Part shown: in pieces, positions 1-64,000 of the stretch | How the letters are laid out: each line of letters begins with the position of its first letter | Position numbering within the stretch: the first letter of the stretch is position 1 | DNA from: Oscillatoriales cyanobacterium | GTDB taxonomy: Bacteria > Cyanobacteriota > Cyanobacteriia > CACIAM-69d | DNA: 64,000 nt | Direction of reading: 5' to 3' | Assembly (NCBI GenBank): GCA_004292515.1 | Contig: RDXB01000041.1 | Coordinates: forward strand, 1-64,000 | Program-made: the position numbers and the translations under genes | Notes under the pieces: model-generated | What the model was told of the DNA's origin: nothing | Database searches by the model: none | What the model saw: only the letters and a program-made list of their open reading frames with translations

Positions 1-1276
1 TGCATGTCGATCGCTGCTTGTTTTTAAACTACTGTCCGCTGCCGGTAGAAGATGCGACCACCCTGATTGAGCCGTCCTATTGGGAAGTGGCGGCCGAGTC
101 GGCTGATGGATCGCTCAAAAGCTTTGTGGGCAAGCGCCTTTATGGGTTGGCGGCAGGGGTGGCCCCGCTGTTGTTGCAGTGGGAAATTGTCTGTGCCGAT
201 GAGGTGGTGCGGCCGGCGGCCCTGACGGTGCAAGATTTTCTGTCGCAACTGTCGGCGGAGGCGGCGCTGGTGTTGCCGGTGCGGGGGGCGCGGGCGGGGT
301 CCTTGGGGGCGATCGCCTGTGTCGATCACCGTTGCGATCGGGTCTGGAGTGAAAGCGAAGTGGGGCTGTTGCGGGGCGTTTGCGATCAGTTGGCGATCGC
401 CCTGGATCAGGCCGCCCTCTATGCCGATGCCCAAGAAACCGCCCGCCAAGCCCGCGAACAGGCCGAGCGTCTCTCCAAGGCCCTGTCGGAGTTGCAATCC
501 ACCCAAATGCAGCTTTTCCAAAGTGAAAAGATGTCGAGCCGCTGTGGTGCATGGCAACCTGAAATATGCCCGCCAATACCTGGTGGAGTTGCTGAAAGTG
601 ATCGACACCTACCGCGAAGGGTATCCCGAAGCCCACGAGGCGATCGCCCAACTCCTGCGGGAAATTGATTTGGACTTTGTGCGTCAGGATTTCACCAAGC
701 TGCTCGAAGCGATGGGGCTGGGTCTTGTCCCTGCGCAACTTTGCCCGGCTCGATCGCGCTGGCATGAAACCCACCAATCTTCATGATTGCTTAGATGAAA
801 CCCTAACTTTGCTGCGTCACCGCCTAGAACCCCATGGGCGCTTCGGAGGCATTGAGCTGCAAATCGATCGCGGCGAGCTGCCAATGGTCACTTGTCACGG
901 CGGGCAAATGGCCCAAGTGCTGATGAACTTGTTGGGCAATGCGATCGATGCGATGGAGTCCAGCGACCGCGCGGGGTTGTTGAGCATTTGCACCCAGTGC
1001 TTGACCAGTGGGCCCCATCCCCTGGTGGAAATCATTGTGCGTGACTCGGGCCACGGCATTCCCGAATCAATTCGCTCTCAACTGTTCGATCCGTTTTTCA
1101 CAACCAAACCCGTGGGGCGCGGCACAGGGCTGGGCCTATCGATCGCCTACCAAATTGTGGTGGAAAACCACGACGGCACGATCGACTACACCTCCGATGC
1201 AGATTGGGGAACTGAGTTTCGCATTCGCCTACCGGTGCAACCCAAACACCGCCTGCGATCGCTCGATCATGAATAG
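1..1276 (+). pseudogene. GAF sensor histidine kinase, 5'-partial and broken by two frameshifting deletions
   Basis: The reading frame is open from base 3, so the true start lies outside the window. Frame 3 encodes a GAF-like domain and a coiled coil ending in SEKMSS near 539. The protein continues in frame 1 from about 541 (GNLKYARQYLVELLKV) to about 710 (FTKLLEAM), and then in frame 2 from about 730 (LSLRNFARLDR) to the stop at 1276. The intact kinase at 57482 shows what is lost: about 18-20 residues holding the phospho-accepting H-box ([15 protein letters not shown]) at the first junction, and about ten residues at the second. The ATPase part is complete (N-box [33 protein letters not shown]). 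Without the histidine and with two frame changes this cannot make a working kinase. Assembly error is the alternative. Confidence 0.85.
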
Positions 1277-1350
1277 GTTGGCAGGTTTGGGACTGTCGCG
1301 ATCTCCTGGAATGAAGTCTGCAACGCCTGATTTTCCATGTCCAAATAGTC

Positions 1351-1446
1351 TTATACCAATTTTGTGAATTAACGCCACGCAAGATCCAGAGCCAGTAAGG
1401 ATTCCAGGTCAGTATTTGTAGCATTGACAATTGAAATTGGTATTAC
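1351..1446 (-). repeat. Dispersed element with AATACCAATTT ends, copy 1
   Basis: About 95 bp bounded by inverted ends (ATACCAATTTTG and its near complement AAATTGGTATT). Reversed, it matches the copies at 26129 and 53409, including the internal motif ATTTGTAGCAT. It has no coding capacity and resembles a MITE. It lies 75 bp behind the broken kinase gene. Confidence 0.75.
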
Positions 1447-1490
1447 CAAATAGTCTGAACGCCCAAATAGTCTGAACAAGGGGCTTAGAG

Positions 1491-1621
1491 GATGTCTGAA
1501 AAGCCAAAATTGATACTCTGGATGCCCCAGCGATCGACGCAGACAAGGGGCTTAAGCCCCTTGCTCCTCACGAGATCGTAACGGTGAAATCAGGGTTTTA
1601 GGCAAAAGGATGACAAGCCCA
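1491..1621. repeat. Palindromic element, copy A (core 1544-1563)
   Basis: The core is the perfect 20-bp palindrome CAAGGGGCTTAAGCCCCTTG. The left flank (GGATGTCTGAAAAGCC) matches the copy at 41321. The right flank (GGTGAAATCAGGGTTTTAGG, ending TGACAAGCCC) matches the copies at 3421 and 56460. The right end lies four bases from the stop codon of the convergent gene at 1626-1781. Confidence 0.8.
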
Positions 1622-1625
1622 GCCC

Positions 1626-1781
1626 TCAACCAAATTTCTGCTTGGCCGCCGCATAAACCTCAACGGTAATCGTAGTTTCCCCGGCTTCTTGGGCAAACTT
1701 TTCAATTTTCTTGCGGGCGGCGGGGCGCACAAAAAAGGGAATTTCCTTGAGTTTGGCTTCGGCTTCGGCTGTCCATTCCAT
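1626..1781 (-). CDS. PCP reductase-like small protein
   Basis: This 51-residue protein (MEWTAEAEAKLKEIPFFVRP...) matches the C-terminal domain of the light-independent protochlorophyllide reductase B subunit (PCP_red family), which cyanobacteria often encode as a separate short protein. Motifs typical of the domain are FVRPAARKKIE and GETTITVEVY. The chosen ATG at 1781 has AAGGA about ten bases upstream; a longer frame exists only from a TTG at 1859. The molecular role of the stand-alone form is not known to me, though a link to chlorophyll synthesis fits ycf54 nearby. A palindromic element begins a few bases past the stop. Confidence 0.85.
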   Translation of the reverse strand: MEWTAEAEAKLKEIPFFVRPAARKKIEKFAQEAGETTITVEVYAAAKQKFG

Positions 1782-1935
1782 GGCGATCGCGTCCTTGTTG
1801 CGGTTTTGTCCGATGGGGATGTCTATGGGGATGTCTATAAAGTATCTAAGACTATTCAATTCAATGAACTTTCCGGATCGCGATCGCCCATTGGGGAAAC
1901 GGGTGTTGAGAGTAGATGCACCCCGATGTTCACAT

Positions 1936-1968
1936 CCCCAACGCCGCTTGGTGTTGGGGCTTTTTATT
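1936..1968 (+). terminator. Strong intrinsic terminator with no plus-strand gene before it
   Basis: CCCCAACGCC, loop GCTT, GGTGTTGGGG (one G-U pair), then CTTTTTATT. This is a textbook rho-independent terminator. The nearest plus-strand coding sequence upstream is the broken kinase ending at 1276, and pdxJ starts 200 bp downstream. It may end a small RNA starting near 1840, or act as an attenuator in a long pdxJ leader. Confidence 0.7.
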
Positions 1969-2165
1969 GGGCTTCGTGGGTGGCGAGGGAAATTCAGGGT
2001 TTTAGTCGAATGGATTGGCTAAGTCGGTTGAGGGGCGATCGAGCGGAGTTGAATCGATTCGCTAAAATAATCGAGCCAGAAACCTAGCCGCCACCACCGC
2101 CAGCTACTGTGCCCCATGGCGATCGCGTGCCCCTGGCCCATCCCTTTTCATATGAGACCGTAACT

Positions 2166-2909
2166 GTGCTGACCCTTGGAGTCAATATCGACCATATCGC
2201 CACCATTCGCCAAGCCCGCCGCACCGTGGAACCCGATCCCGTGGCGGCGGCGGCCCTCGTCGAACTGGCGGGAGCCGATGGGATCACGGTGCATTTGCGC
2301 GAAGACCGTCGCCACATTCAAGACCGCGATGTGCGCATCTTGCGGCAAACGGTGCGTACCCATCTGAATTTGGAGATGGCAGCCACCGATGAGATGGTGG
2401 CGATCGCCCTCGACATCAAGCCCGACTACGTGACCCTCGTGCCAGAACGTCGGGAAGAAGTGACCACCGAAGGCGGCTTGGACGTGGCCGGGGCAGTCGA
2501 TCGGCTCTCGGAAGTGGTTGAAACCCTGCAAGATGCGCACATTCCCGTCAGCCTCTTCATCGATGCGGACGACAAGCAAATCGCCGCCGCTGCCCAAACC
2601 GGCACTAAGTTTATCGAGTTGCACACGGGTCGCTATGCCGAAACCCACAGCCCCGAAGAGCGGCGCAAAGAGTTGGGGATTTTGGCCAAAGGAGCTTGGC
2701 GGGCGCGGGATGCGGGCTTGCGGGTGAATGCGGGCCACGGCTTGACCTACTGGAACACCTACGAGGTGGCCTGCATTGAAGGAATGGAAGAGCTGAATAT
2801 TGGCCACTCGATCATCAGCCGAGCCGCTTTGGTGGGGCTGGAGCGAGCCGTGCGCGAAATGAAAGAGATCTTGCAGCGGGCGGCGCTGGATATGAAGTTT
2901 CGTCGCTAG
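2166..2909 (+). CDS. pdxJ: Pyridoxine 5'-phosphate synthase PdxJ
   Basis: PdxJ condenses 3-amino-2-oxopropyl phosphate with 1-deoxyxylulose 5-phosphate to form pyridoxine 5'-phosphate, the last ring-forming step of the DXP-dependent vitamin B6 route. The protein has 247 residues, the usual family length, as a single TIM barrel. Family signatures are [18 protein letters not shown] at the N-terminus, [26 protein letters not shown], and the C-terminal phosphate-binding loop with [12 protein letters not shown] and [13 protein letters not shown] chose the GTG at 2166 because family members begin at this point; an upstream in-frame start at 2109 would add 19 unconserved residues. No ribosome-binding site is obvious. 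Confidence 0.95.
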
Positions 2910-3096
2910 GGGGGCGATCGCCGACCCGATCATCCGCTTAAATAGTTGGGTTAATTCTGTTGCAGTTTGGCGGGTGCTGGCGTTGAAGATCTGGGGCGAC
3001 GGGCTGGGCGATCGCGCTTCCTACCCGCCCCAGGTTCGCACCCCCAACTGGTTTTAAAATCCTTTCGATTTTGCTGCAATCCTCACAAATCCACCG

Positions 3097-3423
3097 ATGA
3101 GCACCTATCACTTCTGTTTGGCCAGCCGTCGCTTCCTACTCGAAGAAGAACCCTTTGCCGAGGTACTCAAGGAGCGGACGCGCAACTATCACGAGCGGGA
3201 AAAGGAAATTGATTTTTGGCTGGTAGAGCAACCGGCTTTCCTGGAAGCACCGGAATTTGCGGAAGTGAAGACCAAGTGCCCCCAACCGGCCGTGGCGATC
3301 ATTTCCACCGATCCCAAGTTCATTACCTGGCTGCGGTTGCGGTTGGAGTATGTGATCACGGGTCAATTTGAGGCTCCGTCGGCATCGATTCCGGAGCCGC
3401 TGAAGTCCTTGGCGACGGTTTAG
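3097..3423 (+). CDS. ycf54: Ycf54 family protein (partner of Mg-protoporphyrin IX monomethyl ester cyclase)
   Basis: This 108-residue protein belongs to the Ycf54/DUF2488 family, which is needed for build-up and activity of the aerobic cyclase (AcsF/CycI) that forms the isocyclic ring of chlorophyll. Recognisable stretches are TYHFCLASRRFLLEEEP, REKEIDFWLVEQPAFLE and PQPAVAIISTDPKFITWL, and the length is normal. It is soluble, with no signal or membrane segment. The stop codon TAG coincides with the first bases of the dispersed element that starts at 3421. The PCP-reductase-like gene 1.3 kb upstream belongs to the same branch of metabolism, but the two are not in one operon. Confidence 0.93.
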   Translation: MSTYHFCLASRRFLLEEEPFAEVLKERTRNYHEREKEIDFWLVEQPAFLEAPEFAEVKTKCPQPAVAIISTDPKFITWLRLRLEYVITGQFEAPSASIPEPLKSLATV

Positions 3424-3572
3424 GGCCTGTCGGCATTTCCGGGGGCCAAGCTGCAACGGTTGATTTTCCTTGCCCCAATTGTCGTAACAAGGGGCTTAAG
3501 CCCCTTGCTGCCCAACGATCCGCTCACGGTGGAATCAGGGTTTTCGGCGAAACAAGGACAGGCCCGAAGGTT
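3421..3572. repeat. Palindromic element, copy B (core 3488-3507)
   Basis: About 150 bp. It begins TAGGGCCTGTCGGCATTTCC and ends GACAGGCCCGA, giving inverted ends of about ten bases. The centre is CAAGGGGCTTAAGCCCCTTG. The left half (GGTTGATTTTCCTTGCCCC) is shared with the copies at 45479 and 55862; the right half (GGTGGAATCAGGG) with 1491 and 56460. The first TAG is the ycf54 stop codon. Confidence 0.8.
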
Positions 3573-3625
3573 CGCTGGGATTGCGGCTAGGATGGGGCCA
3601 GCTTGGACAGGAAAGGACTCGCACT

Positions 3626-3768
3626 ACCAGCATAACCAGACCAATAAGCTGGGCTAGTATCCAGTAGGTTGGGTAGAGCTTGCGAAACCCAACGCGATCA
3701 ATGCAAGCTTTCCTGGTGTTGGGTTTCGTGCCTCAACCCAACCTACTGATGCTGGTTGCTAGCTGGGG
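3626..3768. repeat. Inverted-repeat element of the TAGGTTGGGTT type, copy 1
   Basis: Outer inverted ends are CAGTAGGTTGGGT and ACCCAACCTACTG, with inner CGAAACCCAACG and GTTGGGTTTCG. The flanking AGCATAACCA...AATAAGCTGG recurs at the second copy (9031). It lies in the 424-bp gap between ycf54 and the secreted protein gene; this element and copy B fill most of that gap. Confidence 0.75.
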
Positions 3769-3847
3769 TTAATCAACGGTTGGCTCTTTCCGCGATCGAC
3801 CATAATCGATCAACCGTAATCAACTCCGTAGGGAAGGATCTGGGACG

Positions 3848-4522
3848 ATGGGCGCGAATTTGCAATCGCCGAACCGATCACACAACTCGCACAACTGGCC
3901 GAAAGGGCTCGTGCAGGTGATCTCCCTAGTCATGGGCCTGGCGATCGCTGGGGCTGGAGGCGATCGCGCCTGGGCCCGCGAGGATTTGCCCGATTGCGAA
4001 CCACCCCAACCCGGTGAGTTTTTGCTGTTGGTGCGCCGAGCCAGTAACGCCATGGAAGACCAGCTCTATAAAGCTTTGCCGCAAAATGTGTCGGCGGAAC
4101 CCTGTCGCTACGTGGGGGAGTCGGTGATGCGGCTGGAGGGGTTTCCTTCTTTGAATATTGCCAAGGCTTGGGCGGACTATGTGCGCGATCGCACGGGGTT
4201 GCAGGCCTTTGCGATCGAATCGCCCAGCGCGCGGGCGGCGGCTGCCTTTCGCCCCACAGCCTTGGGCAATGGCTACGCGGTGTTAGTGAATTATTTTGAT
4301 GATCCGACGGTGGCTCGGGAATTGCGCGAGTTCCTGAAGCGGGATGTGGGCTTGGCTAGCTATGCCGATCAGGCGTTTTTGTTGGCTTCTAGTGGTGGTG
4401 ATGGCAAGGCGGCCAGTGAGCTGATGCAACGGTTGAGCGATCGGGGCTTTTCGTCGATGGTGGTGGACAGTCGCCAAGTCACGCTGTTACGTCAGGCGAT
4501 CGCCTTACCGGTCGATCGCTAG
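3848..4522 (+). CDS. Secreted cyanobacterial protein of unknown function
   Basis: 224 residues. A signal peptide is visible: a positive N-region, then LVQVISLVMGLAIAGAGG and a cleavage site near RAWA-RE at about residue 43. The mature part has alternating short strands and helices (FLLLVRRASNAMEDQLYKAL; RYVGESVMRLEGFPSLNIAKAWADYV; GNGYAVLVNYFDDP; FLLASSGGD), a pattern resembling SPOR-like repeats that sense peptidoglycan. I do not recognise a named family, so a periplasmic role is inferred from the export signal alone. AAGGATCTGGGACG stands before the ATG and supports this start. It probably forms its own transcription unit. Confidence 0.75.
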   Translation: MGANLQSPNRSHNSHNWPKGLVQVISLVMGLAIAGAGGDRAWAREDLPDCEPPQPGEFLLLVRRASNAMEDQLYKALPQNVSAEPCRYVGESVMRLEGFPSLNIAKAWADYVRDRTGLQAFAIESPSARAAAAFRPTALGNGYAVLVNYFDDPTVARELREFLKRDVGLASYADQAFLLASSGGDGKAASELMQRLSDRGFSSMVVDSRQVTLLRQAIALPVDR

Positions 4523-4523
4523 G

Positions 4524-4777
4524 ATGGCAACCAGTCTCGGATCGAGCCTGCAACAGAGCCGATTACGGGGACGGATCGCCGCTGCAATCAACGCGATCGA
4601 CTCGCCGTGGGAAGCACTGATGCGGCTGGACTGTACCTTTGGCGATCGCCTGCTCACACCCGATCTGGTGGTTGTCAAAAGCGCTGATCTCCCTGTTATC
4701 GCCTGCCGGTGTTGCCCGATTTGCCCTTAGCCCTGACGGTCGAGGAGCTGTTTCGCTAGCTGAAGCATCGAGAGTAA
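4524..4777 (+). pseudogene. Decayed Uma2-like (DUF820) gene remnant 1
   Basis: A short frame from 4524 contains TPDLVVVKSADLP, resembling the core of Uma2-type putative nucleases. The sequence then continues in another frame as LPVLPDLPLALTVEELF, a typical Uma2 C-terminus, interrupted by TAG before LKHRE and a final TAA at 4775. The same C-terminus recurs at 5660-5814. Frame change plus in-frame stop indicate decay. Assignment to Uma2 rests on these two short stretches. Confidence 0.45.
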
Positions 4778-4794
4778 TTGCGTTTGAGTCGGGT

Positions 4795-4846
4795 TGAAGT
4801 TGGTTGTGGGCGGCTGCGCTAGGCTGAAAGGGCTGTTTCTGTCGAT
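4795..4846. repeat. 52-bp exact direct duplication, copy 1
   Basis: Identical over 52 bases to 5812-5863 (begins TGAAGTTGGTTGTGGGCGGC, ends TTTCTGTCGAT). It covers the last codons and stop of the small minus-strand gene 4819-5063. The bases before it (Uma2 remnant ends) are also alike in both copies, so a unit of about 150 bp was duplicated about 1 kb apart. Confidence 0.85.
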
Positions 4847-5063
4847 AGGACGGATTCCAGCTTGTCCAGTTGGTCGTGATCAAAGCTGTCAAGGGGTTCG
4901 TCCTGGTCAGACAGCACCGCCCCCGTGAATTGCAGCGATTGTTCGTAGGGCAAACCTCACTGATGTAGCGCGGTTGGGTGGTTAGATGCAGCTCTTCTGA
5001 GCGACCCGGAACCGGAATTTGTAGCGGCTCTCGGGCAACCGCTAATCGGACTTGATATTGCAT
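4819..5063 (-). pseudogene. Small hypothetical gene with a single-base frameshift
   Basis: From the ATG at 5063 the frame reads MQYQVRLAVAREPLQIPVPG...QPRYISEV. It then becomes unlikely (CPTNNRCN), while the next frame continues LPYEQSLQFTGAVLSDQDEP...LSTETALSA and stops with TAG at 4819. Joined, these make about 81 residues of plausible protein. The break is at a run of three A (plus strand about 4952-4954); one more A would restore the frame. Either a real one-base deletion or a homopolymer sequencing error. I do not recognise the family. Confidence 0.6.
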
Positions 5064-5081
5064 GGCCTTGGCCCAAAACGC

Positions 5082-5117
5082 AAAAAAGCGATCCGGCTGC
5101 GGCCCGATCGCTTTTTT
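5082..5117 (-). terminator. Bidirectional intrinsic terminator
   Basis: AAAAAAGCGATCCGG, loop CTGC, then GGCCCGATCGCTTTTTT. The GC stem is flanked by A6 and T6, so it can work on both strands. It sits 48 bp behind the stop of the minus-strand gene 5165-5527. Confidence 0.8.
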
Positions 5118-5164
5118 AGGATTAGCCGAATTATCGCTTATTTTTTGCGAACTTGCAACAGCTG

Positions 5165-5527
5165 CTAAAGGTACGAAAAGTTGTCAGCAACATCTACGGC
5201 AACCTCGGGCGGCATTCCCACCGACACAAACTCCTTAACACCAATGCCGTCCACCATGCCACGATAGGCCCACAAGTTGCGATCATAATCCCATTCCATC
5301 ACGATCGTCACTTGGTATCCCATCTGCTGTCCACGATCCTGCACAAAGACGATCGCCGCTCCCCATCCCACCGACCCGGTGTAGCGGTCGATCGTCACCC
5401 GAGTCGATCGCCCCAGCTTCAAAACCCGCTTGGCATGGTTGAACGCCGCCCGCTGCAAATCGAATGCCTTGTCGAACTGGGGGTTGCTGGGATTGGTGAG
5501 GATCTGGGCGATCGACTGGGTAGACAC
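5165..5527 (-). CDS. Hypothetical protein, possibly missing its N-terminus
   Basis: 120 residues from a GTG at 5527. The frame stays open upstream and reads FLSASIALVSTQSIAQ, which looks like the core and cleavage site of a signal peptide, but a TGA cuts it off before any start codon. So the gene has probably lost its first codons, or was exported through a start no longer visible. The mature part (ILTNPSNPQFDKAFDLQRAA...GSVGWGAAIVFVQDRG...VTIVMEWDYDRNLWAYRG) looks like a compact secreted domain of alternating helix and strand. No family recognised. It lies in a decayed patch and is followed by a good terminator. Confidence 0.55.
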   Translation of the reverse strand: MSTQSIAQILTNPSNPQFDKAFDLQRAAFNHAKRVLKLGRSTRVTIDRYTGSVGWGAAIVFVQDRGQQMGYQVTIVMEWDYDRNLWAYRGMVDGIGVKEFVSVGMPPEVAVDVADNFSYL

Positions 5528-5561
5528 CAGGGCGATCGAAGCACTAAGGAATCAGCACCCC

Positions 5562-5660
5562 TTATTCTGGCTTATCGCCGCCCGCTTTCTCGGCTTCCTT
5601 GGCAAACGCCGCCTCAGCATTTTTCCAGGCATCCACAGCAGCGATCGCGTAATCGGGTAA
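5562..5660 (-). other. Protein C-terminal fragment in the decayed patch
   Basis: The frame ends with a charged, protein-like tail (LPDYAIAAVDAWKNAEAAFA...GGDKPE) and TAA at 5562. Further upstream the same frame runs into the antisense of the Uma2 remnant and becomes low-complexity. It may be the end of a truncated gene. Weak evidence. Confidence 0.3.
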
Positions 5661-5814
5661 TCGCGTGGTGGTGGTGTTTTGGCCCGATGCCTTGCCGCTG
5701 GAGTTGTCGGGGAGCGATCCGCTGCCGGTGTTGCCCGATTTTCCCTTGGCGTTGACCGCAGATGAGTTGTTTAGCTGGCTGAAGCGTCGGGGAGACCAGA
5801 GCACGGAGGAGTGA
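5660..5814 (+). pseudogene. Uma2-like C-terminal remnant 2
   Basis: Open frame VVVFWPDALPLELSGSDPLP continuing VLPDFPLALTADELFSWLKR and TGA at 5812. This is the C-terminal segment typical of cyanobacterial Uma2 proteins without the catalytic N-terminal part. It matches remnant 1 at 4697-4777. Confidence 0.5.
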
Positions 5815-5863
5815 AGTTGGTTGTGGGCGGCTGCGCTAGGCTGAAAGGGCTGTTTCTGTCGAT
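5812..5863. repeat. 52-bp exact direct duplication, copy 2
   Basis: Second copy of 4795-4846, here without the rest of the small minus-strand gene. It lies 25 bp before the M48 protease start codon, so it now forms part of that gene's leader. Confidence 0.85.
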
Positions 5864-5887
5864 TGTGCTGCCCGATCGCCCGTTCCT

Positions 5888-6874
5888 ATGCCCAGCTATC
5901 CCGGGATTTCTAGCGAAGCCTTTCGTCACCCCCTCGATCGCGAAGCCGAGCAAGCCCTGCGCAGCTTGCCGGGGTTTGACCTGCTGGCCCGCAAGTTTTT
6001 GGAAGTGGCGGTCGATCGCCCCCAATATCTCTACCACATGGGCAACAGCATCCAGGTGGGGCCGCGCCAATATGCCAGCCTCTATCACCCCTTTCGCGAC
6101 TGCCTGCGCGACCTGGATATCTACCCCGAACCCGCCCTGTTTGTCAGCCAAAGCTACGAGGTGAACGCCTTCACGATCGGGCAAGAACAGCCCACGATCG
6201 TCTTGACCACAGCCCTGCTGGAACTGCTGGGGGAAGCTGAGTTGCGGGTGGTGATTGCCCATGAGCTGGGCCATCTGAAGTGTGGCCACAGCACCCTGAC
6301 CCAAATGGCCGTTTGGGCAATCTCTGCTGCCTCAGTGGTGGGGCAAATGACCATGGGGATCAGCAATATTTTGGTCAGCAATGCGCTGGTGATGGCTTTT
6401 TATGAGTGGAAGCGCAAGGCGGAATTGTCAGCCGATCGCGCGGCCTTGTTGGTGGCAGACGATTTGGATCAGGTGTTGTTGACCATGCTGAAGGTGGCCG
6501 GCGGCAGCCCCAAGCACCTGCATGAGTTGAGCTTGGACGAATTCAAAAAGCAGGCCAGGGATTACCAATTGCTGGATGCGGACGCGATGAACCAGGCTTA
6601 CAAATTTTTCCTCTACAACAACTTGCCCCAGGGAATCTACAGCAGCCATCCCTTCCCGATCGAGCGGGCCAGCTATTTGCAGGAGTGGGCGAAGTCTGGT
6701 GATTACCAGGCGATCCGGCGCGGCGACTACCGGCGCGACCCGGCGGCCGGGGCGGTGAATGTGAACCCGCAGCCCTCCCGCGAGGCCGATCGCCCCACCG
6801 AAGCCGATCGCCTCCGCCGCCAAATTGAGAACCTGCAACGGGAACTCGATCGGCTGCGCACAGCCGGTTCCTAG
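5888..6874 (+). CDS. M48 family zinc metallopeptidase
   Basis: 328 residues. The zinc-binding HELGH motif is at residues 125-129, and the third-ligand glutamate is in AELSADRAAL at about 179, as in M48 (Ste24/HtpX-like) proteases. VNAFTIGQEQPTIVLTTALLELL before the motif is the conserved substrate-strand region. A moderately hydrophobic stretch (MAVWAISAASVVGQMTMGISNILV, about 140-163) may be a membrane-associated hairpin. The C-terminus (about 295-328) is a charged coiled coil (RLRRQIENLQRELDRLR). There is no signal peptide, so it probably acts in the cytoplasm or on the inner membrane face. Substrate unknown. A terminator follows at 6932. Confidence 0.9.
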   Translation: MPSYPGISSEAFRHPLDREAEQALRSLPGFDLLARKFLEVAVDRPQYLYHMGNSIQVGPRQYASLYHPFRDCLRDLDIYPEPALFVSQSYEVNAFTIGQEQPTIVLTTALLELLGEAELRVVIAHELGHLKCGHSTLTQMAVWAISAASVVGQMTMGISNILVSNALVMAFYEWKRKAELSADRAALLVADDLDQVLLTMLKVAGGSPKHLHELSLDEFKKQARDYQLLDADAMNQAYKFFLYNNLPQGIYSSHPFPIERASYLQEWAKSGDYQAIRRGDYRRDPAAGAVNVNPQPSREADRPTEADRLRRQIENLQRELDRLRTAGS

Positions 6875-6931
6875 AGGCTCACTCCAGCGATCGGGGCAAC
6901 ATGACCCGATCGCCCATTTTGCAATCCCCGA

Positions 6932-6964
6932 CAGAACATCATATGGATGTTCTGTTTATTTTTT
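6932..6964 (+). terminator. Intrinsic terminator of the M48 gene
   Basis: CAGAACATC, loop ATATG, GATGTTCTG, then TTTATTTTTT: a perfect nine-pair stem with a T tract, 57 bp behind the protease stop. A second hairpin made of HIP1-like arms (GCGATCGGG...CCCGATCGC) lies just before it. Confidence 0.8.
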
Positions 6965-7519
6965 GGGTGCTTTTAAGCTGGGTGCTTTTAAGTATTGATG
7001 TCAGTATTGATGCGATCGCGCATTCATCGATTTCCTGGGTTTAACGCAGACTGAGTTTAAGGCGTGATTAAGTAAGGGTTTTTGAATGGATAAGTTATTG
7101 ATGAAGTTCTGAAAAAGCAATTAACGGTTTTGGAACTTAATCCTGATTACAGCCTTTACCTCAAACGGTTGGTAGATCAGATCGCAGAGGCTATGAAGTT
7201 AGTCAGTGGGCATTGCCTACCCTACAGGCTGGAACAGGTGGCTAGTAGAAATTCACTGTGAATGGGCGGTTTTGAGGCTGTTTTATGGGTCTATGGTGAT
7301 TTCATGGTTGTCAATCAGGGGGGGGTACTCGGATCAAGCGATTTAAAAACTGACCATCAACACGGTGTCTGGCAATGATTCAAACAGGAAAATTTCTATA
7401 GGAATTCATAGCGCAGCTAATGTCAGAGTATTGTTATATTGACAACAGAAAAATAGCAGATTCGTTTTGCCTAAGGTGCATCGAAATCACCCTGCATCGT
7501 TCCCAATCCTGTCGGTCTA
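6965..7519. other. Non-coding interval before the kinase gene
   Basis: No convincing gene. It contains short direct repeats (GTGCTTTTAAG twice; CAGTATTGATG-like twice) and the repeat fragment at 7149-7232. AT content is higher than in the flanking genes. A promoter for the kinase at 7520 probably lies here, but I cannot place it. Confidence 0.6.
7149..7232. repeat. Fragment of the ATAGCCTTTACCTC element
   Basis: CAGCCTTTACCTCAAA...GATCAGATCGCAGA...AGTCAGTGGGCATTGCC...CCTACAGG matches about 80 bp of the fuller element at 61491-61599 (reverse orientation) but lacks its second inverted end. Confidence 0.65.
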
Positions 7520-9031
7520 ATGCAACCGCCTGCTCCCTCCGATCGCACGGTTCCTCCATCATTTGCCCCTCAGCTCTTCGGGTCGAACGATCCTATGCTT
7601 GCCACTTCTCCCAACCCGATCGCCCCGATTCCCGTCCCTAGCCCGATGACTGCGTTGAATTTGGAGTCAACGCTCAATGATTTGCGCCTATCCGAGTTTG
7701 CGATGGACTTGTCGCAGCCGGGCATTGAGCTGGCCCAGGCGCTGGAGGCCGATCCGCTGCTGCCAGGGGCCGTGCTGCTCGATCGCGGTCAATTCGTCGG
7801 TTTGTTGTCGCGGCGGCGCTTTTTTCGTCACCTCAGCCGCCAATATGGCCCCGAGCTGTTTTTGCACCGCCCTCTGCGGGTGATGTATCAATACGCCCAT
7901 GGGTCGGTGCTGGTCTTTGAGGGCGACACCTCCGTGATGCAAGCGGGGCGATCGGCTCTGGAGCGATCGCCCGATTTGCTCTATGAGCCGGTGGCCGTGC
8001 GCGTGGCCCCCGATCGCCATTCCCTGCTGGACGTACACCAACTGCTGGTGGCCCAATCGCAAATCCACGAGCTGGCCATGCAGCGGATTCAGGAGCAAAC
8101 CCGCGCCCAGGCGATTCAGTCCGAGAAAATGGCCAGCCTGGGGCGGATGGTGGCGGGTATTTCCCACGAAATCAAAAATCCCGTTAATTTCATTGCGGGC
8201 AACGTCACCTACCTGACGCAATATGCGCGGGACCTGATCGAACTGGCCATGGCCTACGAGGCGATCGTGCCGGAACCACCCCCACCGATTGAACAGTTGC
8301 GATCGACCATGGAGTTTGAGTTTGTGCGCCAGGACTTGCCCAAACTGATTGACAGCATGGCGATCGGGGCGGAAAAGCTGAAAAAAACCGTCGCCGGCCT
8401 GCAAAACTTTTCCCATGTGGGTTCGGAAACCTTCAAACCCGCCGACCTCCATGGCTGCATTGACAGCACGCTGATCGTGTTGAGCAACCGCCTGCGTGAA
8501 GGGGTGGCAGTGGTGCGGGACTATGGCGAACTGCCCGCTGTGCCTTGCCTGTCGGGTCAGCTCAGTCAGGTGTTTATGAACCTGTTGGCCAATGCGATCG
8601 ATGCGCTGCTGGAGGTCTATCACCAACAACCTGTGCGTGAGCGCCATCTCTGGCAACCCACGATCACGATTCAAACCCAGCAACAAGCGACCCTGTCGCC
8701 CGCCCTCAGCGACATCCCCACCCTTCCGATCGAGGCCAATCCATTGGCGATCGAACCCCACAGTTGGGCCGTGGTGGCGATCGCCGACAATGGCCCGGGC
8801 ATTCCCGAAGCGATCCAAACCAAAATCTTCGACACCTTCTTTACCACCAAGCCGATCGGGGAAGGTACCGGCCTGGGTCTGGCAATCACCCACGAAATTG
8901 TGATGCGCCACGGCGGGCGGTTGCGGCTCCAGTCTCCCCGCTGGCCCGAGGGCCACCCCGATCGCCTACAAGATCCGCTGAATCTGCCGGGGACGATCTT
9001 TGAGGTGTGGTTGCCCCTGCCCCAGGACTAG
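7520..9031 (+). CDS. Orphan sensor histidine kinase with CBS-like N-terminal region
   Basis: 503 residues, no transmembrane segment, so a soluble kinase. Residues 45-180 resemble a CBS-type small-molecule module (LPGAVLLDRGQFVGLLSRRRFF). A coiled coil leads to the H-box SLGRMVAGISHEIKNP with the phospho-accepting His216. The N-box is NLLANAIDALLE, G1 is DNGPGIP, and F/G2 is FFTTKPIGEGTGLGL. An insert of about 45 residues between N-box and G1 is longer than usual. No response regulator is adjacent, so the partner is elsewhere. Other starts (Met26, Met43) are possible because the first 45 residues are Pro-rich and unconserved. It is followed at once by a dispersed repeat. Confidence 0.88.
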   Translation: MQPPAPSDRTVPPSFAPQLFGSNDPMLATSPNPIAPIPVPSPMTALNLESTLNDLRLSEFAMDLSQPGIELAQALEADPLLPGAVLLDRGQFVGLLSRRRFFRHLSRQYGPELFLHRPLRVMYQYAHGSVLVFEGDTSVMQAGRSALERSPDLLYEPVAVRVAPDRHSLLDVHQLLVAQSQIHELAMQRIQEQTRAQAIQSEKMASLGRMVAGISHEIKNPVNFIAGNVTYLTQYARDLIELAMAYEAIVPEPPPPIEQLRSTMEFEFVRQDLPKLIDSMAIGAEKLKKTVAGLQNFSHVGSETFKPADLHGCIDSTLIVLSNRLREGVAVVRDYGELPAVPCLSGQLSQVFMNLLANAIDALLEVYHQQPVRERHLWQPTITIQTQQQATLSPALSDIPTLPIEANPLAIEPHSWAVVAIADNGPGIPEAIQTKIFDTFFTTKPIGEGTGLGLAITHEIVMRHGGRLRLQSPRWPEGHPDRLQDPLNLPGTIFEVWLPLPQD

Positions 9032-9170
9032 CAGCATAACCAAGTTAATAAGCTGGCTTTTAGCTAGTAGCTAGCTAGTAGGTTGGGTTGAGGAACGAAA
9101 CCCAACGCCAGCCATTTTTACATTGATCACGTTGGGTTTTGCACAGCTCAACCCAACCTACGGGCTACGA
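9031..9170. repeat. Inverted-repeat element of the TAGGTTGGGTT type, copy 2
   Basis: AGCATAACCA...AATAAGCTGG, then TAGTAGGTTGGGTTGAGG...CTCAACCCAACCTACGG, with inner CGAAACCCAACG. Same layout as 3626-3768. It starts at the stop codon of the kinase. The rest of the gap up to glyS (9171-9382) shows nothing else. Confidence 0.75.
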
Positions 9171-9382
9171 GCTTGATCCAATATTTTAGTTTTGTCAGTT
9201 TAATACAGCGCGATCGATGCTTCGGTGATTGCGGGTCAAGTTGCCAGCCGGGAGCGGGAGCGAGGTGAGGGAAATTGGTGACGATCGGGTGGTGCGAGGC
9301 GTAATGTCACCGCTCGGTCGGATCGACAGGGCCAGTAATCTGCTAGGTTTTTCAAGTCTGTTCATCGAGTTCCAGCGCTCCC

Positions 9383-11539
9383 ATGCCTGCTTTTTTGTTT
9401 GAGGTCGGCACTGAAGAATTGCCCGCAAGTTTTGTGGCTAGTGCGGTGCGTCAATGGCGCGATCGCCTGCCGGCCAGCCTTGTGGAAGCTAACTTGAGCG
9501 CCGGATCGGTGCAAGTGTTTGCCACGCCCCGTCGCCTAGCGGTGTTGATCGAAGGGTTGCCCGATCGCCAGCCCGATCGCACCGAAGAGGTGAAAGGCCC
9601 ACCAGCCGCCGCCGCCTTCAAGGACGGTCAGCCCACCAAGGCCGCCGAAGGATTTGCCCGCAAAAATGGCCTGGACTTGAGCGCCCTGGAACTGCGTGAC
9701 ACCGACAAGGGCGCGTTTGTCTTTGCCCAGGTCTTTACGGCGGGGCGATCGACCCCCGAAATCTTGCAAGAACTGGCTCCCCAATGGGTGCAAGGCCTCG
9801 AAGGCAAGCGGTTTATGCGCTGGAGCGATGGCCAACTGCGCTTTCCCCGCCCGATTCGCAGCTTGATTGCCCTTTGGGATGACCAGGTGCTGCCGATCGC
9901 CCTGACCGTGCGGGCCGCCACCGACGATCGCCCCGCCGAGATCCTGACAGCCGATCGCGTCACCACCGGCCACCGGGTGTTGCATCCTGAACCCGTGGCG
10001 ATCGCCCAAGCCAGTGACTATGTGACGGCCTTGGAAGCGGCTTCCGTGCTGGTCGATCCCGATCGCCGCCAAGCCCTGATCGTGGAGCAAACCCACGCCG
10101 CCGCCGCATCCCTCAGTGCCGTGGCCGAAATCGACCCGGACTTGCTGGCGGAAGTGCGCGATCTGGTGGAATTTCCCACGGCGGTGATCGGTCGTTTCGA
10201 CGAGGAATTTTTGGAGCTGCCCTCGGAGGTGACCAAGACCGTGATGGTGACCCACCAGCGATATTTCCCGGTGCATCAACCCGGCGCGCCCGATCGCCTC
10301 TTGCCCAACTTCATCACGATCAGCAACGGCGACCCTGCCAAAGCGGCCGTAATCGCCGAAGGTAACGGCCGCGTGGTGCGTGCCCGCTTGAGTGATGGTC
10401 AATACTTCTATAAGGCCGACACGGCCAAGCCCCTGGATAGCTACCTGGCCAAGCTGGAAACCGTGACCTTTCAAGACCAACTGGGCAGTATGCGGGCCAA
10501 GGTCGATCGAATCGTCACCATGGCCGATCGGCTCTGCGATCAATTGCAACTCTCAGCGGACGATCGCGACTTGGTGAACTGGGCGGCCCTGCTCTGCAAA
10601 GCCGATCTCGTGACCAACATGGTGTTCGAGTTCCCCGAGCTGCAAGGGATCATGGGCGAAAAATATGCTCGGGCCAGCGGTGAACCGGCAGCCGTGGCCG
10701 TGGCGATCGGGGAGCATTACCTACCCAAGGGGGCCGGCGACGCGCTGCCCAGCTCCCAAACGGGTCGGATCATTGCCCTAGCCGATCGGCTGGATACCCT
10801 GTGCAGTCTGTTTCGGATTGGGTTGTTGCCCAGCGGTTCTTCCGATCCCTTTGCCCTGCGCCGCGCCGCCAACGCCGTGGTCAACATTATTTGGGATGCG
10901 GGCTGGTCTTTGAATCTGGAAGCGCTGATCGAACCCGAATCGATCGAGCGCTGGGCCGACAGCGGCATGGGCACTCAGTTGGCAGACTTCTTTGTGCAGC
11001 GGTTCCGCAACCTGCTCGAAGACGAGCAAGGCATCGACTACGACTTGGCTTTGGCGGTGGTGGGGGAACCGGGCGATCGCGATGCGGCCCTGCGCGCCCT
11101 CTACGACCCGGCGGATTTGTTGCAGCGGGCGCAATTCCTGCAATCCCTGCGGCGATCAGGGCAACTGACGGCCCTCTATGCCACGATTAACCGAGCTGCC
11201 AAGCTGGCTGCCAAGGGCGATTTGAATTTTAGTGATCTCGACCCGGCTGCCAGCGTCAAGCCCGCCCTGTTTGAGCAGCCTTCGGAACAGGCGTTTTACG
11301 ATGCGTTGGTGGCGCTGGTGCCGGTCACCCAAGCTGCGCGCCAATCCCGCGCCTACCAGCCCTTGGCCGATCAACTGGCCCAGGCGGCGGCGGTGGTGGC
11401 CAACTTCTTCGATGGCTCCCAAAGTGTGATGGTGATGGTGGACGATCCGGCGGTGCGGGTGAACCGGCTGAACCTGTTGGGATTGCTGCGGAACCATGCC
11501 CGAGTGCTGGGTGATTTCGGGGCGATCGTCAAGGGTTAG
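9383..11539 (+). CDS. glyS: Glycyl-tRNA synthetase beta subunit
   Basis: 718 residues, the usual length. With the alpha subunit (GlyQ, not in this window) it charges tRNA-Gly in the bacterial alpha2beta2 enzyme; the beta chain carries the tRNA-binding parts. The N-terminus FLFEVGTEELPASFV is diagnostic. Also visible are RFPRPIRSLIALWDDQVLP, VMVTHQRYFPVHQ, the HD-like region LVNWAALLCKADLVTNMVFE, DPFALRRAANAVVNI and a C-terminal anticodon-binding segment ending VMVMVDDPAVRVNRLNLL. The ATG at 9383 matches family starts. A perfect ten-pair hairpin without T tract (11547-11572) follows the stop. Confidence 0.96.
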   Translation: MPAFLFEVGTEELPASFVASAVRQWRDRLPASLVEANLSAGSVQVFATPRRLAVLIEGLPDRQPDRTEEVKGPPAAAAFKDGQPTKAAEGFARKNGLDLSALELRDTDKGAFVFAQVFTAGRSTPEILQELAPQWVQGLEGKRFMRWSDGQLRFPRPIRSLIALWDDQVLPIALTVRAATDDRPAEILTADRVTTGHRVLHPEPVAIAQASDYVTALEAASVLVDPDRRQALIVEQTHAAAASLSAVAEIDPDLLAEVRDLVEFPTAVIGRFDEEFLELPSEVTKTVMVTHQRYFPVHQPGAPDRLLPNFITISNGDPAKAAVIAEGNGRVVRARLSDGQYFYKADTAKPLDSYLAKLETVTFQDQLGSMRAKVDRIVTMADRLCDQLQLSADDRDLVNWAALLCKADLVTNMVFEFPELQGIMGEKYARASGEPAAVAVAIGEHYLPKGAGDALPSSQTGRIIALADRLDTLCSLFRIGLLPSGSSDPFALRRAANAVVNIIWDAGWSLNLEALIEPESIERWADSGMGTQLADFFVQRFRNLLEDEQGIDYDLALAVVGEPGDRDAALRALYDPADLLQRAQFLQSLRRSGQLTALYATINRAAKLAAKGDLNFSDLDPAASVKPALFEQPSEQAFYDALVALVPVTQAARQSRAYQPLADQLAQAAAVVANFFDGSQSVMVMVDDPAVRVNRLNLLGLLRNHARVLGDFGAIVKG

Positions 11540-11546
11540 GGGCAGC

Positions 11547-11572
11547 GATCGGGCGATTGATCTCGCCCGATC
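11547..11572 (+). terminator. Hairpin behind glyS
   Basis: GATCGGGCGA, loop TTGATC, TCGCCCGATC: ten perfect pairs seven bases past the glyS stop. No T tract follows, so it may protect the 3' end or be an incidental pair of HIP1-like sites. Confidence 0.35.
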
Positions 11573-11606
11573 AACGCGGTAAAAATCGATCAATTCCTGT
11601 CGGGTT

Positions 11607-11703
11607 GCATGGCGATGCGCCTTCCGATACGCAAGATCTTCGAGGGTCACTTCATGACAACCAATCAATCCTGACGGAGGGCGTACCGCTGTACGCCCCT
11701 ACG
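11607..11703 (+). repeat. GCGTACCGCTGTACGCCCCTACG element, left copy (inverted relative to 15022)
   Basis: GCATGGCGATGCGC...GAGGGTC...CGGAGGGCGTACCGCTGTACGCCCC. Read backwards, the element at 15022-15107 has the same order of blocks. The two copies therefore flank the Roco gene as inverted repeats of about 90 bp. A further inverted pair (GGTGCAGGGGAG / CTCCCCTGCACC, about 11715-11778) lies between this copy and the Roco start. Confidence 0.75.
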
Positions 11704-11809
11704 CGATCGATTGCGGTGCAGGGGAGGCAAGGGGGCGATCGTCGTTGCGCGCCGAGGGTTCTCCCCTGCACCCTACAATGGGAAAGACACAACGGTGAGA
11801 GACCAACCC

Positions 11810-14800
11810 ATGAGCCTCGAAGTCGCCCAACAACGAATTGCTGCTGCCTTGGCTGAGGGTGTAACCTCTTTGGATTTGAGCGAGCTGGGTCTCACCGAGT
11901 TGCCCGCCGAATTCTTTTCACTAACTAATCTGCAAACACTCTATCTCGATGGCAACCAACTAACGAGCATTCCCGAGTCGATCACCCAATTACAAAACCT
12001 GCATTCACTCTATCTCAACAGCAACCAACTAACGAGCATTCCTGAGTCGATTACCCAACTACAAAACCTGCAAACACTCAGTCTCGGCAACAACCAACTA
12101 ACGAGCATTCCCAAGTCGATCACCCAATTACAAAACCTATATTCACTCCATATTAAAAAAAATCAATTAAAAAATCTTCCTGAGTTATGCGATGGACTCA
12201 CATTACTTGATGCTTCCAATAACCTATTTACAGTTTTTCCTGATTCCATTACTTGTTTACATGGATTGGGAATGCTTCTTTTGCATAACAACAGCATTGA
12301 GGCTATACCTGCTTCAATTGTCCATCTGAGTAAAATGCTTTTTCTTTCAGTTGCCAATAATAAAATCAGAAAAATTCCTGATGAAGTATCTCGCATAAAA
12401 AATCTCAGAGTGCTTGTTCTTGGCGGCAATAAATTAGTAGAAATTCCTGAATCCTTCGCCGGTCTGAAGAATTTAAGATCGCTAGATCTTATTCAAAATC
12501 AAATAACAACTATTCCTGACTGGATTGATCAATTAACCAAATTGAAGGAAGAGCCAGAAAGCTGGGATCTAAAATGTCCAAGTCTTGATTTACGAGGCAA
12601 TCAGATTCGAGAGATTCCGTTAACATTAGTCCCTTTTTTGAAAGACGTTTATAACGTTGCCATTGATCAGAATCCCTACTCTGCCTATCCGCCCGAAATT
12701 GTTGAGCAGGGACAAGAAGCGCTATTTGACTATCTCGAAGAACGAATCGAAGGCTATGAACAAAAATGGGTCTCCAAGCTGTTAGTTGTAGGGCAAGGCG
12801 GCGCAGGCAAAACGGGCTTGTTAAATGCCCTGCGTGGCCAAGAGTTTGTGCCCACCGACACCACCCACGGCATGCAAATCGCCCCCTTGGAATTGCCCCA
12901 CCCCACCCGGGCCGACGTGACCATGACCCTCAGTGCTTGGGACTTTGGCGGCCAGGAAATTTATCACGCCACCCACCAATTTTTCATGAGCGAGCGATCG
13001 CTCTTTATCGTCGTCTGGAACGCCCGAGCCGGCCATGAAGAAGGCAAACTCGACTATTGGCTGAACACGATCACCACCCTCGCCCCCAGCGCCCCGATCG
13101 TCCTCGTCGCCAGCCACATTGATCAACATGTCGCCGCCTTTCCCGATCGCGCCTTCCGGGAAAAATACCCCCAAATCAAGGCGATCGCCAACGTCAGCAA
13201 CCGCACCAACGAAGGCATCGCCGAACTACGCACCACCCTCGCCCAGCTCGCCGCCGACCTGCCCCTGATGGGCGAAATTTGGCCCGCCACTTGGTTGCGC
13301 GCCGCCGACAGCCTGGCCGCACTGCCCGACCCCTACATCGGCCCCAAAGCGTTCTATCGCCACCTGGCCGCCGCCGGAGTCGCCGAAGCCAGCCGCCCCG
13401 TGTTGGCCCGCTGGCTGCACGAACTGGGGCAAATTTTGTTCTTCCAAGACCGGCCCGCCAGCGCCGAACTGGACTTAAGTGACCTGGTGATTTTGCAACC
13501 CGACTGGGCCAGCCAAACCATCAGCCGCGTGATTGACGATCGAGAAGTCGAAGAAAAACGCGGCATCTTCACCCACTGCTGCATGGAGCGGTTGTGGTGC
13601 GACCTCGATCGCCACGTGTGCGACCACCTGTTGCGGCTGATGGAACGGTTCGACCTGTCCTATCGCCTGACCGCCGACCCCAACAACGACCTGTCCTTGG
13701 TGGTGGAGCGCGTCCCCCACAACCCGCCGCCCTACGAAACCGAGTGGGACGCGCTAGCCCAAGGGCCGCAAGTGGCCCTGCGCTATGCCCTCAACTTTGT
13801 GCCGCCGGGCATTCCGACTTGGTTCATTGCCCGCCAATCGCGGTTCAGCATCGATCGCCACTGGCGCTACGGGGCCCTGTTTGCCTACGACGATGGCGGC
13901 GTGCGTCACTTGGCCCTGTTGGATTTGCCCCTCGGCGAGCGATCGCTGCGGCTGACCGTGCGCGGCCCCCATCCCCAGAATTTTTGCACCCTGCTGCACG
14001 ATGGCATTACGCAACTGTTGGCGGAGCGGTTTCCAGGCTTGCAGGTCACGCCCAAGGTGCTTTGTCCGGGCCACAATGACCAGCCCTGCACCCACGAATT
14101 CGACTATCAGCAGTTGCAAACCCGCAAAAAATCGCTGATCGAATGCCCGATTTCCGAAGAAGATTTGGACGTCAATCAATTGCTTTATGGAATCGATCGC
14201 CGCACCGAACCGCAGGTATTGCAACGGATTGAATCGCTCACCGAAACGGTGCTGAAAAACCAAGCCGAAACGCGATCAGAACTGCAATCCTTGTGTGAGC
14301 AAACCAGTCGGGAATTCACCAAACAGTTCGCCGCCGACCAAAGCAAAGTCGATCGCTCTTGCCCCACCATTTTCACCATTCAGCCCCTAGCCGGAGGCAG
14401 CCGCTTTAGCAGTTTGAAACAGGCAGTTTTGGGCCAAAAACTGGAATTGCAACTCTACTGCGAACATCCCGCCTGTTGCCATCCCGTCGAACAGTGCCGC
14501 TACGAACTCACCGATCCAGCCCGCTGGCTCAAGAGCTTTGGCCCCCACCTCAACACCTTGGTGAAGCTGCTGAAGGTGGTGGCTCCCCTGGCTGGCCCCA
14601 CCGCTGGGCTAACCACGGCGATCGACAACGAACGCTGGAAAGCCGGTCTGGAATTCACCAAAGAGCTGGCCGGGCAGTTGCCGCACCTGTCGATCGCCGA
14701 TCTTGACCCTGACTTGACCGAGGGCGATCGCGCCAAGTTCGATCGCTTTGTGGAGGAACCGATCGCCACCCCCGATCGCCAACTCTGGGCCCTGCGCCAA

Positions 14801-15001
14801 TTCCTGAAAGACCAAGAACCCGACTTCGAGCGATCGGGCCTAGGCAAAGGGGAACTGCAACTAGTTCGCACCCCGGAATATCACTACCTGTGGCTTTGTC
14901 CCGAACACCGCAAACCCTACCAGGGCCGCGAAATCTATCCCCACGCAACCTTTAACCCCTTTTCATTGGATGAAGACAGCGAACGGGCGATCGGTCTGTA
15001 G
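11810..15001 (+). CDS. Roco family protein (LRR-Roc GTPase-COR)
   Basis: 1063 residues from the ATG at 11810 (GGTGAG upstream; a longer frame from 11711 reads through repeat sequence). Residues about 15-300 are leucine-rich repeats of 23 residues (LxxLxLxxNQLTSIPESITQ). The Roc GTPase follows: P-loop GQGGAGKT at about 328, DFGGQE at about 377, and a G4-like SHID near 434. A COR domain covers about 480-760. The C-terminal region has clustered Cys/His (CPGHNDQPCTH; CEHPACCHPVEQC) and a coiled coil. Cyanobacterial Roco proteins are cytoplasmic signalling scaffolds; the target is unknown. Bases about 12140-12780 are clearly AT-richer than the rest and lack HIP1 sites, suggesting the LRR block was exchanged. 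Confidence 0.92.
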   Translation: MSLEVAQQRIAAALAEGVTSLDLSELGLTELPAEFFSLTNLQTLYLDGNQLTSIPESITQLQNLHSLYLNSNQLTSIPESITQLQNLQTLSLGNNQLTSIPKSITQLQNLYSLHIKKNQLKNLPELCDGLTLLDASNNLFTVFPDSITCLHGLGMLLLHNNSIEAIPASIVHLSKMLFLSVANNKIRKIPDEVSRIKNLRVLVLGGNKLVEIPESFAGLKNLRSLDLIQNQITTIPDWIDQLTKLKEEPESWDLKCPSLDLRGNQIREIPLTLVPFLKDVYNVAIDQNPYSAYPPEIVEQGQEALFDYLEERIEGYEQKWVSKLLVVGQGGAGKTGLLNALRGQEFVPTDTTHGMQIAPLELPHPTRADVTMTLSAWDFGGQEIYHATHQFFMSERSLFIVVWNARAGHEEGKLDYWLNTITTLAPSAPIVLVASHIDQHVAAFPDRAFREKYPQIKAIANVSNRTNEGIAELRTTLAQLAADLPLMGEIWPATWLRAADSLAALPDPYIGPKAFYRHLAAAGVAEASRPVLARWLHELGQILFFQDRPASAELDLSDLVILQPDWASQTISRVIDDREVEEKRGIFTHCCMERLWCDLDRHVCDHLLRLMERFDLSYRLTADPNNDLSLVVERVPHNPPPYETEWDALAQGPQVALRYALNFVPPGIPTWFIARQSRFSIDRHWRYGALFAYDDGGVRHLALLDLPLGERSLRLTVRGPHPQNFCTLLHDGITQLLAERFPGLQVTPKVLCPGHNDQPCTHEFDYQQLQTRKKSLIECPISEEDLDVNQLLYGIDRRTEPQVLQRIESLTETVLKNQAETRSELQSLCEQTSREFTKQFAADQSKVDRSCPTIFTIQPLAGGSRFSSLKQAVLGQKLELQLYCEHPACCHPVEQCRYELTDPARWLKSFGPHLNTLVKLLKVVAPLAGPTAGLTTAIDNERWKAGLEFTKELAGQLPHLSIADLDPDLTEGDRAKFDRFVEEPIATPDRQLWALRQFLKDQEPDFERSGLGKGELQLVRTPEYHYLWLCPEHRKPYQGREIYPHATFNPFSLDEDSERAIGL
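11928..12146 (+). repeat. Near-identical 69-bp tandem units in the LRR region
   Basis: Three consecutive 69-bp units, each encoding one 23-residue LRR, are almost identical in DNA (CAACCAACTAACGAGCATTCC recurs at 11953, 12022 and 12091). Such identity invites unequal recombination and copy-number change. Confidence 0.85.
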
Positions 15002-15021
15002 CAATTGGCAGGGCGATCGTT

Positions 15022-15107
15022 CGTAGGGGCGTACCGCTGTACGCCCTCCGCCAGGGTCTCAGGGAGATCTCGCTTATCGGAGGGCGCATGGCGATGCGCC
15101 CCTACGG
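15022..15107 (-). repeat. GTAGGGGCGTACCGCTGTACGCCC element, right copy
   Basis: CGTAGGGGCGTACCGCTGTACG...AGATCTCGCTTATCGGAGGG, then CGCATGGCGATGCGCCCCTACGG. Each end is itself an inverted repeat. The right end contains the TAG stop codon of queC (15102-15104), and the left end lies 21 bp past the Roco stop, so the element sits between two convergent genes. Confidence 0.75.
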
Positions 15108-15848
15108 ACGGACTTCGTAGGGAACCGGGTCGGTTAAACCCAATTCGGCAAAGGCCGCCAGCCGCAACCGACAGGAATCGCAGCGGCCACAGGAGCGATC
15201 GCCCCCCGCATAGCATGACCAGGTTTCCGCCCAAGGCACCCCCAACCGATTGCCCAGCTCGATGATGTCCGTTTTGCGGAGTTCCACCAAGGGCGCAATG
15301 ATTTCGATCGGCTGGCCCTCCCGGCCCTGGCGCGTACCCAACTGAAACACCGACTGCATCGCCGCCAGATAGTCTGGCCGGCAGTCGGGATAGCCGGAAT
15401 AGTCCAGGGCATTCACACCGATGTAGACCCGTTGCGCGTCGATCGCCTCCGCATAGGCCAGGGCAAAGCTCAAAAAAATCGTGTTGCGCGCGGGTACATA
15501 GGTGATTGGAATCTCCGCCGCCATGCCGTCCAAGGGGCGATCGCTGGGCAACTCGAGCTGATTATCGGTCAGGGCCGAGCCGCCCCATTGGGTCAAGTCA
15601 AACCGCACCACTTGGTGAGCCGCCACACCGGCCGCTTGAGCGATCGCCACAGCCGCTTGCAATTCCCGTCGGTGTCGCTGCTGATAATCAAACGACAAGG
15701 CATAGCAATCGCAGCCATCCGCCTTCGCTTGATAGAGCACGGTGGACGAATCCAGCCCGCCCGACAACAGCACCACCGCTTTGGGTTGGGGCGATCGGGT
15801 CGGGATGGGTTGGGAAGTCGGTTGCTGCGTCATAGGGGTTCGATTCAC
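15102..15848 (-). CDS. queC: 7-cyano-7-deazaguanine synthase QueC
   Basis: QueC turns 7-carboxy-7-deazaguanine into preQ0 with ATP and ammonia, a step toward queuosine in tRNA. 248 residues. The PP-loop ATP-binding motif SGGLDSS is at 29-35, the substrate-region motif YVPARNTIFLS at 117-127, and the zinc-binding cysteines at 212, 220, 223 and 226 (CYAGGDRSCGRCDSC). Normal length; Met6 is an alternative start. No preQ1-type aptamer is evident in the 115-bp gap to the divergent oxidoreductase gene. The stop codon comes from the dispersed repeat at 15022-15107. Confidence 0.95.
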   Translation of the reverse strand: MNRTPMTQQPTSQPIPTRSPQPKAVVLLSGGLDSSTVLYQAKADGCDCYALSFDYQQRHRRELQAAVAIAQAAGVAAHQVVRFDLTQWGGSALTDNQLELPSDRPLDGMAAEIPITYVPARNTIFLSFALAYAEAIDAQRVYIGVNALDYSGYPDCRPDYLAAMQSVFQLGTRQGREGQPIEIIAPLVELRKTDIIELGNRLGVPWAETWSCYAGGDRSCGRCDSCRLRLAAFAELGLTDPVPYEVRP

Positions 15849-15963
15849 GGTGATTGGGGTGCAGTTTTGAACGATCGACCCCTATGGTAGGATGTGGCCG
15901 GCCGACGCTGGCGGCATCCCACTCCTCGCCCCATTGCCCCTTCATTGCTGCTGTTAAACGCGC

Positions 15964-17019
15964 GTGCAATCCCGTAGCGAATCGCTCGATGCTCAAATCC
16001 GGCCCGCCCTCGCGCGGCCGAGTCACCATCCCATCCGCATAGGCGCGATCGGGGTGGGCAACATGGGACAACACCACGCTCGCATCCTCAGCCTGCTGAA
16101 AGATGCGGAACTGGTCGGAATTTCAGACGTGAATGTGGAGCGGGGGCTGGAACTGGCCAGCAAACACCGCGTCCGGTTTTTTGAAGATTACAAGGACATG
16201 CTGCCGCTGGTGGATGCGGTTTGCATCGCGGTTCCCACCAAACTGCACTACACCGTGGGCATGGACTGCTTGCGGGCCGGCGTGCACGTGCTGATGGAAA
16301 AGCCGATCGCCGCCAGCATTGTCGAAGCCGAAGCCCTGGTGAACGCCGCCGCCGAGCAGCAATGTATCTTGCTAGTTGGGCATATTGAGCGCTTCAATCC
16401 CACATTCCAAGAATGCTTTAACGTCCTGAAAACGGAGCGGGTGTTGGCGCTGGAAGCCCATCGGATGAGTCCCCATGCCGATCGCGCCAATGACGTGTCG
16501 GTGGTGTTGGACTTGATGATCCATGACATCGACTTGATTTTGGAAATTGCCAACTCATCGGTGGTGCGCCTGGCCGCCAGTGGCAGCCGCGCCGCTTCGG
16601 GCCAGTTGGACTACGTGACGGCGACCCTGGGCTTTGCCAACGGGATTGTGGCCACCCTGACGGCCAGCAAAGTGACGCACCGCAAAATTCGCCGGATTGC
16701 TGCCCACTGCCAAGATTCCCTGGTGGAAGCGGATTTCCTGGCTCGGCAAATTCTGGTACATCGCAAAACCTCCAGCTACCCCACGGGGGCACGGGCGGCC
16801 AACAGTTGCTATCGACTGGATGGCTCGATCGAATCGGTGGCGATCGGCAACACGGAGCCGCTGCACGCCGAGTTGGAGCATTTTGTGAACTGTGTGCGGG
16901 GCGAGCTGCCGCCCTCGATCGGGGGAGAACAGGCGCTCAAGGCCCTGAAAATTGCCAGTGCGATCGAACGCATGGCCCTGGATGGCGACCCATCTCCCCA
17001 GGATGATTCCTGGAGCTAG
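15964..17019 (+). CDS. Gfo/Idh/MocA family NAD(P)-dependent oxidoreductase
   Basis: 351 residues from a GTG. The Rossmann nucleotide-binding motif IGAIGVGNMGQHHAR is at 26-40, and the conserved EKP of the catalytic region at 112-114 (VLMEKPIA). VGHIERFNP and HDIDLIL in the C-terminal substrate domain are typical of the sugar-dehydrogenase branch of the family. The substrate cannot be read from sequence; a nucleotide-sugar or inositol-like compound is likely. No clear operon partner. It is followed by a strong terminator. An AUG start is absent in this frame near the N-terminus, and residues 1-23 look unstructured. Confidence 0.88.
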   Translation: MQSRSESLDAQIRPALARPSHHPIRIGAIGVGNMGQHHARILSLLKDAELVGISDVNVERGLELASKHRVRFFEDYKDMLPLVDAVCIAVPTKLHYTVGMDCLRAGVHVLMEKPIAASIVEAEALVNAAAEQQCILLVGHIERFNPTFQECFNVLKTERVLALEAHRMSPHADRANDVSVVLDLMIHDIDLILEIANSSVVRLAASGSRAASGQLDYVTATLGFANGIVATLTASKVTHRKIRRIAAHCQDSLVEADFLARQILVHRKTSSYPTGARAANSCYRLDGSIESVAIGNTEPLHAELEHFVNCVRGELPPSIGGEQALKALKIASAIERMALDGDPSPQDDSWS

Positions 17020-17111
17020 GGCGATCGCCTCGGTTGCAACGAGCTGGGGGCAACTGAGGATCACAGAGGGTTAATCAACAGTCACAATCAACATCCGCCA
17101 GCACCGAACAA

Positions 17112-17152
17112 CGGCTGAGGGGCCAACATGATGCCTCTCAGCCGCTGTTTTG
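17112..17152 (+). terminator. Intrinsic terminator of the oxidoreductase gene
   Basis: CGGCTGAGGGGC, loop CAACATGAT, GCCTCTCAGCCG, then CTGTTTTG. Eleven of twelve pairs match, about 90 bp past the stop codon. Confidence 0.75.
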
Positions 17153-17186
17153 ATCCCATCCACCGCAGCGCCAAGCTCGATCGCGC

Positions 17187-17735
17187 CTACCACATCCCAC
17201 GCACGGGAGCAGCGGGAGCAGGCCCGGTGATCACGCGCTGTTGCACGGTGGTGGTGGGGGCAGGTTCAGTGATCACACGCTGTTGCACGGTGGTGGTGCG
17301 GCGAACCGTGCCACTGGTAACGACCATACTGCTGGAGCTATCGGAACTGCTGACCGTCACACCCTCAGCGCTGGCCAGTTGAATATAGCCATTGCGAACG
17401 GTCAGGGAGTCGTCACCCAGGGCCACGGCTTGGGCAAAGAACCGGCCATCCACCAGGGCCACGGTGATCCGATCGCCCGGATCGAGACCCAACCGGGTGC
17501 GATCGAGCTGGGTCAGGCCAACCAACCGCACCGACCCATCGGACATCACCAACCGGGCCCGATCGCCCACCATATCCTGAATTTCACCGCTCAAAATTTC
17601 CACATTGGCCGACGGCCCCACCATCCAAACCACCTCGGGCATTTCGGCCCGGACAGGAGCCGGGGTCACGGCCGTGGCCACCATAGCGCTCAGGGCGATC
17701 GCACCCAAACCAGCCAGTTTCCAAAGACGAGTCAT
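17187..17735 (-). CDS. Secreted protein with C-terminal VQQRVIT repeats
   Basis: 182 residues. The ATG at 17735 has GGGAG nine bases upstream and starts a classical signal peptide (MTRLWKLAGLGAIALSAMVA, cleavage near VRA-EMPE). The mature part has short beta-rich stretches (LVMSDGSVRLVGLTQLDRTR; GDRITVALVDGRFFAQAVAL) resembling an OB- or SH3-like barrel. The C-terminus is two tandem units of TTTVQQRVIT-PAP, encoded by a DNA repeat of about 42-48 bp (17211-17301). Function unknown; likely periplasmic or outer-membrane associated. Monocistronic. Confidence 0.75.
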   Translation of the reverse strand: MTRLWKLAGLGAIALSAMVATAVTPAPVRAEMPEVVWMVGPSANVEILSGEIQDMVGDRARLVMSDGSVRLVGLTQLDRTRLGLDPGDRITVALVDGRFFAQAVALGDDSLTVRNGYIQLASAEGVTVSSSDSSSSMVVTSGTVRRTTTVQQRVITEPAPTTTVQQRVITGPAPAAPVRGMW

Positions 17736-17908
17736 AACCAAAGGCTCCCACAACGAACTCAAAGAACTAAAAAAATCCGGGTGCGATCGCTCGATCGTCC
17801 CCGGCTAATTCTTCTAGGGGAGCCAGCCCAGTCAGGACACTGTGATGGGATGGCTAGTTTGTATGGGAACGATAAGCAAATTGAGTTCTGGCACTCACCT
17901 CCCAAAAC

Positions 17909-18409
17909 TTAGTCTGGCGAAGGGTAGTAAGGTGTATATTCCTGCTGTGTGTATCGCAGCGTTGAATTACCGAGGCGATAAGTCCAGGATTTAAATTCAG
18001 TTTCGCCAGCAGTATCACACTCATGGTGAGTGCCAAGAAAATTAGACTCATAGGCTCTGCGAGAGCCATTACGATCGATAACTCCATCACCGTCAAAGTT
18101 CATGTAAATAATGAGATTGCGAGAGCATCGAAGAGCTAGATTAAAGAAATTTCCTTGGAAGTCGATTCCTGCATTGGAACTTATATCCAGCCAACATCTG
18201 TATTGACGACCATCATTGGTTTCTACAATATGAGTTTTTCGAGACTGATCACGATTCATCATCCACTCTTCAGACGCTGGACAAGCTAGTGCTTGTGTAA
18301 GCTGGAGACTGAGCAGTCCGGTAGATAATAAGGTTTTAAAAATTAATGAGTGAATGTTCCATGTACAGTTGGCAAGAAAAATATTCATAGTTTTATTACA
18401 GATCTCCAT
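17909..18409 (-). CDS. AT-rich secreted hypothetical protein
   Basis: Up to 166 residues. Either Met1 or Met8 (18388) may start it; GGAGA lies 13 bases before Met8. A hydrophobic segment (SLIFKTLLSTGLLSLQLTQA) ending ALA-C is a signal peptide. The mature domain contains four cysteines (CPASEEW, YRCWLD, LRCSRN, HECDTAG), probably two disulfides, and an EF-hand-like FDGDGVIDRNG stretch. The gene is visibly AT-richer than its neighbours and lacks HIP1 sites, which suggests recent arrival. No family recognised. Confidence 0.6.
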   Translation of the reverse strand: MEICNKTMNIFLANCTWNIHSLIFKTLLSTGLLSLQLTQALACPASEEWMMNRDQSRKTHIVETNDGRQYRCWLDISSNAGIDFQGNFFNLALRCSRNLIIYMNFDGDGVIDRNGSRRAYESNFLGTHHECDTAGETEFKSWTYRLGNSTLRYTQQEYTPYYPSPD

Positions 18410-18547
18410 CGATCAAATGGTTGGCGTGGATGTCAAATTGCTCTTTAAGAGGCATCTCGTCCTAGTCGGATATTCACCAAGTCTATTAAGGATTTTTTGA
18501 ACCTGGGAACGATCAACTGCCCAAATCCTTGCTCTAGAGTCCGCTAG

Positions 18548-18575
18548 GGAACAAGGGGCTTCAGCCCCTTGTCTC
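18548..18575. repeat. Palindromic element, copy C (core only, 18552-18571)
   Basis: CAAGGGGCTTCAGCCCCTTG, one base off the consensus palindrome. It lies about 20 bp behind the serS stop codon, where it can fold into an eight-pair hairpin in the serS transcript. Confidence 0.7.
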
Positions 18576-18591
18576 TGTGCCGTGGCGTGGT

Positions 18592-19887
18592 TTAAGCAGC
18601 CGGTGCGCCCAGGATGGTTTTGCCACCCAGGTAGGGTTGCAGGGCCTCGGGCACAGCGATCGACCCGTCGGGCTGTTGATAGTTTTCCAAAATGGCCGCC
18701 ATCGTGCGACCCACCGCCAAGCCAGACCCGTTCAGCGTGTGCAAAAACTGCGTCCCCTTCTTGCCCGCTTCCTTAAAGCGCAAATTGCCCCGGCGCGCTT
18801 GGAAATCACCACAATTCGAGCAACTGGAAATTTCCCGATATTTGTTTTGGGACGGCAACCAAACTTCCAAGTCGTAGCACTTTTGGGCCGAGAAGCCCAT
18901 ATCGCCCGTGCAAAGCTGCAACACCCGATAGGGCAACTTCAGCGCCTGCAATACACCCTCGGCATCTTGCAAGAGTTGCTGGTGTTCGGCTTCGGAGGTT
19001 TCCGGCGACACAAACTTGAATAGCTCCACCTTGTTGAACTGGTGCAGCCGAATTAGCCCCCGAGTGTCGCGGCCATAGCTGCCGGCCTCGCGCCGGAAAC
19101 AGGGCGTGTAGGCACAGTGGTAGATCGGGAGCTGATCATCGCTGAGGATTTCATCGCGGTAGAGGCTGGTGACGGGCACTTCGGCCGTGGGAGTCAGCCA
19201 CAGGTCATCGCGATCGCACTTGAAGCTCTCTTCAGCAAACTTGGGCAACTGGCCCGAAGCCGTCAAGGAAGCGGAGTTGATCAAAATTGGCGGCAATACT
19301 TCGGTGTAACCGGCAGCGATGTGGCGATCGAGCATGAAGCTAATCAAGGCCCGCTCCAGGGCAGCCCCCTCGCCCAGCAGCGCCACAAACCGACTTTGGG
19401 CAATGCGGGTGGCGCGCTCAAAGTTCAGCCAGCCCAGCTTTTCGCCCACTTCGTAGTGGGGCAAAATGTCCGATCGCTGCGGGATCAGTTCATCCCCCCA
19501 GCGGCGAATTTCCAGATTGTCGTCCTCGTCCTTGCCGATCGGGGTGGTCGGGTCAGGCAAGTTGGGCATCGTCATCAGGGCGCTTTCGATTTGCGCCTTC
19601 AGGTCGCGCTCTTGGGGTTCCAGGTCGGCCAGTTGGGCCTTAACTTGGTTGCCTTCGTCTTTCAGGGCAGTGATTTCAGGGCTGCTGGGATCGGCCCCCT
19701 GCTTCATTTTTTGGCCCACCAGTTTGCCAATTTCGTTGCTGCGGGCCTGGAGATCATTGCGCTGTTGTTCGAGATCGCGCACGGCTCGATCGAGATCCAA
19801 AATTGGCGCGATATCGTATTGGCCGCGGTGGTTGAGGCGCGCTTGTACGTCGTCAGGTTGGGCGCGAAGTAGCTTCAGGTCTAGCAC
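18592..19887 (-). CDS. serS: Seryl-tRNA synthetase
   Basis: 431 residues, the standard length. It attaches serine to tRNA-Ser (and to selenocysteine tRNA where present). The N-terminal tRNA-binding coiled coil covers about 30-105 ([20 protein letters not shown]...ERDLKAQIE). Class II catalytic motifs are visible: motif 2 in [21 protein letters not shown] and motif 3 in [36 protein letters not shown] and [22 protein letters not shown] are family hallmarks. The start [11 protein letters not shown] is canonical. The transcript probably ends at the palindromic hairpin just downstream. Confidence 0.97.
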
Positions 19888-20025
19888 GATCGATGGGGGC
19901 TTTTTTCGGTGATATCTTGAGGTGCAACCATTCTATCGGCTGGCCACCCTTCGCTCGATCGCCCCGGTTAACTTCTCGCGTTGCCCCGGTGGCCGCCCCC
20001 GATCGCCTGCCCAATTCCACAACCT

Positions 20026-20367
20026 ATGGATTACGAAACCGCCCGCGCCTTCTTGATCGGTCAGGGCAATGCTGGCCCCGAAAACCCCGACGCTTTTTTG
20101 AACCGGCTGAAGGTCGGCAAGCCCCCGATTCCGGGCCAGGTCACATCGATTTTGCTGGCATTGAAAATGGTCTACAACGCCCTTGACGGCACACCCAGCC
20201 TCAGTCGTGAGCTAGCGGGGCCGCTGTATCGGATTGCGATCGAGAGTCGAGAAGCCTATGAACAAGGCGATCGCACTGGGGTGAACTGGCCACCACTCTT
20301 AGACGAAGACTTGGAGCGGATCGCCCGGGCCGCAGGCCATATTTTCATGGGCCGCTGGCAGGACTAG
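20026..20367 (+). CDS. Conserved small cyanobacterial protein, function unknown
   Basis: 113 residues from the ATG at 20026 (MDYETARAFLIGQGNAG...). All-helical and soluble. Stretches such as KPPIPGQVTSILLALKMVYNAL and NWPPLLDEDLERIA look strongly conserved, and I have seen similar proteins across cyanobacteria. Some databases label them dethiobiotin synthase, which the sequence does not support: there is no P-loop. The in-frame ATG-like start at 19981 would add an unconserved Pro-rich stretch. The stop codon TAG is also the first three bases of the palindromic element that begins TAGGGTCTGTC. Confidence 0.75.
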   Translation: MDYETARAFLIGQGNAGPENPDAFLNRLKVGKPPIPGQVTSILLALKMVYNALDGTPSLSRELAGPLYRIAIESREAYEQGDRTGVNWPPLLDEDLERIARAAGHIFMGRWQD

Positions 20368-20470
20368 GGTCTGTCATCAAATCCCTGAAACAAATCCCTG
20401 AAACAAATCCCTGAAACCCTGATGCTGTCGTTAGCGGATCGTGAGGGGCAAGGGGCTTGAGCCAATTGTC
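20365..20470. repeat. Palindromic element, copy D (core 20449-20468, degenerate)
   Basis: TAGGGTCTGTCATCAAATCC, then three tandem copies of a 15-mer (AAATCCCTGAAAC with linker), then CCTGATGCTGTCGTTAGCGG and the core CAAGGGGCTTGAGCCAATTG. The 15-mer triplication is unique to this copy. The left end coincides with the stop codon at 20365-20367. Confidence 0.75.
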
Positions 20471-21358
20471 TAGGGCGTTTGGGCTAGGAAAATGGGTCGT
20501 TTCAGCCCCAATCAAGCTCATTTGGATAACACGCCCTCAGACGGGATCGCTACTGCTCGGCTCAAAATTCAACAACCGCCTTTCGATCGCTCGCCAATAC
20601 AAGGGCGATCGGGCAGTGGAGCTGAGTTGCGCTCAGGCAATTGAGGCTGCTGCAACGAACGGTCTTGCCCCACTGCCCCCTGCAATCGTTCCAGATAGGA
20701 TGCGGACGATCGCCAGTTTGTCTTGAAGAAGTGAACGAGTTTGCCATCGTCAGCGCCAAACCTCTACTCAGAAACGTCGGGTCAATGGGGATCTCAATGG
20801 GGTCAGGATCACATCAGGTGGCGCGATGGAGTGGCGATCGCCTCCCATCAGCCCTGAATGCTCCTTGGGAAAATGGGGTTCAATGCAGGTAGAGGGTGCC
20901 TAGATGTTCGGCTGCTGGGCTGAACTCGGTGGTTGAAGTCGCAACTGCGATCTGAATTGCGATCTCAATTCCGATCGCAGTTAACCCAAGGCCACCGCAG
21001 AGCAAGGAGCGCTAACAACTAACGATCTTCACCATGCAATCTTCACCATGCAATCTTCACCATGCAATCTCCACCATGCAATCCACCTAGCGGCAAGCCT
21101 CAGCATGGACGCGGCGATCGCAGTCATTTTGTTGATCATCTCTTGGGTTGGTTGATCGTCTCTTGGGTTGGTTGATCGTCTCTTGGGTCGCTTGCCGAAC
21201 TTATTACCACGCCCGTCGTCACACCCACTGTTGCACCCCAAACGGGAATGGCTGTGTGCCTTGCGCGGCTGCATTCTCTCCCCATACGTCTCTAGACCGG
21301 GTATTGCAACCCGGAGTGCCGTTCATCTCAGTCACCCCGTACTGGTTAGCCTATTGCT
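20471..21358. other. Non-coding, tandem-repeat-rich interval upstream of the glycosyltransferase
   Basis: About 890 bp with no convincing gene. It contains four copies of a 14-15-mer around CTTCACCATGCAA (21026-21087), three copies of a unit around TTGATCGTCTCTTGGG (21133-21194) and several GATCTCAAT/CGATCGCAG near-repeats. It may hold the promoter and a long leader for the gene at 21359. Confidence 0.6.
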
Positions 21359-22726
<1,368 letters not shown>

Positions 22727-22799
22727 CGCTTGCTCGATCGCCTGCTATCGGCCATGCAGGATGGTTGCGGCATCATGCCGACATGGGTTGGGCCAAGTG

Positions 22800-23657
22800 C
22801 TAGGTTAGGGCCAGCGCGTCATAGCTGCCAAACACCTTTAGGATTTCCACCCGATCGCGCAGTTCTTGCAGCGCCGCCTGGGTGCGAGACTCTTGCTGGC
22901 CTGCTTCTAGGTCTAGAAAAAACACATAATCGCCCAGACCCCGCTTTGAAGGGCGCGATTCAATCCGACAGAGATTAATATCCCGACTGGCGAGGGTCGC
23001 TAGGGGCTTGAGCAGGGAGCCAGGGTTGTTGATCGTCGAAAAGGCGATCGCCGTGTGGCTGCCATCTTGGTGAGTGGGTTGACGCGCGATCGCCCAAAAC
23101 CGAGTGCAATTTTCGGGACAGTCGCTAATTTGGCGGGCCAACACCGGCAAGTCGTAGAGCATGGCCGCCCGCTCCGAGGAAATGGCCGCCGCCTGGGGTT
23201 GGCCCTGCACATTAATTAACGCTTCGGTGGTGGAGTTGGTCGGGGTGGCCTGGGCGTTGGGCAGGTGGGTTTCGATCCAGTGCTGACATTGGGCCAGGGC
23301 CTGGGGATGGGAATAGACCGTGGTGATGGCGGCGAAGTCGGCTGCTTGGGAAATCAACACATGGGCGATCGGCAGCACGATCGCCTGCTGAACCTGTAAG
23401 CCATCTAGCTGCCACAGGGTATCGAGGGTGGTGGTGACGCTGCCTTGGATCGAATTTTCCACCGGAACCACCACCAAGGGCACTTCACCGCTGGCCACCG
23501 CTTCTAGGGTTTGGGCAATGCTGGGGTAGGGGCACAGTTCAGCCGGGAAGGGTTCACGGGTCGATCGCCACTGGGCATAGCCGGTGGCGGCGGCCTCGGC
23601 ATAGGTTCCCACCGGGCCGAGGTAGCCAATCACGATCGGGCTGGTGGGAGCAGTCAT
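22800..23657 (-). CDS. pheA: Prephenate dehydratase
   Basis: 285 residues. It converts prephenate to phenylpyruvate in phenylalanine synthesis. The catalytic lobes contain IGYLGPVGTYAEAAA at the N-terminus, VVPVENSIQGSVTTTLD and VYSHPQALAQCQHWI. The C-terminal ACT domain (about 200-275), with NNPGSLLKPL and the allosteric ESRPSKRGLGDYVFFLDLE, indicates feedback control by phenylalanine. There is no chorismate mutase domain, as is usual in cyanobacteria. It stands alone between a glycosyltransferase (convergent) and DUF1997 (divergent). The 295-bp gap upstream contains only short GATCTATGCCTG and CAGATCCACC repeats. Confidence 0.95.
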   Translation of the reverse strand: MTAPTSPIVIGYLGPVGTYAEAAATGYAQWRSTREPFPAELCPYPSIAQTLEAVASGEVPLVVVPVENSIQGSVTTTLDTLWQLDGLQVQQAIVLPIAHVLISQAADFAAITTVYSHPQALAQCQHWIETHLPNAQATPTNSTTEALINVQGQPQAAAISSERAAMLYDLPVLARQISDCPENCTRFWAIARQPTHQDGSHTAIAFSTINNPGSLLKPLATLASRDINLCRIESRPSKRGLGDYVFFLDLEAGQQESRTQAALQELRDRVEILKVFGSYDALALT

Positions 23658-23952
23658 AGCGCGTGCACTCGCGGAAACTGGGGCAAAAAATGGGGATCTA
23701 ACTTCAGAATACGACGCTTTTGGGGGCGATCGAAGGTGGACGATCGCCCCCGTCCGCTGGGAACTGGCGGGCGATCGCTCCCCAGAAATCGATCACCCCA
23801 ATCGGTACGAACCGGTATGATCAGATCCACCCAGTCAGATCCACCAAGATTGATCTGTGCCTGATCCCTGCCTGATCTATGCCTGTGATCTATGCCTGAT
23901 TGGTTCACTCTGGCTACTTTCAACCCTATGACCTCAAGCGGGGGCGTTTCCG

Positions 23953-24525
23953 GTGGCTGCTTTTTTTGCGTCACAGACCATTGATCTACCGGTTCCCCTC
24001 ATGCCTCGCTCGATCGCGGAGTATTTGCAACAACCGCATCGAGTCGCCATGTCTGCTGCTCGGCCGGGGCGTGTGGTTTCCTTAGGCGGTGATCGATACC
24101 AACTGTCGGTGCGGCCGTTGGCCTTTGCTCATTTGCGCTTTCAACCCGTGGTGGATCTGCGAGTCTGGGCCGATGAAGCGGAGGTGGTGCGGCTGAAATC
24201 GACCCGCTGTGACCTGCAAGGGATTGAGCTGGGCGATGGCTTTTCCCTGGAGCTGTTTGGCCAACTGCGGTCGGTCAGTGGTCCCGGTGGCGATCGGCTC
24301 AAGGGCATGGTGGACTTGGGCGTGCGGGTGGATTTGCCGCCGCCACTCGATCGCATCCCCGCCGCCGCCATGCAATCGGCGGGTCAACTGCTGTTGGTGC
24401 AAGTGTTAGCCCGCATGAAGCATCGCTTGGTAGAACGCCTCAGAGCCGATTACCGCGCTTGGGCCACTGAACCGCACGATCGCCCCCCCACTGAACTGAA
24501 CTCTTCCCGCTGCGAAGCCTCATGA
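23953..24525 (+). CDS. DUF1997 family protein
   Basis: 190 residues from a GTG. It matches the cyanobacterial/plastid DUF1997 family: ASQTIDLPVPLMPRSIAEYL at the N-terminus, YQLSVRPLAFAHLRFQPVVDLRVWAD in the middle, and a SRPBCC-like antiparallel sheet with a long C-terminal helix. The biochemical role is unknown; the fold suggests binding of a hydrophobic ligand. Its last four bases overlap the start of cobM (ATGA), implying joint transcription and translational coupling with the two cobalamin genes. Confidence 0.85.
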   Translation: MAAFFASQTIDLPVPLMPRSIAEYLQQPHRVAMSAARPGRVVSLGGDRYQLSVRPLAFAHLRFQPVVDLRVWADEAEVVRLKSTRCDLQGIELGDGFSLELFGQLRSVSGPGGDRLKGMVDLGVRVDLPPPLDRIPAAAMQSAGQLLLVQVLARMKHRLVERLRADYRAWATEPHDRPPTELNSSRCEAS

Positions 24526-25370
24526 CCTCTGACGTTGACCCCACCTTGGCGATCGATCCCGTTGCTCCGTTGCCCGAGTCGTCTCTCGATCGCCCCGCCA
24601 CCGTGCGGATTGTCGGCGCGGGGCCCGGCGATCCCGACCTCATTTCCGTGCGGGGCCAAAAGCTCTTAGCCACCGCCGATACGGTCTTTTTTGCGGGATC
24701 TCTGGTTCCTGCCGCCATGTTGACCCACTGCCGGCCCGATGTGGAAGTGATTGATACGCGATCGCTGGTTCTCGAAGACTGGCTGCCGATCGTGATCGAA
24801 CGAGCCAAGGCCGGACGGCAGGTGGTGCGCCTGCAAGATGGCGATCCCTCGCTCTATGGCGCACTCCATGAAGTAGTGACCCAACTGCTGGAACAGGACA
24901 TCCCCTTTGAAGTGGTTCCGGGCATCAGCGCCTTTCAAGCGGCGGCCGCTCGCTTGGCGATCGAGCTGACTGTGCCCAACCTGGTGCAAAGCATCATCCT
25001 GACCCGCGCGCGTGGGGAAACCCAAGTGCCCGATGCGGAAGACCTGGCTAGCTTGGCCGCCCACCAAGCCAGTCTCTGTTTGTATCTGAGCGCCCACCAT
25101 GCCCAACGGGCCCAAGATCAATTGGCGGCCCATTACCCGCCGGAAATGACGATCGCCCTTTGCTATCGAATTGGTTGGGACGACGAGCGGGTGGTGCTCT
25201 GTCGGCTTGATGAACTGGCCACCGTTACCCACCGGGAAAAGCTAACGCGCACGGTACTTTATGTGATCAGCCCCGCTTTGGATGCCATGACCACAGCCAC
25301 CACCGCGCGATCGCGCCTCTACAGCACCGATCACCGCCACCTTTTTCGTCCCAAAGCCAGCCAACCCTAG
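24522..25370 (+). CDS. cobM: Precorrin-4 C(11)-methyltransferase
   Basis: 282 residues. It transfers a methyl group from S-adenosylmethionine to C-11 of precorrin-4 in corrin ring synthesis. Uroporphyrinogen-methyltransferase fold: the SAM-loop motif VRIVGAGPGDPDLISVRG is at about 28-45, VVRLQDGDPSLYGALHE at about 105-121, and VVPGISAFQAAAARL follows. DTVFFAGSLVP is specific to CobM/CbiF. An unconserved N-terminal extension of about 25 residues precedes the domain. It is in an operon with the upstream DUF1997 gene (4-bp overlap) and cobK (5-bp gap). Confidence 0.95.
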   Translation: MTSDVDPTLAIDPVAPLPESSLDRPATVRIVGAGPGDPDLISVRGQKLLATADTVFFAGSLVPAAMLTHCRPDVEVIDTRSLVLEDWLPIVIERAKAGRQVVRLQDGDPSLYGALHEVVTQLLEQDIPFEVVPGISAFQAAAARLAIELTVPNLVQSIILTRARGETQVPDAEDLASLAAHQASLCLYLSAHHAQRAQDQLAAHYPPEMTIALCYRIGWDDERVVLCRLDELATVTHREKLTRTVLYVISPALDAMTTATTARSRLYSTDHRHLFRPKASQP

Positions 25371-25375
25371 GGGCC

Positions 25376-26125
25376 ATGCTGTGGCTGATTGGTGGCACCA
25401 GCGACAGCCGAACGATCGCCCAAGCCCTTGATCGGGCGGGTTTGCCTTGGATTGCCACGGTGGTGAACCCGGCGGCGACTCGGCTATACGCGGGGTTGGC
25501 TGGCTCGGTGCGATCGGGCGCGTTTGCTGCTGCTACGTTGATCCCCTGGTTAACCGACCAAGGGATCCAAGGGATTATCGATGCGTCCCATCCCTTCGCC
25601 ACAGCTATTTCCCAAGAGGCGATCGCCGCCGCTGCGGTGCGATCGATCCCCTATCTCCGGTTTGAGCGGCCCGCTATTCCTTTGGAGCCGCCGGCCCTGG
25701 GCCTGCCAAGCCTGGAAGCGGCCCTCAGCGATCGCCTGCTGGCCGGTCGGCGCGTGCTGTTCACCTTGGGTGTGAAGTCGTTGCCGTCGATTTTGCCCTG
25801 GCGCGATCGGGTGGCGGCGCTCTGGGTGCGGGTGTTGCCGGAGTCGGTGGATGCGGCGATCGCCCTCGGGTTCGATCGCGCGGCGGTGATTGGTCAGCGG
25901 CTGCCGGTAGATCCTGCCCAAGAGCGCGCCGACTGGCAAAACCGGGCGATCGAAGTGGTTGTCACCAAGGCGGCCGGCGCGGCGGGTGGCTTGGATCTAA
26001 AGCAGGCGATCGCTCGGGAGCTGGGGGTGCAACTGCTGGTGATCGATCGCCCAGCGATCAGCTACCCGGCACAAACCGATCGCCTGGATGTCTTAGTGGC
26101 TTTTGGCCAAAGGGCGATCGGTTAG
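25376..26125 (+). CDS. cobK: Precorrin-6A reductase
   Basis: 249 residues. It reduces precorrin-6A with NADPH in the corrin pathway. Family motifs are LWLIGGTSDSRTIA at the N-terminus, GIIDASHPFATAIS at about 66-79 and RVLFTLGVKSLP at about 125-136. It follows cobM by five bases, so CobM and CobK act and are transcribed together. The transcript probably ends at the dispersed element at 26129, which begins a few bases past the stop. Confidence 0.93.
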   Translation: MLWLIGGTSDSRTIAQALDRAGLPWIATVVNPAATRLYAGLAGSVRSGAFAAATLIPWLTDQGIQGIIDASHPFATAISQEAIAAAAVRSIPYLRFERPAIPLEPPALGLPSLEAALSDRLLAGRRVLFTLGVKSLPSILPWRDRVAALWVRVLPESVDAAIALGFDRAAVIGQRLPVDPAQERADWQNRAIEVVVTKAAGAAGGLDLKQAIARELGVQLLVIDRPAISYPAQTDRLDVLVAFGQRAIG

Positions 26126-26128
26126 GAC

Positions 26129-26253
26129 TTATACCAGCAGGACTCATACCAGCTTCGATTACCACTGCTACAAATTCTGCCCTAAAACCCTTGTCAGGCA
26201 AGGAGCTTGAGTAGCGTCAATTCACGAAATTAATTCACAAAATTGGTATTACA
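26129..26253 (+). repeat. Dispersed element with AATACCAATTT ends, copy 2
   Basis: TTATACCAG...TTCGATTACCACTGCTACAA...CTTGTCAGGCAAGGAGCTTGA...CACAAAATTGGTATTACA. It matches 53409-53503 and, reversed, 1351-1446, with small insertions at both ends. It fills the gap between two convergent genes and supplies the TAA stop codon (26249-26251) of the minus-strand gene. Confidence 0.8.
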
Positions 26254-27517
26254 TCAGCCGATCGCCTCCCCCGATCGCCTCCCCAACACCATCCAAGATC
26301 GCCGATCGGGTGGCCAAGGCTCGCTCTAGGTGGGGACGCAACCAGTCGGGTAAGCGCTGGTGAATATCTTCCCAAGCCGCCCGGTTCAGGGCCTGGATCG
26401 GAAAGGCCAACGCCACGATCGTCACCTGAATCGAGGCCTCGGGTTCCGGCAGTCCGCTGCAATATTTCACAAAATCTTGCAGAAACTCCCAATCAGTTGG
26501 GGAAATTCGTCGCTGAGGAAAGTTGCTGGCTATTAACCGCTGATAGAACTGCCCAAGCGAACTGTGCCAAGTGGATTCGAGATCGGCTGCGGCCGTGTTG
26601 TACCACCGCTGGCAATATTGGGCGCGGGCACTGCTCAGTTCATTCAAGGCACTGGGGTGACCGGGCGATCGCTGGCAGAGGTCTAGACAGTCCTGCATCC
26701 AATGTAACCAAAAACCGTCCCATTGAGGAACGCCGGGTTCACCGAGGTTGCGAGGTGGAAACGCCGGGGCGATCGCGCCAACCGCCGTGCGTTTTCGCAA
26801 AAAGCCATTGATACACCAAGTGACATTCCGCTCGTAAAAATCGCAGTAGTGGGTGTCAATTTCGTACTCGTCCCCGCAGACCGCTAGGAATTCCGCCAAG
26901 GCCTGCAATGGTTTCCCGGCGCTGAGGCTGTCTTCTACAATCAGGTAATCGCCGCGATCGAGCCAGGGATGGAAAAATTCCAACACCGCGATCGTTGTGC
27001 CATAGGAATGATCCGCGTCTTCAATGATCAACCAAGGGCGGGGCAAGCTGGCCAGCCAGTCTGCCGAAAGCGTCGCCCCCAGGTTGCGCCCATCCCCTTC
27101 GAGGAACGTGACGCGCGGGTGGCTGACCTCCGTGACCCGGTTAATATCGATCGAGTAGATTTGGCCATCAATCCCAAAGTTATTCAGTTGGTCGCCCAGC
27201 CACAGGGCACTGCCCCCCGCAAAGGAGCCAATCTCAAAAATCGTGCGCGGCTTTAGTTCCCACAGCAGCAGGGAATAGAGCGCCCAGTCAAAGGGATTTT
27301 TGATCGTTTGGATGCCGCGATAGCTGTACTGGCGGGCGGCCATTTCCAGTGCCATCGCATCGGTGTTGCTCAGGAAGCTGGTATCCACGGGCCGCACCGC
27401 ATCCCACAGGCGATCGCGCCAATGGCAGAACCGATCTTCGGCCTGGGCTTCAGCGGACTCCGTGGTGATGGCCACAGGCTGCTCGGTTGGCAAATCAGGG
27501 CTGCGCTCACCAACCAC
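26249..27517 (-). CDS. CmcI-like methyltransferase with C-terminal accessory domain
   Basis: 422 residues. Residues 45-250 are a CmcI/cephalosporin-hydroxylase-family domain, a SAM-dependent O-methyltransferase fold: GIQTIKNPFDWALY, the SAM motif IFEIGSFAGGSALWLG at 93-108, YSIDIN at 121-126 and IIEDADHSYGTT at 164-175. Residues about 268-402 are a divergent copy of the accessory domain found twice in the neighbour 27559-30543: ARAQYCQRW, SSLGQFYQRLIASNFP and RLPDWLRPHLE align to it. It is the last gene of the minus-strand glycan operon, 41 bp behind its neighbour. The methyl acceptor is probably a glycan sugar (inferred). Its stop codon lies inside a dispersed repeat. Confidence 0.8.
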   Translation of the reverse strand: MVGERSPDLPTEQPVAITTESAEAQAEDRFCHWRDRLWDAVRPVDTSFLSNTDAMALEMAARQYSYRGIQTIKNPFDWALYSLLLWELKPRTIFEIGSFAGGSALWLGDQLNNFGIDGQIYSIDINRVTEVSHPRVTFLEGDGRNLGATLSADWLASLPRPWLIIEDADHSYGTTIAVLEFFHPWLDRGDYLIVEDSLSAGKPLQALAEFLAVCGDEYEIDTHYCDFYERNVTWCINGFLRKRTAVGAIAPAFPPRNLGEPGVPQWDGFWLHWMQDCLDLCQRSPGHPSALNELSSARAQYCQRWYNTAAADLESTWHSSLGQFYQRLIASNFPQRRISPTDWEFLQDFVKYCSGLPEPEASIQVTIVALAFPIQALNRAAWEDIHQRLPDWLRPHLERALATRSAILDGVGEAIGGGDRLM

Positions 27518-27558
27518 CAGGCGATCGGCCCCTGGGGCATCGTCAGGATCGTCAGCCC

Positions 27559-30543
27559 CTAAGACAGCATTTTTTTTTCAGCCGATTCAAACACCGCCTG
27601 ATAGACCGGCAACAACCAAGCAGGCAACCGCGTTGCTGCGTCCTTCACTTGCATCTTGTCTGGCGGGTAATACATCATCGCGCCCAACAAGGCATTCAGA
27701 CCACCCGGCTGCTCTAGACCCGCCGCCACTCGTTGGGCCAAGGACACTAAATAATCCCGCTCAGTAGCCTCCAGCGGTTCCCGTTGGAACCCGGACTTCA
27801 AGAAGCTGGTATAGCGCCGCCCCAACTCGCTGTGGAATAGGGTTTCCAGTTGATGCGCCGGAATCGTCAGCCAAAAATCCGCCACCTGTCGCCGCAGTTG
27901 CCGCAACTCGGCGATCGTTTCCGGTTCTTCGGGGTCGATTTCATACAGGTTCGAGCAACCCAGGAATCGATTCAGAAACACCATATCCTCGGCCAAGTTG
28001 GGCTGTAGCGATGCGGGTGGGGCGATCGGCTGGGGTGGGGTGATCGGGGTTGGCGGCTCGATCGGCTGGGGCGACTCGATCGGCTGGGGTGGGGTAATGG
28101 GCTGAGGCGGGGCAATCGGTCGGGGCGGGGTGATGGCAGCGATCGGGGTCGGTGCGACAGGAGGCGGTGGCAGTGGTGAGCCTGCCGTTAGGGGTTTACG
28201 TCCAGCGGCAATGGTCGAGCAGGACTCCTGTTGGACTAATTGATGCTTGGCAACCTCGTCCCAGGCTTGGTCAACACCGACCCAACCGCATTGAGTGTCA
28301 TGGAATAGCATCCAGCCGCCAGGTTTGATCCAGGGGAAGGACTTTTGAAAATCCACCACCACATCTTCGTATTGATGCGATCCGTCAATGAAGATTAAGT
28401 CGATCGGTTTGCCTCCCGTCAGGGCTTGCCACTCGCTGAGAACTGGGCCTGAATAGCCTCGCAGGGGCACGACATAATTGAGCAAGCCATGTCGTTGTAC
28501 GTTGTCTTGCCAAATTTGGAAAAAGTCTCGATCGGCAAAGTCCGAATCGTTGCCATCCCAAGTGTCAATGCAGTAAATTTTGCGCTGCGTTCCCACACAA
28601 GCGAAGGCCATGGCCACGGTAGAACGGCCGCGAAAAGAGCCGATTTCGACGATCGTGGCATCCTGGGGCAGCGATCGCACTTTCTCAAAGAGATATTGCT
28701 CTTGACCCGGTACTAACCAGCCCTCAACGGATTCAACCGCAGCGGCAATTTCTGCGTAGGAACTGGGGGCAACTGGGGTGGTCGCTGTTCGCACGGGTGT
28801 AGCGATCGGTGCGATCGGTGCGATCGGTGGTGGCGGCAGGGGGGTAGACGATTGGGCTGGCGCAGCATTGCTCGGTGGCATACTAGCTGCGATCGCCGGA
28901 GTGGTACCAAAGATGGTCTGGTAATCGGTGAATAACCATTGGGGCAATCGGTTCGCTGCATCACGGACTTGCATCTGTCCTGGCGCGTAGTACAGCATCG
29001 ATCCAATAAACGCCTTCAATCCGTTGGGGTCTTGGAACCCTAGGCGAGCTTGTTGACTCAGTTGATCGCGTTGTTGCTGTTCCTCGGGATTCAGGGGTTC
29101 CTGAAGAAAGCCACTTTGCAAAAATTGGCGATGGGTATGACCGGCTTCGCTGGTGTAGAGGGGCTGTAGGTCTGGGGCAGGGGCGGTCTGCCAAAATTGA
29201 GCGAGCTGTTGTCGCATCTCTCGCAGTTGGACGATCGTGCTGGTATCTGTAGGGTTGAGGCGATAGAGATTGATGCAGCCGATCGCACGCTGAAATAACC
29301 AGTTCATATAACTCAGGGACGTGGGGTTACTTAAGGAGTCGGGGGCTTGGTGCGATCGCATGATTGCGTCCCGCAGGGATAAAAGTTCATCGAATTTTAC
29401 CGCCAACCGATCCGTTGATCGCTCGATGTCAAAAACCTGCATGGCCCGCGCCTGCCCAGCCGCTGCCATCTGGCCCCAGCGTTCTCGGTTGGCTGGCAAA
29501 CTCGCCAGGGCCTCAGCGAGGGCTGCGCCATCATTCGGGGGGACTCGCAAGCCACTGACCCCCGCTTCAATGGCCTCCGCTGATCCGCCAACCCCAGTGG
29601 TGATCAGGGTAGCCCCAGCAGCCATGGCTTCTACCTGGGTAATGCCAAAGGCTTCGACTTCGATCGAGGGAAACACCAGCACGTTGTGGCGGCGATGAAA
29701 CTGAATCAGTTGCTGACGGTTTAATTGACCAACGAAGCGTACCCGATCCGCCAAGCCTACCTGCTGAAGATAGCGCTGCAAATCGGCAAAGTAATCGGGA
29801 TAGAGGGGCTTGCCGGCGATCGAACAGTCAAAGGCAATCCCCTGAGCGGCCAACCGAGCCAAGGCTTCCAGCAAGACGTGGGGCCCTTTGGTCGGAATCA
29901 CCAACCCGGCATAGCCAATTCGGAGTCTGTCATGGGGCGGTAACGTCGGCTGATAAAACTGGTGAACAAACGCCCCTGGATAGATGGTTTGGCTATGGGC
30001 AACTGGGTAGCCTTCCTTCAGCAAACAGTCCCGCACATAGTCACTGGCTACAGCCAAGTGATACAGCGGGTGTGGTGGCATTTCTTGGGGAGCGTGGCTG
30101 GCCACGGCAAAGCCCAAATGATGCACCACGGGGATTTGAGCCTCTAGTAGTGGCCCCACCACCGTCATTCCCAGAAAGGAAATGTTGCCCAAGAGGCAAA
30201 CATCCGGCCGATAGTCAGCGATCGCCGCTCGAATTAAGCGATCGTTGTGAGCCATCACCATTTGGATCTGCTGCCAATCCTCAAAGGCGCGGGTTGAGCC
30301 TTCGTAGGTTCCCCAAAGTTGCAAGCGGCGATCGATATTGGGTTCTGGCTGCGCGATCGGCCCCAAATAATCCGCCTGGGCTGTCAGCACCCGCACATCA
30401 TGCCCTCGCCGCACTAGGCAATCAGCAAAGTCCGCGATCGACCGGCCATACCCACCAAGTTCCTGGGGCGGATAGAGGTTGTTGATTGTTAGAATGCGCC
30501 AGGGGCGATCGCGATGTTGCAGCATGATTCCAGGTAATCTCAC
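27559..30543 (-). CDS. GT4 glycosyltransferase - methyltransferase fusion with duplicated accessory domain
   Basis: 994 residues. Layout: GT4 glycosyltransferase (15-395; ILTINNLYPPQELGGYGRS, YAGLVIPTKGPHVLLEAL, PSIEVEAFGITQVEAMAAG); accessory domain R1 (413-545); Pro-rich linker (546-595); class I methyltransferase (600-780; IVEIGSFRGRSTVAMAF, IDLIFIDGSHQYEDV); a Pro-Ile-rich linker (788-845; PPQPI units); accessory domain R2 (855-986). R1 and R2 are clearly homologous (GCxNLY, FLxSGFxxEPL, MQVxDAAxRLPxWL), by eye 40-50% identical. I know no name for this domain. The start is a GTG at 30543, with an ATG six codons later as alternative. A cytoplasmic enzyme that adds and methylates sugars of an exported glycan is the best reading. 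Confidence 0.85.
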   Translation of the reverse strand: MRLPGIMLQHRDRPWRILTINNLYPPQELGGYGRSIADFADCLVRRGHDVRVLTAQADYLGPIAQPEPNIDRRLQLWGTYEGSTRAFEDWQQIQMVMAHNDRLIRAAIADYRPDVCLLGNISFLGMTVVGPLLEAQIPVVHHLGFAVASHAPQEMPPHPLYHLAVASDYVRDCLLKEGYPVAHSQTIYPGAFVHQFYQPTLPPHDRLRIGYAGLVIPTKGPHVLLEALARLAAQGIAFDCSIAGKPLYPDYFADLQRYLQQVGLADRVRFVGQLNRQQLIQFHRRHNVLVFPSIEVEAFGITQVEAMAAGATLITTGVGGSAEAIEAGVSGLRVPPNDGAALAEALASLPANRERWGQMAAAGQARAMQVFDIERSTDRLAVKFDELLSLRDAIMRSHQAPDSLSNPTSLSYMNWLFQRAIGCINLYRLNPTDTSTIVQLREMRQQLAQFWQTAPAPDLQPLYTSEAGHTHRQFLQSGFLQEPLNPEEQQQRDQLSQQARLGFQDPNGLKAFIGSMLYYAPGQMQVRDAANRLPQWLFTDYQTIFGTTPAIAASMPPSNAAPAQSSTPLPPPPIAPIAPIATPVRTATTPVAPSSYAEIAAAVESVEGWLVPGQEQYLFEKVRSLPQDATIVEIGSFRGRSTVAMAFACVGTQRKIYCIDTWDGNDSDFADRDFFQIWQDNVQRHGLLNYVVPLRGYSGPVLSEWQALTGGKPIDLIFIDGSHQYEDVVVDFQKSFPWIKPGGWMLFHDTQCGWVGVDQAWDEVAKHQLVQQESCSTIAAGRKPLTAGSPLPPPPVAPTPIAAITPPRPIAPPQPITPPQPIESPQPIEPPTPITPPQPIAPPASLQPNLAEDMVFLNRFLGCSNLYEIDPEEPETIAELRQLRRQVADFWLTIPAHQLETLFHSELGRRYTSFLKSGFQREPLEATERDYLVSLAQRVAAGLEQPGGLNALLGAMMYYPPDKMQVKDAATRLPAWLLPVYQAVFESAEKKMLS

Positions 30544-30784
30544 CCTTCTTTAAGGTGGTTTTATATAGACAACCAACCCCAAGTCCTATCGTCATTGAGT
30601 AGGGGTAGGTTTTATCATCATCGAGCAGAGATTTTTGAGCCTTGACCAAGTCCTAGACTGAGATCTAGACCGAGTTCTAAACCAACGAAAAACGCTGTAA
30701 CCCTTGTGGCTAGCCCCCAGAGAATGACGACAGGCCCTAGCCCTTTGCTCCCACGATTCTAGGTTTAGAGCACAAAGTCTAGGT

Positions 30785-31483
30785 TTACAGCACAAACGCT
30801 TGGGAGTTAGGTGCAGATTGGGATTGTCCATAAGCCGCCGGAGTGAGTTTCCTCAGAAACCCATTCACCAAACAGGTCATGTTGTAGCCATAGAAATCAC
30901 AATAATCGCTGTCAATTTCGTAGTCTGTTTGATGTTGCACCCAGAATTCTTGGATGGCTTTCACAACGCCTCCATGACTCAGACCATCTTCAACTAGCAA
31001 GTAATCACCCGCATCCAGGTAGGGATGGAAGAACTTCATGATGGCTGCTGTACTGGCGTAGCTGTGGTCAGCATCATCAATCACCAACCAAGGGCGCGGG
31101 AGCGATCGCAAGCCAGCATCATGGAATGTTGCTTCCAGTTGTTGAGCATTACCCCCCAGAAAAGTGACGCGCGGGTGCTGAATCCAAGTCACAGGATTGA
31201 GATCCACGGAGTACACATGACCATCGATACCATAGGTATTTAATAAATCGCCCATCCAAGCAGCACTGCCACCCGAAAAAGACCCAATTTCCAAAATTGT
31301 CCTAGGTTTCAGATTCCATAACAGGAGGTGGTAGAGCGCAAAATCAAATGGGTTTTTAATCAGGGGAACACCACGATAGGTATACATCTGACAGGATAGA
31401 TTCATAGCTACCATCAATTGGGTAGGCATGATCGTATTCATCGATAACTCGGTGGTATTCCAAGTTCGTTGATTCATTTTCAT
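30785..31483 (-). CDS. CmcI-like methyltransferase
   Basis: 232 residues, start supported by AGGAG seven bases upstream of the ATG. A close paralogue of the N-terminal domain encoded at 26249-27517: YRGVPLIKNPFDFALYHLLL, SAM motif ILEIGSFSGGSAAWMG, YSVDLN, VIDDADHSYAST and the cysteine-containing end DYCDFYGYNMTCLVNGFLRK. It lacks the accessory domain. Probably a sugar O-methyltransferase in the glycan operon. The 241 bp downstream, before the next gene, contain degenerate CCTAGAC/TCTAGACC repeats and no gene. Confidence 0.82.
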   Translation of the reverse strand: MKMNQRTWNTTELSMNTIMPTQLMVAMNLSCQMYTYRGVPLIKNPFDFALYHLLLWNLKPRTILEIGSFSGGSAAWMGDLLNTYGIDGHVYSVDLNPVTWIQHPRVTFLGGNAQQLEATFHDAGLRSLPRPWLVIDDADHSYASTAAIMKFFHPYLDAGDYLLVEDGLSHGGVVKAIQEFWVQHQTDYEIDSDYCDFYGYNMTCLVNGFLRKLTPAAYGQSQSAPNSQAFVL

Positions 31484-31641
31484 GACGGTTCTCCTAGGAT
31501 TTGTCGAAGTTAATGCGCGCGATTAGAATGTAAGCCTCCCTAATCAAGTTAGGAGTTCGTAGGTCAGGTTTCAAATGAGCTACTATCTGATGCTGTCAAT
31601 CGATTCTTGTTCAGTCTGGGTCAAGCTTCAAATCAGTCAGC

Positions 31642-33486
31642 TCAGAACTGCACAAAATCCATCACCGGACAGAATGACGAAATAGGCTGACCCCTAAAGA
31701 CAACAGCTAATAGGTCTGCCAATCGATGGTGATAGGTATGGTGGCGATAGAGGGTTTCAATCGCCTTACGCATGTAGGGATAACGACGCTCAGGGTATTG
31801 TACAAAGTATTCGATCGCTTCTAGATATTCACGCGGGTTGTCTGCCATCACCAACTCATCGGGCCCCAAGAAATCGCGAATCCGTCGAGCGCGATCGCTC
31901 ACCACAAACCCCCCGCAGGCCGGTGCATTGAACACACGCTCATTGCAGGTAAACCCTTCCACTTCAAAGGCATGATGTAAGTTTAGGGCGATCGTAGAAG
32001 AAGAGTATAGATAGGGAGCTTGTTGGTTAAACTCCTGGGTGCTCAAAACTGAGTTGTGGGTATTGCTGAAGGGAGATTGAGTCCAGTCAGGGCCAATTAG
32101 TAGCTGACTAAAACGCTTAAGCGGTTCTGCCCAAAACTGCTTAATGCGAGACCCTTTTTCCGAGAAAGTTCCCACAAAGAGCAAGTCTCGCTCGGCCCGC
32201 GCAAAAGTTGGTGTGTGGCAGGTCAAGTTAACACCCCAGGGAAAGCTCATCACAGGAATTCCTAGCTCCAGCATGTAGGGACGGAGTAGGTAGGCATTCC
32301 CTTCGAGGGACAGCTCAGAAATGGCTAAATCAATGCGGGATGCGTATTGCTTCAGGGCAACTTTTTCGGCATCACACATATTAGCTACATACAGATCAGT
32401 GCTGGGTGCTTCATCAATATAACGACCAAAGATTACTAATTTAGTATTGGGATTTTGGGGCGATCGCAGTAGGGGTTCAATATAGGATAAACGCTCAGGA
32501 TTGGAGACAATTAACAATAAGTTAGGGTAAGTCTGCCGCAGGGATTCGATCGCTTCCTCTTGACCATGTTGCAGGCAGACGAATGGAATTTTCCAGTCCT
32601 GGGCCGCTTGAGCTAGCCCCAATAAACGGACAGTGGCTGCGTAGGGAGTCGCACCGTAATAGCAAATTGCATGGGGCTGCGATCGCCAAGTCCGTAGCTC
32701 AGAAATATCTTGTAAAGCCTGTTCAAGCCGAGGTAAGTCAGCAATTTGAAACCGGTCTTGTGTGATTGTCTGAATCGATTGTTGGTTAGCTGGTGACGAT
32801 GGTGATTGGGCAATCGCCCCATATCCCGTTACAGTTTGGGGTTGTAGGCAGTCATAACTAACGATCGCACTTTGCAGATCAGAATAGCCTTCTAGTTGCC
32901 AGGCAAGGGGAGGCGAAAAACTATAGAAATTGAATGATGGTTGCAAATCAGCAATTAGGAAATCTGGAGCTGCGGAGAAGGTGCTTTTTTCGGAATGCTG
33001 GAGGATTTTTTGAACTTGATGGGCGAGGTATTGCTGAACGGAAACTAGGGATTTTTGATGCACCGAATAGGCATGGAGGGCATAGGTACGGCGCGTTTTT
33101 AGTAAATTAGCTGTAATCGGTTGGGGTGGCTCAATATGGTTACCACCCATCAGACAAACATCCCAATCTAGGGGCAATTGTCGCCAGTAATGGTCAAAGA
33201 ATTCTCCTAGTCGATCATGGAATACCACATCGTCTTCTAGAATCAAAACCCGCTCGGCTGCAGTGGCGATCGCCTGCTCCAAAACTTTTAGATGACTCAG
33301 GGTGCAAGACAGCTCCGCATTATACATAGCATCAAAAGGAAGCTGAATCTGTTTGGCATCAACGGCCGAGAATCGAGTGACTTGCTCAATGCCATGTTTG
33401 CTAAATTCCTGTTGACAATGCTCCCAGCGATCGGGCCGGCGATCGAGGTTAATACAATAGATCTGGTCAAAGTAGTGGTGGAGCAT
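31642..33486 (-). CDS. Two-domain glycosyltransferase (GT25-like plus CgeB-like)
   Basis: 614 residues from the ATG at 33486; a longer frame reaches 33537 without support. Residues 1-215 are a GT25 (LPS-type galactosyltransferase) domain: FDQIYCINLDRRPDRWEHC, AELSCTLSHLKVLEQA and VLILEDDVVFHD, where EDD is the metal-binding part. Residues about 240-600 resemble CgeB/glycosyltransferase family 1 proteins: FVCLQHGQEEAIESLRQ, LLFVGTFSEKGSRIKQF, NLHHAFEVEGFTCNERVFNAPACGG. Two different transferases on one chain suggest consecutive sugar additions. Middle gene of the minus-strand operon, 133 bp behind its upstream neighbour. Confidence 0.82.
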   Translation of the reverse strand: MLHHYFDQIYCINLDRRPDRWEHCQQEFSKHGIEQVTRFSAVDAKQIQLPFDAMYNAELSCTLSHLKVLEQAIATAAERVLILEDDVVFHDRLGEFFDHYWRQLPLDWDVCLMGGNHIEPPQPITANLLKTRRTYALHAYSVHQKSLVSVQQYLAHQVQKILQHSEKSTFSAAPDFLIADLQPSFNFYSFSPPLAWQLEGYSDLQSAIVSYDCLQPQTVTGYGAIAQSPSSPANQQSIQTITQDRFQIADLPRLEQALQDISELRTWRSQPHAICYYGATPYAATVRLLGLAQAAQDWKIPFVCLQHGQEEAIESLRQTYPNLLLIVSNPERLSYIEPLLRSPQNPNTKLVIFGRYIDEAPSTDLYVANMCDAEKVALKQYASRIDLAISELSLEGNAYLLRPYMLELGIPVMSFPWGVNLTCHTPTFARAERDLLFVGTFSEKGSRIKQFWAEPLKRFSQLLIGPDWTQSPFSNTHNSVLSTQEFNQQAPYLYSSSTIALNLHHAFEVEGFTCNERVFNAPACGGFVVSDRARRIRDFLGPDELVMADNPREYLEAIEYFVQYPERRYPYMRKAIETLYRHHTYHHRLADLLAVVFRGQPISSFCPVMDFVQF

Positions 33487-33619
33487 AGCCAAGGGTCTCA
33501 GCACAGATGGCGCATTAGGAGCAAGGCACGAGAACAAGTGATCAATTCAGTCACACAGTTGAGCTATGGAATCGCTCAATGTTGGATTGATTTAAAACAT
33601 CAGAAGTTGTTGACGAGGT

Positions 33620-36391
33620 TCAACAATCAACGGCTAGGGACTGAAGCGCCTTCGCTAGATCATCCAAGTGAATCACCAAATCTTCTAGGTCGTTGAATAG
33701 ATACTCTGGCTCGGCTTGAGTTACGGTGGTTCCATATTCAGTAACTGACCGAGAAATTAGATACTGATGGATTAGTTGACACTGACTGGCCAAGGCCCAA
33801 TAGTAGGGTTGGCTATAGTTTTTGGGAAAGATCTCGAGGACTTTAGTGCCTGGTTGGCAAAAGACCAAATTAGTCAGCCCTGCTCCGTGGGGAGCCACAA
33901 CTACTGCAGCCTCCGACAACAGTGCTGCTTGCTCACGCACCGATAGTTCACTGAGGGTGACACCCACAAAGCCAGATTTTTGAAGCCACTCAATTACCTC
34001 AGGCTCATTCAAAACTCGACGATAATTTGCCTCAGCCCGAGTTAGATAAATCCGTTTCGTAGGTGTAGCCCGTTGAGGCTGAGCAGCATCTAAGAATAAG
34101 TCCCGCAGCAGTTGACAGGTATCCCGATCAAAAATCGGCCAATGGGAAAATAGAGAAGGCACGACTAAACGATCGGCCTTGAGATGAATACCGGTTGTAT
34201 TGCGAATTAATTTATGGGCTGGTAACCCAAGTGCTTGCAGGGTTTCCTGCTGGAATTTAGACTGGGCTGGGTCAATCAAAATGCCATCTAATCCATCCCA
34301 TTGGGGATAGACAGATTTCAGCAGCCCGGCCCGAGCTACAAACTCAAACATCCAGTGGCAATAATTCCCAGAATATCGAATGGGCAGGACGGCTAGAGTT
34401 CCGGCAAAAGGCTGAACAGGCGGTAGGTAGTTGGATGAGGCAACCAGCAGTGAGTTGCCATAGGATAAGTCTTCAATGACCTCACGGTTACTCGAAAACA
34501 CAGCCGTTGTTCGAGGATCAGACCACACTTGACCCTGTTCGATGGTTGCCAAACTTTTAGGAGCATAAGACCAAGCGCCACCAATCATATATTGATGATC
34601 GCTGGGGGTGATGCTGATAGCAGGTGACCAATAGACTTGGTGGGCAGCGGCTAAATCTTGATAGGTTGTTCCGGTGGGGTTTTTGTGGCGAAATACCACC
34701 TGAGCATCGGTGCTATCGGGAACAAATTCGGTGATCAATCGATAGGGAATTGTCCCTACGAAACAGCTAATCGCATCATGTTTGCGATCGAGTTTTTCGA
34801 GGGATTCGCGCAACACATTCAGCAGGGGTTCAAACCCAGGTTGATGATGCAAAACTTTGAGGCTAAGCGTGATTGCCTGCGCATATTGCCCTTGGCCTAA
34901 TAGACCATTCACCACCCCATGACACACCATCCCAGCGCTGGGATGGTGCAAGTTACGTCGCAACAGTTCTAATGCGTAGGGTAAGGCTAGATGGGCTAAC
35001 CCTTGGTTGCAAAGTGCCACCAGATCGTAGTCTACGGTCGGCGCATCCCACACAGCTTGTAGAACCACAGTATGGTGTTGAATTGCTTCAGCCCAGTGAC
35101 CTTGCGATCGCAGGATATGACCTAAATTCCAGTGGGCAGGATAACAGCTTGTATCCCGAGCAATCGCCTGCTGATAAGAATGAATGGCAGCGGGAATCTG
35201 GCCGGCTTCCTGATACAGCGCACCCAGCCAATGGCAAGAGTCCCCGGACTGTGGATCGAGGGCGATCGCCTGTCGGTATGCCACCTCGGCTTGGGCAAAA
35301 TGCCCGCCCCAAATTTGATAAACATAGCCCAGTTGCTGATAGGCCGCCGCCCAATTGGGTCTCAGGGCGATCGCCTGTTCACAGTAGGCGATCGCTTCAC
35401 TTGGGCAACCTTTAGCCGCAAAAATCTTAGCAAGCTCGAGTGCATTCTCCGGTTCTAAACACTTTGGTGCTTGGGGCGATCGGAACTGGGTCGGTTGCGA
35501 TTGTGGAGCTTGTAATTGTGAAACCGATGGAGATAAGATGCCTAGGGATGAAATGTTTTCTGGGATTGGCGGTTGGCTTGCCGATTGACCGTCGCGCAAT
35601 CGAAAATACTGTGAATCCACATGGATCTTAGGATTCAAGCAATTTTCAAAGGATTGCCAATCGAGTCGTTGACCTGCCACAAAATATTGATAAAGCTGCT
35701 CGATCGTAGTGGACTGTGATCGGTCGAATTCATTCTGAATATAAACATCTTGAACTTGGTTGATCTGTAAGGTAATGCTCTTGCTGACCTCGAAACAAGC
35801 TAACTGTTTCCGCCAAGTTCGACCATGGGTTTCAAAGTAATAAGTCGCCAGCAACCCCTCCAGTAAATTTGGATTCTTGAGGTTGTCCGTCAGGCTCAAT
35901 ACCTGTACCACATCGCCTTTGCGGTAAATCGAGGCACTCACCTCCCAGGGGTAAGTCCAATCCGTATTGACTAAGGGCGAGATCGTCCAGTCCCAAATCC
36001 AGTAACTTTCTTGAGCCTGTAGTGGTTGAGTGGGTTGGATATTTTTACCCAATCTCAGGCTAAACGCCAGCAATTGCTCATGATGTGCCAAGGCTTGAAC
36101 ACAGATCTGGGGATCGAATGGAGACTTGAAAAAGACATCATCACATCCCCACAGAATGTAATCATCACAGGCAGTGACGATCGCCATTAGATCCTGATAA
36201 AAATCCTGTTCGGCAATCCAGTTAACCCTCGGAAAAGCTTGCTGAAGGGTACTGTAGGGTGTGCTTGGCACATCACGATAGAGCACATAAATAGATCGCT
36301 CCGGCAACCCAGAATAGTGCAATAAGCTTTCGATATAGGCAAAGAGTTGCAGCGGCCGTTCTTTGGAAAAAATAATAGTCGAAATCATCAT
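33620..36391 (-). CDS. GT2-like - TPR - GT61 glycosyltransferase fusion
   Basis: 923 residues. Residues 1-250 are a GT-A-like domain (STIIFSKERPLQLFAYIESL; YILWGCDDVFF with the acidic pair). After a Gln/Ser-rich linker come TPR repeats (about 315-560; AIAYCEQAIALRPNWAAAYQQ, AEVAYRQAIALDPQSGDSCH, AIHSYQQAIARD). Residues about 590-920 are a GT61 (DUF563) domain: YSGNYCHWMFEFVARAGLL, RIYLTRAEANYRRVLNEPEV, VVAPHGAGLTNLVFC and KVLEIFP. GT61 enzymes usually transfer pentoses or GlcNAc. Its start overlaps the stop of the upstream gene by four bases (ATGA), so both are translated together. Confidence 0.85.
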   Translation of the reverse strand: MMISTIIFSKERPLQLFAYIESLLHYSGLPERSIYVLYRDVPSTPYSTLQQAFPRVNWIAEQDFYQDLMAIVTACDDYILWGCDDVFFKSPFDPQICVQALAHHEQLLAFSLRLGKNIQPTQPLQAQESYWIWDWTISPLVNTDWTYPWEVSASIYRKGDVVQVLSLTDNLKNPNLLEGLLATYYFETHGRTWRKQLACFEVSKSITLQINQVQDVYIQNEFDRSQSTTIEQLYQYFVAGQRLDWQSFENCLNPKIHVDSQYFRLRDGQSASQPPIPENISSLGILSPSVSQLQAPQSQPTQFRSPQAPKCLEPENALELAKIFAAKGCPSEAIAYCEQAIALRPNWAAAYQQLGYVYQIWGGHFAQAEVAYRQAIALDPQSGDSCHWLGALYQEAGQIPAAIHSYQQAIARDTSCYPAHWNLGHILRSQGHWAEAIQHHTVVLQAVWDAPTVDYDLVALCNQGLAHLALPYALELLRRNLHHPSAGMVCHGVVNGLLGQGQYAQAITLSLKVLHHQPGFEPLLNVLRESLEKLDRKHDAISCFVGTIPYRLITEFVPDSTDAQVVFRHKNPTGTTYQDLAAAHQVYWSPAISITPSDHQYMIGGAWSYAPKSLATIEQGQVWSDPRTTAVFSSNREVIEDLSYGNSLLVASSNYLPPVQPFAGTLAVLPIRYSGNYCHWMFEFVARAGLLKSVYPQWDGLDGILIDPAQSKFQQETLQALGLPAHKLIRNTTGIHLKADRLVVPSLFSHWPIFDRDTCQLLRDLFLDAAQPQRATPTKRIYLTRAEANYRRVLNEPEVIEWLQKSGFVGVTLSELSVREQAALLSEAAVVVAPHGAGLTNLVFCQPGTKVLEIFPKNYSQPYYWALASQCQLIHQYLISRSVTEYGTTVTQAEPEYLFNDLEDLVIHLDDLAKALQSLAVDC

Positions 36392-39138
36392 GAATTAACT
36401 GAAAGGGACTGACTAGGAATCGGGGCAGATTTGGCATAAATATCCCCCCAAAGCAATGGATCGACTTCGGCAGCCGCCTCCAGTTGATGTAACAAAGTTT
36501 GGTGATCAACCCAATCAGTAAAGGCAAATTTTGCTCGGCTATTACGTGAGAAATTAAACTGTCGGTAGCCCAACTGATCGAGTCTGTCGAGGCATTGTTG
36601 GGTACTGGTTAGTAACTCAAAAGCAAACTCGAAACAGATTGCAGGAATAGCTTGGGATAGCCCCATCAAAACTTCAAACTCAAACCCTTCAACATCAATT
36701 TTGCAAAACTCAGGAATCCCATAATGGGCAATTGCCTGATCCAGCGTAATGGTTTCCACGGTGACTTGACGATCCCACTGGTACTCGCCCGCAAAGCGCC
36801 CTTGCTGCCAAGCTTGGGAAAATGTTGAAATGGTCGTGGCTTGACTGCAAATATTAAGTTGTAACTGCCCTGCGGTTTGGGCAACGCCGCGATTAACCAC
36901 GGCGACTTGCGGCAACTCCACATACTTCTCCTGCAACAGGGCTACCAGGTCGGGGTTTGGCTCAAAGCAAACCACACGCGCTCCTAAAGCGAGGTAGAGG
37001 TCAGCTTTTTGCCCTAGGTTTGTGCCAACGTCAAATACTAAGCTATTGGAACCAATAAACTGACTGAGAAATCCCTGTTGTTGTGCAATGTCATCCTCAG
37101 CTGGAACATCCCAGTTCATCTGGATGGGAGCATTGGGTTCCACGGATGCAACCGTAAGCTGGGATGTTGCAGGTGTTGTCAATTGGGTAAGTCCAGGCTT
37201 TTGTAAGTGGGCAACCCAAACCACGAATCCACCCACTGGAATTTGACTGAGAACTTCTGATCCCATCGGTTCTGGGGTCAGATGGACTTCATCCAATACT
37301 TGATAGCCAGGGAAGTAGTTGAGGAGTTGTGCTTTGGAGAAAATGCGGTGGGCGTTGAAGGCAATGCAGGGTGGGCCGACCGGAACGCTAATGAGCAATG
37401 AGCCGCCGGGGGTCAGGATGCGATCAATCTCTGCACAGGCTTTGCGCGTTCCATCCGGCAAAATTGGGTCACCGTAACGACCTAGTCCAATATGTTCAAC
37501 GACACAAAGGGAGCTGACAAATTCCTGAGATTGATCGGCAAAGGGCAAGTTGAGGATACTGCCTGCAACCACTTCAAACCCGGGAATCTTGAGGTTGGGA
37601 GGCCTAATGTCAACAAACTTGGTTGGGACAATTTGTGAAACAATTCCTGCATAGAGAACCGTTGAGCCAATATCAACCAGCGACTTAGGACGGTGTTCAA
37701 AGATTTTGCGAGCTGCCCAAGTATCCTGATAAAAATAGTAAGGGTCGATCGGGGTGGTGGGAACGTTATCCTCTAAGCAGGGATAAAAGGTAAATTGTGG
37801 AAACTCCCCAGGTTCAGAGGATTGCTGATAAGCGGCAACGTAAGTTTTAAATTCTTGTTGGTAGCGTTCCCAACCCGCTCCTTGGGCAATATCGGGACGG
37901 CTGGCAGCTAGTTGCTCAAGGGCGGTAATGGTTGGATTAGGAGTTGCCACGTTAGACACGATACTCGTGGCTTGATCGGAGCGAGCACCAATGGTTGTCG
38001 AAAAGGGGGAGGCTGGCGATCGCTGGGGGCGCTGTTGACTCAGCGTGACATCAGACCAGGACATGAACGGAGCAGATCCCTGACCCGCTGGGAGTATCGA
38101 CCAGATTCCTGATAATGCCCACTCAGGCGCAACAGCTAGAAAATTACACCAATGGTAGTTTTCTAAATCAGCGGTAAATTGCTCTAGCTTTAGCAGTCCA
38201 GTGGGCAAGATTTTGAAGAGTTGATAGCCCGAGTCCATCAACTGTGCAAAGGCGGTGGCGAGTTGAATTCCGGAATCGAGCCAGCAGCCACCATATTCAA
38301 ATTGAATCAGCCCTACTCGATGCGATCGCAACAGGTCAACCGCTCCTTGCAATACATCGAGTTCCCCCCCTTCCGTATCAATTTTTAGGAAGTCAATCTT
38401 AGGAATATTATGTTCTGCGCAGTATTCATCCAGGCTGATGGTTTGCACCGCAATTTCTGCGGGGGTACTCATGCCATGTTGTTGTTCAACTTCAGTGTTT
38501 CGGCGATAGAGTGATCCCCACTCAGAAGACTCGCTGTAGTGGTAAAACGTGCGCTGTTCTCGCTGTTTACCGGCGGCCAAGCATTCAATCTGGAGCTGGG
38601 CTTGGGGCGGTTTAGAAGTCCAGAGCGATCGCAGCTGTTGATGGTTCTCAGCCACAGGCTCAAACACATAGAGTTGGGCATCGGGAACCGCTTCAAAAAC
38701 GGTTTGAGTCCAGCGCCCAACTTGGGCCCCAATATCAAACACAATGGCTCCCGGTACAATCAGCTGCTCGATCGCTGATTTCTCGCCACTGACCAGCAAA
38801 TCATCGGTCACCCATGCGGGGTTGGCCAGCATTGCCGCCGTGTAGTGTTCAACGGACTGACTCAGTTGTCCTTGGGCTTTTAAGACTTCGGCCACCCGAA
38901 AATGCGCTACTTCGCTGCCGGGGTGGTGGGGATCGATTTGGATAGCACGCCAGTAGGCATCAAGAGCCTGAGGATTTTGGAGTGCCGCTAGGATATTGCC
39001 TAAAAGTTGATAGCCCTGGGCGGAATTAGGCTGTTGCTGCAAGAACGACTGACAACAACTCAGAGCTTCTGAATAGCGCCCTTCGTTGTACAGCGTCAGG
39101 GTGACGACAAGAGGGTGAGTCGCTGAGTCGGAAACCAT
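36388..39138 (-). CDS. TPR protein with two FkbM and one further methyltransferase domain
   Basis: 916 residues from the ATG at 39138; 20 extra codons upstream look non-coding. Layout: TPRs (about 10-110; NEGRYSEALSCCQSFLQQQ); FkbM methyltransferase 1 (about 120-335; IVFDIGAQVGRWTQTVFEAV, LYVFEPVAENHQQL, PKIDFLKIDTEGGELDVLQG); a Ser/Thr-rich linker; a class I methyltransferase-like domain (about 440-660; LVDIGSTVLYAGIVSQIV, FADQSQEFVSSLCVVEHIG); FkbM domain 2 (about 690-890; LVFDVGTNLGQKADLYLALG, FCKIDVEGFEFEVLMGL). FkbM proteins O-methylate sugars or polyketides. This is probably the first gene of the six-gene minus-strand operon and is divergent from 39277. Confidence 0.85.
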   Translation of the reverse strand: MVSDSATHPLVVTLTLYNEGRYSEALSCCQSFLQQQPNSAQGYQLLGNILAALQNPQALDAYWRAIQIDPHHPGSEVAHFRVAEVLKAQGQLSQSVEHYTAAMLANPAWVTDDLLVSGEKSAIEQLIVPGAIVFDIGAQVGRWTQTVFEAVPDAQLYVFEPVAENHQQLRSLWTSKPPQAQLQIECLAAGKQREQRTFYHYSESSEWGSLYRRNTEVEQQHGMSTPAEIAVQTISLDEYCAEHNIPKIDFLKIDTEGGELDVLQGAVDLLRSHRVGLIQFEYGGCWLDSGIQLATAFAQLMDSGYQLFKILPTGLLKLEQFTADLENYHWCNFLAVAPEWALSGIWSILPAGQGSAPFMSWSDVTLSQQRPQRSPASPFSTTIGARSDQATSIVSNVATPNPTITALEQLAASRPDIAQGAGWERYQQEFKTYVAAYQQSSEPGEFPQFTFYPCLEDNVPTTPIDPYYFYQDTWAARKIFEHRPKSLVDIGSTVLYAGIVSQIVPTKFVDIRPPNLKIPGFEVVAGSILNLPFADQSQEFVSSLCVVEHIGLGRYGDPILPDGTRKACAEIDRILTPGGSLLISVPVGPPCIAFNAHRIFSKAQLLNYFPGYQVLDEVHLTPEPMGSEVLSQIPVGGFVVWVAHLQKPGLTQLTTPATSQLTVASVEPNAPIQMNWDVPAEDDIAQQQGFLSQFIGSNSLVFDVGTNLGQKADLYLALGARVVCFEPNPDLVALLQEKYVELPQVAVVNRGVAQTAGQLQLNICSQATTISTFSQAWQQGRFAGEYQWDRQVTVETITLDQAIAHYGIPEFCKIDVEGFEFEVLMGLSQAIPAICFEFAFELLTSTQQCLDRLDQLGYRQFNFSRNSRAKFAFTDWVDHQTLLHQLEAAAEVDPLLWGDIYAKSAPIPSQSLSVNS

Positions 39139-39276
39139 GCAGCCAGGGGTGGGGTTAAGATACTCGATGCCGCCAACGTATCGAAGGGGGCGGCGCAATC
39201 GCCCCTCATCTTAGACTGTTGATGACCCGTTTTAGCGATTCAGAGCGATTAGACAGTAGCAAGGCGATCGGCTTTC

Positions 39277-41175
39277 ATGGAACCCAACCGCAACGTTAAT
39301 CCCAGGAGGCCGCACCACCAACGATCGCCACGGAATGCTCAATCAGGCCTTGTGACGCGAACTGGGAGGGGTGAGGTTCCCGGATCGAAGCTGATGACGA
39401 TGCCCGATCGCCCTCGTCCCTGGTGGTTTTGGCCACTGGTGGGTGGCGGGACATTTAGCGTGGTGTCGCTGTTGGCTGTCGCAATCTTACTGCGGGTGCC
39501 GGCCTTGCCCAACTGTCCATCGATTTTTTGGCCGCTGGCTTCGGCTTCGATGCGACTGTACTGTGCCGAGGTGGCCGCGAATAAGCGGACGGTGCGAGAT
39601 TTGCTGGAGGCGATCGCCCTGGTCAGTGAGTTGCCGGTGGATCACGAGTTGCGGCCCCAGGTGAATCGGTACTTGGATCGCTGGGTGGATGAGATTTTGC
39701 GGCTGGCCGATGGGGCGGTGGAGGCGGGCAATCTGGAGGAAGGGCTGAAGATGGCCCGCAAAATTCCAGAGACGGTGCCAAATCACGATCGCGTTGTCCA
39801 GCGAATGGTGGGTTGGCAACGGGACTGGCAGGAGGCGGAGCGGGTTTATGGCTTGGTGCTGCGGGCGATCAATGATCGCCGCTGGGATTTGGCGGTGGGG
39901 AATTCCAACCGGCTGTTGCGGGGCCCCCTGCGCTATTGGGCGACGGTGAAGCACAACGAACTGAAGACGTTGATTGCGGAAACGCGGCAGGACGATGGGC
40001 GCATCCGGCGGGCTGAGGCATTGGCCGATCGCGGTGGGGTGGAGAACTTCCGGCAGGCGCTGGAGTTGCTGCAGGTGATCGAGCCGCGTCGTCGGCTCTA
40101 TGCCTTGGCGCAGCAGACGGTGGCGGAAATTACGGAGCGGGCGGTGGGCTTGGCCCAACGGGAGTTAGATCGCGGCAATGGGGCGGCGGCCTTGGCTTGG
40201 GTGGAATTGTTGCCCGATCGCGATGCGCTCAAGGCCCAGGCGGAGGACTTGCAGCAGTTGGCGGAGGCGGAAACCTTGGTCAAGGGGGGGACAGCAGGGG
40301 ATCTAGAAGCAGCGATCGCGGCGGCGGGCAAAATTGCGACGGGGCGACCGCTCTACGATCGCGCTCAGTTCAAAATTGCCCAATGGCAGCGGGATTTAGG
40401 CGATGCGGCAACGTTGGATCGGGCCCGCGCGCTGGCTCAGGCCGGCAGTGCGGAGGATCTGAGCAATGCGATCGCAGCGGCTCAGGATATTCCCGAAACC
40501 AGCAGCTTGGCGACCCTAGCCCGCAAGGAAATTGCAGCCTGGAGTCGGCAAATTCAGGTGCTGCGCGATCGTCCTTTGCTCGATCAGGCTGAGGCGCTGG
40601 CCGAACAGGGTCGCTTTGGCGAGGCGATCGCCGAGGCCCAAAAGATCGAGCCAGAAAGCCCCCTAGCGGCTAACGCACGCAGCCAAATGGCGGCCTGGCG
40701 ATCGCAGTTGGAGCAAGCCCGCGATGAACCGATTTTGCAACAGGCGGAACAATTGGCCGCCGCCGGAGATTTGACGGCAGCCATTCAGCAGGCGCAACGG
40801 GCTAGTCAAGCCTCTGCTAGCCGGGTACAGCGTTTGGTCAGTCGTTGGCAGGGTCAGTTGCAAGACCAAAATCGCTGGGCTGAGGCCCAGCAACTGGCGG
40901 CTAGCAATCAGCCCGACGGTTTGATCGGGGCGATCGCCACAGCCAGCCGCATCAGTCGCAATAGCACTTGGCGCGGGCAAGCTGACAGCGCGATTGCCAA
41001 TTGGAGCCAACAACTGCTGGTTCTGGCCCAACAGCAAGCCGCGAGCGGTGATCTGCCGGGAGCGATCGCCCTGGCCCGCCGAATTCCCCGGGCCGCCACC
41101 ACCTACGATGCGGCCCAAACCCAGATTGCGACGTGGCAGCGTTGGTTGCCGCCGGCCGCCACGCCCGGAACGTAA
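39277..41175 (+). CDS. Membrane-anchored protein with helical repeats
   Basis: 632 residues. A single membrane segment (about 49-72; WWFWPLVGGGTFSVVSLLAV) follows a basic N-terminus, so the long remainder is probably outside the cytoplasm. From about 100 to 625 it consists of helical repeats of 45-60 residues with the pattern AEALAxxGxxxxAIAxAxxI...Ax..I..WxxQ, resembling TPR/Sel1 solenoids. Examples are AEALAEQGRFGEAIAEAQKI and ARALAQAGSAEDLSNAIAAA. Proteins of this type are sometimes labelled chromosome segregation ATPase, but no nucleotide-binding motif is present. Met40 or Met42 are alternative starts. Likely a scaffold; partner unknown. Confidence 0.75.
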   Translation: MEPNRNVNPRRPHHQRSPRNAQSGLVTRTGRGEVPGSKLMTMPDRPRPWWFWPLVGGGTFSVVSLLAVAILLRVPALPNCPSIFWPLASASMRLYCAEVAANKRTVRDLLEAIALVSELPVDHELRPQVNRYLDRWVDEILRLADGAVEAGNLEEGLKMARKIPETVPNHDRVVQRMVGWQRDWQEAERVYGLVLRAINDRRWDLAVGNSNRLLRGPLRYWATVKHNELKTLIAETRQDDGRIRRAEALADRGGVENFRQALELLQVIEPRRRLYALAQQTVAEITERAVGLAQRELDRGNGAAALAWVELLPDRDALKAQAEDLQQLAEAETLVKGGTAGDLEAAIAAAGKIATGRPLYDRAQFKIAQWQRDLGDAATLDRARALAQAGSAEDLSNAIAAAQDIPETSSLATLARKEIAAWSRQIQVLRDRPLLDQAEALAEQGRFGEAIAEAQKIEPESPLAANARSQMAAWRSQLEQARDEPILQQAEQLAAAGDLTAAIQQAQRASQASASRVQRLVSRWQGQLQDQNRWAEAQQLAASNQPDGLIGAIATASRISRNSTWRGQADSAIANWSQQLLVLAQQQAASGDLPGAIALARRIPRAATTYDAAQTQIATWQRWLPPAATPGT

Positions 41176-41320
41176 TGCTTGAAGGTCTGTTGGCGATTGG
41201 CCGTGTGCCTGCGATCAAACGAACCAGAGCCAGCTAGAGCATCGCAATCACAACAAACCCTCGCGAGCCTATCCCAAGCTCGAGAATTTCCAAGCTAGGC
41301 AATCTCAAAACTAGGCAATC

Positions 41321-41556
41321 TCAGAGGGTGTCTGAAAAGCCAAAGTTGATACTCCGTATGCCCCATCGATATGCCCCATCGATCGATGGAAACAAGGGGC
41401 TTAAGCCCCTTGCTGCCACGACTGCTGCCACGACTGCTGCCACGACTGCTGCCACGACTGCTGCCACGACTGCTGCCACGACTGCTGCCACGACTGCTGC
41501 CACGACGATTGGTGCTTAGTGCGGGCCGCAAGATACTTTTCAGACATCCTCTCAAA
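41321..41556. repeat. Palindromic element, copy E (core 41393-41412) with minisatellite
   Basis: It begins GAGGGTGTCTGAAAAGCC and ends CTTTTCAGACATCCTCTC, inverted ends of about 16 bp. The core is CAAGGGGCTTAAGCCCCTTG. Directly behind the core lie almost eight copies of the 12-mer CTGCCACGACTG (41413-41507). The right end is a few bases past the stop codon of the minus-strand gene at 41558. Confidence 0.85.
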
Positions 41557-41557
41557 A

Positions 41558-42052
41558 CTAGAAAATTTCTAAGTTGAGCACATAGCGTCCCAAGGGCAAA
41601 TTTTGTGACCAGAGTTCATATTCCAAACGCACCCAATCGGGCACGGGCCGGCCGGAAAGGGTCAAGCAGCGGGTGAAATTGCGAAGGCGGATTTGCTCAT
41701 AGCCGCGACCGCTTTCCTCTTGTAGCCAATATCGGCTAATGCCATAGACCCCTTTTTCCCAGAGGTGGCGGTAGTGAAACCCAGTACCGCTTTGCATAGT
41801 CAACACGGCGCGTTGGGGAGATAGTTCTAACCAGAGACTCCGATCGCCCGTGGCGTTGGCTCCATCAGGGGGCCGATAACCTGGCATCAGGGAAGACTCG
41901 ATCGCATTCAGGGCCGGTTCCGCGAGCAGAATGTGGAATCGATCGCAGTCATTTTCATAGATGGTGGCAGCCGTTTCGACCGAGGCGGATGTCGGCAAAT
42001 CCAACGCCAGCAGAGACAAACTGACGGGACGGCGGTGACGAATCGACGGCAT
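41558..42052 (-). CDS. Conserved hypothetical protein
   Basis: 164 residues from the ATG at 42052; the longer frame upstream runs over the aroA leader. No signal peptide or membrane segment. Alternating strands ([53 protein letters not shown]) and the motif [21 protein letters not shown] suggest a small beta-rich domain. I recognise it only as a cyanobacterial protein of unknown function. It is divergent from aroA (136 bp between start codons). The gene ends beside palindromic element E. Confidence 0.65.
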
Positions 42053-42188
42053 AAGACTTTGGCTCGGTTCTTTAGATCGCAGCAGGGATCGCTTGCAAAA
42101 CCCGGAAAGCGATAGGATTGTCGGGCAAGCCTGGAGTAGCCCATCTGATCTAGGCTGGCCGCCCAGTTTGAACCCTGTCGATCTTCCG

Positions 42189-43544
42189 ATGCTCAACCCG
42201 ATCGTAACATCCGAATTTGCAAATGCCCGTCAACGGTTGATCGTTCGGCCCGCAACCGATCGCATTGCCTTGGTTGGTCGGGTGCGCATTCCCGGCGACA
42301 AATCCATTTCGCACCGGGCCCTGATGTTGGGGGCACTAGCCGAAGGGGAAACCACGATCGAAGGGCTGTTGCTAGGCGAAGACCCCCGCAGCACTGCTGC
42401 CTGCTTTCGGGCCTTGGGCGCAGAGATTAGCGAACTAAACACCGAGCGCGTCACGGTGCGGGGCATCGGCATTGGCAACCTGAAGGAGCCTGCCAACTTG
42501 CTCGATGCGGGCAACTCGGGCACAACCTTGCGCCTGATGCTGGGGATTTTGGCTTCCCATCCCAACCGATTTTTCACGATTACGGGTGATGACTCCTTGC
42601 GATCGCGCCCCATGGGTCGGGTGGTCAAGCCCTTGAGTATTATGGGCGCGCAGATTTGGGGCCGCCGTGACAACACCCTGGCTCCCTTGGCGGTGAATGG
42701 CCAGGTGCTAAAGCCAATTCATTACCGATCGCCGATCGCCTCCGCTCAAGTCAAATCTTGCATTTTATTAGCAGGCTTGGCCACGGAAGGAGCCACCACC
42801 GTCACCGAGCCAGCCCTATCGCGCGATCACAGCGAGCGGATGTTGCGGGCCTTTGGGGCCGAAGTGATCGTCGATCCCGAAACCATTAGCGCCACCGTGA
42901 TGGGCCCAGCCAAGTTGACAGGCCAGGCGGTGATCGTACCGGGCGACATTAGCTCGGCGGCCTTTTGGTTGGTGGCCGCCGCGATCGTCCCCGGCTCTGA
43001 CCTGACGATCGAAAATGTCGGCATCAACCCCACCCGCACCGGCATTTTGGACGTGTTGCTGCAAATGGGAGCCAACATCACCCTGGAAAATGAGCGCGAC
43101 GCGGCCGGCGAACCCGTAGCCGATCTGCGCGTGCGTTATGGGCCGCTGCAAGGCTGCGAAATTGGCGGGGCGATCATTCCCCGGCTGGTGGACGAAATTC
43201 CAATTTTGGCGGTGGCCGCAGCGGTAGCCCAGGGCAAAACGATTATTCGGGATGCGGAAGAATTGCGGGTGAAAGAAAGCGATCGGCTGGCCGTGATGGC
43301 GGCTGCCCTACAAAAAATGGGCGCTCAGGTAACGGAGCAATCCGACGGCATGGAAATTACCGGCCCCGCCACCCTGCAAGGAGCTGAAGTAGACAGCCAC
43401 ACGGATCACCGAATTGCCATGAGCTTGGCAATCGCCGCCCTCGTGGCCCAAGGCGAAACGGTGATCGATCGGGCCGAAGCCGCCGCCATTTCCTACCCGG
43501 ACTTTGTACCCACCTTGGAGCGGCTAACCGCTTCTCCCATCTAG
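42189..43544 (+). CDS. aroA: 3-phosphoshikimate 1-carboxyvinyltransferase (EPSP synthase)
   Basis: 451 residues. It joins shikimate 3-phosphate and phosphoenolpyruvate in the shikimate pathway and so feeds the pheA product in this window. Signatures: [86 protein letters not shown] and [13 protein letters not shown]. The residue pattern around the first motif fits class II (less glyphosate-sensitive) enzymes, an assignment by eye. The ATG at 42189 gives a start aligned with the family; the frame is open further upstream. Confidence 0.96.
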
Positions 43545-43692
43545 GGTGTGACCCTTGGCCGGATGGCTTGGGCTGTGCGTCCAGTCCCCTAAGTAGCGAT
43601 AGGTAGCGATCAGTAAACACTCCTGATCCCCGGCCGACGTGATCCGCTAGACTTTAATTGAATGAATTTCTCAATAAACCGAGAATTCCGGC

Positions 43693-43735
43693 AAAGACGG
43701 GGACGTGTTCTAGAACGCGCCTCTTTTTTTGGGAT
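43693..43735 (+). terminator. Hairpin with T7 tract between aroA and the 2Fe-2S gene
   Basis: GGGGACGTGTTCT and AGAACGCGCCTC pair with G-U wobbles and one bulge, followed by TTTTTTT. It lies 150 bp past the aroA stop, so it could end that transcript or attenuate the next gene. Confidence 0.5.
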
Positions 43736-43764
43736 CACCTATTGAGAATCTTTTTAATTAGATT

Positions 43765-43770
43765 GGAGGA
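43765..43770 (+). promoter_or_regulatory. Ribosome-binding site that fixes a GTG start
   Basis: GGAGGA five bases before the GTG at 43776. There is no ATG in this frame nearby, so this site decides the start. Confidence 0.8.
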
Positions 43771-43775
43771 TCTGC

Positions 43776-44576
43776 GTGAAACCGTCTCTGTTCGATCGTC
43801 CGCCCTATCCCGCCAGCCTCAACGATTGGCAACCGCTCAAGTCTGCGCTGAAATCGGCTCTGAAGCGCACGATCAAGTCGGTCATGAAGCCCCAGCGCCA
43901 GCCCTTTCACCTCAGCGGCCGGGTGCAGAGCATTCAACCGGACAAGACAGGGCGCTGCAAATTTTTGCAACTTGTGACGGGCGGACGGGTTGAACGGATT
44001 AAGCTCGCCAAGCCCCTGCGATCGCGCCTGGGTGCTGGGCCGCAAGTGGGCACTTGGGTGGCCCTTTCAGGCAAGGCCAAGCTAAATCCTCAGACGGGGC
44101 AGTTCACCTTCAAGGCGCGGCAACTAGCCCCCTGGGTGGGATCTCGCTTTGCAGGCCCAGCCCCCCAAACGGCTCCTGGCCGATCGGGTGCTCTGCTGAG
44201 ACAATCTCCGGGGCCCCAAAGCCAGAACCATGCCAGCGCTGTGCCTACTGCCGTCCCCAGCGCGATCGCCCAGCCACCGATGATCCCAACATCCACCCCA
44301 GTCCCGCCCGATCTCAAGACCACCGCAAAACCCGTTGCGAAGGTGCTGATTTGCCAAAAGGCCAACTGTCGCAAGCGCGGGGGCGATCGCACCTGCCAAG
44401 CCATTGCCCAGGCCATTGCCGATCGGGGATGGGGCGATCGGGTGCAACTCCAGCCCACCGGCTGCCTGAAGGCCTGCGATCGCGGCCCCGTGGCTGTCAC
44501 CTTGCCCGACAAAACCCGCCACACTCGCCTCAAACCCCAGGAAGCGGCCGAGCTGATCGATCGCCACTTTGGTTAA
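43776..44576 (+). CDS. Protein with C-terminal thioredoxin-like 2Fe-2S ferredoxin domain
   Basis: 266 residues from a GTG with a strong ribosome-binding site. Residues about 40-125 form a beta-rich OB-like domain (FHLSGRVQSIQPDKTGRCKF, VGTWVALSGKAKLNPQTGQF). A Pro/Ser/Ala-rich linker follows (130-185). Residues about 188-266 are a thioredoxin-like 2Fe-2S domain with ligands in CQKANCRKRGGDRTC and TGCLKACDRGP, as in the NuoE/(2Fe-2S) ferredoxin family. The combination suggests an electron-transfer or iron-sensing role (inferred). It is alone between aroA and a non-coding interval, and its leader may carry a riboregulator. Confidence 0.8.
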   Translation: MKPSLFDRPPYPASLNDWQPLKSALKSALKRTIKSVMKPQRQPFHLSGRVQSIQPDKTGRCKFLQLVTGGRVERIKLAKPLRSRLGAGPQVGTWVALSGKAKLNPQTGQFTFKARQLAPWVGSRFAGPAPQTAPGRSGALLRQSPGPQSQNHASAVPTAVPSAIAQPPMIPTSTPVPPDLKTTAKPVAKVLICQKANCRKRGGDRTCQAIAQAIADRGWGDRVQLQPTGCLKACDRGPVAVTLPDKTRHTRLKPQEAAELIDRHFG

Positions 44577-45078
44577 TCGCTGATGAGGCTTGCCACCGGC
44601 TCAAGGTGGTTGGCTTGCTGTAGATCTCTACGGGGCGATCTCTGTGGGGGATGGCTACCCAGGCAGCGTGGTTCGCCACACGATCGGTCTCAATGGGGCT
44701 TGAACCGGGATGCAATCGACTCTCCATTGGGTCGAAAGGCGGTCGCTTGATCCCTTGAATGCCAGCTGCGGAATACCGTTCGATTGCTGACTGATGCGAA
44801 GTTCTACAGTCTGTTAAAAATTTCCCCAAATCGGTCACAACCCCTATGCGACCAATGCTTTGCCCGATATTCTGGGGTTCAGAAGCGGTAGATAAAAATC
44901 GAGTTGGATCTTCTCGGCGGGGATGTATTAACAATGCATCTCTGCCGATTGTTTTTTTAGAGGTTGTGGGTCAAACCAGGGGCGCGCAGCCAGTCATGAT
45001 CCCTTTGCTTTTGAAATCCAGCCATTGCCAACTCATGGCCAAGCATTACGATCGAATTCCTCATTCATTCCTAATCCT
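44577..45078. other. Non-coding interval
   Basis: About 500 bp. Short frames exist on both strands, but none has protein-like composition or a ribosome-binding site. No repeat of the families described here is present. Confidence 0.6.
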
Positions 45079-45459
45079 ATGCCTTCTCAGCAATTGACAG
45101 CGTTCGGTTTGGCAGTGATGTTGGGCTGTGCAGTGCCCGCGATCGAGAGCGCGATCGCCCCGCCGGTCGCCCATGCCCAAGCATTACCCACAGGCACATT
45201 TTCCGATGGGGAATGGACGGTGCGAATCAACTACCAAGGCAGTGCCCTCACCTACTACGGCCGCAATGAAAACGACGGTAGTTCACTGTTTTTGAGCGGC
45301 GCGCGCACCAGCGGTAGCAGCAGCCGTCGCATTTATACCTGGAATAATGGCGGCCATCGCTATCAAGTCACTTGGCAGCCCTCCGATCCGAATACGATTC
45401 GGGTGCAGGTGTTTGCGCCAAACGGTCGCGAGATTTTGAATCGGCTGCTGTACCGGTAG
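45079..45459 (+). CDS. Small secreted protein of unknown function
   Basis: 126 residues from the ATG at 45079. Signal peptide: LTAFGLAVMLGCAVPAIESA with cleavage near AHAQA (about residue 36). The mature part of about 90 residues is beta-rich and polar (GEWTVRINYQGSALTYYGRN, RRIYTWNNGGHRYQVTWQPS, DPNTIRVQVFAPNGREILN) and looks like one small all-beta domain. Such short secreted proteins are common in cyanobacteria; no function is known to me. Eighteen more codons upstream would delay the signal peptide, so I reject the longer frame. Confidence 0.72.
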   Translation: MPSQQLTAFGLAVMLGCAVPAIESAIAPPVAHAQALPTGTFSDGEWTVRINYQGSALTYYGRNENDGSSLFLSGARTSGSSSRRIYTWNNGGHRYQVTWQPSDPNTIRVQVFAPNGREILNRLLYR

Positions 45460-45472
45460 GTTTCTTGAGCAG

Positions 45473-45670
45473 TAGCCCTAGAATGTGTCGTCAAATCGCC
45501 CAAAACTCTGATTCCACCGTTAGCTGATCGTGGGGGACAAGGGGCTTAAGCCCCTTGTTACGACGACTGGAGCTACGACGACTGGAGCTACGACGACTGG
45601 AGCTACGACGACTGGGGCATGGAAATCAACTGTTGCAGCTTGCCTCCAGGAAATGACGGCAGACCCTAGG
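45473..45670. repeat. Palindromic element, copy F (core 45538-45557) with 15-bp tandem repeats
   Basis: TAGAATGTGTCGTCAAATCG...GATTCCACCGTTAGCTGATCG, core, then four copies of the 15-mer CTACGACGACTGGAG (about 45559-45618), then CATGGAAATCAACTG...GGAAATGACGGCAGACCCTA. The final TAGGGTCTG, read on the minus strand, contains the stop codon (45666-45668) of the DUF1400 gene. Confidence 0.85.
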
Positions 45671-46253
45671 GCTTGATTTGATCAAGCCATTCGCCGCCCC
45701 GGAGTCGTTCCCAGGTGTCCGCTAGCTTGTTGAGGCGATCAACCTGCACGTGGAGTTCTCGCTCGGGATAGTCCTGCAACACTTCCAGGAGCGAGAGCTG
45801 CCCATCATCGCGGGCCGCGGCCAGCAAGGCCGTTTTCAGGGATTCGGCGCTGTTGCGACTTTGGGGCGACTGCAAGACTTGGCCCACTTCGCTCAACAGG
45901 GTGCGACCGGGATCGGTGCGGAGGGACAAGTCTAGCCAATCTGCCGACAAGGACACTGGCTGACTAAGGATGCGGCGAATTTTGTCGGGTTTTTGTTGGC
46001 TCAGGAGCAAATAGGTTTCGAGATCTTCGGAGAGTTCGCCGCGATCGACCCAGTTGGTCAGGTCAGCAATGGGCAGCGATCCACCCAAGACCCCGTAGCG
46101 CAAAACCACCGTTTCGGCCGCCAAGCCGATCGCCCCGGTGGCCAGAACGATCGCACTAGCGAGGGGCAGGCTCCAGCGGCGACTCCAGTGGCGACTCCAG
46201 CGGCGACGAGATGGCCGAGTCAGGGGGGCGATCGGGGCGCACAAGATCCACAT
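45666..46253 (-). CDS. DUF1400 (alpha/beta-hydrolase-associated) exported protein
   Basis: 195 residues from the ATG at 46253. The mature part matches the cyanobacterial DUF1400 domain (AETVVLRYGVLGGSLPIADL, DLETYLLLSQQKPDKIRRIL, LSADWLDLSLRTDPGRTLLS), which often precedes an alpha/beta hydrolase; here no hydrolase follows. The N-region is Arg-rich, with SRRWSLPLASAIVLATG, which could be a Tat or Sec signal. The first 98 bases overlap the 3' end of the upstream gene in another frame, inside a set of CTGGAGTCGCCG direct repeats. A later non-ATG start is possible, so the 5' end is uncertain. The stop codon lies in palindromic element F. Confidence 0.7.
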   Translation of the reverse strand: MWILCAPIAPLTRPSRRRWSRHWSRRWSLPLASAIVLATGAIGLAAETVVLRYGVLGGSLPIADLTNWVDRGELSEDLETYLLLSQQKPDKIRRILSQPVSLSADWLDLSLRTDPGRTLLSEVGQVLQSPQSRNSAESLKTALLAAARDDGQLSLLEVLQDYPERELHVQVDRLNKLADTWERLRGGEWLDQIKP

Positions 46254-47016
46254 CGGGCAACTCAGGGGTAGGGGGAACCGGGCGGGAATTGACGGGCGAT
46301 TGGCGTTGGCTGGGGCGGGGAAGGTCATCGCGCCAGGGGCCGAGTAGTTGCACCGACACCCAGGTGTAGCCCGCATAGGCCGGCACGATCGCCATAGCCA
46401 ACAGGGCCGCCAACCCACCCAACAGTCGGGGATTCCAAGGGGGGCGGTAGCTGGTGCGGTAGGGATCGAAGGGCAGGCTAGCCGGATCGAGATCCTCGCG
46501 CAGGTGGCTAGGCCGCTTGAATCGCACCCGGCGATGGTCAAACTTTTCCAGCAAAATCCAACCGGCCAGGGCTTCCTCGCGACAAAGTTGGGCAAAGGTG
46601 GCGGGATTGCCAAAAATCGGCCGCTTTGACCGCACAATCTTGTACTCCCACTCGATCGCCTGGCGCTCAGAGGGGGCCGCTTCCAAGGGCGGCAGGGCCA
46701 TGATGGCGGGGTCGATCGGCCGATGTAGGTTTCGCAAAAAGGCCACGCAATCGGTTAAATCCGGCAGGTCTGCCAAGTCTGGCTGCCCCGACTCCCACCC
46801 ATCGCGACGCAATGTGGACTGGGATCGGACCACCTCAGTCACGGACAAGGGCACCGACAAGGGGCGATCGGCTTGCACCCAAAACGAGGCAGCGTCGCGA
46901 TCGCCCCTATCCCGATCGCCCCTATCCCGATCGCCCTCGGGTTGGCCGTCTTGGTAGTGCTCAAAGCCCTCTTCGTAAATCTCTTCCGAAGGATGGGGGC
47001 TGGGTTGCGCCGTCAT
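46156..47016 (-). CDS. Single-pass membrane protein with DUF4177-like domain
   Basis: 286 residues. The N-terminus is acidic with GDRDRGDRD repeats (28-41) encoded by HIP1-like DNA repeats. Residues about 120-170 (IEWEYKIVRSKRPIFGNPAT...EEALAGWILLEKFDHRRVRF) resemble the DUF4177 domain. One membrane helix follows (about 203-222; LLGGLAALLAMAIVPAYAGY). The C-terminus is Pro-rich, ending in SPLE repeats. Function unknown. It is divergent from the LysM gene and probably co-transcribed with the overlapping DUF1400 gene. Confidence 0.72.
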   Translation of the reverse strand: MTAQPSPHPSEEIYEEGFEHYQDGQPEGDRDRGDRDRGDRDAASFWVQADRPLSVPLSVTEVVRSQSTLRRDGWESGQPDLADLPDLTDCVAFLRNLHRPIDPAIMALPPLEAAPSERQAIEWEYKIVRSKRPIFGNPATFAQLCREEALAGWILLEKFDHRRVRFKRPSHLREDLDPASLPFDPYRTSYRPPWNPRLLGGLAALLAMAIVPAYAGYTWVSVQLLGPWRDDLPRPSQRQSPVNSRPVPPTPELPDVDLVRPDRPPDSAISSPLESPLESPLEPAPR

Positions 47017-47085
47017 GGCTGCTGAGTGCCTGTGAAATGCGTATGGTGGAAGGTGTACTTGCTGAACGTACTGAGACTTGGCGAG

Positions 47086-48141
47086 ATGGGCCTCATTGTA
47101 TCCGAGTTATTCTGCGCCATTGGTCGGGCGCTTGGGGGGCAATCATTCCCAGATCGACCGCCCCGTGGGTGGCGCATGGGGCTGGTGGTTTTGGGGGCGA
47201 TCGGTTGGAGCTGGAGCGGATTGCCGATCGCCCCGGCCCAGACCAGCGAAGCCAACCCCTGTGGCCCGGCCATTTTGGAACGACTCGATCGGCATCGGCT
47301 AGCCGCCGGAGAAACCGTCGAAACCCTGGCCAGTCGATATAACCTGCTACCCAGTACCCTATTGGCCTTCAACCCCAGCCTGCGCAGTGGCCAACGCCCC
47401 AAACCCGGCACGGAAATTTTGATTCCGCCGATTAACGGCATTCGGGTGGAAACCCAACCGGGCGACACCTGGCAGTCGATCGCCCAGCAATATCGCGTGC
47501 GGGCCGACTCGCTCTTTACAGTCAACGGCTGCCAGCCTCGCCCCGCCGCCAGCGTCTTTGTGCCCGGTGTGCTGTGGTCGCCGATCGACCCGGGCACCGT
47601 TGCACCCCCCAGCGCCAACGACCCCGACAACAATTTGGTGCGCTATCCCCTATCGGAACCAGCCCGGACGATCGCCGACTTTGGTTGGCAACTCAGCAAC
47701 GGCATCGAGGGCGGCGAGGCCACCTTCAACAGTCACATCATTCTGCAAGGGCGACCCAGCGCCGTGGTGTTGGCAGCGGGGCCCGGCACCATCGCCTTTG
47801 TGGGCAACAATGCCAGCTATCCGGGGCAGTTGGTGGTGATCAATCATCAGGGTGGCCGCCAAACCCGCTATGCCAACCTGGGAGCCTTGTCGGTGCAGCG
47901 GGGTCAGCGGGTGAATGCGGGGGCCCGCCTGGGAACGCTGCCCAGCCAGCCGGCCAATGGGCGATCGTCCCTCTGGTTTGAGGTGCGCTACAACTCGTCG
48001 GTGGGCTGGATTGCCCAAAATCCCAACCCCTATTTGCAGCGGATGCAAACCCGATCGACCCCGGCCCCAGCTCCGGCCCCAGCCCCGGCCGCGCGATCGC
48101 CCCAACCCACCCCCCGGCCGCCCCAACGGCAACGGCCATAA
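47086..48141 (+). CDS. LysM protein with catalytically dead M23 (LytM-like) domain
   Basis: 351 residues from the ATG at 47086; Met31 (47176), directly before the signal segment GLVVLGAIGWSWSGLPIAPA, is an alternative. Two LysM-type glycan-binding stretches (about 65-115 and 118-162; GETVETLASRYNLLPSTLLA, QPGDTWQSIAQQYRVRADSL) precede an M23-like domain (about 200-320). The metal ligands of M23 peptidases are replaced: Asn215 and Ile219 for the His and Asp of HxxxD, Asn264 for the following His, and SLWFEV (295-300) for HLHFEI. It is therefore probably a non-enzymatic activator of cell-wall amidases, like EnvC or NlpD (inferred). The tail is Pro/Ala-rich. Confidence 0.83.
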   Translation: MGLIVSELFCAIGRALGGQSFPDRPPRGWRMGLVVLGAIGWSWSGLPIAPAQTSEANPCGPAILERLDRHRLAAGETVETLASRYNLLPSTLLAFNPSLRSGQRPKPGTEILIPPINGIRVETQPGDTWQSIAQQYRVRADSLFTVNGCQPRPAASVFVPGVLWSPIDPGTVAPPSANDPDNNLVRYPLSEPARTIADFGWQLSNGIEGGEATFNSHIILQGRPSAVVLAAGPGTIAFVGNNASYPGQLVVINHQGGRQTRYANLGALSVQRGQRVNAGARLGTLPSQPANGRSSLWFEVRYNSSVGWIAQNPNPYLQRMQTRSTPAPAPAPAPAARSPQPTPRPPQRQRP

Positions 48142-48251
48142 GCTTTGAAATGCCGTGCTTTCAGGAATTAGCCCGATCGCTCAATTGACCGCGATCGCCC
48201 AACCCGATAAGGTTCTAGGAAGAAATTTGTAGCGCAACGAGCCCCCGAACC

Positions 48252-48983
48252 TTGGCTAAGACCGTCATTGCAGGCAACTGGAAAATGTACAAAACCCAGG
48301 CGGAAACCCTGGAGTTTTTGAAGCCCTTCGTTGAGGAAATCACCGAGACCCCCGACGATCGCGAAATCGTGCTCTGTGTTCCCTTTACGGATTTGACCGT
48401 GCTGTCCAATGCCCTTCACGGCAGCCGCATTCGCATTGGTGCACAGAACGTGCATTGGGAAACCAGTGGTGCCTATACCGGCGAAATTGCTGCGGAAATG
48501 TTGACCGAATTAGGTGTGCGCTACGTGGTAGTGGGCCACAGCGAACGCCGGCAATATTTTGGGGAAACGGACGACACCGTGAACCGCCGTCTGAAAGCAG
48601 CCCAAGCGGCCGGTTTGACTCCGATTTTGTGCGTGGGCGAAACCAAGCAGCAGCGCGACGCGGGCGAAACCGAGGCGCATATTGCCCAACAATTAAAGGC
48701 AGGGTTGGTGGGCGTGCACCTGAGCAACTTGGTCATTGCTTACGAACCAATTTGGGCGATCGGCACGGGTGAAACTTGTGAATCAAAAGAAGCCAACCGC
48801 GTGGTTGGCTGGATTCGCGACCAACTGAATGGTGAAGATCTACCGATTCAATACGGCGGCTCGGTGAAGCCCGAGTTGATCGATGAGATCATGGCCCAGC
48901 CGGAAATCAACGGCGTATTGGTAGGTGGGGCGAGCCTTGATCCGATCGGCTTTGGCCGGATTGTGAATTTCCAACCGGCCTGA
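48252..48983 (+). CDS. tpiA: Triosephosphate isomerase
   Basis: 243 residues. It interconverts dihydroxyacetone phosphate and glyceraldehyde 3-phosphate in the Calvin cycle and glycolysis. Signatures: [19 protein letters not shown] with the catalytic Lys, [14 protein letters not shown] with the electrophilic His, [11 protein letters not shown] with the catalytic Glu, and YGGSVKPE and [11 protein letters not shown] at the phosphate loop. The start appears to be TTG at 48252, since no ATG is available in frame. The stop is followed immediately by palindromic element G. Confidence 0.95.
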
Positions 48984-49065
48984 GGGGTCTCGTCAAATTG
49001 CCTGAAACCCTGATGCTGTCGTTCCGAAATTGTGCGGGACAAGGGGCTTCAATCCCTTGTCGGCC
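48981..49065. repeat. Palindromic element, copy G (core 49040-49059, degenerate)
   Basis: TGAGGGGTCTCGTCAAATTG, then CCTGAAACCCTGATGCTGTCG, and CAAGGGGCTTCAATCCCTTG. It aligns along its length with the copy behind the gene at 20026. It begins at the tpiA stop codon. Confidence 0.7.
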
Positions 49066-49207
49066 GTGGCTGGGACATGAACCAGCAACCGTTTCCGCCT
49101 GCCCCCAGGCAGTGGGGATGCACCCTCAGCCCGGAACTTAGACCCGGAAAGCCCTTAAGATCGATGCGGACGCGATCCGCAAGTTTCCCGAGACCCTAGT
49201 TGAGGCG

Positions 49208-51370
49208 ATGATTGAGGCGATGATTGAGGCGATCGTCACGTTGCGCCAAATTCTGCGTCGCTGGTGGTCAGGATTCACCCTGCAAACCCGCCTGATGGCA
49301 GTGGCCACCCTGGTCGTATCCCTACTGACCAGCGGCCTAACCTTTTGGGCGGTGAACACTATCCAGCAAGATGCCCGGCTCAATGACACCCGCTTTGGGC
49401 GCGATTTGGGCTTGCTGTTGGCGGCCAACACGGCTCCACTAGTGGCCGAGCAGGATCTGGGCGGTTTGGCCCGGTTCTCGCGTCGGTTCTACAACAGCAC
49501 CTCCAGCGTCCGCTATCTGCTCTATGCCGATGCGGATGGGGATATTTTTTACGGGATTCCCTTTTCCGATGCAGAGGTGCAAAGTTCTCTCACCCTGCGT
49601 CGCCGGATTCAGTTGCCGCCGGACTATGCCGCCGATCTCGATCGCCCCTTGGTGCGCCAGCATTTGACCCCCAACGGGCAAGTCACCGATGTGTTTGTGC
49701 CCCTCACCCACGAAGGCGACTATCTGGGGGTGCTGGCGGTGGGCACCAATCCTAACCCGACGGTGGTGGCCTCATCAGGCCTGACCCGGGATGTGACGAT
49801 CGCGGTGTTTGTCTCGATTTGGGTGATGGTGATTTTGGGGGCCGTGTTCAATGCCTTGACGATCACCAAGCCGATCAAAGAACTGTCGTTGGGGGTGAAA
49901 AGCATCACCGCTGGGAACTTCCAGCAACGGATTGATCTGCCCTTTGGCGGGGAACTAGGCGAGCTGATCGCCAGCTTCAACGACATGGCCGAGCGGCTCC
50001 AGCGCTACGAGGAGCAAAATATTGAGGAGCTGACCGCCAGCAAAGCCAAGCTAGAAACTCTGATCGCCACGATCGCCGATGGGGCCTTGCTGCTGGATAC
50101 GGATTTGCAGGTGGTGTTGGTGAATCCGACGGCGCGGCAGATTTTTGGCTGGGACGAGGAAGCGGCGATCGCTCACCAATCCGATGGCAAAAATGCCCTC
50201 TATGAATTTCCGCCCGAGGTGCAAGTAAAGCTGACCCGCCCGCTGTATCAGTTGGTGGAAGGGCAAATGGACGAGGGCGAAGAGTTTCGGATTACGTTGC
50301 AGGAGCCGGTGAAGCGCACCATTCGGATTTTGCTGTCGCCGGTTTTGTCCCAGCGGGCGATCGGGGAGGGTTATTTGTGCAACACCTGCGATCGCCACCA
50401 GCAAGATCGCTGTAGCAACCCCCAGCGGCCGCACCTGCGCGAATGCAGTTTATATGTGGATGTCGATCGCGCCGAGCCAGGTGAGCGCTACCGGGAAAGC
50501 ATCCGGGGCATTGCCATGACGGTGCAAGACATCACCCGCGAAGTGGCCCTCAACGAAGCCAAGAGCCAGTTCATTAGCAACGTTTCCCACGAACTACGCA
50601 CGCCCCTGTTCAACATCAAATCTTTCATTGAAACCCTGCATGACTATGGTGATGAACTGTCGCCGGAACAGCAGCGGGAATTTTTGGATACGGCTAACCG
50701 CGAGACCGATCGCCTCACCCGCTTGGTCAACGACGTATTGGATTTGTCGCGGCTGGAGTCTAGCCGGGTTTATAACTTTGACCCGATCGATTTGGTGCAA
50801 CCGATCGAACAGACCCTGCGTACCTACCAGCTCAATGCCCGCGATAAGGGGATCGAGCTGACCCAAGATGTGGCGACCGGGTTGCCGCCCGTGTTGGGTA
50901 ACTACGACCTGCTGCTTCAGGTCTTTGCCAACTTGGTCGGCAATGCGCTCAAATTCACGCTCAAGGGCGGTCAGGTAATCATCCGGGCCTACATCCCAGC
51001 CGACCCCCAAGCGCCACCGGCCCTTTGGCCCATGTGTCCCATGAATGCCCCACCGATCGCCCCTCAGACGACGGCTCCCACAGTGGTGCGTGTTGAGATT
51101 GCTGATACGGGAATTGGGATTGGCCCGGAAGATCGCAATGCCATTTTCGATCGGTTTTATCGTGTGGAAAATCGTGTCCACACCCTGGAGGGAACGGGGC
51201 TGGGCCTGTCGATCGTCCGCAACATCATCGACAAGCACCAAAGCCAAGTGCAACTGATCAGCGAAGTGGGCGTGGGCACCATTTTTTGGTTTGATCTGCT
51301 GATTTACCGGGAGGATATGCCCCAGCCAGTGCCGCCGAATGGCAGTTTGTCTACTTCCCTGTTGGGCTAG
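49208..51370 (+). CDS. nblS: Sensor histidine kinase NblS (Hik33/DspA)
   Basis: 720 residues. NblS controls high-light, nutrient-stress and phycobilisome-degradation genes through RpaB and related regulators. The layout is classical: membrane segment 1 (about 30-50), a periplasmic sensor loop (FGRDLGLLLAANTAPLV, FYNSTSSVRYLLYADADGDI), membrane segment 2 (about 197-217), HAMP (about 218-272), PAS (about 285-440, with a Cys-rich insert CNTCDRHQQDRC), HisKA with SNVSHELRTP and the phospho-accepting His461, then HATPase (NLVGNALKFT, DTGIGI, GTGLGLS). The start region contains ATGATTGAGGCG twice, so either of two ATGs may be used. Confidence 0.95.
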   Translation: MIEAMIEAIVTLRQILRRWWSGFTLQTRLMAVATLVVSLLTSGLTFWAVNTIQQDARLNDTRFGRDLGLLLAANTAPLVAEQDLGGLARFSRRFYNSTSSVRYLLYADADGDIFYGIPFSDAEVQSSLTLRRRIQLPPDYAADLDRPLVRQHLTPNGQVTDVFVPLTHEGDYLGVLAVGTNPNPTVVASSGLTRDVTIAVFVSIWVMVILGAVFNALTITKPIKELSLGVKSITAGNFQQRIDLPFGGELGELIASFNDMAERLQRYEEQNIEELTASKAKLETLIATIADGALLLDTDLQVVLVNPTARQIFGWDEEAAIAHQSDGKNALYEFPPEVQVKLTRPLYQLVEGQMDEGEEFRITLQEPVKRTIRILLSPVLSQRAIGEGYLCNTCDRHQQDRCSNPQRPHLRECSLYVDVDRAEPGERYRESIRGIAMTVQDITREVALNEAKSQFISNVSHELRTPLFNIKSFIETLHDYGDELSPEQQREFLDTANRETDRLTRLVNDVLDLSRLESSRVYNFDPIDLVQPIEQTLRTYQLNARDKGIELTQDVATGLPPVLGNYDLLLQVFANLVGNALKFTLKGGQVIIRAYIPADPQAPPALWPMCPMNAPPIAPQTTAPTVVRVEIADTGIGIGPEDRNAIFDRFYRVENRVHTLEGTGLGLSIVRNIIDKHQSQVQLISEVGVGTIFWFDLLIYREDMPQPVPPNGSLSTSLLG

Positions 51371-51513
51371 AACGGTTAGCGGTGGTTTTTGAGGGCGATC
51401 GCCGCAGCTTGGATTGACGGTTCCTAGCCCACAAGGGTCGATCGCCCGTGCTAGCCTAACGATTGTTGGCGGGGCACAGCGCGGCCCTGGTAGGGATACG
51501 GAGTGATCGCCCA

Positions 51514-51852
51514 ATGGATGGAAATAACTGGCTGCAACAATTGCTGACCTTGGGTTTGGGCACAACGGCGATCGTGGCCGAACGGCTGAAGGACGCAAGT
51601 GATGAATGGGTTCGCAGCGGCCGGCTGGATCCTGACCAAGCTCGCAAGGTGGTCGATGACCTGATGCAGCGGTTGCAATCGGGGGCCAATCCGTCGCCGA
51701 CAGAAAGCTTTGACGTATTGATTCAGCAGCAATTTCGCAAGGTGATGAAAGACTTTGGTGTGCCCGATCGCTCCGAAGTAGACGAGCTGCGGGGGCGAAT
51801 CGATCGCCTGGAACGGCAGGTGCGAGATCTGGAAAATCGGCTGTGGCGCTAG
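51514..51852 (+). CDS. Phasin-like coiled-coil protein
   Basis: 112 residues from the ATG at 51514. The N-terminal amphipathic helix (WLQQLLTLGLGTTAIVAERL) resembles phasins (PHA granule-associated proteins), followed by SGRLDPDQARKVVDDLMQRL and a C-terminal coiled coil with regular heptads (ELRGRIDRLERQVRDLENRL). Phasins coat polyhydroxyalkanoate granules, but similar proteins occur in cyanobacteria without PHA genes, so the assignment is by family likeness. Small, soluble, stand-alone. Confidence 0.75.
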   Translation: MDGNNWLQQLLTLGLGTTAIVAERLKDASDEWVRSGRLDPDQARKVVDDLMQRLQSGANPSPTESFDVLIQQQFRKVMKDFGVPDRSEVDELRGRIDRLERQVRDLENRLWR

Positions 51853-51935
51853 GGCGATCGACCGACCAACCGCTGGAATCCTGCGCAACGAATCCGCCAT
51901 AATCAATACCGCCTGATGATCCAATCATTCACCGA

Positions 51936-51943
51936 GGAAGGAG
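51936..51943 (+). promoter_or_regulatory. Ribosome-binding site that fixes a TTG start
   Basis: GGAAGGAG seven bases before the TTG at 51951. No ATG in frame precedes the FKBP signal segment, so this site supports the unusual start. Confidence 0.8.
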
Positions 51944-51950
51944 ATCGATC

Positions 51951-52565
51951 TTGCGTGATGTTTTGATTAGCTTTGGGGTGATGGTGGTTTGTCTGGTTGC
52001 CGTGCTGGCGGTGACCTTCACAGGCAAAACCCCTACCGCTGAAGCCAACCCCCTCTCTGGTCAGCCCGTTGCCGAAGCCACGGCCAACGGCTCCAAACTC
52101 GCATCCCGCTTGATTAGCGATGCGGCTGCCCAACTGCGATCGCCCGAGATTGCCGCCCAACCCACCGATTCTGCCACCCCCGAGGAGACCGCCCCCGTGT
52201 CTGAGCCGAGCAACAGCGACAAACTCATCACCACTGAGTCTGGTTTGCAATACGAAGACATCGTACTGGGCACGGGCGCAGAGCCACGAGCAGGACAAAC
52301 GGTTTATGTTCACTACACGGGCACTTTGACCGATGGCACTAAGTTCGACAGCTCGCGCGATCGCAACCAACCCTTTAGCTTCCCGATCGGCACGGGCCGT
52401 GTGATCAAGGGCTGGGATGAAGGCGTGATTTCGATGCGCGTAGGCGGTCAGCGTCGGCTGGTAATTCCGTCGGAGCTGGGCTATGGTGCGCGCGGCGCGG
52501 GTGGGGTGATTCCGCCCAATGCCACGTTGATTTTTGATGTGGAACTGTTGAGGATTGGTGGCTAG
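51951..52565 (+). CDS. FKBP-type peptidyl-prolyl cis-trans isomerase, exported
   Basis: 204 residues from a TTG with a strong ribosome-binding site. An N-terminal signal or anchor segment (VLISFGVMVVCLVAVLAVTF) is followed by an Ala/Ser/Pro-rich spacer and a complete FKBP domain (about 92-204): GLQYEDIVLGTGAEPRAGQT, VYVHYTGTLTDGTKFDSSRD, IGTGRVIKGWDEGV, GGQRRLVIPSELGYG and IPPNATLIFDVELL. The residues lining the FK506 pocket (Y, F, D, V/I, W, Y, F) are present. It assists folding of periplasmic or lumenal proteins. Two hairpin repeats follow the stop. Confidence 0.93.
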   Translation: MRDVLISFGVMVVCLVAVLAVTFTGKTPTAEANPLSGQPVAEATANGSKLASRLISDAAAQLRSPEIAAQPTDSATPEETAPVSEPSNSDKLITTESGLQYEDIVLGTGAEPRAGQTVYVHYTGTLTDGTKFDSSRDRNQPFSFPIGTGRVIKGWDEGVISMRVGGQRRLVIPSELGYGARGAGGVIPPNATLIFDVELLRIGG

Positions 52566-52579
52566 GCGAATCCGAATCT

Positions 52580-52630
52580 GAGGGGCAAGTTTTGCCCTAC
52601 AAAACAGGGGCAGGTTTCAAGCCTGCCCCT
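52580..52630. repeat. Two hairpin repeats behind the FKBP gene
   Basis: AGGGGCAAGTTTTGCCCTA and AGGGGCAGG-TTTCAAG-CCTGCCCCT, each a clear hairpin. The second resembles short palindromes commonly dispersed in cyanobacterial genomes. A direct repeat (CTGGGGGAACCAT twice) follows at about 52638-52670. Confidence 0.65.
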
Positions 52631-52725
52631 ACCCATTTCTGGGGGAACCATTTTCTGGGGGAACCATCAAGTTTTTGGCTGGTGCTAGTTCGATTAGCGA
52701 GAGCGATATCCAATAGCCCAATGCA

Positions 52726-53325
52726 CTATTGAAAAATATCGATCGCCCGTACAAACATGCTAGCTCCGTAGGCTTGGATATCGCTGTTGTTTAGGGCTGG
52801 GCTGGCATCAATCCAATCTTGAATCGTAAAGGCAAACCGAATCCAGAAGGTTAATAGAAAGTGACTGAGCACCCACAGGGACAGGGGGACACGCTCTTTG
52901 ACAGGGACTTTGTAACGGGATAGGGTCGGTTTGCTGAGAAAGTCTTGGACAATTTTGATGGCGATCGAACTGAGGGGAAAAGTTAAGCAAGCTAGGTAGA
53001 GGGCCTGTTCAGTGTTCGTGGTGTTGTCTGCTGACAAAAACCGATAGAGCAGCAAGGAACATAGCCCGCCCGCCATCCAAGGCCCCAGCGATATACTGCG
53101 AATCTGAATCGGCTTTTGTTCGATTGACCAAATCACACCTGCCATGGCCAACATCAAGGCACTAAATCCTGAAAAGGTGCGTTGGAGTTCTGGGCTACCT
53201 AACCCAAATCGTGCCACCAGCGAAAGCACGAGGCAGATCACGCTGATCCATAGCAAGGTCTGCCAAGAAAAGGGTTTCTTGGGTTGAATAATTTTCCAAA
53301 ATTCAGTGCGAATATCCTTAATCAT
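52726..53325 (-). CDS. DUF5357/FraD-like membrane protein
   Basis: 199 residues with about five membrane segments: LLWISVICLVLSLVARFGLG, FSGFSALMLAMAGVIWSIE, GPWMAGGLCSLLLYRFLS, ALYLACLTFPLSSIAIKIV and VLSHFLLTFWIRFAFTI. Its position beside a FraC-like gene and its membrane layout suggest the FraD/DUF5357 group, which forms septal junctions between cells of filaments. It lacks the long periplasmic coiled-coil C-terminus of heterocyst-formers' FraD, so it would be a short form. The family assignment is by layout and weak similarity, not by a strong motif. Confidence 0.55.
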   Translation of the reverse strand: MIKDIRTEFWKIIQPKKPFSWQTLLWISVICLVLSLVARFGLGSPELQRTFSGFSALMLAMAGVIWSIEQKPIQIRSISLGPWMAGGLCSLLLYRFLSADNTTNTEQALYLACLTFPLSSIAIKIVQDFLSKPTLSRYKVPVKERVPLSLWVLSHFLLTFWIRFAFTIQDWIDASPALNNSDIQAYGASMFVRAIDIFQ

Positions 53326-53408
53326 GGCGCAACAGGTTGGGGCGAGAAGGTGACATGAGCAATGGGCCGGGCAATGAAACTAGGGAGGGGGCCACGCCAG
53401 ATCCATGG

Positions 53409-53503
53409 TTATACCAATTTCGATTACCCATGCTACAAATCCTGCGCTGAAACCCTTGTCGAACAAGAGTCTTGAGTAGCATCAATTTACAAAATTGGTA
53501 TTA
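53409..53503 (+). repeat. Dispersed element with AATACCAATTT ends, copy 3
   Basis: TTATACCAATTTCGATTACC...CTACAAATCCTGCG...CTTGTCGAACAAGAGTCTTGA...TACAAAATTGGTATTA. This is the cleanest copy: 95 bp with 12-bp inverted ends. It lies 11 bp behind the FraC-like stop and separates it from the FraD-like gene. Confidence 0.85.
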
Positions 53504-53514
53504 GCCCAGAGAGT

Positions 53515-54090
53515 TTAGGCTTGGCGCATGGCAAACAAAATCGTTTGAATCGCAATTACGAGGGCCCCAATGCCGGTGCTGGCAATGTGTCCCCAAAAAA
53601 TGGTTTTTTTCGCTAGTTCGCCTTGGATTTCTTGGTAGCGCTGAAAGAAGGTTTGCAAACGCCCCCGAGTGGTTAGGGTCAAGGAGCGATCAGTGTCTGC
53701 GCCTTCGCTGATCCCTAAGTCCGAGCCAGGGGCGGGATATTTCAAAAGCAGATCCAAGATTTGGACGGCGATCGCCTTCAGCTCCAAGACCAGAAAAAAC
53801 ACCACCGGCACCACTACCAACAGCCAGTTGTTCAGCTCGCTCGACCACACCCCCTGCAAGATCAGTGCTTGCAAGTCGGCCTGCATGGCGGCCGGCAAAA
53901 AGTCGTAGCTCAAGAAAAAGCAAGTCCACCCCATGCACAGGACTAGCAATTCCATGGTGGCGGCATATTCCACGCTGCGACGCTGACTCATGCCCGCCAA
54001 GCGATTGAACACCGTTGCTTCACTGGCGATCGCAATCATCAGAAACAGAATCTGAAAAATAATGGTGGGGAGGGGCAAGATCAGATGCAT
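53515..54090 (-). CDS. fraC: FraC-like filament integrity protein
   Basis: 191 residues with about four membrane segments. The N-terminal part (PTIIFQILFLMIAIASEATV, then RRSVEYAATMELLVLCMGW) matches my memory of FraC, the septal protein needed for filament integrity and intercellular exchange in Anabaena. LLVVVPVVFFLVLELKAIAV and the C-terminal IASTGIGALVIAIQTILFA complete the membrane layout. A charged loop (about 115-165) is cytoplasmic. It is followed by the FraD-like gene in the same direction, as in the fraC-fraD operon, but with 189 bp and a dispersed element between them. Confidence 0.65.
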   Translation of the reverse strand: MHLILPLPTIIFQILFLMIAIASEATVFNRLAGMSQRRSVEYAATMELLVLCMGWTCFFLSYDFLPAAMQADLQALILQGVWSSELNNWLLVVVPVVFFLVLELKAIAVQILDLLLKYPAPGSDLGISEGADTDRSLTLTTRGRLQTFFQRYQEIQGELAKKTIFWGHIASTGIGALVIAIQTILFAMRQA

Positions 54091-54519
54091 AGGTTCAGGC
54101 GCTTGTGTCGGCAGTTGGGCGGATGGTGGTGGGTAGGCGAGTTAGGCCGCGAGCAGGGTGCAACAATTGGGGATGTCAGTAATTGGGGATGTGAGTAATT
54201 GGGGATGTCAGGGGAGTGTGGGTGATGGGAGTGTGGGTGCTGCTGGGGGTTTTAAGCACTGATTTTACCCGGCGATTTTGCTAGCGATCGGAATTTTATC
54301 GCTCCCCTTTAGCTGCAAGGCGGTCAAAAGCGTCACTAGCGTCACTGTAGGGGGCTTGGATCGAGGGCTGTCCCTTGGATGGGGGCGATCGATGGGGGTG
54401 ATCGCGCCGATCGGCAGTCACTGGCGGGGCGATCGGTCGCTGGCGGTTCGGTCTAAGATCCTAAACGCAATTAGTCCAGCAATTATTTAGCAACCTTCAG
54501 CATCGTTTCTAGCATTGGC

Positions 54520-55665
54520 ATGAGAACCGCACCACGGAATGGCATTGGTATTCGGACGGCCCAGGCCCGTGATGATCGCGAACTGGGTCAAATCCACGTC
54601 TACGATGGCGCGGGTAAGGGCAAATCGCAAGCGGCTCTGGGGGTCGTGTTGCGTTCGATCGGTTTAGGTATTCACAGCGACTGGCAAACGCGGGTGCTGT
54701 TGTTGCGATTTTTGAAGGGGCCCGATCGTGCTTACGACGAAGACGCGGCGATCGAAGCGTTGCAGCGCGGTTTTCCACATTTGATTGATCAAGTACGCAC
54801 CGGCCGAGCTGACTATTTCGATTCCGATGGCGTGACCAAGTTTGACCGCTTGGAGGCCCAACGGGGTTGGGATGTGGCTAAGGGGGCGATCGCCTCGGGG
54901 CTGTATTCGGTGGTGGTGCTTGATGAACTCAATCCTGTCTTGGATTTGGGGTTGTTGGATTTGGAGGAAGTGCTCAAAACCCTCAAAAACAAGCCCTCCG
55001 ATTTGGAAATCATTGCCACGGGCCGCAGCGCTCCGGCAGCATTGTTGGAAATGGCCGATTTGCACTCGGAAATGCGCCCGCGTGAGCAGTCATCCGATGC
55101 AGCGAGTGAGGGCATCGAAGGCATCGAAATCTATACCGGTGCAGGTAAGGGCAAGTCCACCAGCGCCCTGGGCAAGGCCTTGCAGGCGATCGGGCGGGGC
55201 ATTGGCCGCGACAGCTCCCACCGGGTGCTGATTGCCCAGTGGCTCAAGGGTGGCAGCGGCTACACAGAAGATGCGGCGATCGCAGCCCTGCAACAGAGCT
55301 ATCCCAGCTTGGTCGATCACCTGCGGTTTGGGCGCGATGCGATCGTGTGGCGCGGCCAACAACAGGAGCTGGACTACATCGAAGCCGAGCGGGGCTGGGA
55401 ACTGGCCCGGGCTGCGATCGCATCAGGGCTTTACAAAACCATTGTCCTGGACGAGCTTAACCCGACCGTGGACTTGGAGTTGCTGGACGGGGAGGCGATC
55501 GCCCGCGACCTACTGCGCAAACCCAAAGACACCGAAATTATCATCACCGGCCGCTGCCTAAATCCGCCCGCCTACTTCAATTTGGCTAGCGTCTACTCCG
55601 AGATGATTTGCCACAAACACTATGCCGAAAAGGGCATGGACTTGAAACGGGGGGTTGACTTCTAG
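54520..55665 (+). CDS. Tandem CobO-like P-loop protein (cobalamin adenosyltransferase family)
   Basis: 381 residues made of two homologous halves. Each begins with a P-loop of the CobA/CobO type: IHVYDGAGKGKSQAALGVV (about 25-43) and IEIYTGAGKGKSTSALGKA (about 202-220). Each half also repeats the pair xDAAIxALQxxxPxLxD, EAxRGWxxAxxAIASGLY and VLDELNPxxDLxLLD. CobO adenosylates corrinoids using ATP; one P-loop domain is usual elsewhere, so this is a fused duplication. Both halves keep the Lys and Ser/Thr of the P-loop. It may serve the same corrin pathway as cobM and cobK, but is not linked to them. Confidence 0.85.
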   Translation: MRTAPRNGIGIRTAQARDDRELGQIHVYDGAGKGKSQAALGVVLRSIGLGIHSDWQTRVLLLRFLKGPDRAYDEDAAIEALQRGFPHLIDQVRTGRADYFDSDGVTKFDRLEAQRGWDVAKGAIASGLYSVVVLDELNPVLDLGLLDLEEVLKTLKNKPSDLEIIATGRSAPAALLEMADLHSEMRPREQSSDAASEGIEGIEIYTGAGKGKSTSALGKALQAIGRGIGRDSSHRVLIAQWLKGGSGYTEDAAIAALQQSYPSLVDHLRFGRDAIVWRGQQQELDYIEAERGWELARAAIASGLYKTIVLDELNPTVDLELLDGEAIARDLLRKPKDTEIIITGRCLNPPAYFNLASVYSEMICHKHYAEKGMDLKRGVDF

Positions 55666-55861
55666 GCAAATGACTGGGCGATCGGGCGACCAGGCAGCAG
55701 CTTGCACGGGGTCGGTAGGGTCGGTAGACCAAAGGGCGATCGGGTCACTTACCGGCATCCCGAGGCGATCGCCCCGCTCCGGTTCCCCCAAAGAATGTCT
55801 GGAAAGCATCTTTCGACACAAACCAAGCACCGATAGTCGTGGAGTCGTGGGGACGAGGGGC

Positions 55862-56047
55862 TTAGGGTCTGTCGTCATTTCCTGGGGTCAAGCTGAAACG
55901 GTTGATTTCCCATGCCCCAATGGTCGTAACAAGGGGCTTAAGCCCCTTGTCCCCTTCGGGCGAAACGACGACAAGCCCTAAGCCCCTTATCTTCGCCAAT
56001 CTCTGGGTGTACAGAGTATCAACATTGGCTTTTCAGATATCCTCTCA
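55862..56047. repeat. Palindromic element, copy H (core 55930-55949), compound
   Basis: TAGGGTCTGTCGTCATTTCC...GGTTGATTTCCCATGCCCCA, core, then CGAAACGACGACAAGCCCTA closes one unit near 55980. A second flank follows, ending GGCTTTTCAGATATCCTCTC (56047), which is the outer end of the other subfamily (copies A and E). So two end types are nested here. Confidence 0.8.
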
Positions 56048-56459
56048 AAGCTTCTTTGACGAATATCACTACTAATCAGGGACAATTGATAACAGGGTCT
56101 ATCTTTGATAACAGGGTTTGCCTTGAGTCAAAAACCAAGTTCAGGGCTTCAATTCATATTTTTTGCCAATCCTGTGAAAATGAAGGGATAAACTGCTTAA
56201 TCTTGGCAACTCTCTCATGTGCAATTGTCATGAATTAATCGCTTGAATTTCCCAATCACCTTAGAGTTTAAGCCCCCAGATCATCTGCAATTGCTTTGGG
56301 CTTAATCGGGCAGTCGTGACCCGAATTTGGGGTGGGGATCGATGCTTAAGGGCAAAAAGTCCACAAAACCATCAATCTGTTTACATTTTTTAAAGACATG
56401 GTTCAGGTCATCGATTTCTAGTGATAATAAAGGAGGTTGGGGGGTATCGTCCTTTTCCA

Positions 56460-56585
56460 GAATGAGTCTGAAATCATCAATTTTCCATACCTCAATTGTT
56501 GCAACAAGATGCTCAAGCCCCTTGTTCCCCACGGTCTTGTCACGGTGGAATCAGGGTTTTAGGCTAATTTAATGACAGGCCCTCG
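56460..56585. repeat. Palindromic element, copy I (core 56505-56524)
   Basis: ATTTTCCATACCTCAATTG, degenerate core CAAGATGCTCAAGCCCCTTG, GGTGGAATCAGGGTTTTAGG, and TGACAGGCCCTC at the end. The right half is nearly identical to copies A and B. Unlike most copies it is not next to a gene. Confidence 0.75.
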
Positions 56586-57481
56586 TAGACCTCAGTTTTC
56601 ACAAAATCAGATCAGCAATTGGCCATCACCTGCTCATCGCCTCATCGCGATCAATCATGAAACTGCAGACCGGTGGTGAGCGATGTTGTTCTCAGTCCGC
56701 AGTGAAATGGGCAGTCAAATTGCCGTTGCTCAACTTGGAACTGATCATCCGGGCCGGGTGATGACTGAGATGCATGATCAATGCACTAGAACCGATTTCA
56801 TATGCAAGTTAGTTCAGACTTCACTAGCATCTTTTGGGGTCAAATCCACAGTGCGATCGCCCAAAACCCTTAAGCAATTAGGGCAATTAAGTCAGTGTAA
56901 TGAATTTCGTGCAATTATACATTTGTGCCAAGCTAATGTGTCAATCCAATGTGTCAATTTAATGTGTCAATCCAAGTGAGTTCATCGCTCTGCTGAACAC
57001 CTGCTGAACAAGTCTGTAAAGGTCTTGCTGGCAAGGTCGAGGATGAGCCAAGCTATCCTTACCAAAGAGTTTCTGAAGAAACACGCCAAAACAATGCGAA
57101 ATTAGTGTGAGATTCACCTAAGCATTGTCATCACTGATTAGCACAATTTAGTGTGATAACTGATGCGCGAAACTATAAACCATGTTCAATAGACTGTGTC
57201 CAATAGACTATGTTCAAAAGAGGTTGATTTGAGAACGGTTACGCAAAGATAAAGGACTTAAACGGCTTGTTTTGACAATTAAATATCGAACATCAACCAC
57301 TACAGATTGATTTCAGCAAATGACGATGCTCCCTCAATTTTGTCCCTTTAAAACCGCCATTGACCTTGCCGCTGAATTGGACGAATCTGCTGCCGGCTGT
57401 AGTTAGTTTTATGTGAAGATGGCAATCATTGTTTCGATTTCTTGCAAGTGATTCATGCATGAGTAGGTTGGCAATTGAAAT

Positions 57482-59641
57482 ATGGATTTTCATGCAGATG
57501 CAATGCAGTCCCTCTTGCGTAAGATGCCAGGACTGGCCTACCAACTTTTGTGGGAACCTAGTGGAAAAATATCATTTCCGCTAGTCAGTGAAAGCTGTCA
57601 AAAACTTTTTGGCATCTCATCGTCAGAAATTGTAGATGATGGCAATTCGCTGCTAACCAAAATTCACCAGGACGATCGCGCTGCATTTGAGCAATCGATC
57701 GCCAATGCGGCTCGCCAATTATCCGGCTGGGCTTGGCAGGGCCGCTTCCAAACCAATGATGGCGAACAGTGGTTCCATGCGGCTTCCGAGCCAGAACAGT
57801 TGCCGGGGGGTGCTGTGTTGTGGCACGGCATGATGATTGAAATTACCTCGTTGAAGCAGTCTGAGGTGCGACTCAAGCGATCGCGCAAAACCGTGCAAAT
57901 GGAGCGGATGCGCTATCGGTATGCCCTAGATAGCACCAGTGAAGCGGTGGCACTACTGGATGAATACGGCAATCACATCTATCAAAATGCTGCTTTTGCT
58001 AGACTCTTTCAGGTGCAAAATCTGCGATCGCTAGAGACGATCGGGGGTATTAAAGCGCTGTATCCCAGTTTTGATACTTATCAGTTAATTTACAGCACAA
58101 TCCAAACTGATCGGTCTTGGTCTGGCGAAGTAGAAATGCGGTCTGCAAAGGGAAATACCCTAACAATTTTTCTGCGTGCCAGCCCAATCTATAACGCAGG
58201 TGGTGAGTACATTGGCTGCGTCAGTTTGTTCTCAGACATTACGCTCAAGCGACAAATTGAGCGCGAGCGACGGCAATTGGCAGCTTTGGTGGAAAACAGC
58301 CCGAACCTGATTGCAATTACCAGCCTAGACGGCAAAGTTTCTTACATCAACAGTGCTGGCTTAGTTCTCTTGGGGTTGGCATCAATTTCCGAAGTTGAAA
58401 ACCATTTGCTGTTAGATTTCTTTGCCGTTGAAGACCGCCCGATCGCTGAGGGACTAATTCACCCCATTGCGCTGCGGGATGGCACTTGGAGCGGTGCATT
58501 TCGGGTTTGGAATCAACAGAAATGCATGGCAGTTCCTGTGGACTACACTGTGTTTGTCATTCGCCATCCCCAAAGTAGCGAGCCTTTATGCTTGGGAATT
58601 ATTGCACGGGATGCCAGCGATCGCGAGTCTGTAGAATGGGCTTTGCGCGAGTCAGAAATGCGTCTACGTCAGCAAACCAAAGACTTAGAAAAAGCCCTCT
58701 TGAACCTGCAACAAACTCAATCACATCTAGTTCAGCAAGAAAAAATGTCGAGCTTGGGGCAATTAGTGGCGGGTGTGGCCCATGAAATTAATAACCCCGT
58801 TAATTTTATCTACGGCAACCTTGACCATGCCTATCGCTACTCGATCGACCTGTTGAGCCTAGTGCAGACTTGTCATGAGTATTTTGATCTAGAAGCTGTG
58901 CCGGCCTTGGCTGATCAACTGGCAGAAATGGATTTTGAATATGTTAGTCAAGATTTACCCAATCTGTTTGGCTCGATGAAAATGGGTGTCGATCGCATTA
59001 AGGCGATCGTTAAATCCCTCAGAACTTTTTCTCGAATGGATGAATCTGATGTCAAGGAAGTAAACTTGCACGACAATCTAGAAAGCACACTAACCATATT
59101 GAATCATCGGCTCAAAGGCGATAATAACTGTCCATCTGTGGAAGTGCTTCGTCAATATAATGCTCACAGCATGGTGGAATGTTATCCAGGGCAGCTCAAT
59201 CAAGTTTTTATTAATCTATTAGCGAACTCTCTGGATGCGCTAGAAGATCGGGCTGTTGGTAGCGAAAACTTCAAGCCTCAGATTAGTATCATGACGCGAT
59301 CGACCCTAGATGGTAGCAGTGTTCAAATTGCTATTGCCGATAATGGCCCAGGAATTCCTGAAGGTATTCGCGCTCGATTATTTGACCCATTTTTCACCAC
59401 TAAAGCAGTCGGTCGGGGTACAGGTCTAGGCTTATCAATTAGTTATCAGGTGGTGACTGAGCGCCATGGTGGGCGGCTGTGGTGCGAGTCCCAAGAAGGG
59501 GAAGGGACGATTTTTACAATCGAAATTCCAACGCAACAGTTGTCTCGATTGTCCTGTGCAGTTGACGGGCAATCGCGAGTTGATTCCTCGCAAAAACTGT
59601 CCCAAAACACTGAGCAAAATACTTCGGTGACGGAATATTAA
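57482..59641 (+). CDS. Multi-PAS orphan sensor histidine kinase
   Basis: 719 residues, soluble. Three PAS-type domains: about 10-125 ([15 protein letters not shown]...), about 145-260 ([20 protein letters not shown]) and about 270-390 ([20 protein letters not shown]). A coiled coil then leads to the H-box [19 protein letters not shown] with the phospho-accepting His434. The N-box is [12 protein letters not shown], then ADNGPGIP and [16 protein letters not shown]. It is the same kinase class as the broken gene at 1-1276 and serves as the template for its missing parts. No regulator gene is adjacent. The signal sensed is unknown; no haem- or flavin-binding residues could be assigned by eye. Confidence 0.9.
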
Positions 59642-59671
59642 CCGAAGATTCCTGATGGTTTTGTGGGGTGA

Positions 59672-60322
59672 CTAACTGGTGCTGAGGGGTAAGTTACAGC
59701 CCTTCAAGATCACCTGCCAAATGGTGTCGATCGCGCTGCCCATCCCGTGATCCGTATCTAGTTCGATCAACTCAACCCAATTGCGATCGCGCACCCAATC
59801 GCGACTCAAATTGATCGATACAGTTTCATCAGCTCGCCCATGCAAAATCAGCGTGGGAAGCGATCGCCGTAGTGTCGATGAATCGTAGCGATCGGCATCC
59901 TGCAAAAAGCCAAATTTCAGCGGTGACTGCCGCTGTTCGCCGTAGTGGTAGACCAACAGCTCGCCCGATCGCTCCCAAGCGGCCACCTGCTCGGGCAACA
60001 ACCGCCGATGCCAACTGCGAGGAAACCCGAGCGCCGGAGCCAACAGCACCAACCGCGCCACCTGCGGACAGCGCTCCGCCACCCACAGGGCTGTCAACCC
60101 ACCAAAGCTTGACCCAATCAGCGTGACAGGCTGACTTGGTTCAGCGGCGATCGCCCGTTCCACCTGCTGAATTTGGCGCGTGAGGGTTAAATCAGCAAAT
60201 CCCCCATCATTGAAATCGAGCAAGGTCAGCTCTTGCCCCCGCGATCGAAACCGAGCGGCTAAATCTCGCGCCTTAAATGATTGTGGCCCCGACGCAAATC
60301 CATGCAAATAGAAATAGCGCAT
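59672..60322 (-). CDS. YqiA/YcfP-type alpha/beta-hydrolase (esterase)
   Basis: 216 residues, matching the small YqiA/UPF0227-like esterase group. The N-terminus MRYFYLHGFASGPQSFKARD holds the oxyanion-hole region. The nucleophile elbow is GSSFGG (70-75) with Ser72. LPTLILHGRADETVSI carries the acid, and DTDHGMG near the end carries the catalytic His. Cytoplasmic, no signal peptide. Natural substrate unknown. The upstream sfsA gene on the same strand ends 75 bp before this start, so the two may share a transcript. Confidence 0.88.
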   Translation of the reverse strand: MRYFYLHGFASGPQSFKARDLAARFRSRGQELTLLDFNDGGFADLTLTRQIQQVERAIAAEPSQPVTLIGSSFGGLTALWVAERCPQVARLVLLAPALGFPRSWHRRLLPEQVAAWERSGELLVYHYGEQRQSPLKFGFLQDADRYDSSTLRRSLPTLILHGRADETVSINLSRDWVRDRNWVELIELDTDHGMGSAIDTIWQVILKGCNLPLSTS

Positions 60323-60396
60323 TTTTGGTATTGATTAATTCAAAACCATCAAGAAGTTCAAGCTAAAAAATTAGATCAAAAAAACAAAGTTGTTTC

Positions 60397-61140
60397 TTAA
60401 AAATCAGAGGTTGCCAATCCGAGAAAACGTAATCCCTCGGGCGAAACAGCAAATCGGCAAGGTAAAACTTCCATTCCCTGAGCGATTGCCGATCGCAGCA
60501 GTTGCCCATAGGTGGGGTCGCGATCGTCCCCCGGCGCAAAGCGATCGCAGTCTTCACGATTGATAAAATACAACATTACCGCTGCGGCATCGGGCAACAG
60601 CGCCGCCATTTCCCGCAGATGTTTTTGGCCGCGTTCCGTCACCGTATCAGGAAACTTCGCCAGGGTTCCATCAGTCCAAGTAGTATTTTTTACTTCTACA
60701 TAAATCAGTTTGCCAGACTCAGTTCCTGCTAATAAAAAATCTACCCGACTATTAGTACCATATTTCACCTCCGATCGCACCGTTTCATAGGAATCTAATG
60801 CTGGAATCAATCGGCGATTCAGTAATTCCTTAACCACACGATTTGGCAAGTTAGTATTGACTCCTACCCATACCGGCTGACCCGCGCTACCCGCCACTTC
60901 GATCGCCTCCCAGGTATAGGCCAGCTTTCGCTTAGGACTGGGATTGTGGGACAGCAGCACCCGCGCCCCCAGCTCGCACACCCCGCTCATGGGCCCCGTG
61001 TTTGGGCAATGGGCAGTGATTATTTCACCCGTAGTCAATTCCACATCCGCAAAAAATCGCTTGTAGCGCTGTAGCAGTCGCCCTTCCACTGGATCGGCGT
61101 AACGATAAATCAACTCTGCTCCAGATGCCGCAACCGTCAT
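60397..61140 (-). CDS. sfsA: DNA/RNA nuclease SfsA
   Basis: 247 residues, the usual length. SfsA was named for sugar-fermentation stimulation in E. coli; it has an OB-like N-terminal domain and a PD-(D/E)XK-like nuclease domain. Family motifs: YKRFFADVELTTGEIITAHC, NTGPMSGVCELGARVLLS, WVGVNTNLPNRVV, TNSRVDFLLAGTESGKLIYV (containing the Asp of the active site), EVKNTTWTDGTLAKFPDTVT and the C-terminal YFINREDCDRFAP. Cellular role in cyanobacteria unclear. A run of 15-bp tandem repeats lies about 175 bp upstream of the start. Confidence 0.94.
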   Translation of the reverse strand: MTVAASGAELIYRYADPVEGRLLQRYKRFFADVELTTGEIITAHCPNTGPMSGVCELGARVLLSHNPSPKRKLAYTWEAIEVAGSAGQPVWVGVNTNLPNRVVKELLNRRLIPALDSYETVRSEVKYGTNSRVDFLLAGTESGKLIYVEVKNTTWTDGTLAKFPDTVTERGQKHLREMAALLPDAAAVMLYFINREDCDRFAPGDDRDPTYGQLLRSAIAQGMEVLPCRFAVSPEGLRFLGLATSDF

Positions 61141-61315
61141 CCATACTCCTCGGGCGATCGCGCGCTAGCCCTACAAAATTTCTTCCAGAATTGTATACAG
61201 TAATGGTGCTGAATTCTCTGAGAGTTTAGTAGCTCCTGTGAGGTGATCATTTTCACTGAAAGATCACTGACATGGCGAAGCTTTCGCCCATCTATCCATT
61301 GCCAAATAGTCTCAC

Positions 61316-61376
61316 TGGATAACATTGCTGAATAACATTGCTGAATAACATTGCTGAATAACATTGCTGAATAACG
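61316..61376. repeat. 15-bp tandem repeat upstream of sfsA
   Basis: About four copies of a unit around AATAACATTGCTG. It lies in the sfsA promoter region. A 75-codon frame across it (61137-61364) is a by-product of the repeats. Confidence 0.75.
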
Positions 61377-61490
61377 GTATAGTCTTCAATTCTGAAGTTT
61401 AGTTTTCCATAACTGATCTACTACCCAATCAATACAAATCAATAGCAGAGATGGCTAATCAGCCCACTAGACTCAAGAGAATATAGCCTT

Positions 61491-61599
61491 TACCTCGCTT
61501 AATAAGTACAGCAACCTGTAGGGTGGGCAATGCCCACCGACTAACAGCTTCACAGCATCTGCGATCTGATGTACCAATCATTTGAGGTAAAGGCTGTAT
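61491..61599. repeat. ATAGCCTTTACCTC inverted-repeat element, complete copy
   Basis: About 109 bp bounded by ATATAGCCTTTACCTC and GAGGTAAAGGCTGTAT, with an inner hairpin GGTGGGCAATGCCCACC. A partial copy lies at 7149-7232. No coding capacity; MITE-like. Confidence 0.8.
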
Positions 61600-61611
61600 C
61601 TAAGAAATCAA

Positions 61612-61705
61612 AGTTAAGACCCTTTACGCCCTCTTGACCAGCAAAACAAGGGGCTTAAGCCCCTTGCTCCCACAAAAACTGATATTGGGATCATCCCGAA
61701 AGATA
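61612..61705. repeat. Palindromic element, copy J (core 61647-61666)
   Basis: GAAATCAAAGTTAAGACCC...core...CTCCCACAAAAACTGATATTGGG. The core is the perfect palindrome; the flanks resemble the GATGTCTGAAAAGCC subfamily in degenerate form. About 100 bp behind the membrane protein gene that ends at 61800. Confidence 0.65.
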
Positions 61706-61799
61706 CTGAAACTTAGCGATCTCTGTCCCAGGCTGGGGCAATATAGGTCGGTTAATCAGTCATTAACAGGCTTGATCGCACATCAACAAACAGCAATCA

Positions 61800-62540
61800 T
61801 TATTCAGAATCGCTACTCATACTGACTTTAGGAGCCAAGCCAAAAATCTGGGTATAACCATAGGTGATTGCACACATCGACAGAGGAATCGTCGCCAGCA
61901 ACCCTAAACCGCAGGGAATCAAACCCAAGAAATTAATCAGACCCAGCACGAATGAAAATGCAAAGATTGCGCCCCACTTTTTGCCGACGACTTTACGGCT
62001 CATTTCCATCGCTGGCCAAAATTGCACCCGCCGATCGATAATCAACGGCATCCCCATGGAGTAGCAAATACTCAGGTAAATCGAAGGCACTAGACCAATA
62101 AGCATCAAAATGCCACCCACAAGTATGAGCACAGAAGGACTTTCACCATTTTGGCTCATGGCTCCACCAATACCTAGCAAGATTGCACCGGGTAGAATTG
62201 GCAGCGAGGCAATCAAACCGGCCACGATCGTAAACAAAACGAGATCGCCCAGTTGACTAAATCCTTCAAAAAAATCACTGAAGGAACGCGACTGTTCTCG
62301 CAGGATTTTGAATGCATAGATAAAGAAGCCAGCATTCAAAACAGGGCCAATAACAACGCTGCCGATCGAGCCAAGAACAGGAATTAGCCCCAAGACAATG
62401 TTGATGCCAAAAACCACAAAAACAAAGCCAATAAACGGGCCTATATCCTGTTGGAACATCGCCCAACCACGACTGACCCAAGCACCGATGTCCACGGTGT
62501 ATTCTCGATCGCCCAAGGACGACCATTCGGGATTTTGCAT
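61800..62540 (-). CDS. Polytopic membrane protein (DUF975-like)
   Basis: 246 residues with about five to six membrane segments: IGPFIGFVFVVFGINIVLGL, GSVVIGPVLNAGFFIYAF, LVLFTIVAGLIASLPILPGA, VLILVGGILMLIGLVPSIYL, WGAIFAFSFVLGLINFLGLI. The N-terminal DREYTVDIGAWVSRGWAMFQ and the loop YSMGMPLIIDRRVQFWPAME, with MSRKVVGKKWG before the last helix pair, are typical of DUF975/YciC-like integral membrane proteins. Function unknown. It ends about 100 bp before palindromic element J. Confidence 0.75.
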   Translation of the reverse strand: MQNPEWSSLGDREYTVDIGAWVSRGWAMFQQDIGPFIGFVFVVFGINIVLGLIPVLGSIGSVVIGPVLNAGFFIYAFKILREQSRSFSDFFEGFSQLGDLVLFTIVAGLIASLPILPGAILLGIGGAMSQNGESPSVLILVGGILMLIGLVPSIYLSICYSMGMPLIIDRRVQFWPAMEMSRKVVGKKWGAIFAFSFVLGLINFLGLIPCGLGLLATIPLSMCAITYGYTQIFGLAPKVSMSSDSE

Positions 62541-62685
62541 GGTGTTTCACTCCAAAAAATCACCTTGCTTGCATTGACCAAGATTAGCAACCCAAAATTG
62601 GCAGCACAGGCAATGGCCCCCACGCTAGCATCGGGTTTTGGAGGACTCAGGCGATTGCATGAATTTTTAATGATGTGTTTGGGAG

Positions 62686-64000
62686 CTAATTGCCCGCCAA
62701 CAGCAACAGGCTGACCAGCGTGCCACTGTTCCACAGACCATGGAGCAAGATCGAAGCTAATAGGTTGCGCGATCGCGCGTAAACCAAACCCAGCACCGCC
62801 CCCAAGGCCGTGAGGGGCAAAATCTCTGACAAACTTAGGTGCGCCAAGGCAAAGAGCAAACTGCTGAGGACGATCGCCCCCCAAGTGGGTACGTAGCGCG
62901 TTAGGGATGGCAACAAAAAGCCCCGAAATAGGGTTTCTTCAAACAGAGGCGCAGCTACCGAAGCTGTCAGAAAAAAGCAGGTGATCGCCACCGGGTCGCG
63001 GTTTTCCAGCACGATCGAGAGGATGGGGTTGCTGCCCCCTTGGCCTTGCCAAATTGACTGATTCACCAAGGACACCACAATCACGATCGGCAGGGCCACG
63101 CAATAGCCACCCAAGCCCCAAGCCAGCCAGCGCCAATCGCGCCAATTGAACTGAAACCATCCTTCGGGCAAGGGCAAAAAGCGGCTGACGGCCCAGCGCA
63201 GCACGGCCACGCCGCCCGCCGCCATCAGGCCATAACGCAGCAAAATAATGCCTGCTTGGGTGGCTCCGGTGGCGGTGGCCAGGTTCAGTCCGATCGCCTG
63301 TAGCCCGATCGAACTGACCAAGGGCACCACAATTTGACCGATCGCAAAGAAGCCCAAAACGAAGACTTCCCAAATGGTTTCGCCGCCCCATGGCACTGAC
63401 CAACCAACCGACGACAGGGACAAAATCGCGCCGCTGCCCTTGAGCAAGCGCTGCACCAACAGGCCCACCAGCCCACCAATCCCTACCAGCAATCCCAGGC
63501 CGGGAAATAGATTGGCCGCTGCCAATTTCCACACAATTGCTGCTGATCGCACCGTGGTATCGGCTTCCAGGGTGGCCAGTTCGGCGGCACGGCCGGTGGC
63601 TCGATAGAGGCGGGCGAGGCTAGCATCCCGAAACCAGCCATCTAGAAATTGGGTGATATGTTGCTCGATCGCCTGCCCGTCGGCATTAGCGACCGATCGG
63701 CTCCACAGTTGCACCAAGTCTGTTTGGATTAGCCCATAGTCGGTGGTGAAGGTTTGGGGATCGATCGCGTCGGGCCAGGGTCGATCGAGCTGGGCCAGGT
63801 GTTGCCAGGTTTTGACCGCCGCCGCTGAGTCGCCCGATCTCGCCTGCAAAATTCCCAGCCGCAAATCCACGGCCGCTAACTCGCGCAGTTGTTGGCCGGT
63901 GCGATCGAACAGAGATTTGTCGCCCACTGGTTCATCAGGGGCTGGTTGGGTCAGGGTCGTCACGAACTGATCGGCATTGGCCGCCGCTTTGACCCGAAAG
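62686..64000 (-). CDS. CPBP family intramembrane metalloprotease, 5'-partial
   Basis: At least 425 residues; the frame stays open to the window edge (upstream residues FRVKAAANADQF), so the true start is outside. The N-terminal part is soluble and helical, with TPR-like character. Eight or so membrane segments follow. The CPBP (Rce1-type) motifs are visible: APLFEETLFRGFLLPSL (motif 1, EExxxR), ALAHLSLSEILPLTALGAVL (motif 2, HxxF/L) and ILLHGLWNSGTL (motif 3, HxxxN). All catalytic residues appear intact. Likely a membrane protease of unknown substrate. Confidence 0.88.
   Translation of the reverse strand, partial: FRVKAAANADQFVTTLTQPAPDEPVGDKSLFDRTGQQLRELAAVDLRLGILQARSGDSAAAVKTWQHLAQLDRPWPDAIDPQTFTTDYGLIQTDLVQLWSRSVANADGQAIEQHITQFLDGWFRDASLARLYRATGRAAELATLEADTTVRSAAIVWKLAAANLFPGLGLLVGIGGLVGLLVQRLLKGSGAILSLSSVGWSVPWGGETIWEVFVLGFFAIGQIVVPLVSSIGLQAIGLNLATATGATQAGIILLRYGLMAAGGVAVLRWAVSRFLPLPEGWFQFNWRDWRWLAWGLGGYCVALPIVIVVSLVNQSIWQGQGGSNPILSIVLENRDPVAITCFFLTASVAAPLFEETLFRGFLLPSLTRYVPTWGAIVLSSLLFALAHLSLSEILPLTALGAVLGLVYARSRNLLASILLHGLWNSGTLVSLLLLAGN

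Follow-up and report, generated by a model that had tools for sequence, protein, structure and literature searches.

The window (the whole 64,000-nucleotide stretch of contig RDXB01000041.1 that was analysed) contains a Roco gene whose features are collected in Table 1. Its ORF is uninterrupted, and the LRR units are not split into separate shuffled exons. In the encoded protein the Roc domain is followed directly by COR, with all three Pfam matches above the cut-off (PF08477 79 bits, PF16095 97 bits and PF25497 75 bits) and E-values of 1e-30 for LRR_8, 4e-22 for Roc, 1e-27 for COR-A and 7e-21 for COR-B. With its N-terminal LRR, for which an AF2 model predicts eleven LRR strands, the protein belongs with the prokaryotic Roco group, and a kinase domain is absent from the 12 Pfam families listed for it. 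By sequence, the best PDB relatives of the Roc-COR portion are the Roco of Chlorobium tepidum (CtRoco; 6hlu and 8r4b), for which the match spans residues 259-760, and LRRK2, the Parkinson's disease protein. The C-terminal extension is 31-36% identical to eight relatives and has no match in Pfam or the PDB and none over the cut-off in NCBIfam, and AF2 confidence is low at residues 797-1063. The window protein matched none of 5027 PADLOC defence models, and no TIR domain was found in it with either Pfam or PADLOC.

Table 1. Features of the window Roco gene, with positions in the window
Feature	Position	Strand	Detail
Roco gene, LRR-Roc-COR-A/B with C-terminal extension	11810-15001	+	ORF, 1063 aa, ATG start
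LRR N-terminal cap, MSLEVAQQRIAAALAEGVTSLDLSELGLTELP...	11810-11929	+	GC3 0.53; similar to relatives' N-caps (MNQAELLERIKQAARTKQSVLDLS)
Three 69-bp LRR units in tandem	11930-12136	+	GC3 0.57; 84-90% identical
Compositional change point, left	12125		Gain 16.7
AT-rich diverged LRR block and LRR-Roc linker	12137-12772	+	GC3 0.29; without CGATCG
Compositional change point, right, LRR-Roc junction	12767		Gain 52.7
Roc GTPase domain	12776-13123	+	Pfam PF08477; P-loop GQGGAGKT, DFGGQ
COR-A, residues 492-626	13283-13687	+	Pfam PF16095
COR-B, residues 654-793	13769-14188	+	Pfam PF25497
C-terminal extension, conserved in the subfamily	14189-14998	+	LQLYC..P..HP, PxxGP; alignment A3

Compositional seams in the LRR region

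The tandem LRR units start at 11930, 11999 and 12068, and whilst all three are present as first described, their pairwise DNA identities of 88.4, 89.9 and 84.1% make the term "almost identical" used in the initial annotation slightly strong. The fourth unit, which starts at 12137, is 46-55% identical to the first three. These first three look like the product of a recent tandem expansion, and to that extent the earlier suggestion of an expanded recognition domain holds.

Sliding-window GC and codon analysis confirmed that composition is not uniform along the gene. The block that follows the tandem units has a GC content of 0.366 and a GC3 of 0.292 over 212 codons, compared with 0.600 and 0.729 for 12773-15001, and the GC3 of this Roc-COR-C half is the same as that of five neighbouring genes (0.71-0.73). 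All five of the lowest-GC 600-bp windows in the 64 kb start at 11951-12151; other AT-rich stretches are present at about 56700-57700 and 17850-18550, with a GC content of about 0.40-0.42. The AT-rich stretch originally placed at about 12140 to 12780, and its abrupt switch to GC-rich sequence near the P-loop, are both borne out by likelihood change points. The one on the right sits 2 codons upstream of the start of the Roc match (two-unit support from -4 to +27 codons) and its gain in log units compares with a maximum of 9.4 among 500 codon shuffles, whilst none of the 500 shuffles reached the gain of the left change point (at most 7.6). From the amino-acid usage of the block one would expect a GC3 of 0.69, compared with the 0.28 observed, and so amino-acid usage is not the cause of the seam.

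The block had also been described as free of HIP1 sites. The HIP1 octamer, a cyanobacterial mark whose density in the window (106 in 64 kb) marks the host as a cyanobacterium, is indeed missing, but only around one would be expected per 636 bp. Its core, CGATCG, is a more telling marker: with 402 copies in 64 kb the block should have around four, and it has none. From 11735 there is a stretch of 1259 bp with no CGATCG, and just one such gap in the window is larger. In the AF2 model, made with six sequences, a single unbroken solenoid runs across the left seam, with block pLDDT values of 71-95 over residues 1-300, and on this prediction the LRR join would yield a plausible protein.

We compared these values with those of 106 cyanobacterial Roco genes, 104 of which have at least three LRR motifs. 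Across the 104 LRR-bearing genes, the GC3 of the LRR correlates poorly with that of the gene's own Roc-COR-C, with an r of 0.33, whilst the two halves of Roc-COR-C correlate with each other with an r of 0.80. The LRR of the window gene deviates by -0.42; set against the remaining LRR-bearing genes this is 2.5 standard deviations off their mean, and just one of the 106 genes (L153, -0.43) exceeds it. The four Rocos of the same genus that were kept in the set (L009, L020, L021 and L022) deviate by -0.08 to +0.01, and so the seam is not a property of Rocos across the genus. Of 46 strong change points, 15 fall no more than 30 codons from where Roc starts, compared with 6% if they were placed uniformly. 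Fifteen of the 45 listed strong change points fall 391-450 codons past that start, close to where COR-B ends, indicating that composition breaks are not limited to the LRR junction and that the C-terminal part is often compositionally distinct; it may be that the C-terminal module has been exchanged too.

AT-richness by itself is no proof of import, and is a weaker sign of it than the initial annotation assumed, since in 24 of 27 other genes the diverged LRR array has a higher AT content than the Roc it is joined to. The deviation of such arrays averages -0.06 where host GC3 is low, -0.08 where it is intermediate and -0.24 where it is high, and if they had come from a random donor pool one would expect equal positive and negative deviations in AT-rich hosts, which is not the pattern found. 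Homogenised arrays have an average deviation of -0.001 (n=50), and across arrays self-similarity and GC3 deviation are correlated (Spearman 0.63).

LRR replacement in related Roco genes

The proposal that the LRR was exchanged while the GTPase stayed can be seen directly in other cyanobacterial Rocos, and in the window gene it is the composition that points to it. Our strict test set comprised 78 pairs whose Roc-COR regions are at least 80% identical, drawn from 51 genes and not independent of one another. In 23 of these pairs (21 genes) less than 20% of the LRR core can be aligned at the DNA level, and in the other 55 at least 20% still can, whilst in every one of the 78 pairs the alignment covers 90% or more of the first 400 codons of Roc-COR. 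For comparison, 150 unrelated LRR pairs gave a median coverage of 0 and a 90th percentile of 0.70, the latter reflecting the fact that homogenised arrays resemble one another. Some of the pairs with unlike LRR cores occupy the same locus with conserved flanks. L174 and L189, for example, have 85% DNA identity across 3.5 kb of 5' flank and the start of the gene, no similarity between their LRR blocks (1.4 and 0.8 kb), and 84% identity once more, starting 68 bp ahead of the Roc match. The same pattern is seen in L153 and L161, with both flanks alike. The LRR block of L174 was not found in any of 25 further genomes from the same genus, and the source pool is therefore unseen. In seven of the 15 pairs inspected the sequences become similar again 8-68 bp ahead of the Roc match, and in the other eight they do so at +114 bp (L153/L173), at -119 or -126 bp, or far upstream. 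The seam of the window gene sits where those of its relatives lie.

In eight pairs of this kind (L040/L190, L161/L167, L153/L173, L153/L161, L152/L169, L152/L174, L169/L174 and L174/L189), codon agreement at residues shared within a pair is 0.25-0.40 in the LRR compared with 0.67-0.76 in Roc; for L152/L169 the values are 0.39 and 0.75, and unrelated LRRs have a mean of 0.36. LRR agreement at the unrelated level argues against fast change in place, which would have kept agreement at the level of Roc. Broader counts of pairs at the unrelated level, by LRR codon agreement (54 of 78) or LRR identity (49 of 78), were rejected as too liberal; a shifted register can lower codon agreement, as in L046/L047, where the DNA is alignable throughout and yet agreement falls in the unrelated range.

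The reverse arrangement also occurs. L014 has its N-terminus and LRR in common with L145, L130, L056 and L124 (codon agreement 0.73-0.87), whereas in Roc its identity to them is just 46-48%. When unrelated Rocs are anchored on the P-loop, they have about 60% DNA identity over 18 codons, which suggests the P-loop region as a candidate recombination site, although we give this little weight because anchoring without gaps biases the comparison towards the sequence around the anchor.

Variation among repeats and C-terminal domains of relatives

For 445 adjacent LRR unit pairs from 82 cyanobacterial Roco genes, with units chosen by a motif, replacement changes per unit pair amount to 0.49-0.61 at positions 3, 5, 7 and 8 of LxxLxLxxN, compared with 0.11-0.21 at the other free positions. 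The pooled dN/dS at these concave positions is 1.45 (bootstrap 1.12-1.92) versus 0.27 elsewhere, the latter value being lowered by the motif itself, which fixes positions 1, 4, 9 and 15 and nearly fixes 6, 11 and 14. The three tandem units of the window gene differ by replacements at six codon positions, five of which are LRR positions 2, 3, 5, 7 and 8.

The tails that follow COR in relatives match TIR_2 in 17 of 94 cases and CHAT in two. L174:3279-6893 and L189:4380-7367 encode HTH-LRR-Roc-COR-TIR proteins, in which the HTH falls under Pfam's cut-off, and their TIR domains match the PADLOC ThsB model at 3e-62 and 1e-61. The presence of TIR on these 17 tails points to immunity and cell suicide as an output in part of the family. 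The initial annotation had called the window protein a receptor under diversifying selection, a view that gains support from the concave-face replacements and from the TIR effector domains of relatives, with the ligand being putative.

Distribution, flanks and donor search

A Roco of some kind is present in 140 of 388 genomes of the class. Those with 41-51% identity to the window Roc-COR-C are found in 13 of the 388, all in other families and including neither of the two same-genus genomes nor any of the three same-family genomes, and the window gene is therefore patchy in its distribution. No ortholog of it was found in the two same-genus genomes, and the resident Roco paralog is 28% identical to it. 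glyS is kept in the same-genus genomes, with different downstream DNA and with queC elsewhere, such that glyS-queC synteny is absent there and no empty site could be demonstrated.

REP-like palindromes (GTAGGGGCG...CGCCC) lie on both sides of the Roco gene, at 11679-11702, 15023-15046 and 15082-15105. The 20-bp core of the first two has no other copy in the window within three mismatches, and a degenerate REP-like pattern has 34 matches in the organism's own genome, counting both strands.

No donor for the block was found in the 388 genomes of the class, where the best matches reached 43-50% over parts of it, nor any close one in named genome contigs, where 13 relatives stood at 23-33%, and none was found in plasmids, phages or viral contigs. 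A search of the organism's own genome for silent cassettes matched the window LRR to just the paralog on contig C33, at 45-56% identity. No close relative of the window gene that is AT-rich throughout was found among the 388 genomes.

Discussion

The window gene has a compositional seam, and among its relatives there are LRRs that have been replaced on a constant Roc. The best reading of these data is a modular receptor in which an exchangeable LRR sensor is carried on a constant GTP switch. Overall, we consider it probable, though well short of certain, that the window gene is such a modular LRR-Roc-COR receptor with an imported LRR block and tandem-amplified first repeats. The receptor would be intracellular, with the LRR horseshoe as its sensor and the Roc-COR GTPase behind it as the constant switch. 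The LRR from around 12125 to 12767 would have a history unlike that of the GTPase, having most likely been brought in whole by recombination between conserved edges, which may be the N-terminal cap or first repeats on one side and the LRR-Roc junction on the other. The first three repeats would then represent recent tandem amplification.

A possible mode of action can be drawn from CtRoco. In the available text of PMC11052575, CtRoco undergoes a GTP-driven dimer-to-monomer cycle in which the LRR-Roc linker is the hinge, and binding of a nanobody to the concave side of the LRR helps to shift it to the open GTP-bound monomer. On this working model, a ligand on the concave LRR face would swing the LRR about the LRR-Roc linker, the swing would favour the GTP-bound monomer, and the signal would pass to the C-terminal part; by analogy, binding and switching in the window protein may follow the same steps. 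We infer a swap in the window gene from its composition, and a donor, a ligand, an output and a role in defence are likewise putative.

The strongest competing explanation, which we regard as unlikely, is that the LRR was never imported and evolved in place through fast diversifying selection, tandem gain and loss, and drift towards AT-rich codons, with Roc held under codon selection. It would account for the excess of AT-rich diverged arrays in hosts of any composition, for the way in which array self-similarity tracks GC3 deviation, and for the 55 orthologous pairs in which the LRRs are partly alignable. It sits poorly with a shift in GC3 that takes place within a few codons at a domain border, even though synonymous sites on either side share mutation pressure and expression, and with the low codon agreement at unchanged residues in the eight pairs, for which Roc-like values would be expected. 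L014, whose LRR is joined to another Roc family, is also hard to accommodate. That join can be read in either direction, and it could be that an old AT-rich gene instead gained a host-like Roc-COR-C, which would be consistent with the absence of the window Roc-COR-C from the two same-genus genomes. Against this, the GC3 of the Roc-COR-C half equals that of its neighbours, and the subfamily lies in other families, so that this half is no copy of a resident host gene, the paralog being as distant as it is; we consider replacement of the GTPase half improbable. Still less probable is import of the whole gene from an AT-rich donor followed by uneven adaptation to host codon usage: the patchy subfamily and the loss of glyS/queC synteny in same-genus genomes would suit it, but uneven adaptation would not be expected to break off just a few codons from a domain border. 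Lastly, an artefact of LRR amino-acid composition is refuted: LRRs do contain many residues whose codons are AT-rich (Leu, Ile, Asn and Lys), and yet the amino-acid correction leaves the seam in place and homogenised arrays show next to no deviation. The data fit best with a mixed history in which the LRR was replaced and also changed faster under weaker codon selection.

Prokaryotic LRR-Roc-COR Rocos, for which CtRoco is the model, have the same domain order as the window gene, which differs from CtRoco in its mosaic LRR composition and its C-terminal extension. Thoeris ThsB-type TIR proteins, as represented in PADLOC, resemble the C-terminal TIR of L174 and L189, whereas the window gene is without TIR. 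Fungal NLRs have repeats that are near-identical in tandem, with few variable positions, and that are joined to an NTP switch, and in these respects they are like the Roco genes; they differ in that the NTPase is NACHT or NB-ARC and the repeats are mostly WD40, TPR or ANK, and replacement of diverged blocks is not known among them. Such fungal NLRs with high internal conservation repeats are covered in the available parts of PMC4986451 and PMC12222747.

Another close parallel is the brown-algal ROCO family, which in the available text of PMC11378527 (citing Zambounis 2012) has an LRR-ROC-COR architecture with 23-residue units and shuffled LRR exons. The same source places positive selection at sites 14, 16, 18 and 19 of the 23-residue unit, on the concave face, and the spacing of these sites is identical to that of the cyanobacterial positions 3, 5, 7 and 8. 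The means of variation differ: the algal genes have one LRR per exon and vary by exon shuffling, whereas the cyanobacterial genes are intronless and vary by whole-block replacement and tandem amplification. The portions of PMC6337361 and PMC11052575 available to us make no mention of LRR block exchange, and a search of the open-licence literature returned no paper that deals with bacterial LRR-Roc-COR-TIR proteins or with LRRs being exchanged in bacterial Rocos.

Taken together, we would tentatively put forward cyanobacterial Rocos as a bacterial variable-receptor system, a proposal that is quite possible but that we hold less firmly than our reading of the window gene. LRRs would be swapped by recombination at conserved edges onto a constant GTP switch, in some lineages with a TIR effector, followed by tandem amplification and diversifying selection at four concave residues, the same four as in brown-algal ROCO; this would be a bacterial, intronless counterpart of the algal variation. 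According to the accessible part of PMC6337361, very little is known about the function of bacterial Rocos, and the question could be put to the test in laboratory cyanobacteria by exchanging LRRs of natural alleles. Should the LRR prove to be an exchangeable sensor, the LRR-Roc hinge of CtRoco would also be an evolutionary cut site, and the job of the Roco would be to recognise a changing target, as immune receptors do.

Follow-up and report, generated by a model that had tools for sequence, protein, structure and literature searches.

A repeated helical domain in cyanobacterial glycan enzymes and its possible role in the glycosylation of RTX surface proteins

Introduction

Protein glycosyltransferases of the GT41 family carry, in front of the catalytic domain, the region to which the acceptor protein binds: TPRs in OGT and SPY, and the all-alpha domain (AAD) in HMW1C enzymes. 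HMW1C-like N-glycosyltransferases (NGTs), such as ApNGT and AaNGT, comprise about 620 amino acids in total, with a helical domain N-terminal to GT41. This N-terminal domain touches the acceptor peptide, and an Arg177/Asp215 dyad recognizes the sequon Thr (PMC10507012). These enzymes glycosylate, in the cytoplasm, a surface protein that is exported; this is the model for the mechanism proposed below, although the secretion route differs: HMW1C systems use two-partner secretion, whereas the secretion partner here is of the type I/RTX kind.

Cyanobacteria have abundant RTX surface proteins, among them SwmA, associated with swimming in Synechococcus, and oscillin, associated with the gliding of filaments. 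Both are glycosylated RTX proteins of the cell surface and have a link to movement (PMC3034196). The domain described here is undescribed as part of these systems in the papers found. It was encountered in a stretch of 64,000 nucleotides from an Oscillatoriales cyanobacterium, called the window below. The two domain-bearing proteins of the window carry GT4 and methyltransferase domains, unlike the GT41 enzymes OGT and SPY; the main carrier of the domain in the family as a whole, however, has a catalytic domain like that of OGT/SPINDLY-type GT41.

Domain Architecture of the Window Proteins

The two proteins and the glycan cluster to which they belong are arranged as follows.

26249..27517, (-), 422-aa protein: CmcI-like methyltransferase, then a divergent domain copy (open frame, Pfam)
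26309..26728, (-), divergent copy 3 behind the CmcI-like domain of the 422-aa protein, residues about 261-403 (Smith-Waterman, profile)
27559..30543, (-), 994-aa protein: GT4, domain, Pro-rich linker, Methyltransf_24, Pro-rich linker, domain (open frame, Pfam)
27583..28005, (-), domain copy 2, residues 847-987 of the 994-aa protein, after the methyltransferase domain (profile envelope)
28006..28251, (-), proline-rich linker, residues 765-846 of the 994-aa protein, with PPQPI(A/T) repeats (sequence)
28294..28650, (-), Methyltransf_24 domain, residues 632-750 of the 994-aa protein (PF13578, 2.3e-24)
28903..29328, (-), domain copy 1, residues 406-547 of the 994-aa protein, after GT4 (profile, 6e-72)
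29374..30543, (-), GT4 glycosyltransferase domain, residues 1-390 of the 994-aa protein (PF00534, 1.4e-29)
30785..31483, (-), domain-free CmcI-like methyltransferase, encoded upstream within this cluster (PF04989, 2.5e-18)
31642..39198, (-), remaining genes of the glycan cluster, without domain copies (Pfam, locus reading)

The initial annotation had reported a domain that occurs twice in the 994-aa protein, at residues with which the profile envelopes agree, and a third, divergent copy at the end of the 422-aa protein. Copies 1 and 2 are 43% identical, with a Smith-Waterman score of 329 against a maximum of 63 in 1000 shuffles, and the third copy is also borne out: it scores 104 with copy 1 and 126 with copy 2, where the maxima of 1000 shuffles are 59 and 51. 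A 29-sequence profile, among whose members are window copies 1 and 2 (two sequences) and copy 3 (one), re-finds all three (1.1e-56, 4.3e-51 and, for copy 3, 1.2e-39). Every motif listed at the outset is present in both copies of the 994-aa protein, namely GCINLY/GCSNLY, an FW pair in each, SEAG/SELG, FLQSGFLQEPL/FLKSGFQREPL, MLYY/MMYY and MQVRDAANRLPQWLFTDYQ/MQVKDAATRLPAWLLPVYQ.

The catalytic assignments are likewise upheld by Pfam (PF00534 for GT4, Methyltransf_24 and RMNT_CmcI), the CmcI match covering residues 62-206 of the 422-aa protein (1.5e-16; 61.2 bits against a cut-off of 23.2). The same order of CmcI-like methyltransferase and domain recurs in two genomes of the same genus (G001 and G002). 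Over the repeat regions of both window proteins Pfam finds nothing significant, and it detects no GT41 domain in either.

The region 31642..39198 encodes a protein with GT25 and Glyco_trans_1_2, a TPR-GT61 protein and a TPR-FkbM-DUF268-FkbM protein. In the last, a single chain of 936 aa at 36388-39198, TPR is combined with an FkbM methyltransferase domain, DUF268 and another FkbM domain, and the 923-aa product of 33620-36391 consists of an N-terminal region, TPRs and the GT61 domain. The window contains neither a type I secretion gene nor an RTX gene; the genome has both, at other places.

Distribution, Novelty and Predicted Fold

The repeat is a compact accessory domain of about 130-140 residues, predicted to be all helical, and constitutes a new family. 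AlphaFold2 folds a single copy (window copy 2) into eight helices with a mean pLDDT of 96.9, and a Foldseek search of the PDB with this model gives no fold match (best E 2.1). The domain had been called unnamed, and it has no significant match in Pfam or NCBIfam, only chance matches among PDB sequences when its profile is used, and none by fold in the PDB. No paper naming the domain was found in the open-licence literature. The family is real and, so far as testable, undescribed.

Membership in EAD2 (PF19956), another small helical adaptor domain, was considered and rejected. Only three of 29 members give a match (best E 0.056), the best reaching 20.2 bits against a cut-off of 23.8 and window copy 2 reaching 14.1 bits, although these weak matches recur at one place.

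With the three-copy profile, matches occur in 12 genomes (that of the window among them) out of 59 related ones, and the 29-sequence profile finds members in 41 of 386 genomes (22 of 142 genera) in a phylum-wide search. A scan of one genome per species across bacteria and archaea, sensitive to fairly close relatives only, yields 44 loci, all cyanobacterial, in Limnothrix, Microcoleus, Trichodesmium, Okeania, Planktothrix, Tychonema, Phormidium, Geitlerinema and other genera. Searches of phages and viral contigs give no matches, and a search of plasmids gives a single one, in an Acaryochloris record. Judged by these sequence searches, the family appears so far to be confined to cyanobacteria. 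The loci read contain 219 domain copies in 89 proteins. Among copies with identities down to about 21-25%, Arg 884 (numbering of the 994-aa protein) is invariant and Pro 974 and Trp 976 are nearly so; Trp/Tyr positions are also conserved.

The Domain in Front of GT41

The commonest setting of the domain is directly before GT41, as seen in 55 proteins. The spacing to the conserved GT41 part is usually 15 residues (14-16 in 52 of the 55), and the two together are conserved as a unit of about 615-635 aa. In filamentous genera the unit often has one to four more copies behind it and FkbM, GT2 or other domains in front, in chains of up to 2,777 aa. The domain also occurs in tandem arrays of 2-5 copies and, through Pro-rich linkers, fused to GT4, GT2, and CmcI-like and Methyltransf_24 methyltransferases. 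The statement in the initial annotation that each copy follows a catalytic domain is thus correct within the window but not for the family, given the 55 copies before GT41 and the existence in picocyanobacteria of domain proteins without any catalytic domain.

The GT41 part of these relatives matches PF13844 in Pfam and SPINDLY among PDB sequences (profile E 1e-44). An AlphaFold2 model of the domain-GT41 unit (pLDDT 90.2, pTM 0.90) has its best Foldseek matches in SPY, OGT and XcOGT, with E 7e-26 to SPY, and retrieves only ordinary glycosyltransferases from a viral structure library. However, OGT and SPY carry TPRs before the catalytic domain, whereas the new domain stands there in these proteins and Pfam detects no significant TPRs in the domain region of those scanned. 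The helices after the domain contain an invariant Arg (R205 of L042, a domain-GT41 protein of 618 aa), in a region with no reliable alignment to NGT.

Two plasmid-borne proteins are related to this unit. On a plasmid of Azospirillum sp. B510 (L189:8659-13422), a proteobacterial protein shares the GT41 unit at 36%, including the helices between the domain and the catalytic part, with no detectable copy of the domain. On the Acaryochloris plasmid pMB01 (L188:13801-19488), a protein annotated as TIGR03032 carries the domain together with two GT41 stretches; it adjoins the gene for a 2,860-aa FG-GAP repeat protein.

Free Two-Domain Proteins and Type I Secretion

One family of small genomes (f2; 1.9-3.3 Mb where the domain is present), here taken to be marine and freshwater picocyanobacteria, encodes proteins of about 300-380 aa that consist of two copies of the domain alone. 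The exceptions are a fragmented locus (L147) and overlong frames at L141-L143, probably a matter of start-codon choice. All 13 loci of this family recovered from the 386 genomes with the 29-sequence profile have a type I secretion ABC gene 3.1-14.9 kb away. With one to four full-length type I secretion ABC genes per genome, the chance of such proximity is 0.005-0.026 per locus. The joint chance is ~1e-9 over five genera alone, taking the largest value for each; a product over all 13 loci would overstate the significance because the genomes are related. The ABC protein matches TIGR01846 HlyB, below the curated cut-off of that model.

The loci differ in their other neighbours. In four of them (type A, L135-L138) the free protein is accompanied by an RTX gene and two GT41 genes, and in three of the four also by GT4; in L147 an RTX gene adjoins the free domain protein. 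In type B (L139-L146) the free protein lies near PpiC, a cNMP-ABC transporter and HlyD. PpiC-ABC-HlyD are near neighbours in eight of the 13 loci and an RTX gene lies nearby in the other five, RTX proximity by itself being weak since RTX genes are too numerous in cyanobacteria to be evidence alone. The likeness to the SwmA and oscillin systems thus consists in type I genes near all 13 free proteins and RTX genes near five. The RTX repeat proteins encoded near the free two-domain genes are related to one another (L135:10780-13524, L136:10449-12695, L138:10781-13084 and L147:9446-13900) and are candidate SwmA-like surface proteins.

Two filamentous loci, L149 and L153, have PpiC-ABC-HlyD within about 3 kb of the domain locus, although they are selected cases, noticed because of this proximity. 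In L153, HlyD-ABC-PpiC adjoins a GT2-domain protein, and a 664-aa RTX gene is found 3 kb beyond. The flanks read of most filamentous fusion loci contain no secretion or RTX genes. Since this is also true of the window, it can only be inferred that the window's proteins belong with RTX export.

Evolution of the Window Copies

In a tree of 89 reduced copies, in which the type A free proteins of picocyanobacteria are represented by copy 2 (copy 1 being short and filtered), all 32 pre-GT41 copies fall in one clade (support 0.92-0.95), which also takes in three GT2-linked copies and a few from tandem arrays. A second clade (0.926) unites the GT4-linked copies, both copies of the 994-aa protein included, with copy 2 of the type A free protein. 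Copy 1 of the 994-aa protein groups with the first copies of relatives' proteins in which GT4 is followed by three domain copies. The window GT4 is 58-61% identical to that of relatives' GT4-domain fusions, mostly of this kind. Copy 2, by contrast with its position in the chain, shares 73-74% identity with the third copy in the same-genus genomes G001 and G002, so that a middle copy has probably been lost from the 994-aa protein. Its Methyltransf_24 domain occupies the position of the relatives' middle copy and shares 57-58% identity with methyltransferases that are joined to the repeated domain, or lie beside it, at L067 and L148. On these sequence comparisons, Methyltransf_24 probably took the place of the middle copy within the tandem array.

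In L135-L137, the separately encoded GT4 in the neighbourhood of the free protein is 34-37% identical to the window GT4 over 364-392 aa (E 1e-58 to 1e-79), whereas for the remaining GT4 genes of the loci the match is limited to the C-terminal half of the window GT4. Gene pairs that are separate in one lineage and fused in another are a classical sign of functional coupling, and the separation of GT4 and domain in picocyanobacteria, with their fusion in the window lineage, is such a sign.

Proposed Function and Alternatives

The domain may bind a protein, which would be the polypeptide that is modified or else a copy in a shared partner. Bound domains would gather glycosyltransferases and methyltransferases on one surface protein of the RTX kind, similar to SwmA or oscillin, and glycosylation in the cytoplasm would precede type I export. 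The fused GT4, GT2, CmcI-like and Methyltransf_24 enzymes could act on one product. From the pre-GT41 setting, or in parallel with it, the domain would have spread to tandem, linker-fused and free forms. That the domain docks to protein, and in this way serves the glycosylation of RTX surface proteins in the cytoplasm ahead of their export by the type I route, is a proposal on which the balance is about even. The glycosylation of SwmA and oscillin and the contact of the HMW1C-like N-terminal domain with the acceptor peptide are precedents that agree with it but are no proof. Docking to a shared partner had been suggested in the initial annotation, and the genomic context of the free proteins, near type I secretion genes throughout and near RTX genes in five cases, speaks for it, with the binding itself putative.

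A more specific form of the proposal, which is tentative and on the improbable side, makes the free two-domain protein the scaffold of a glycosylation complex coupled to type I secretion. The scaffold would hold the RTX/S-layer polypeptide, GT4, GT41 and methyltransferases together in the cytoplasm, the glycosylated protein would be handed to PpiC-ABC-HlyD, and in filamentous cyanobacteria the scaffold would have been fused into the enzymes.

The main rival, which overlaps with docking, is homotypic assembly: domain copies and the free protein would bind each other and so build a glycan-synthesis complex, leaving the acceptor untouched. Arrays of 2-5 copies, Pro-rich tethers, the presence of the domain on several enzymes per cluster and the free two-copy form are all as expected of a multimerisation module. 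However, multimerisation alone leaves both the proximity to type I secretion and RTX genes and the fixed place before GT41 unexplained, and we regard it as possible but on the improbable side. The acceptor could also be a lipid-linked or capsular glycan instead of a protein, as is usual for many GT4/FkbM clusters.

It is unlikely that the domain is a divergent AAD of HMW1C-like NGTs, and hence known in kind. The AAD also precedes GT41, is all helical and has a similar length (HMW1C_N, 146 positions), and the domain-GT41 unit and HMW1C each have about 620 aa. Yet in profile-profile comparison (hhalign) against cyanobacterial HMW1C-like enzymes (L154, L159-L161) and PDB sequences, the domain aligns with the AAD at E 0.49 and the N-terminal 232 residues at E 0.1, while the GT41 parts nonetheless align with HMW1C-like enzymes at 1e-27. 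No NGT occurs among the 50 PDB matches listed for the domain model, nor among those of the full unit; PF18071 (HMW1C_N) is absent from the Pfam matches of domain-bearing proteins; and cyanobacteria separately own HMW1C-like enzymes in which no domain copy is detectable. With no detectable homology between the helical domains, and a GT41 part nearer to OGT/SPY, homology to the AAD was rejected on the profile tests and the AAD is retained as an analogy only.

The cyanobacterial HMW1C-like proteins used in this comparison, L154:55-1854 (-), L159, L160 and L161, have about 600 aa, match HMW1C-like NGTs over most of their length and are candidate N-glycosyltransferases. L154 matches PDB entries 8P0Q and 3Q3E at E about 1e-27, with a sub-threshold match to HMW1C_N, and is encoded at a distance of about 15 kb from the gene for a domain-GT41 protein.

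Docking to the growing glycan, the other suggestion of the initial annotation, found no support, and the genomic context points to a protein partner instead. A carbohydrate-binding module would suit the fusion to glycan-synthesis enzymes and the conserved Trp/Tyr positions, but the all-helical fold, the lack of a match to any carbohydrate-binding family and the free protein near secretion genes make it very improbable. Least credible is a structural spacer spread by duplication and without a specific partner, for although copy number and position vary, the invariant Arg 884, the near-invariant Pro 974 and Trp 976 and the retention of a free form of the domain in genomic surroundings that recur speak against it.

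Significance

The domain offers a diagnostic mark for candidate RTX-glycosylating enzymes, and the small free protein near export genes in picocyanobacteria provides a handle on the process. If the proposed docking role is true, the domain would join TPRs and the AAD as a new type of N-terminal domain in GT41 protein glycosyltransferases.
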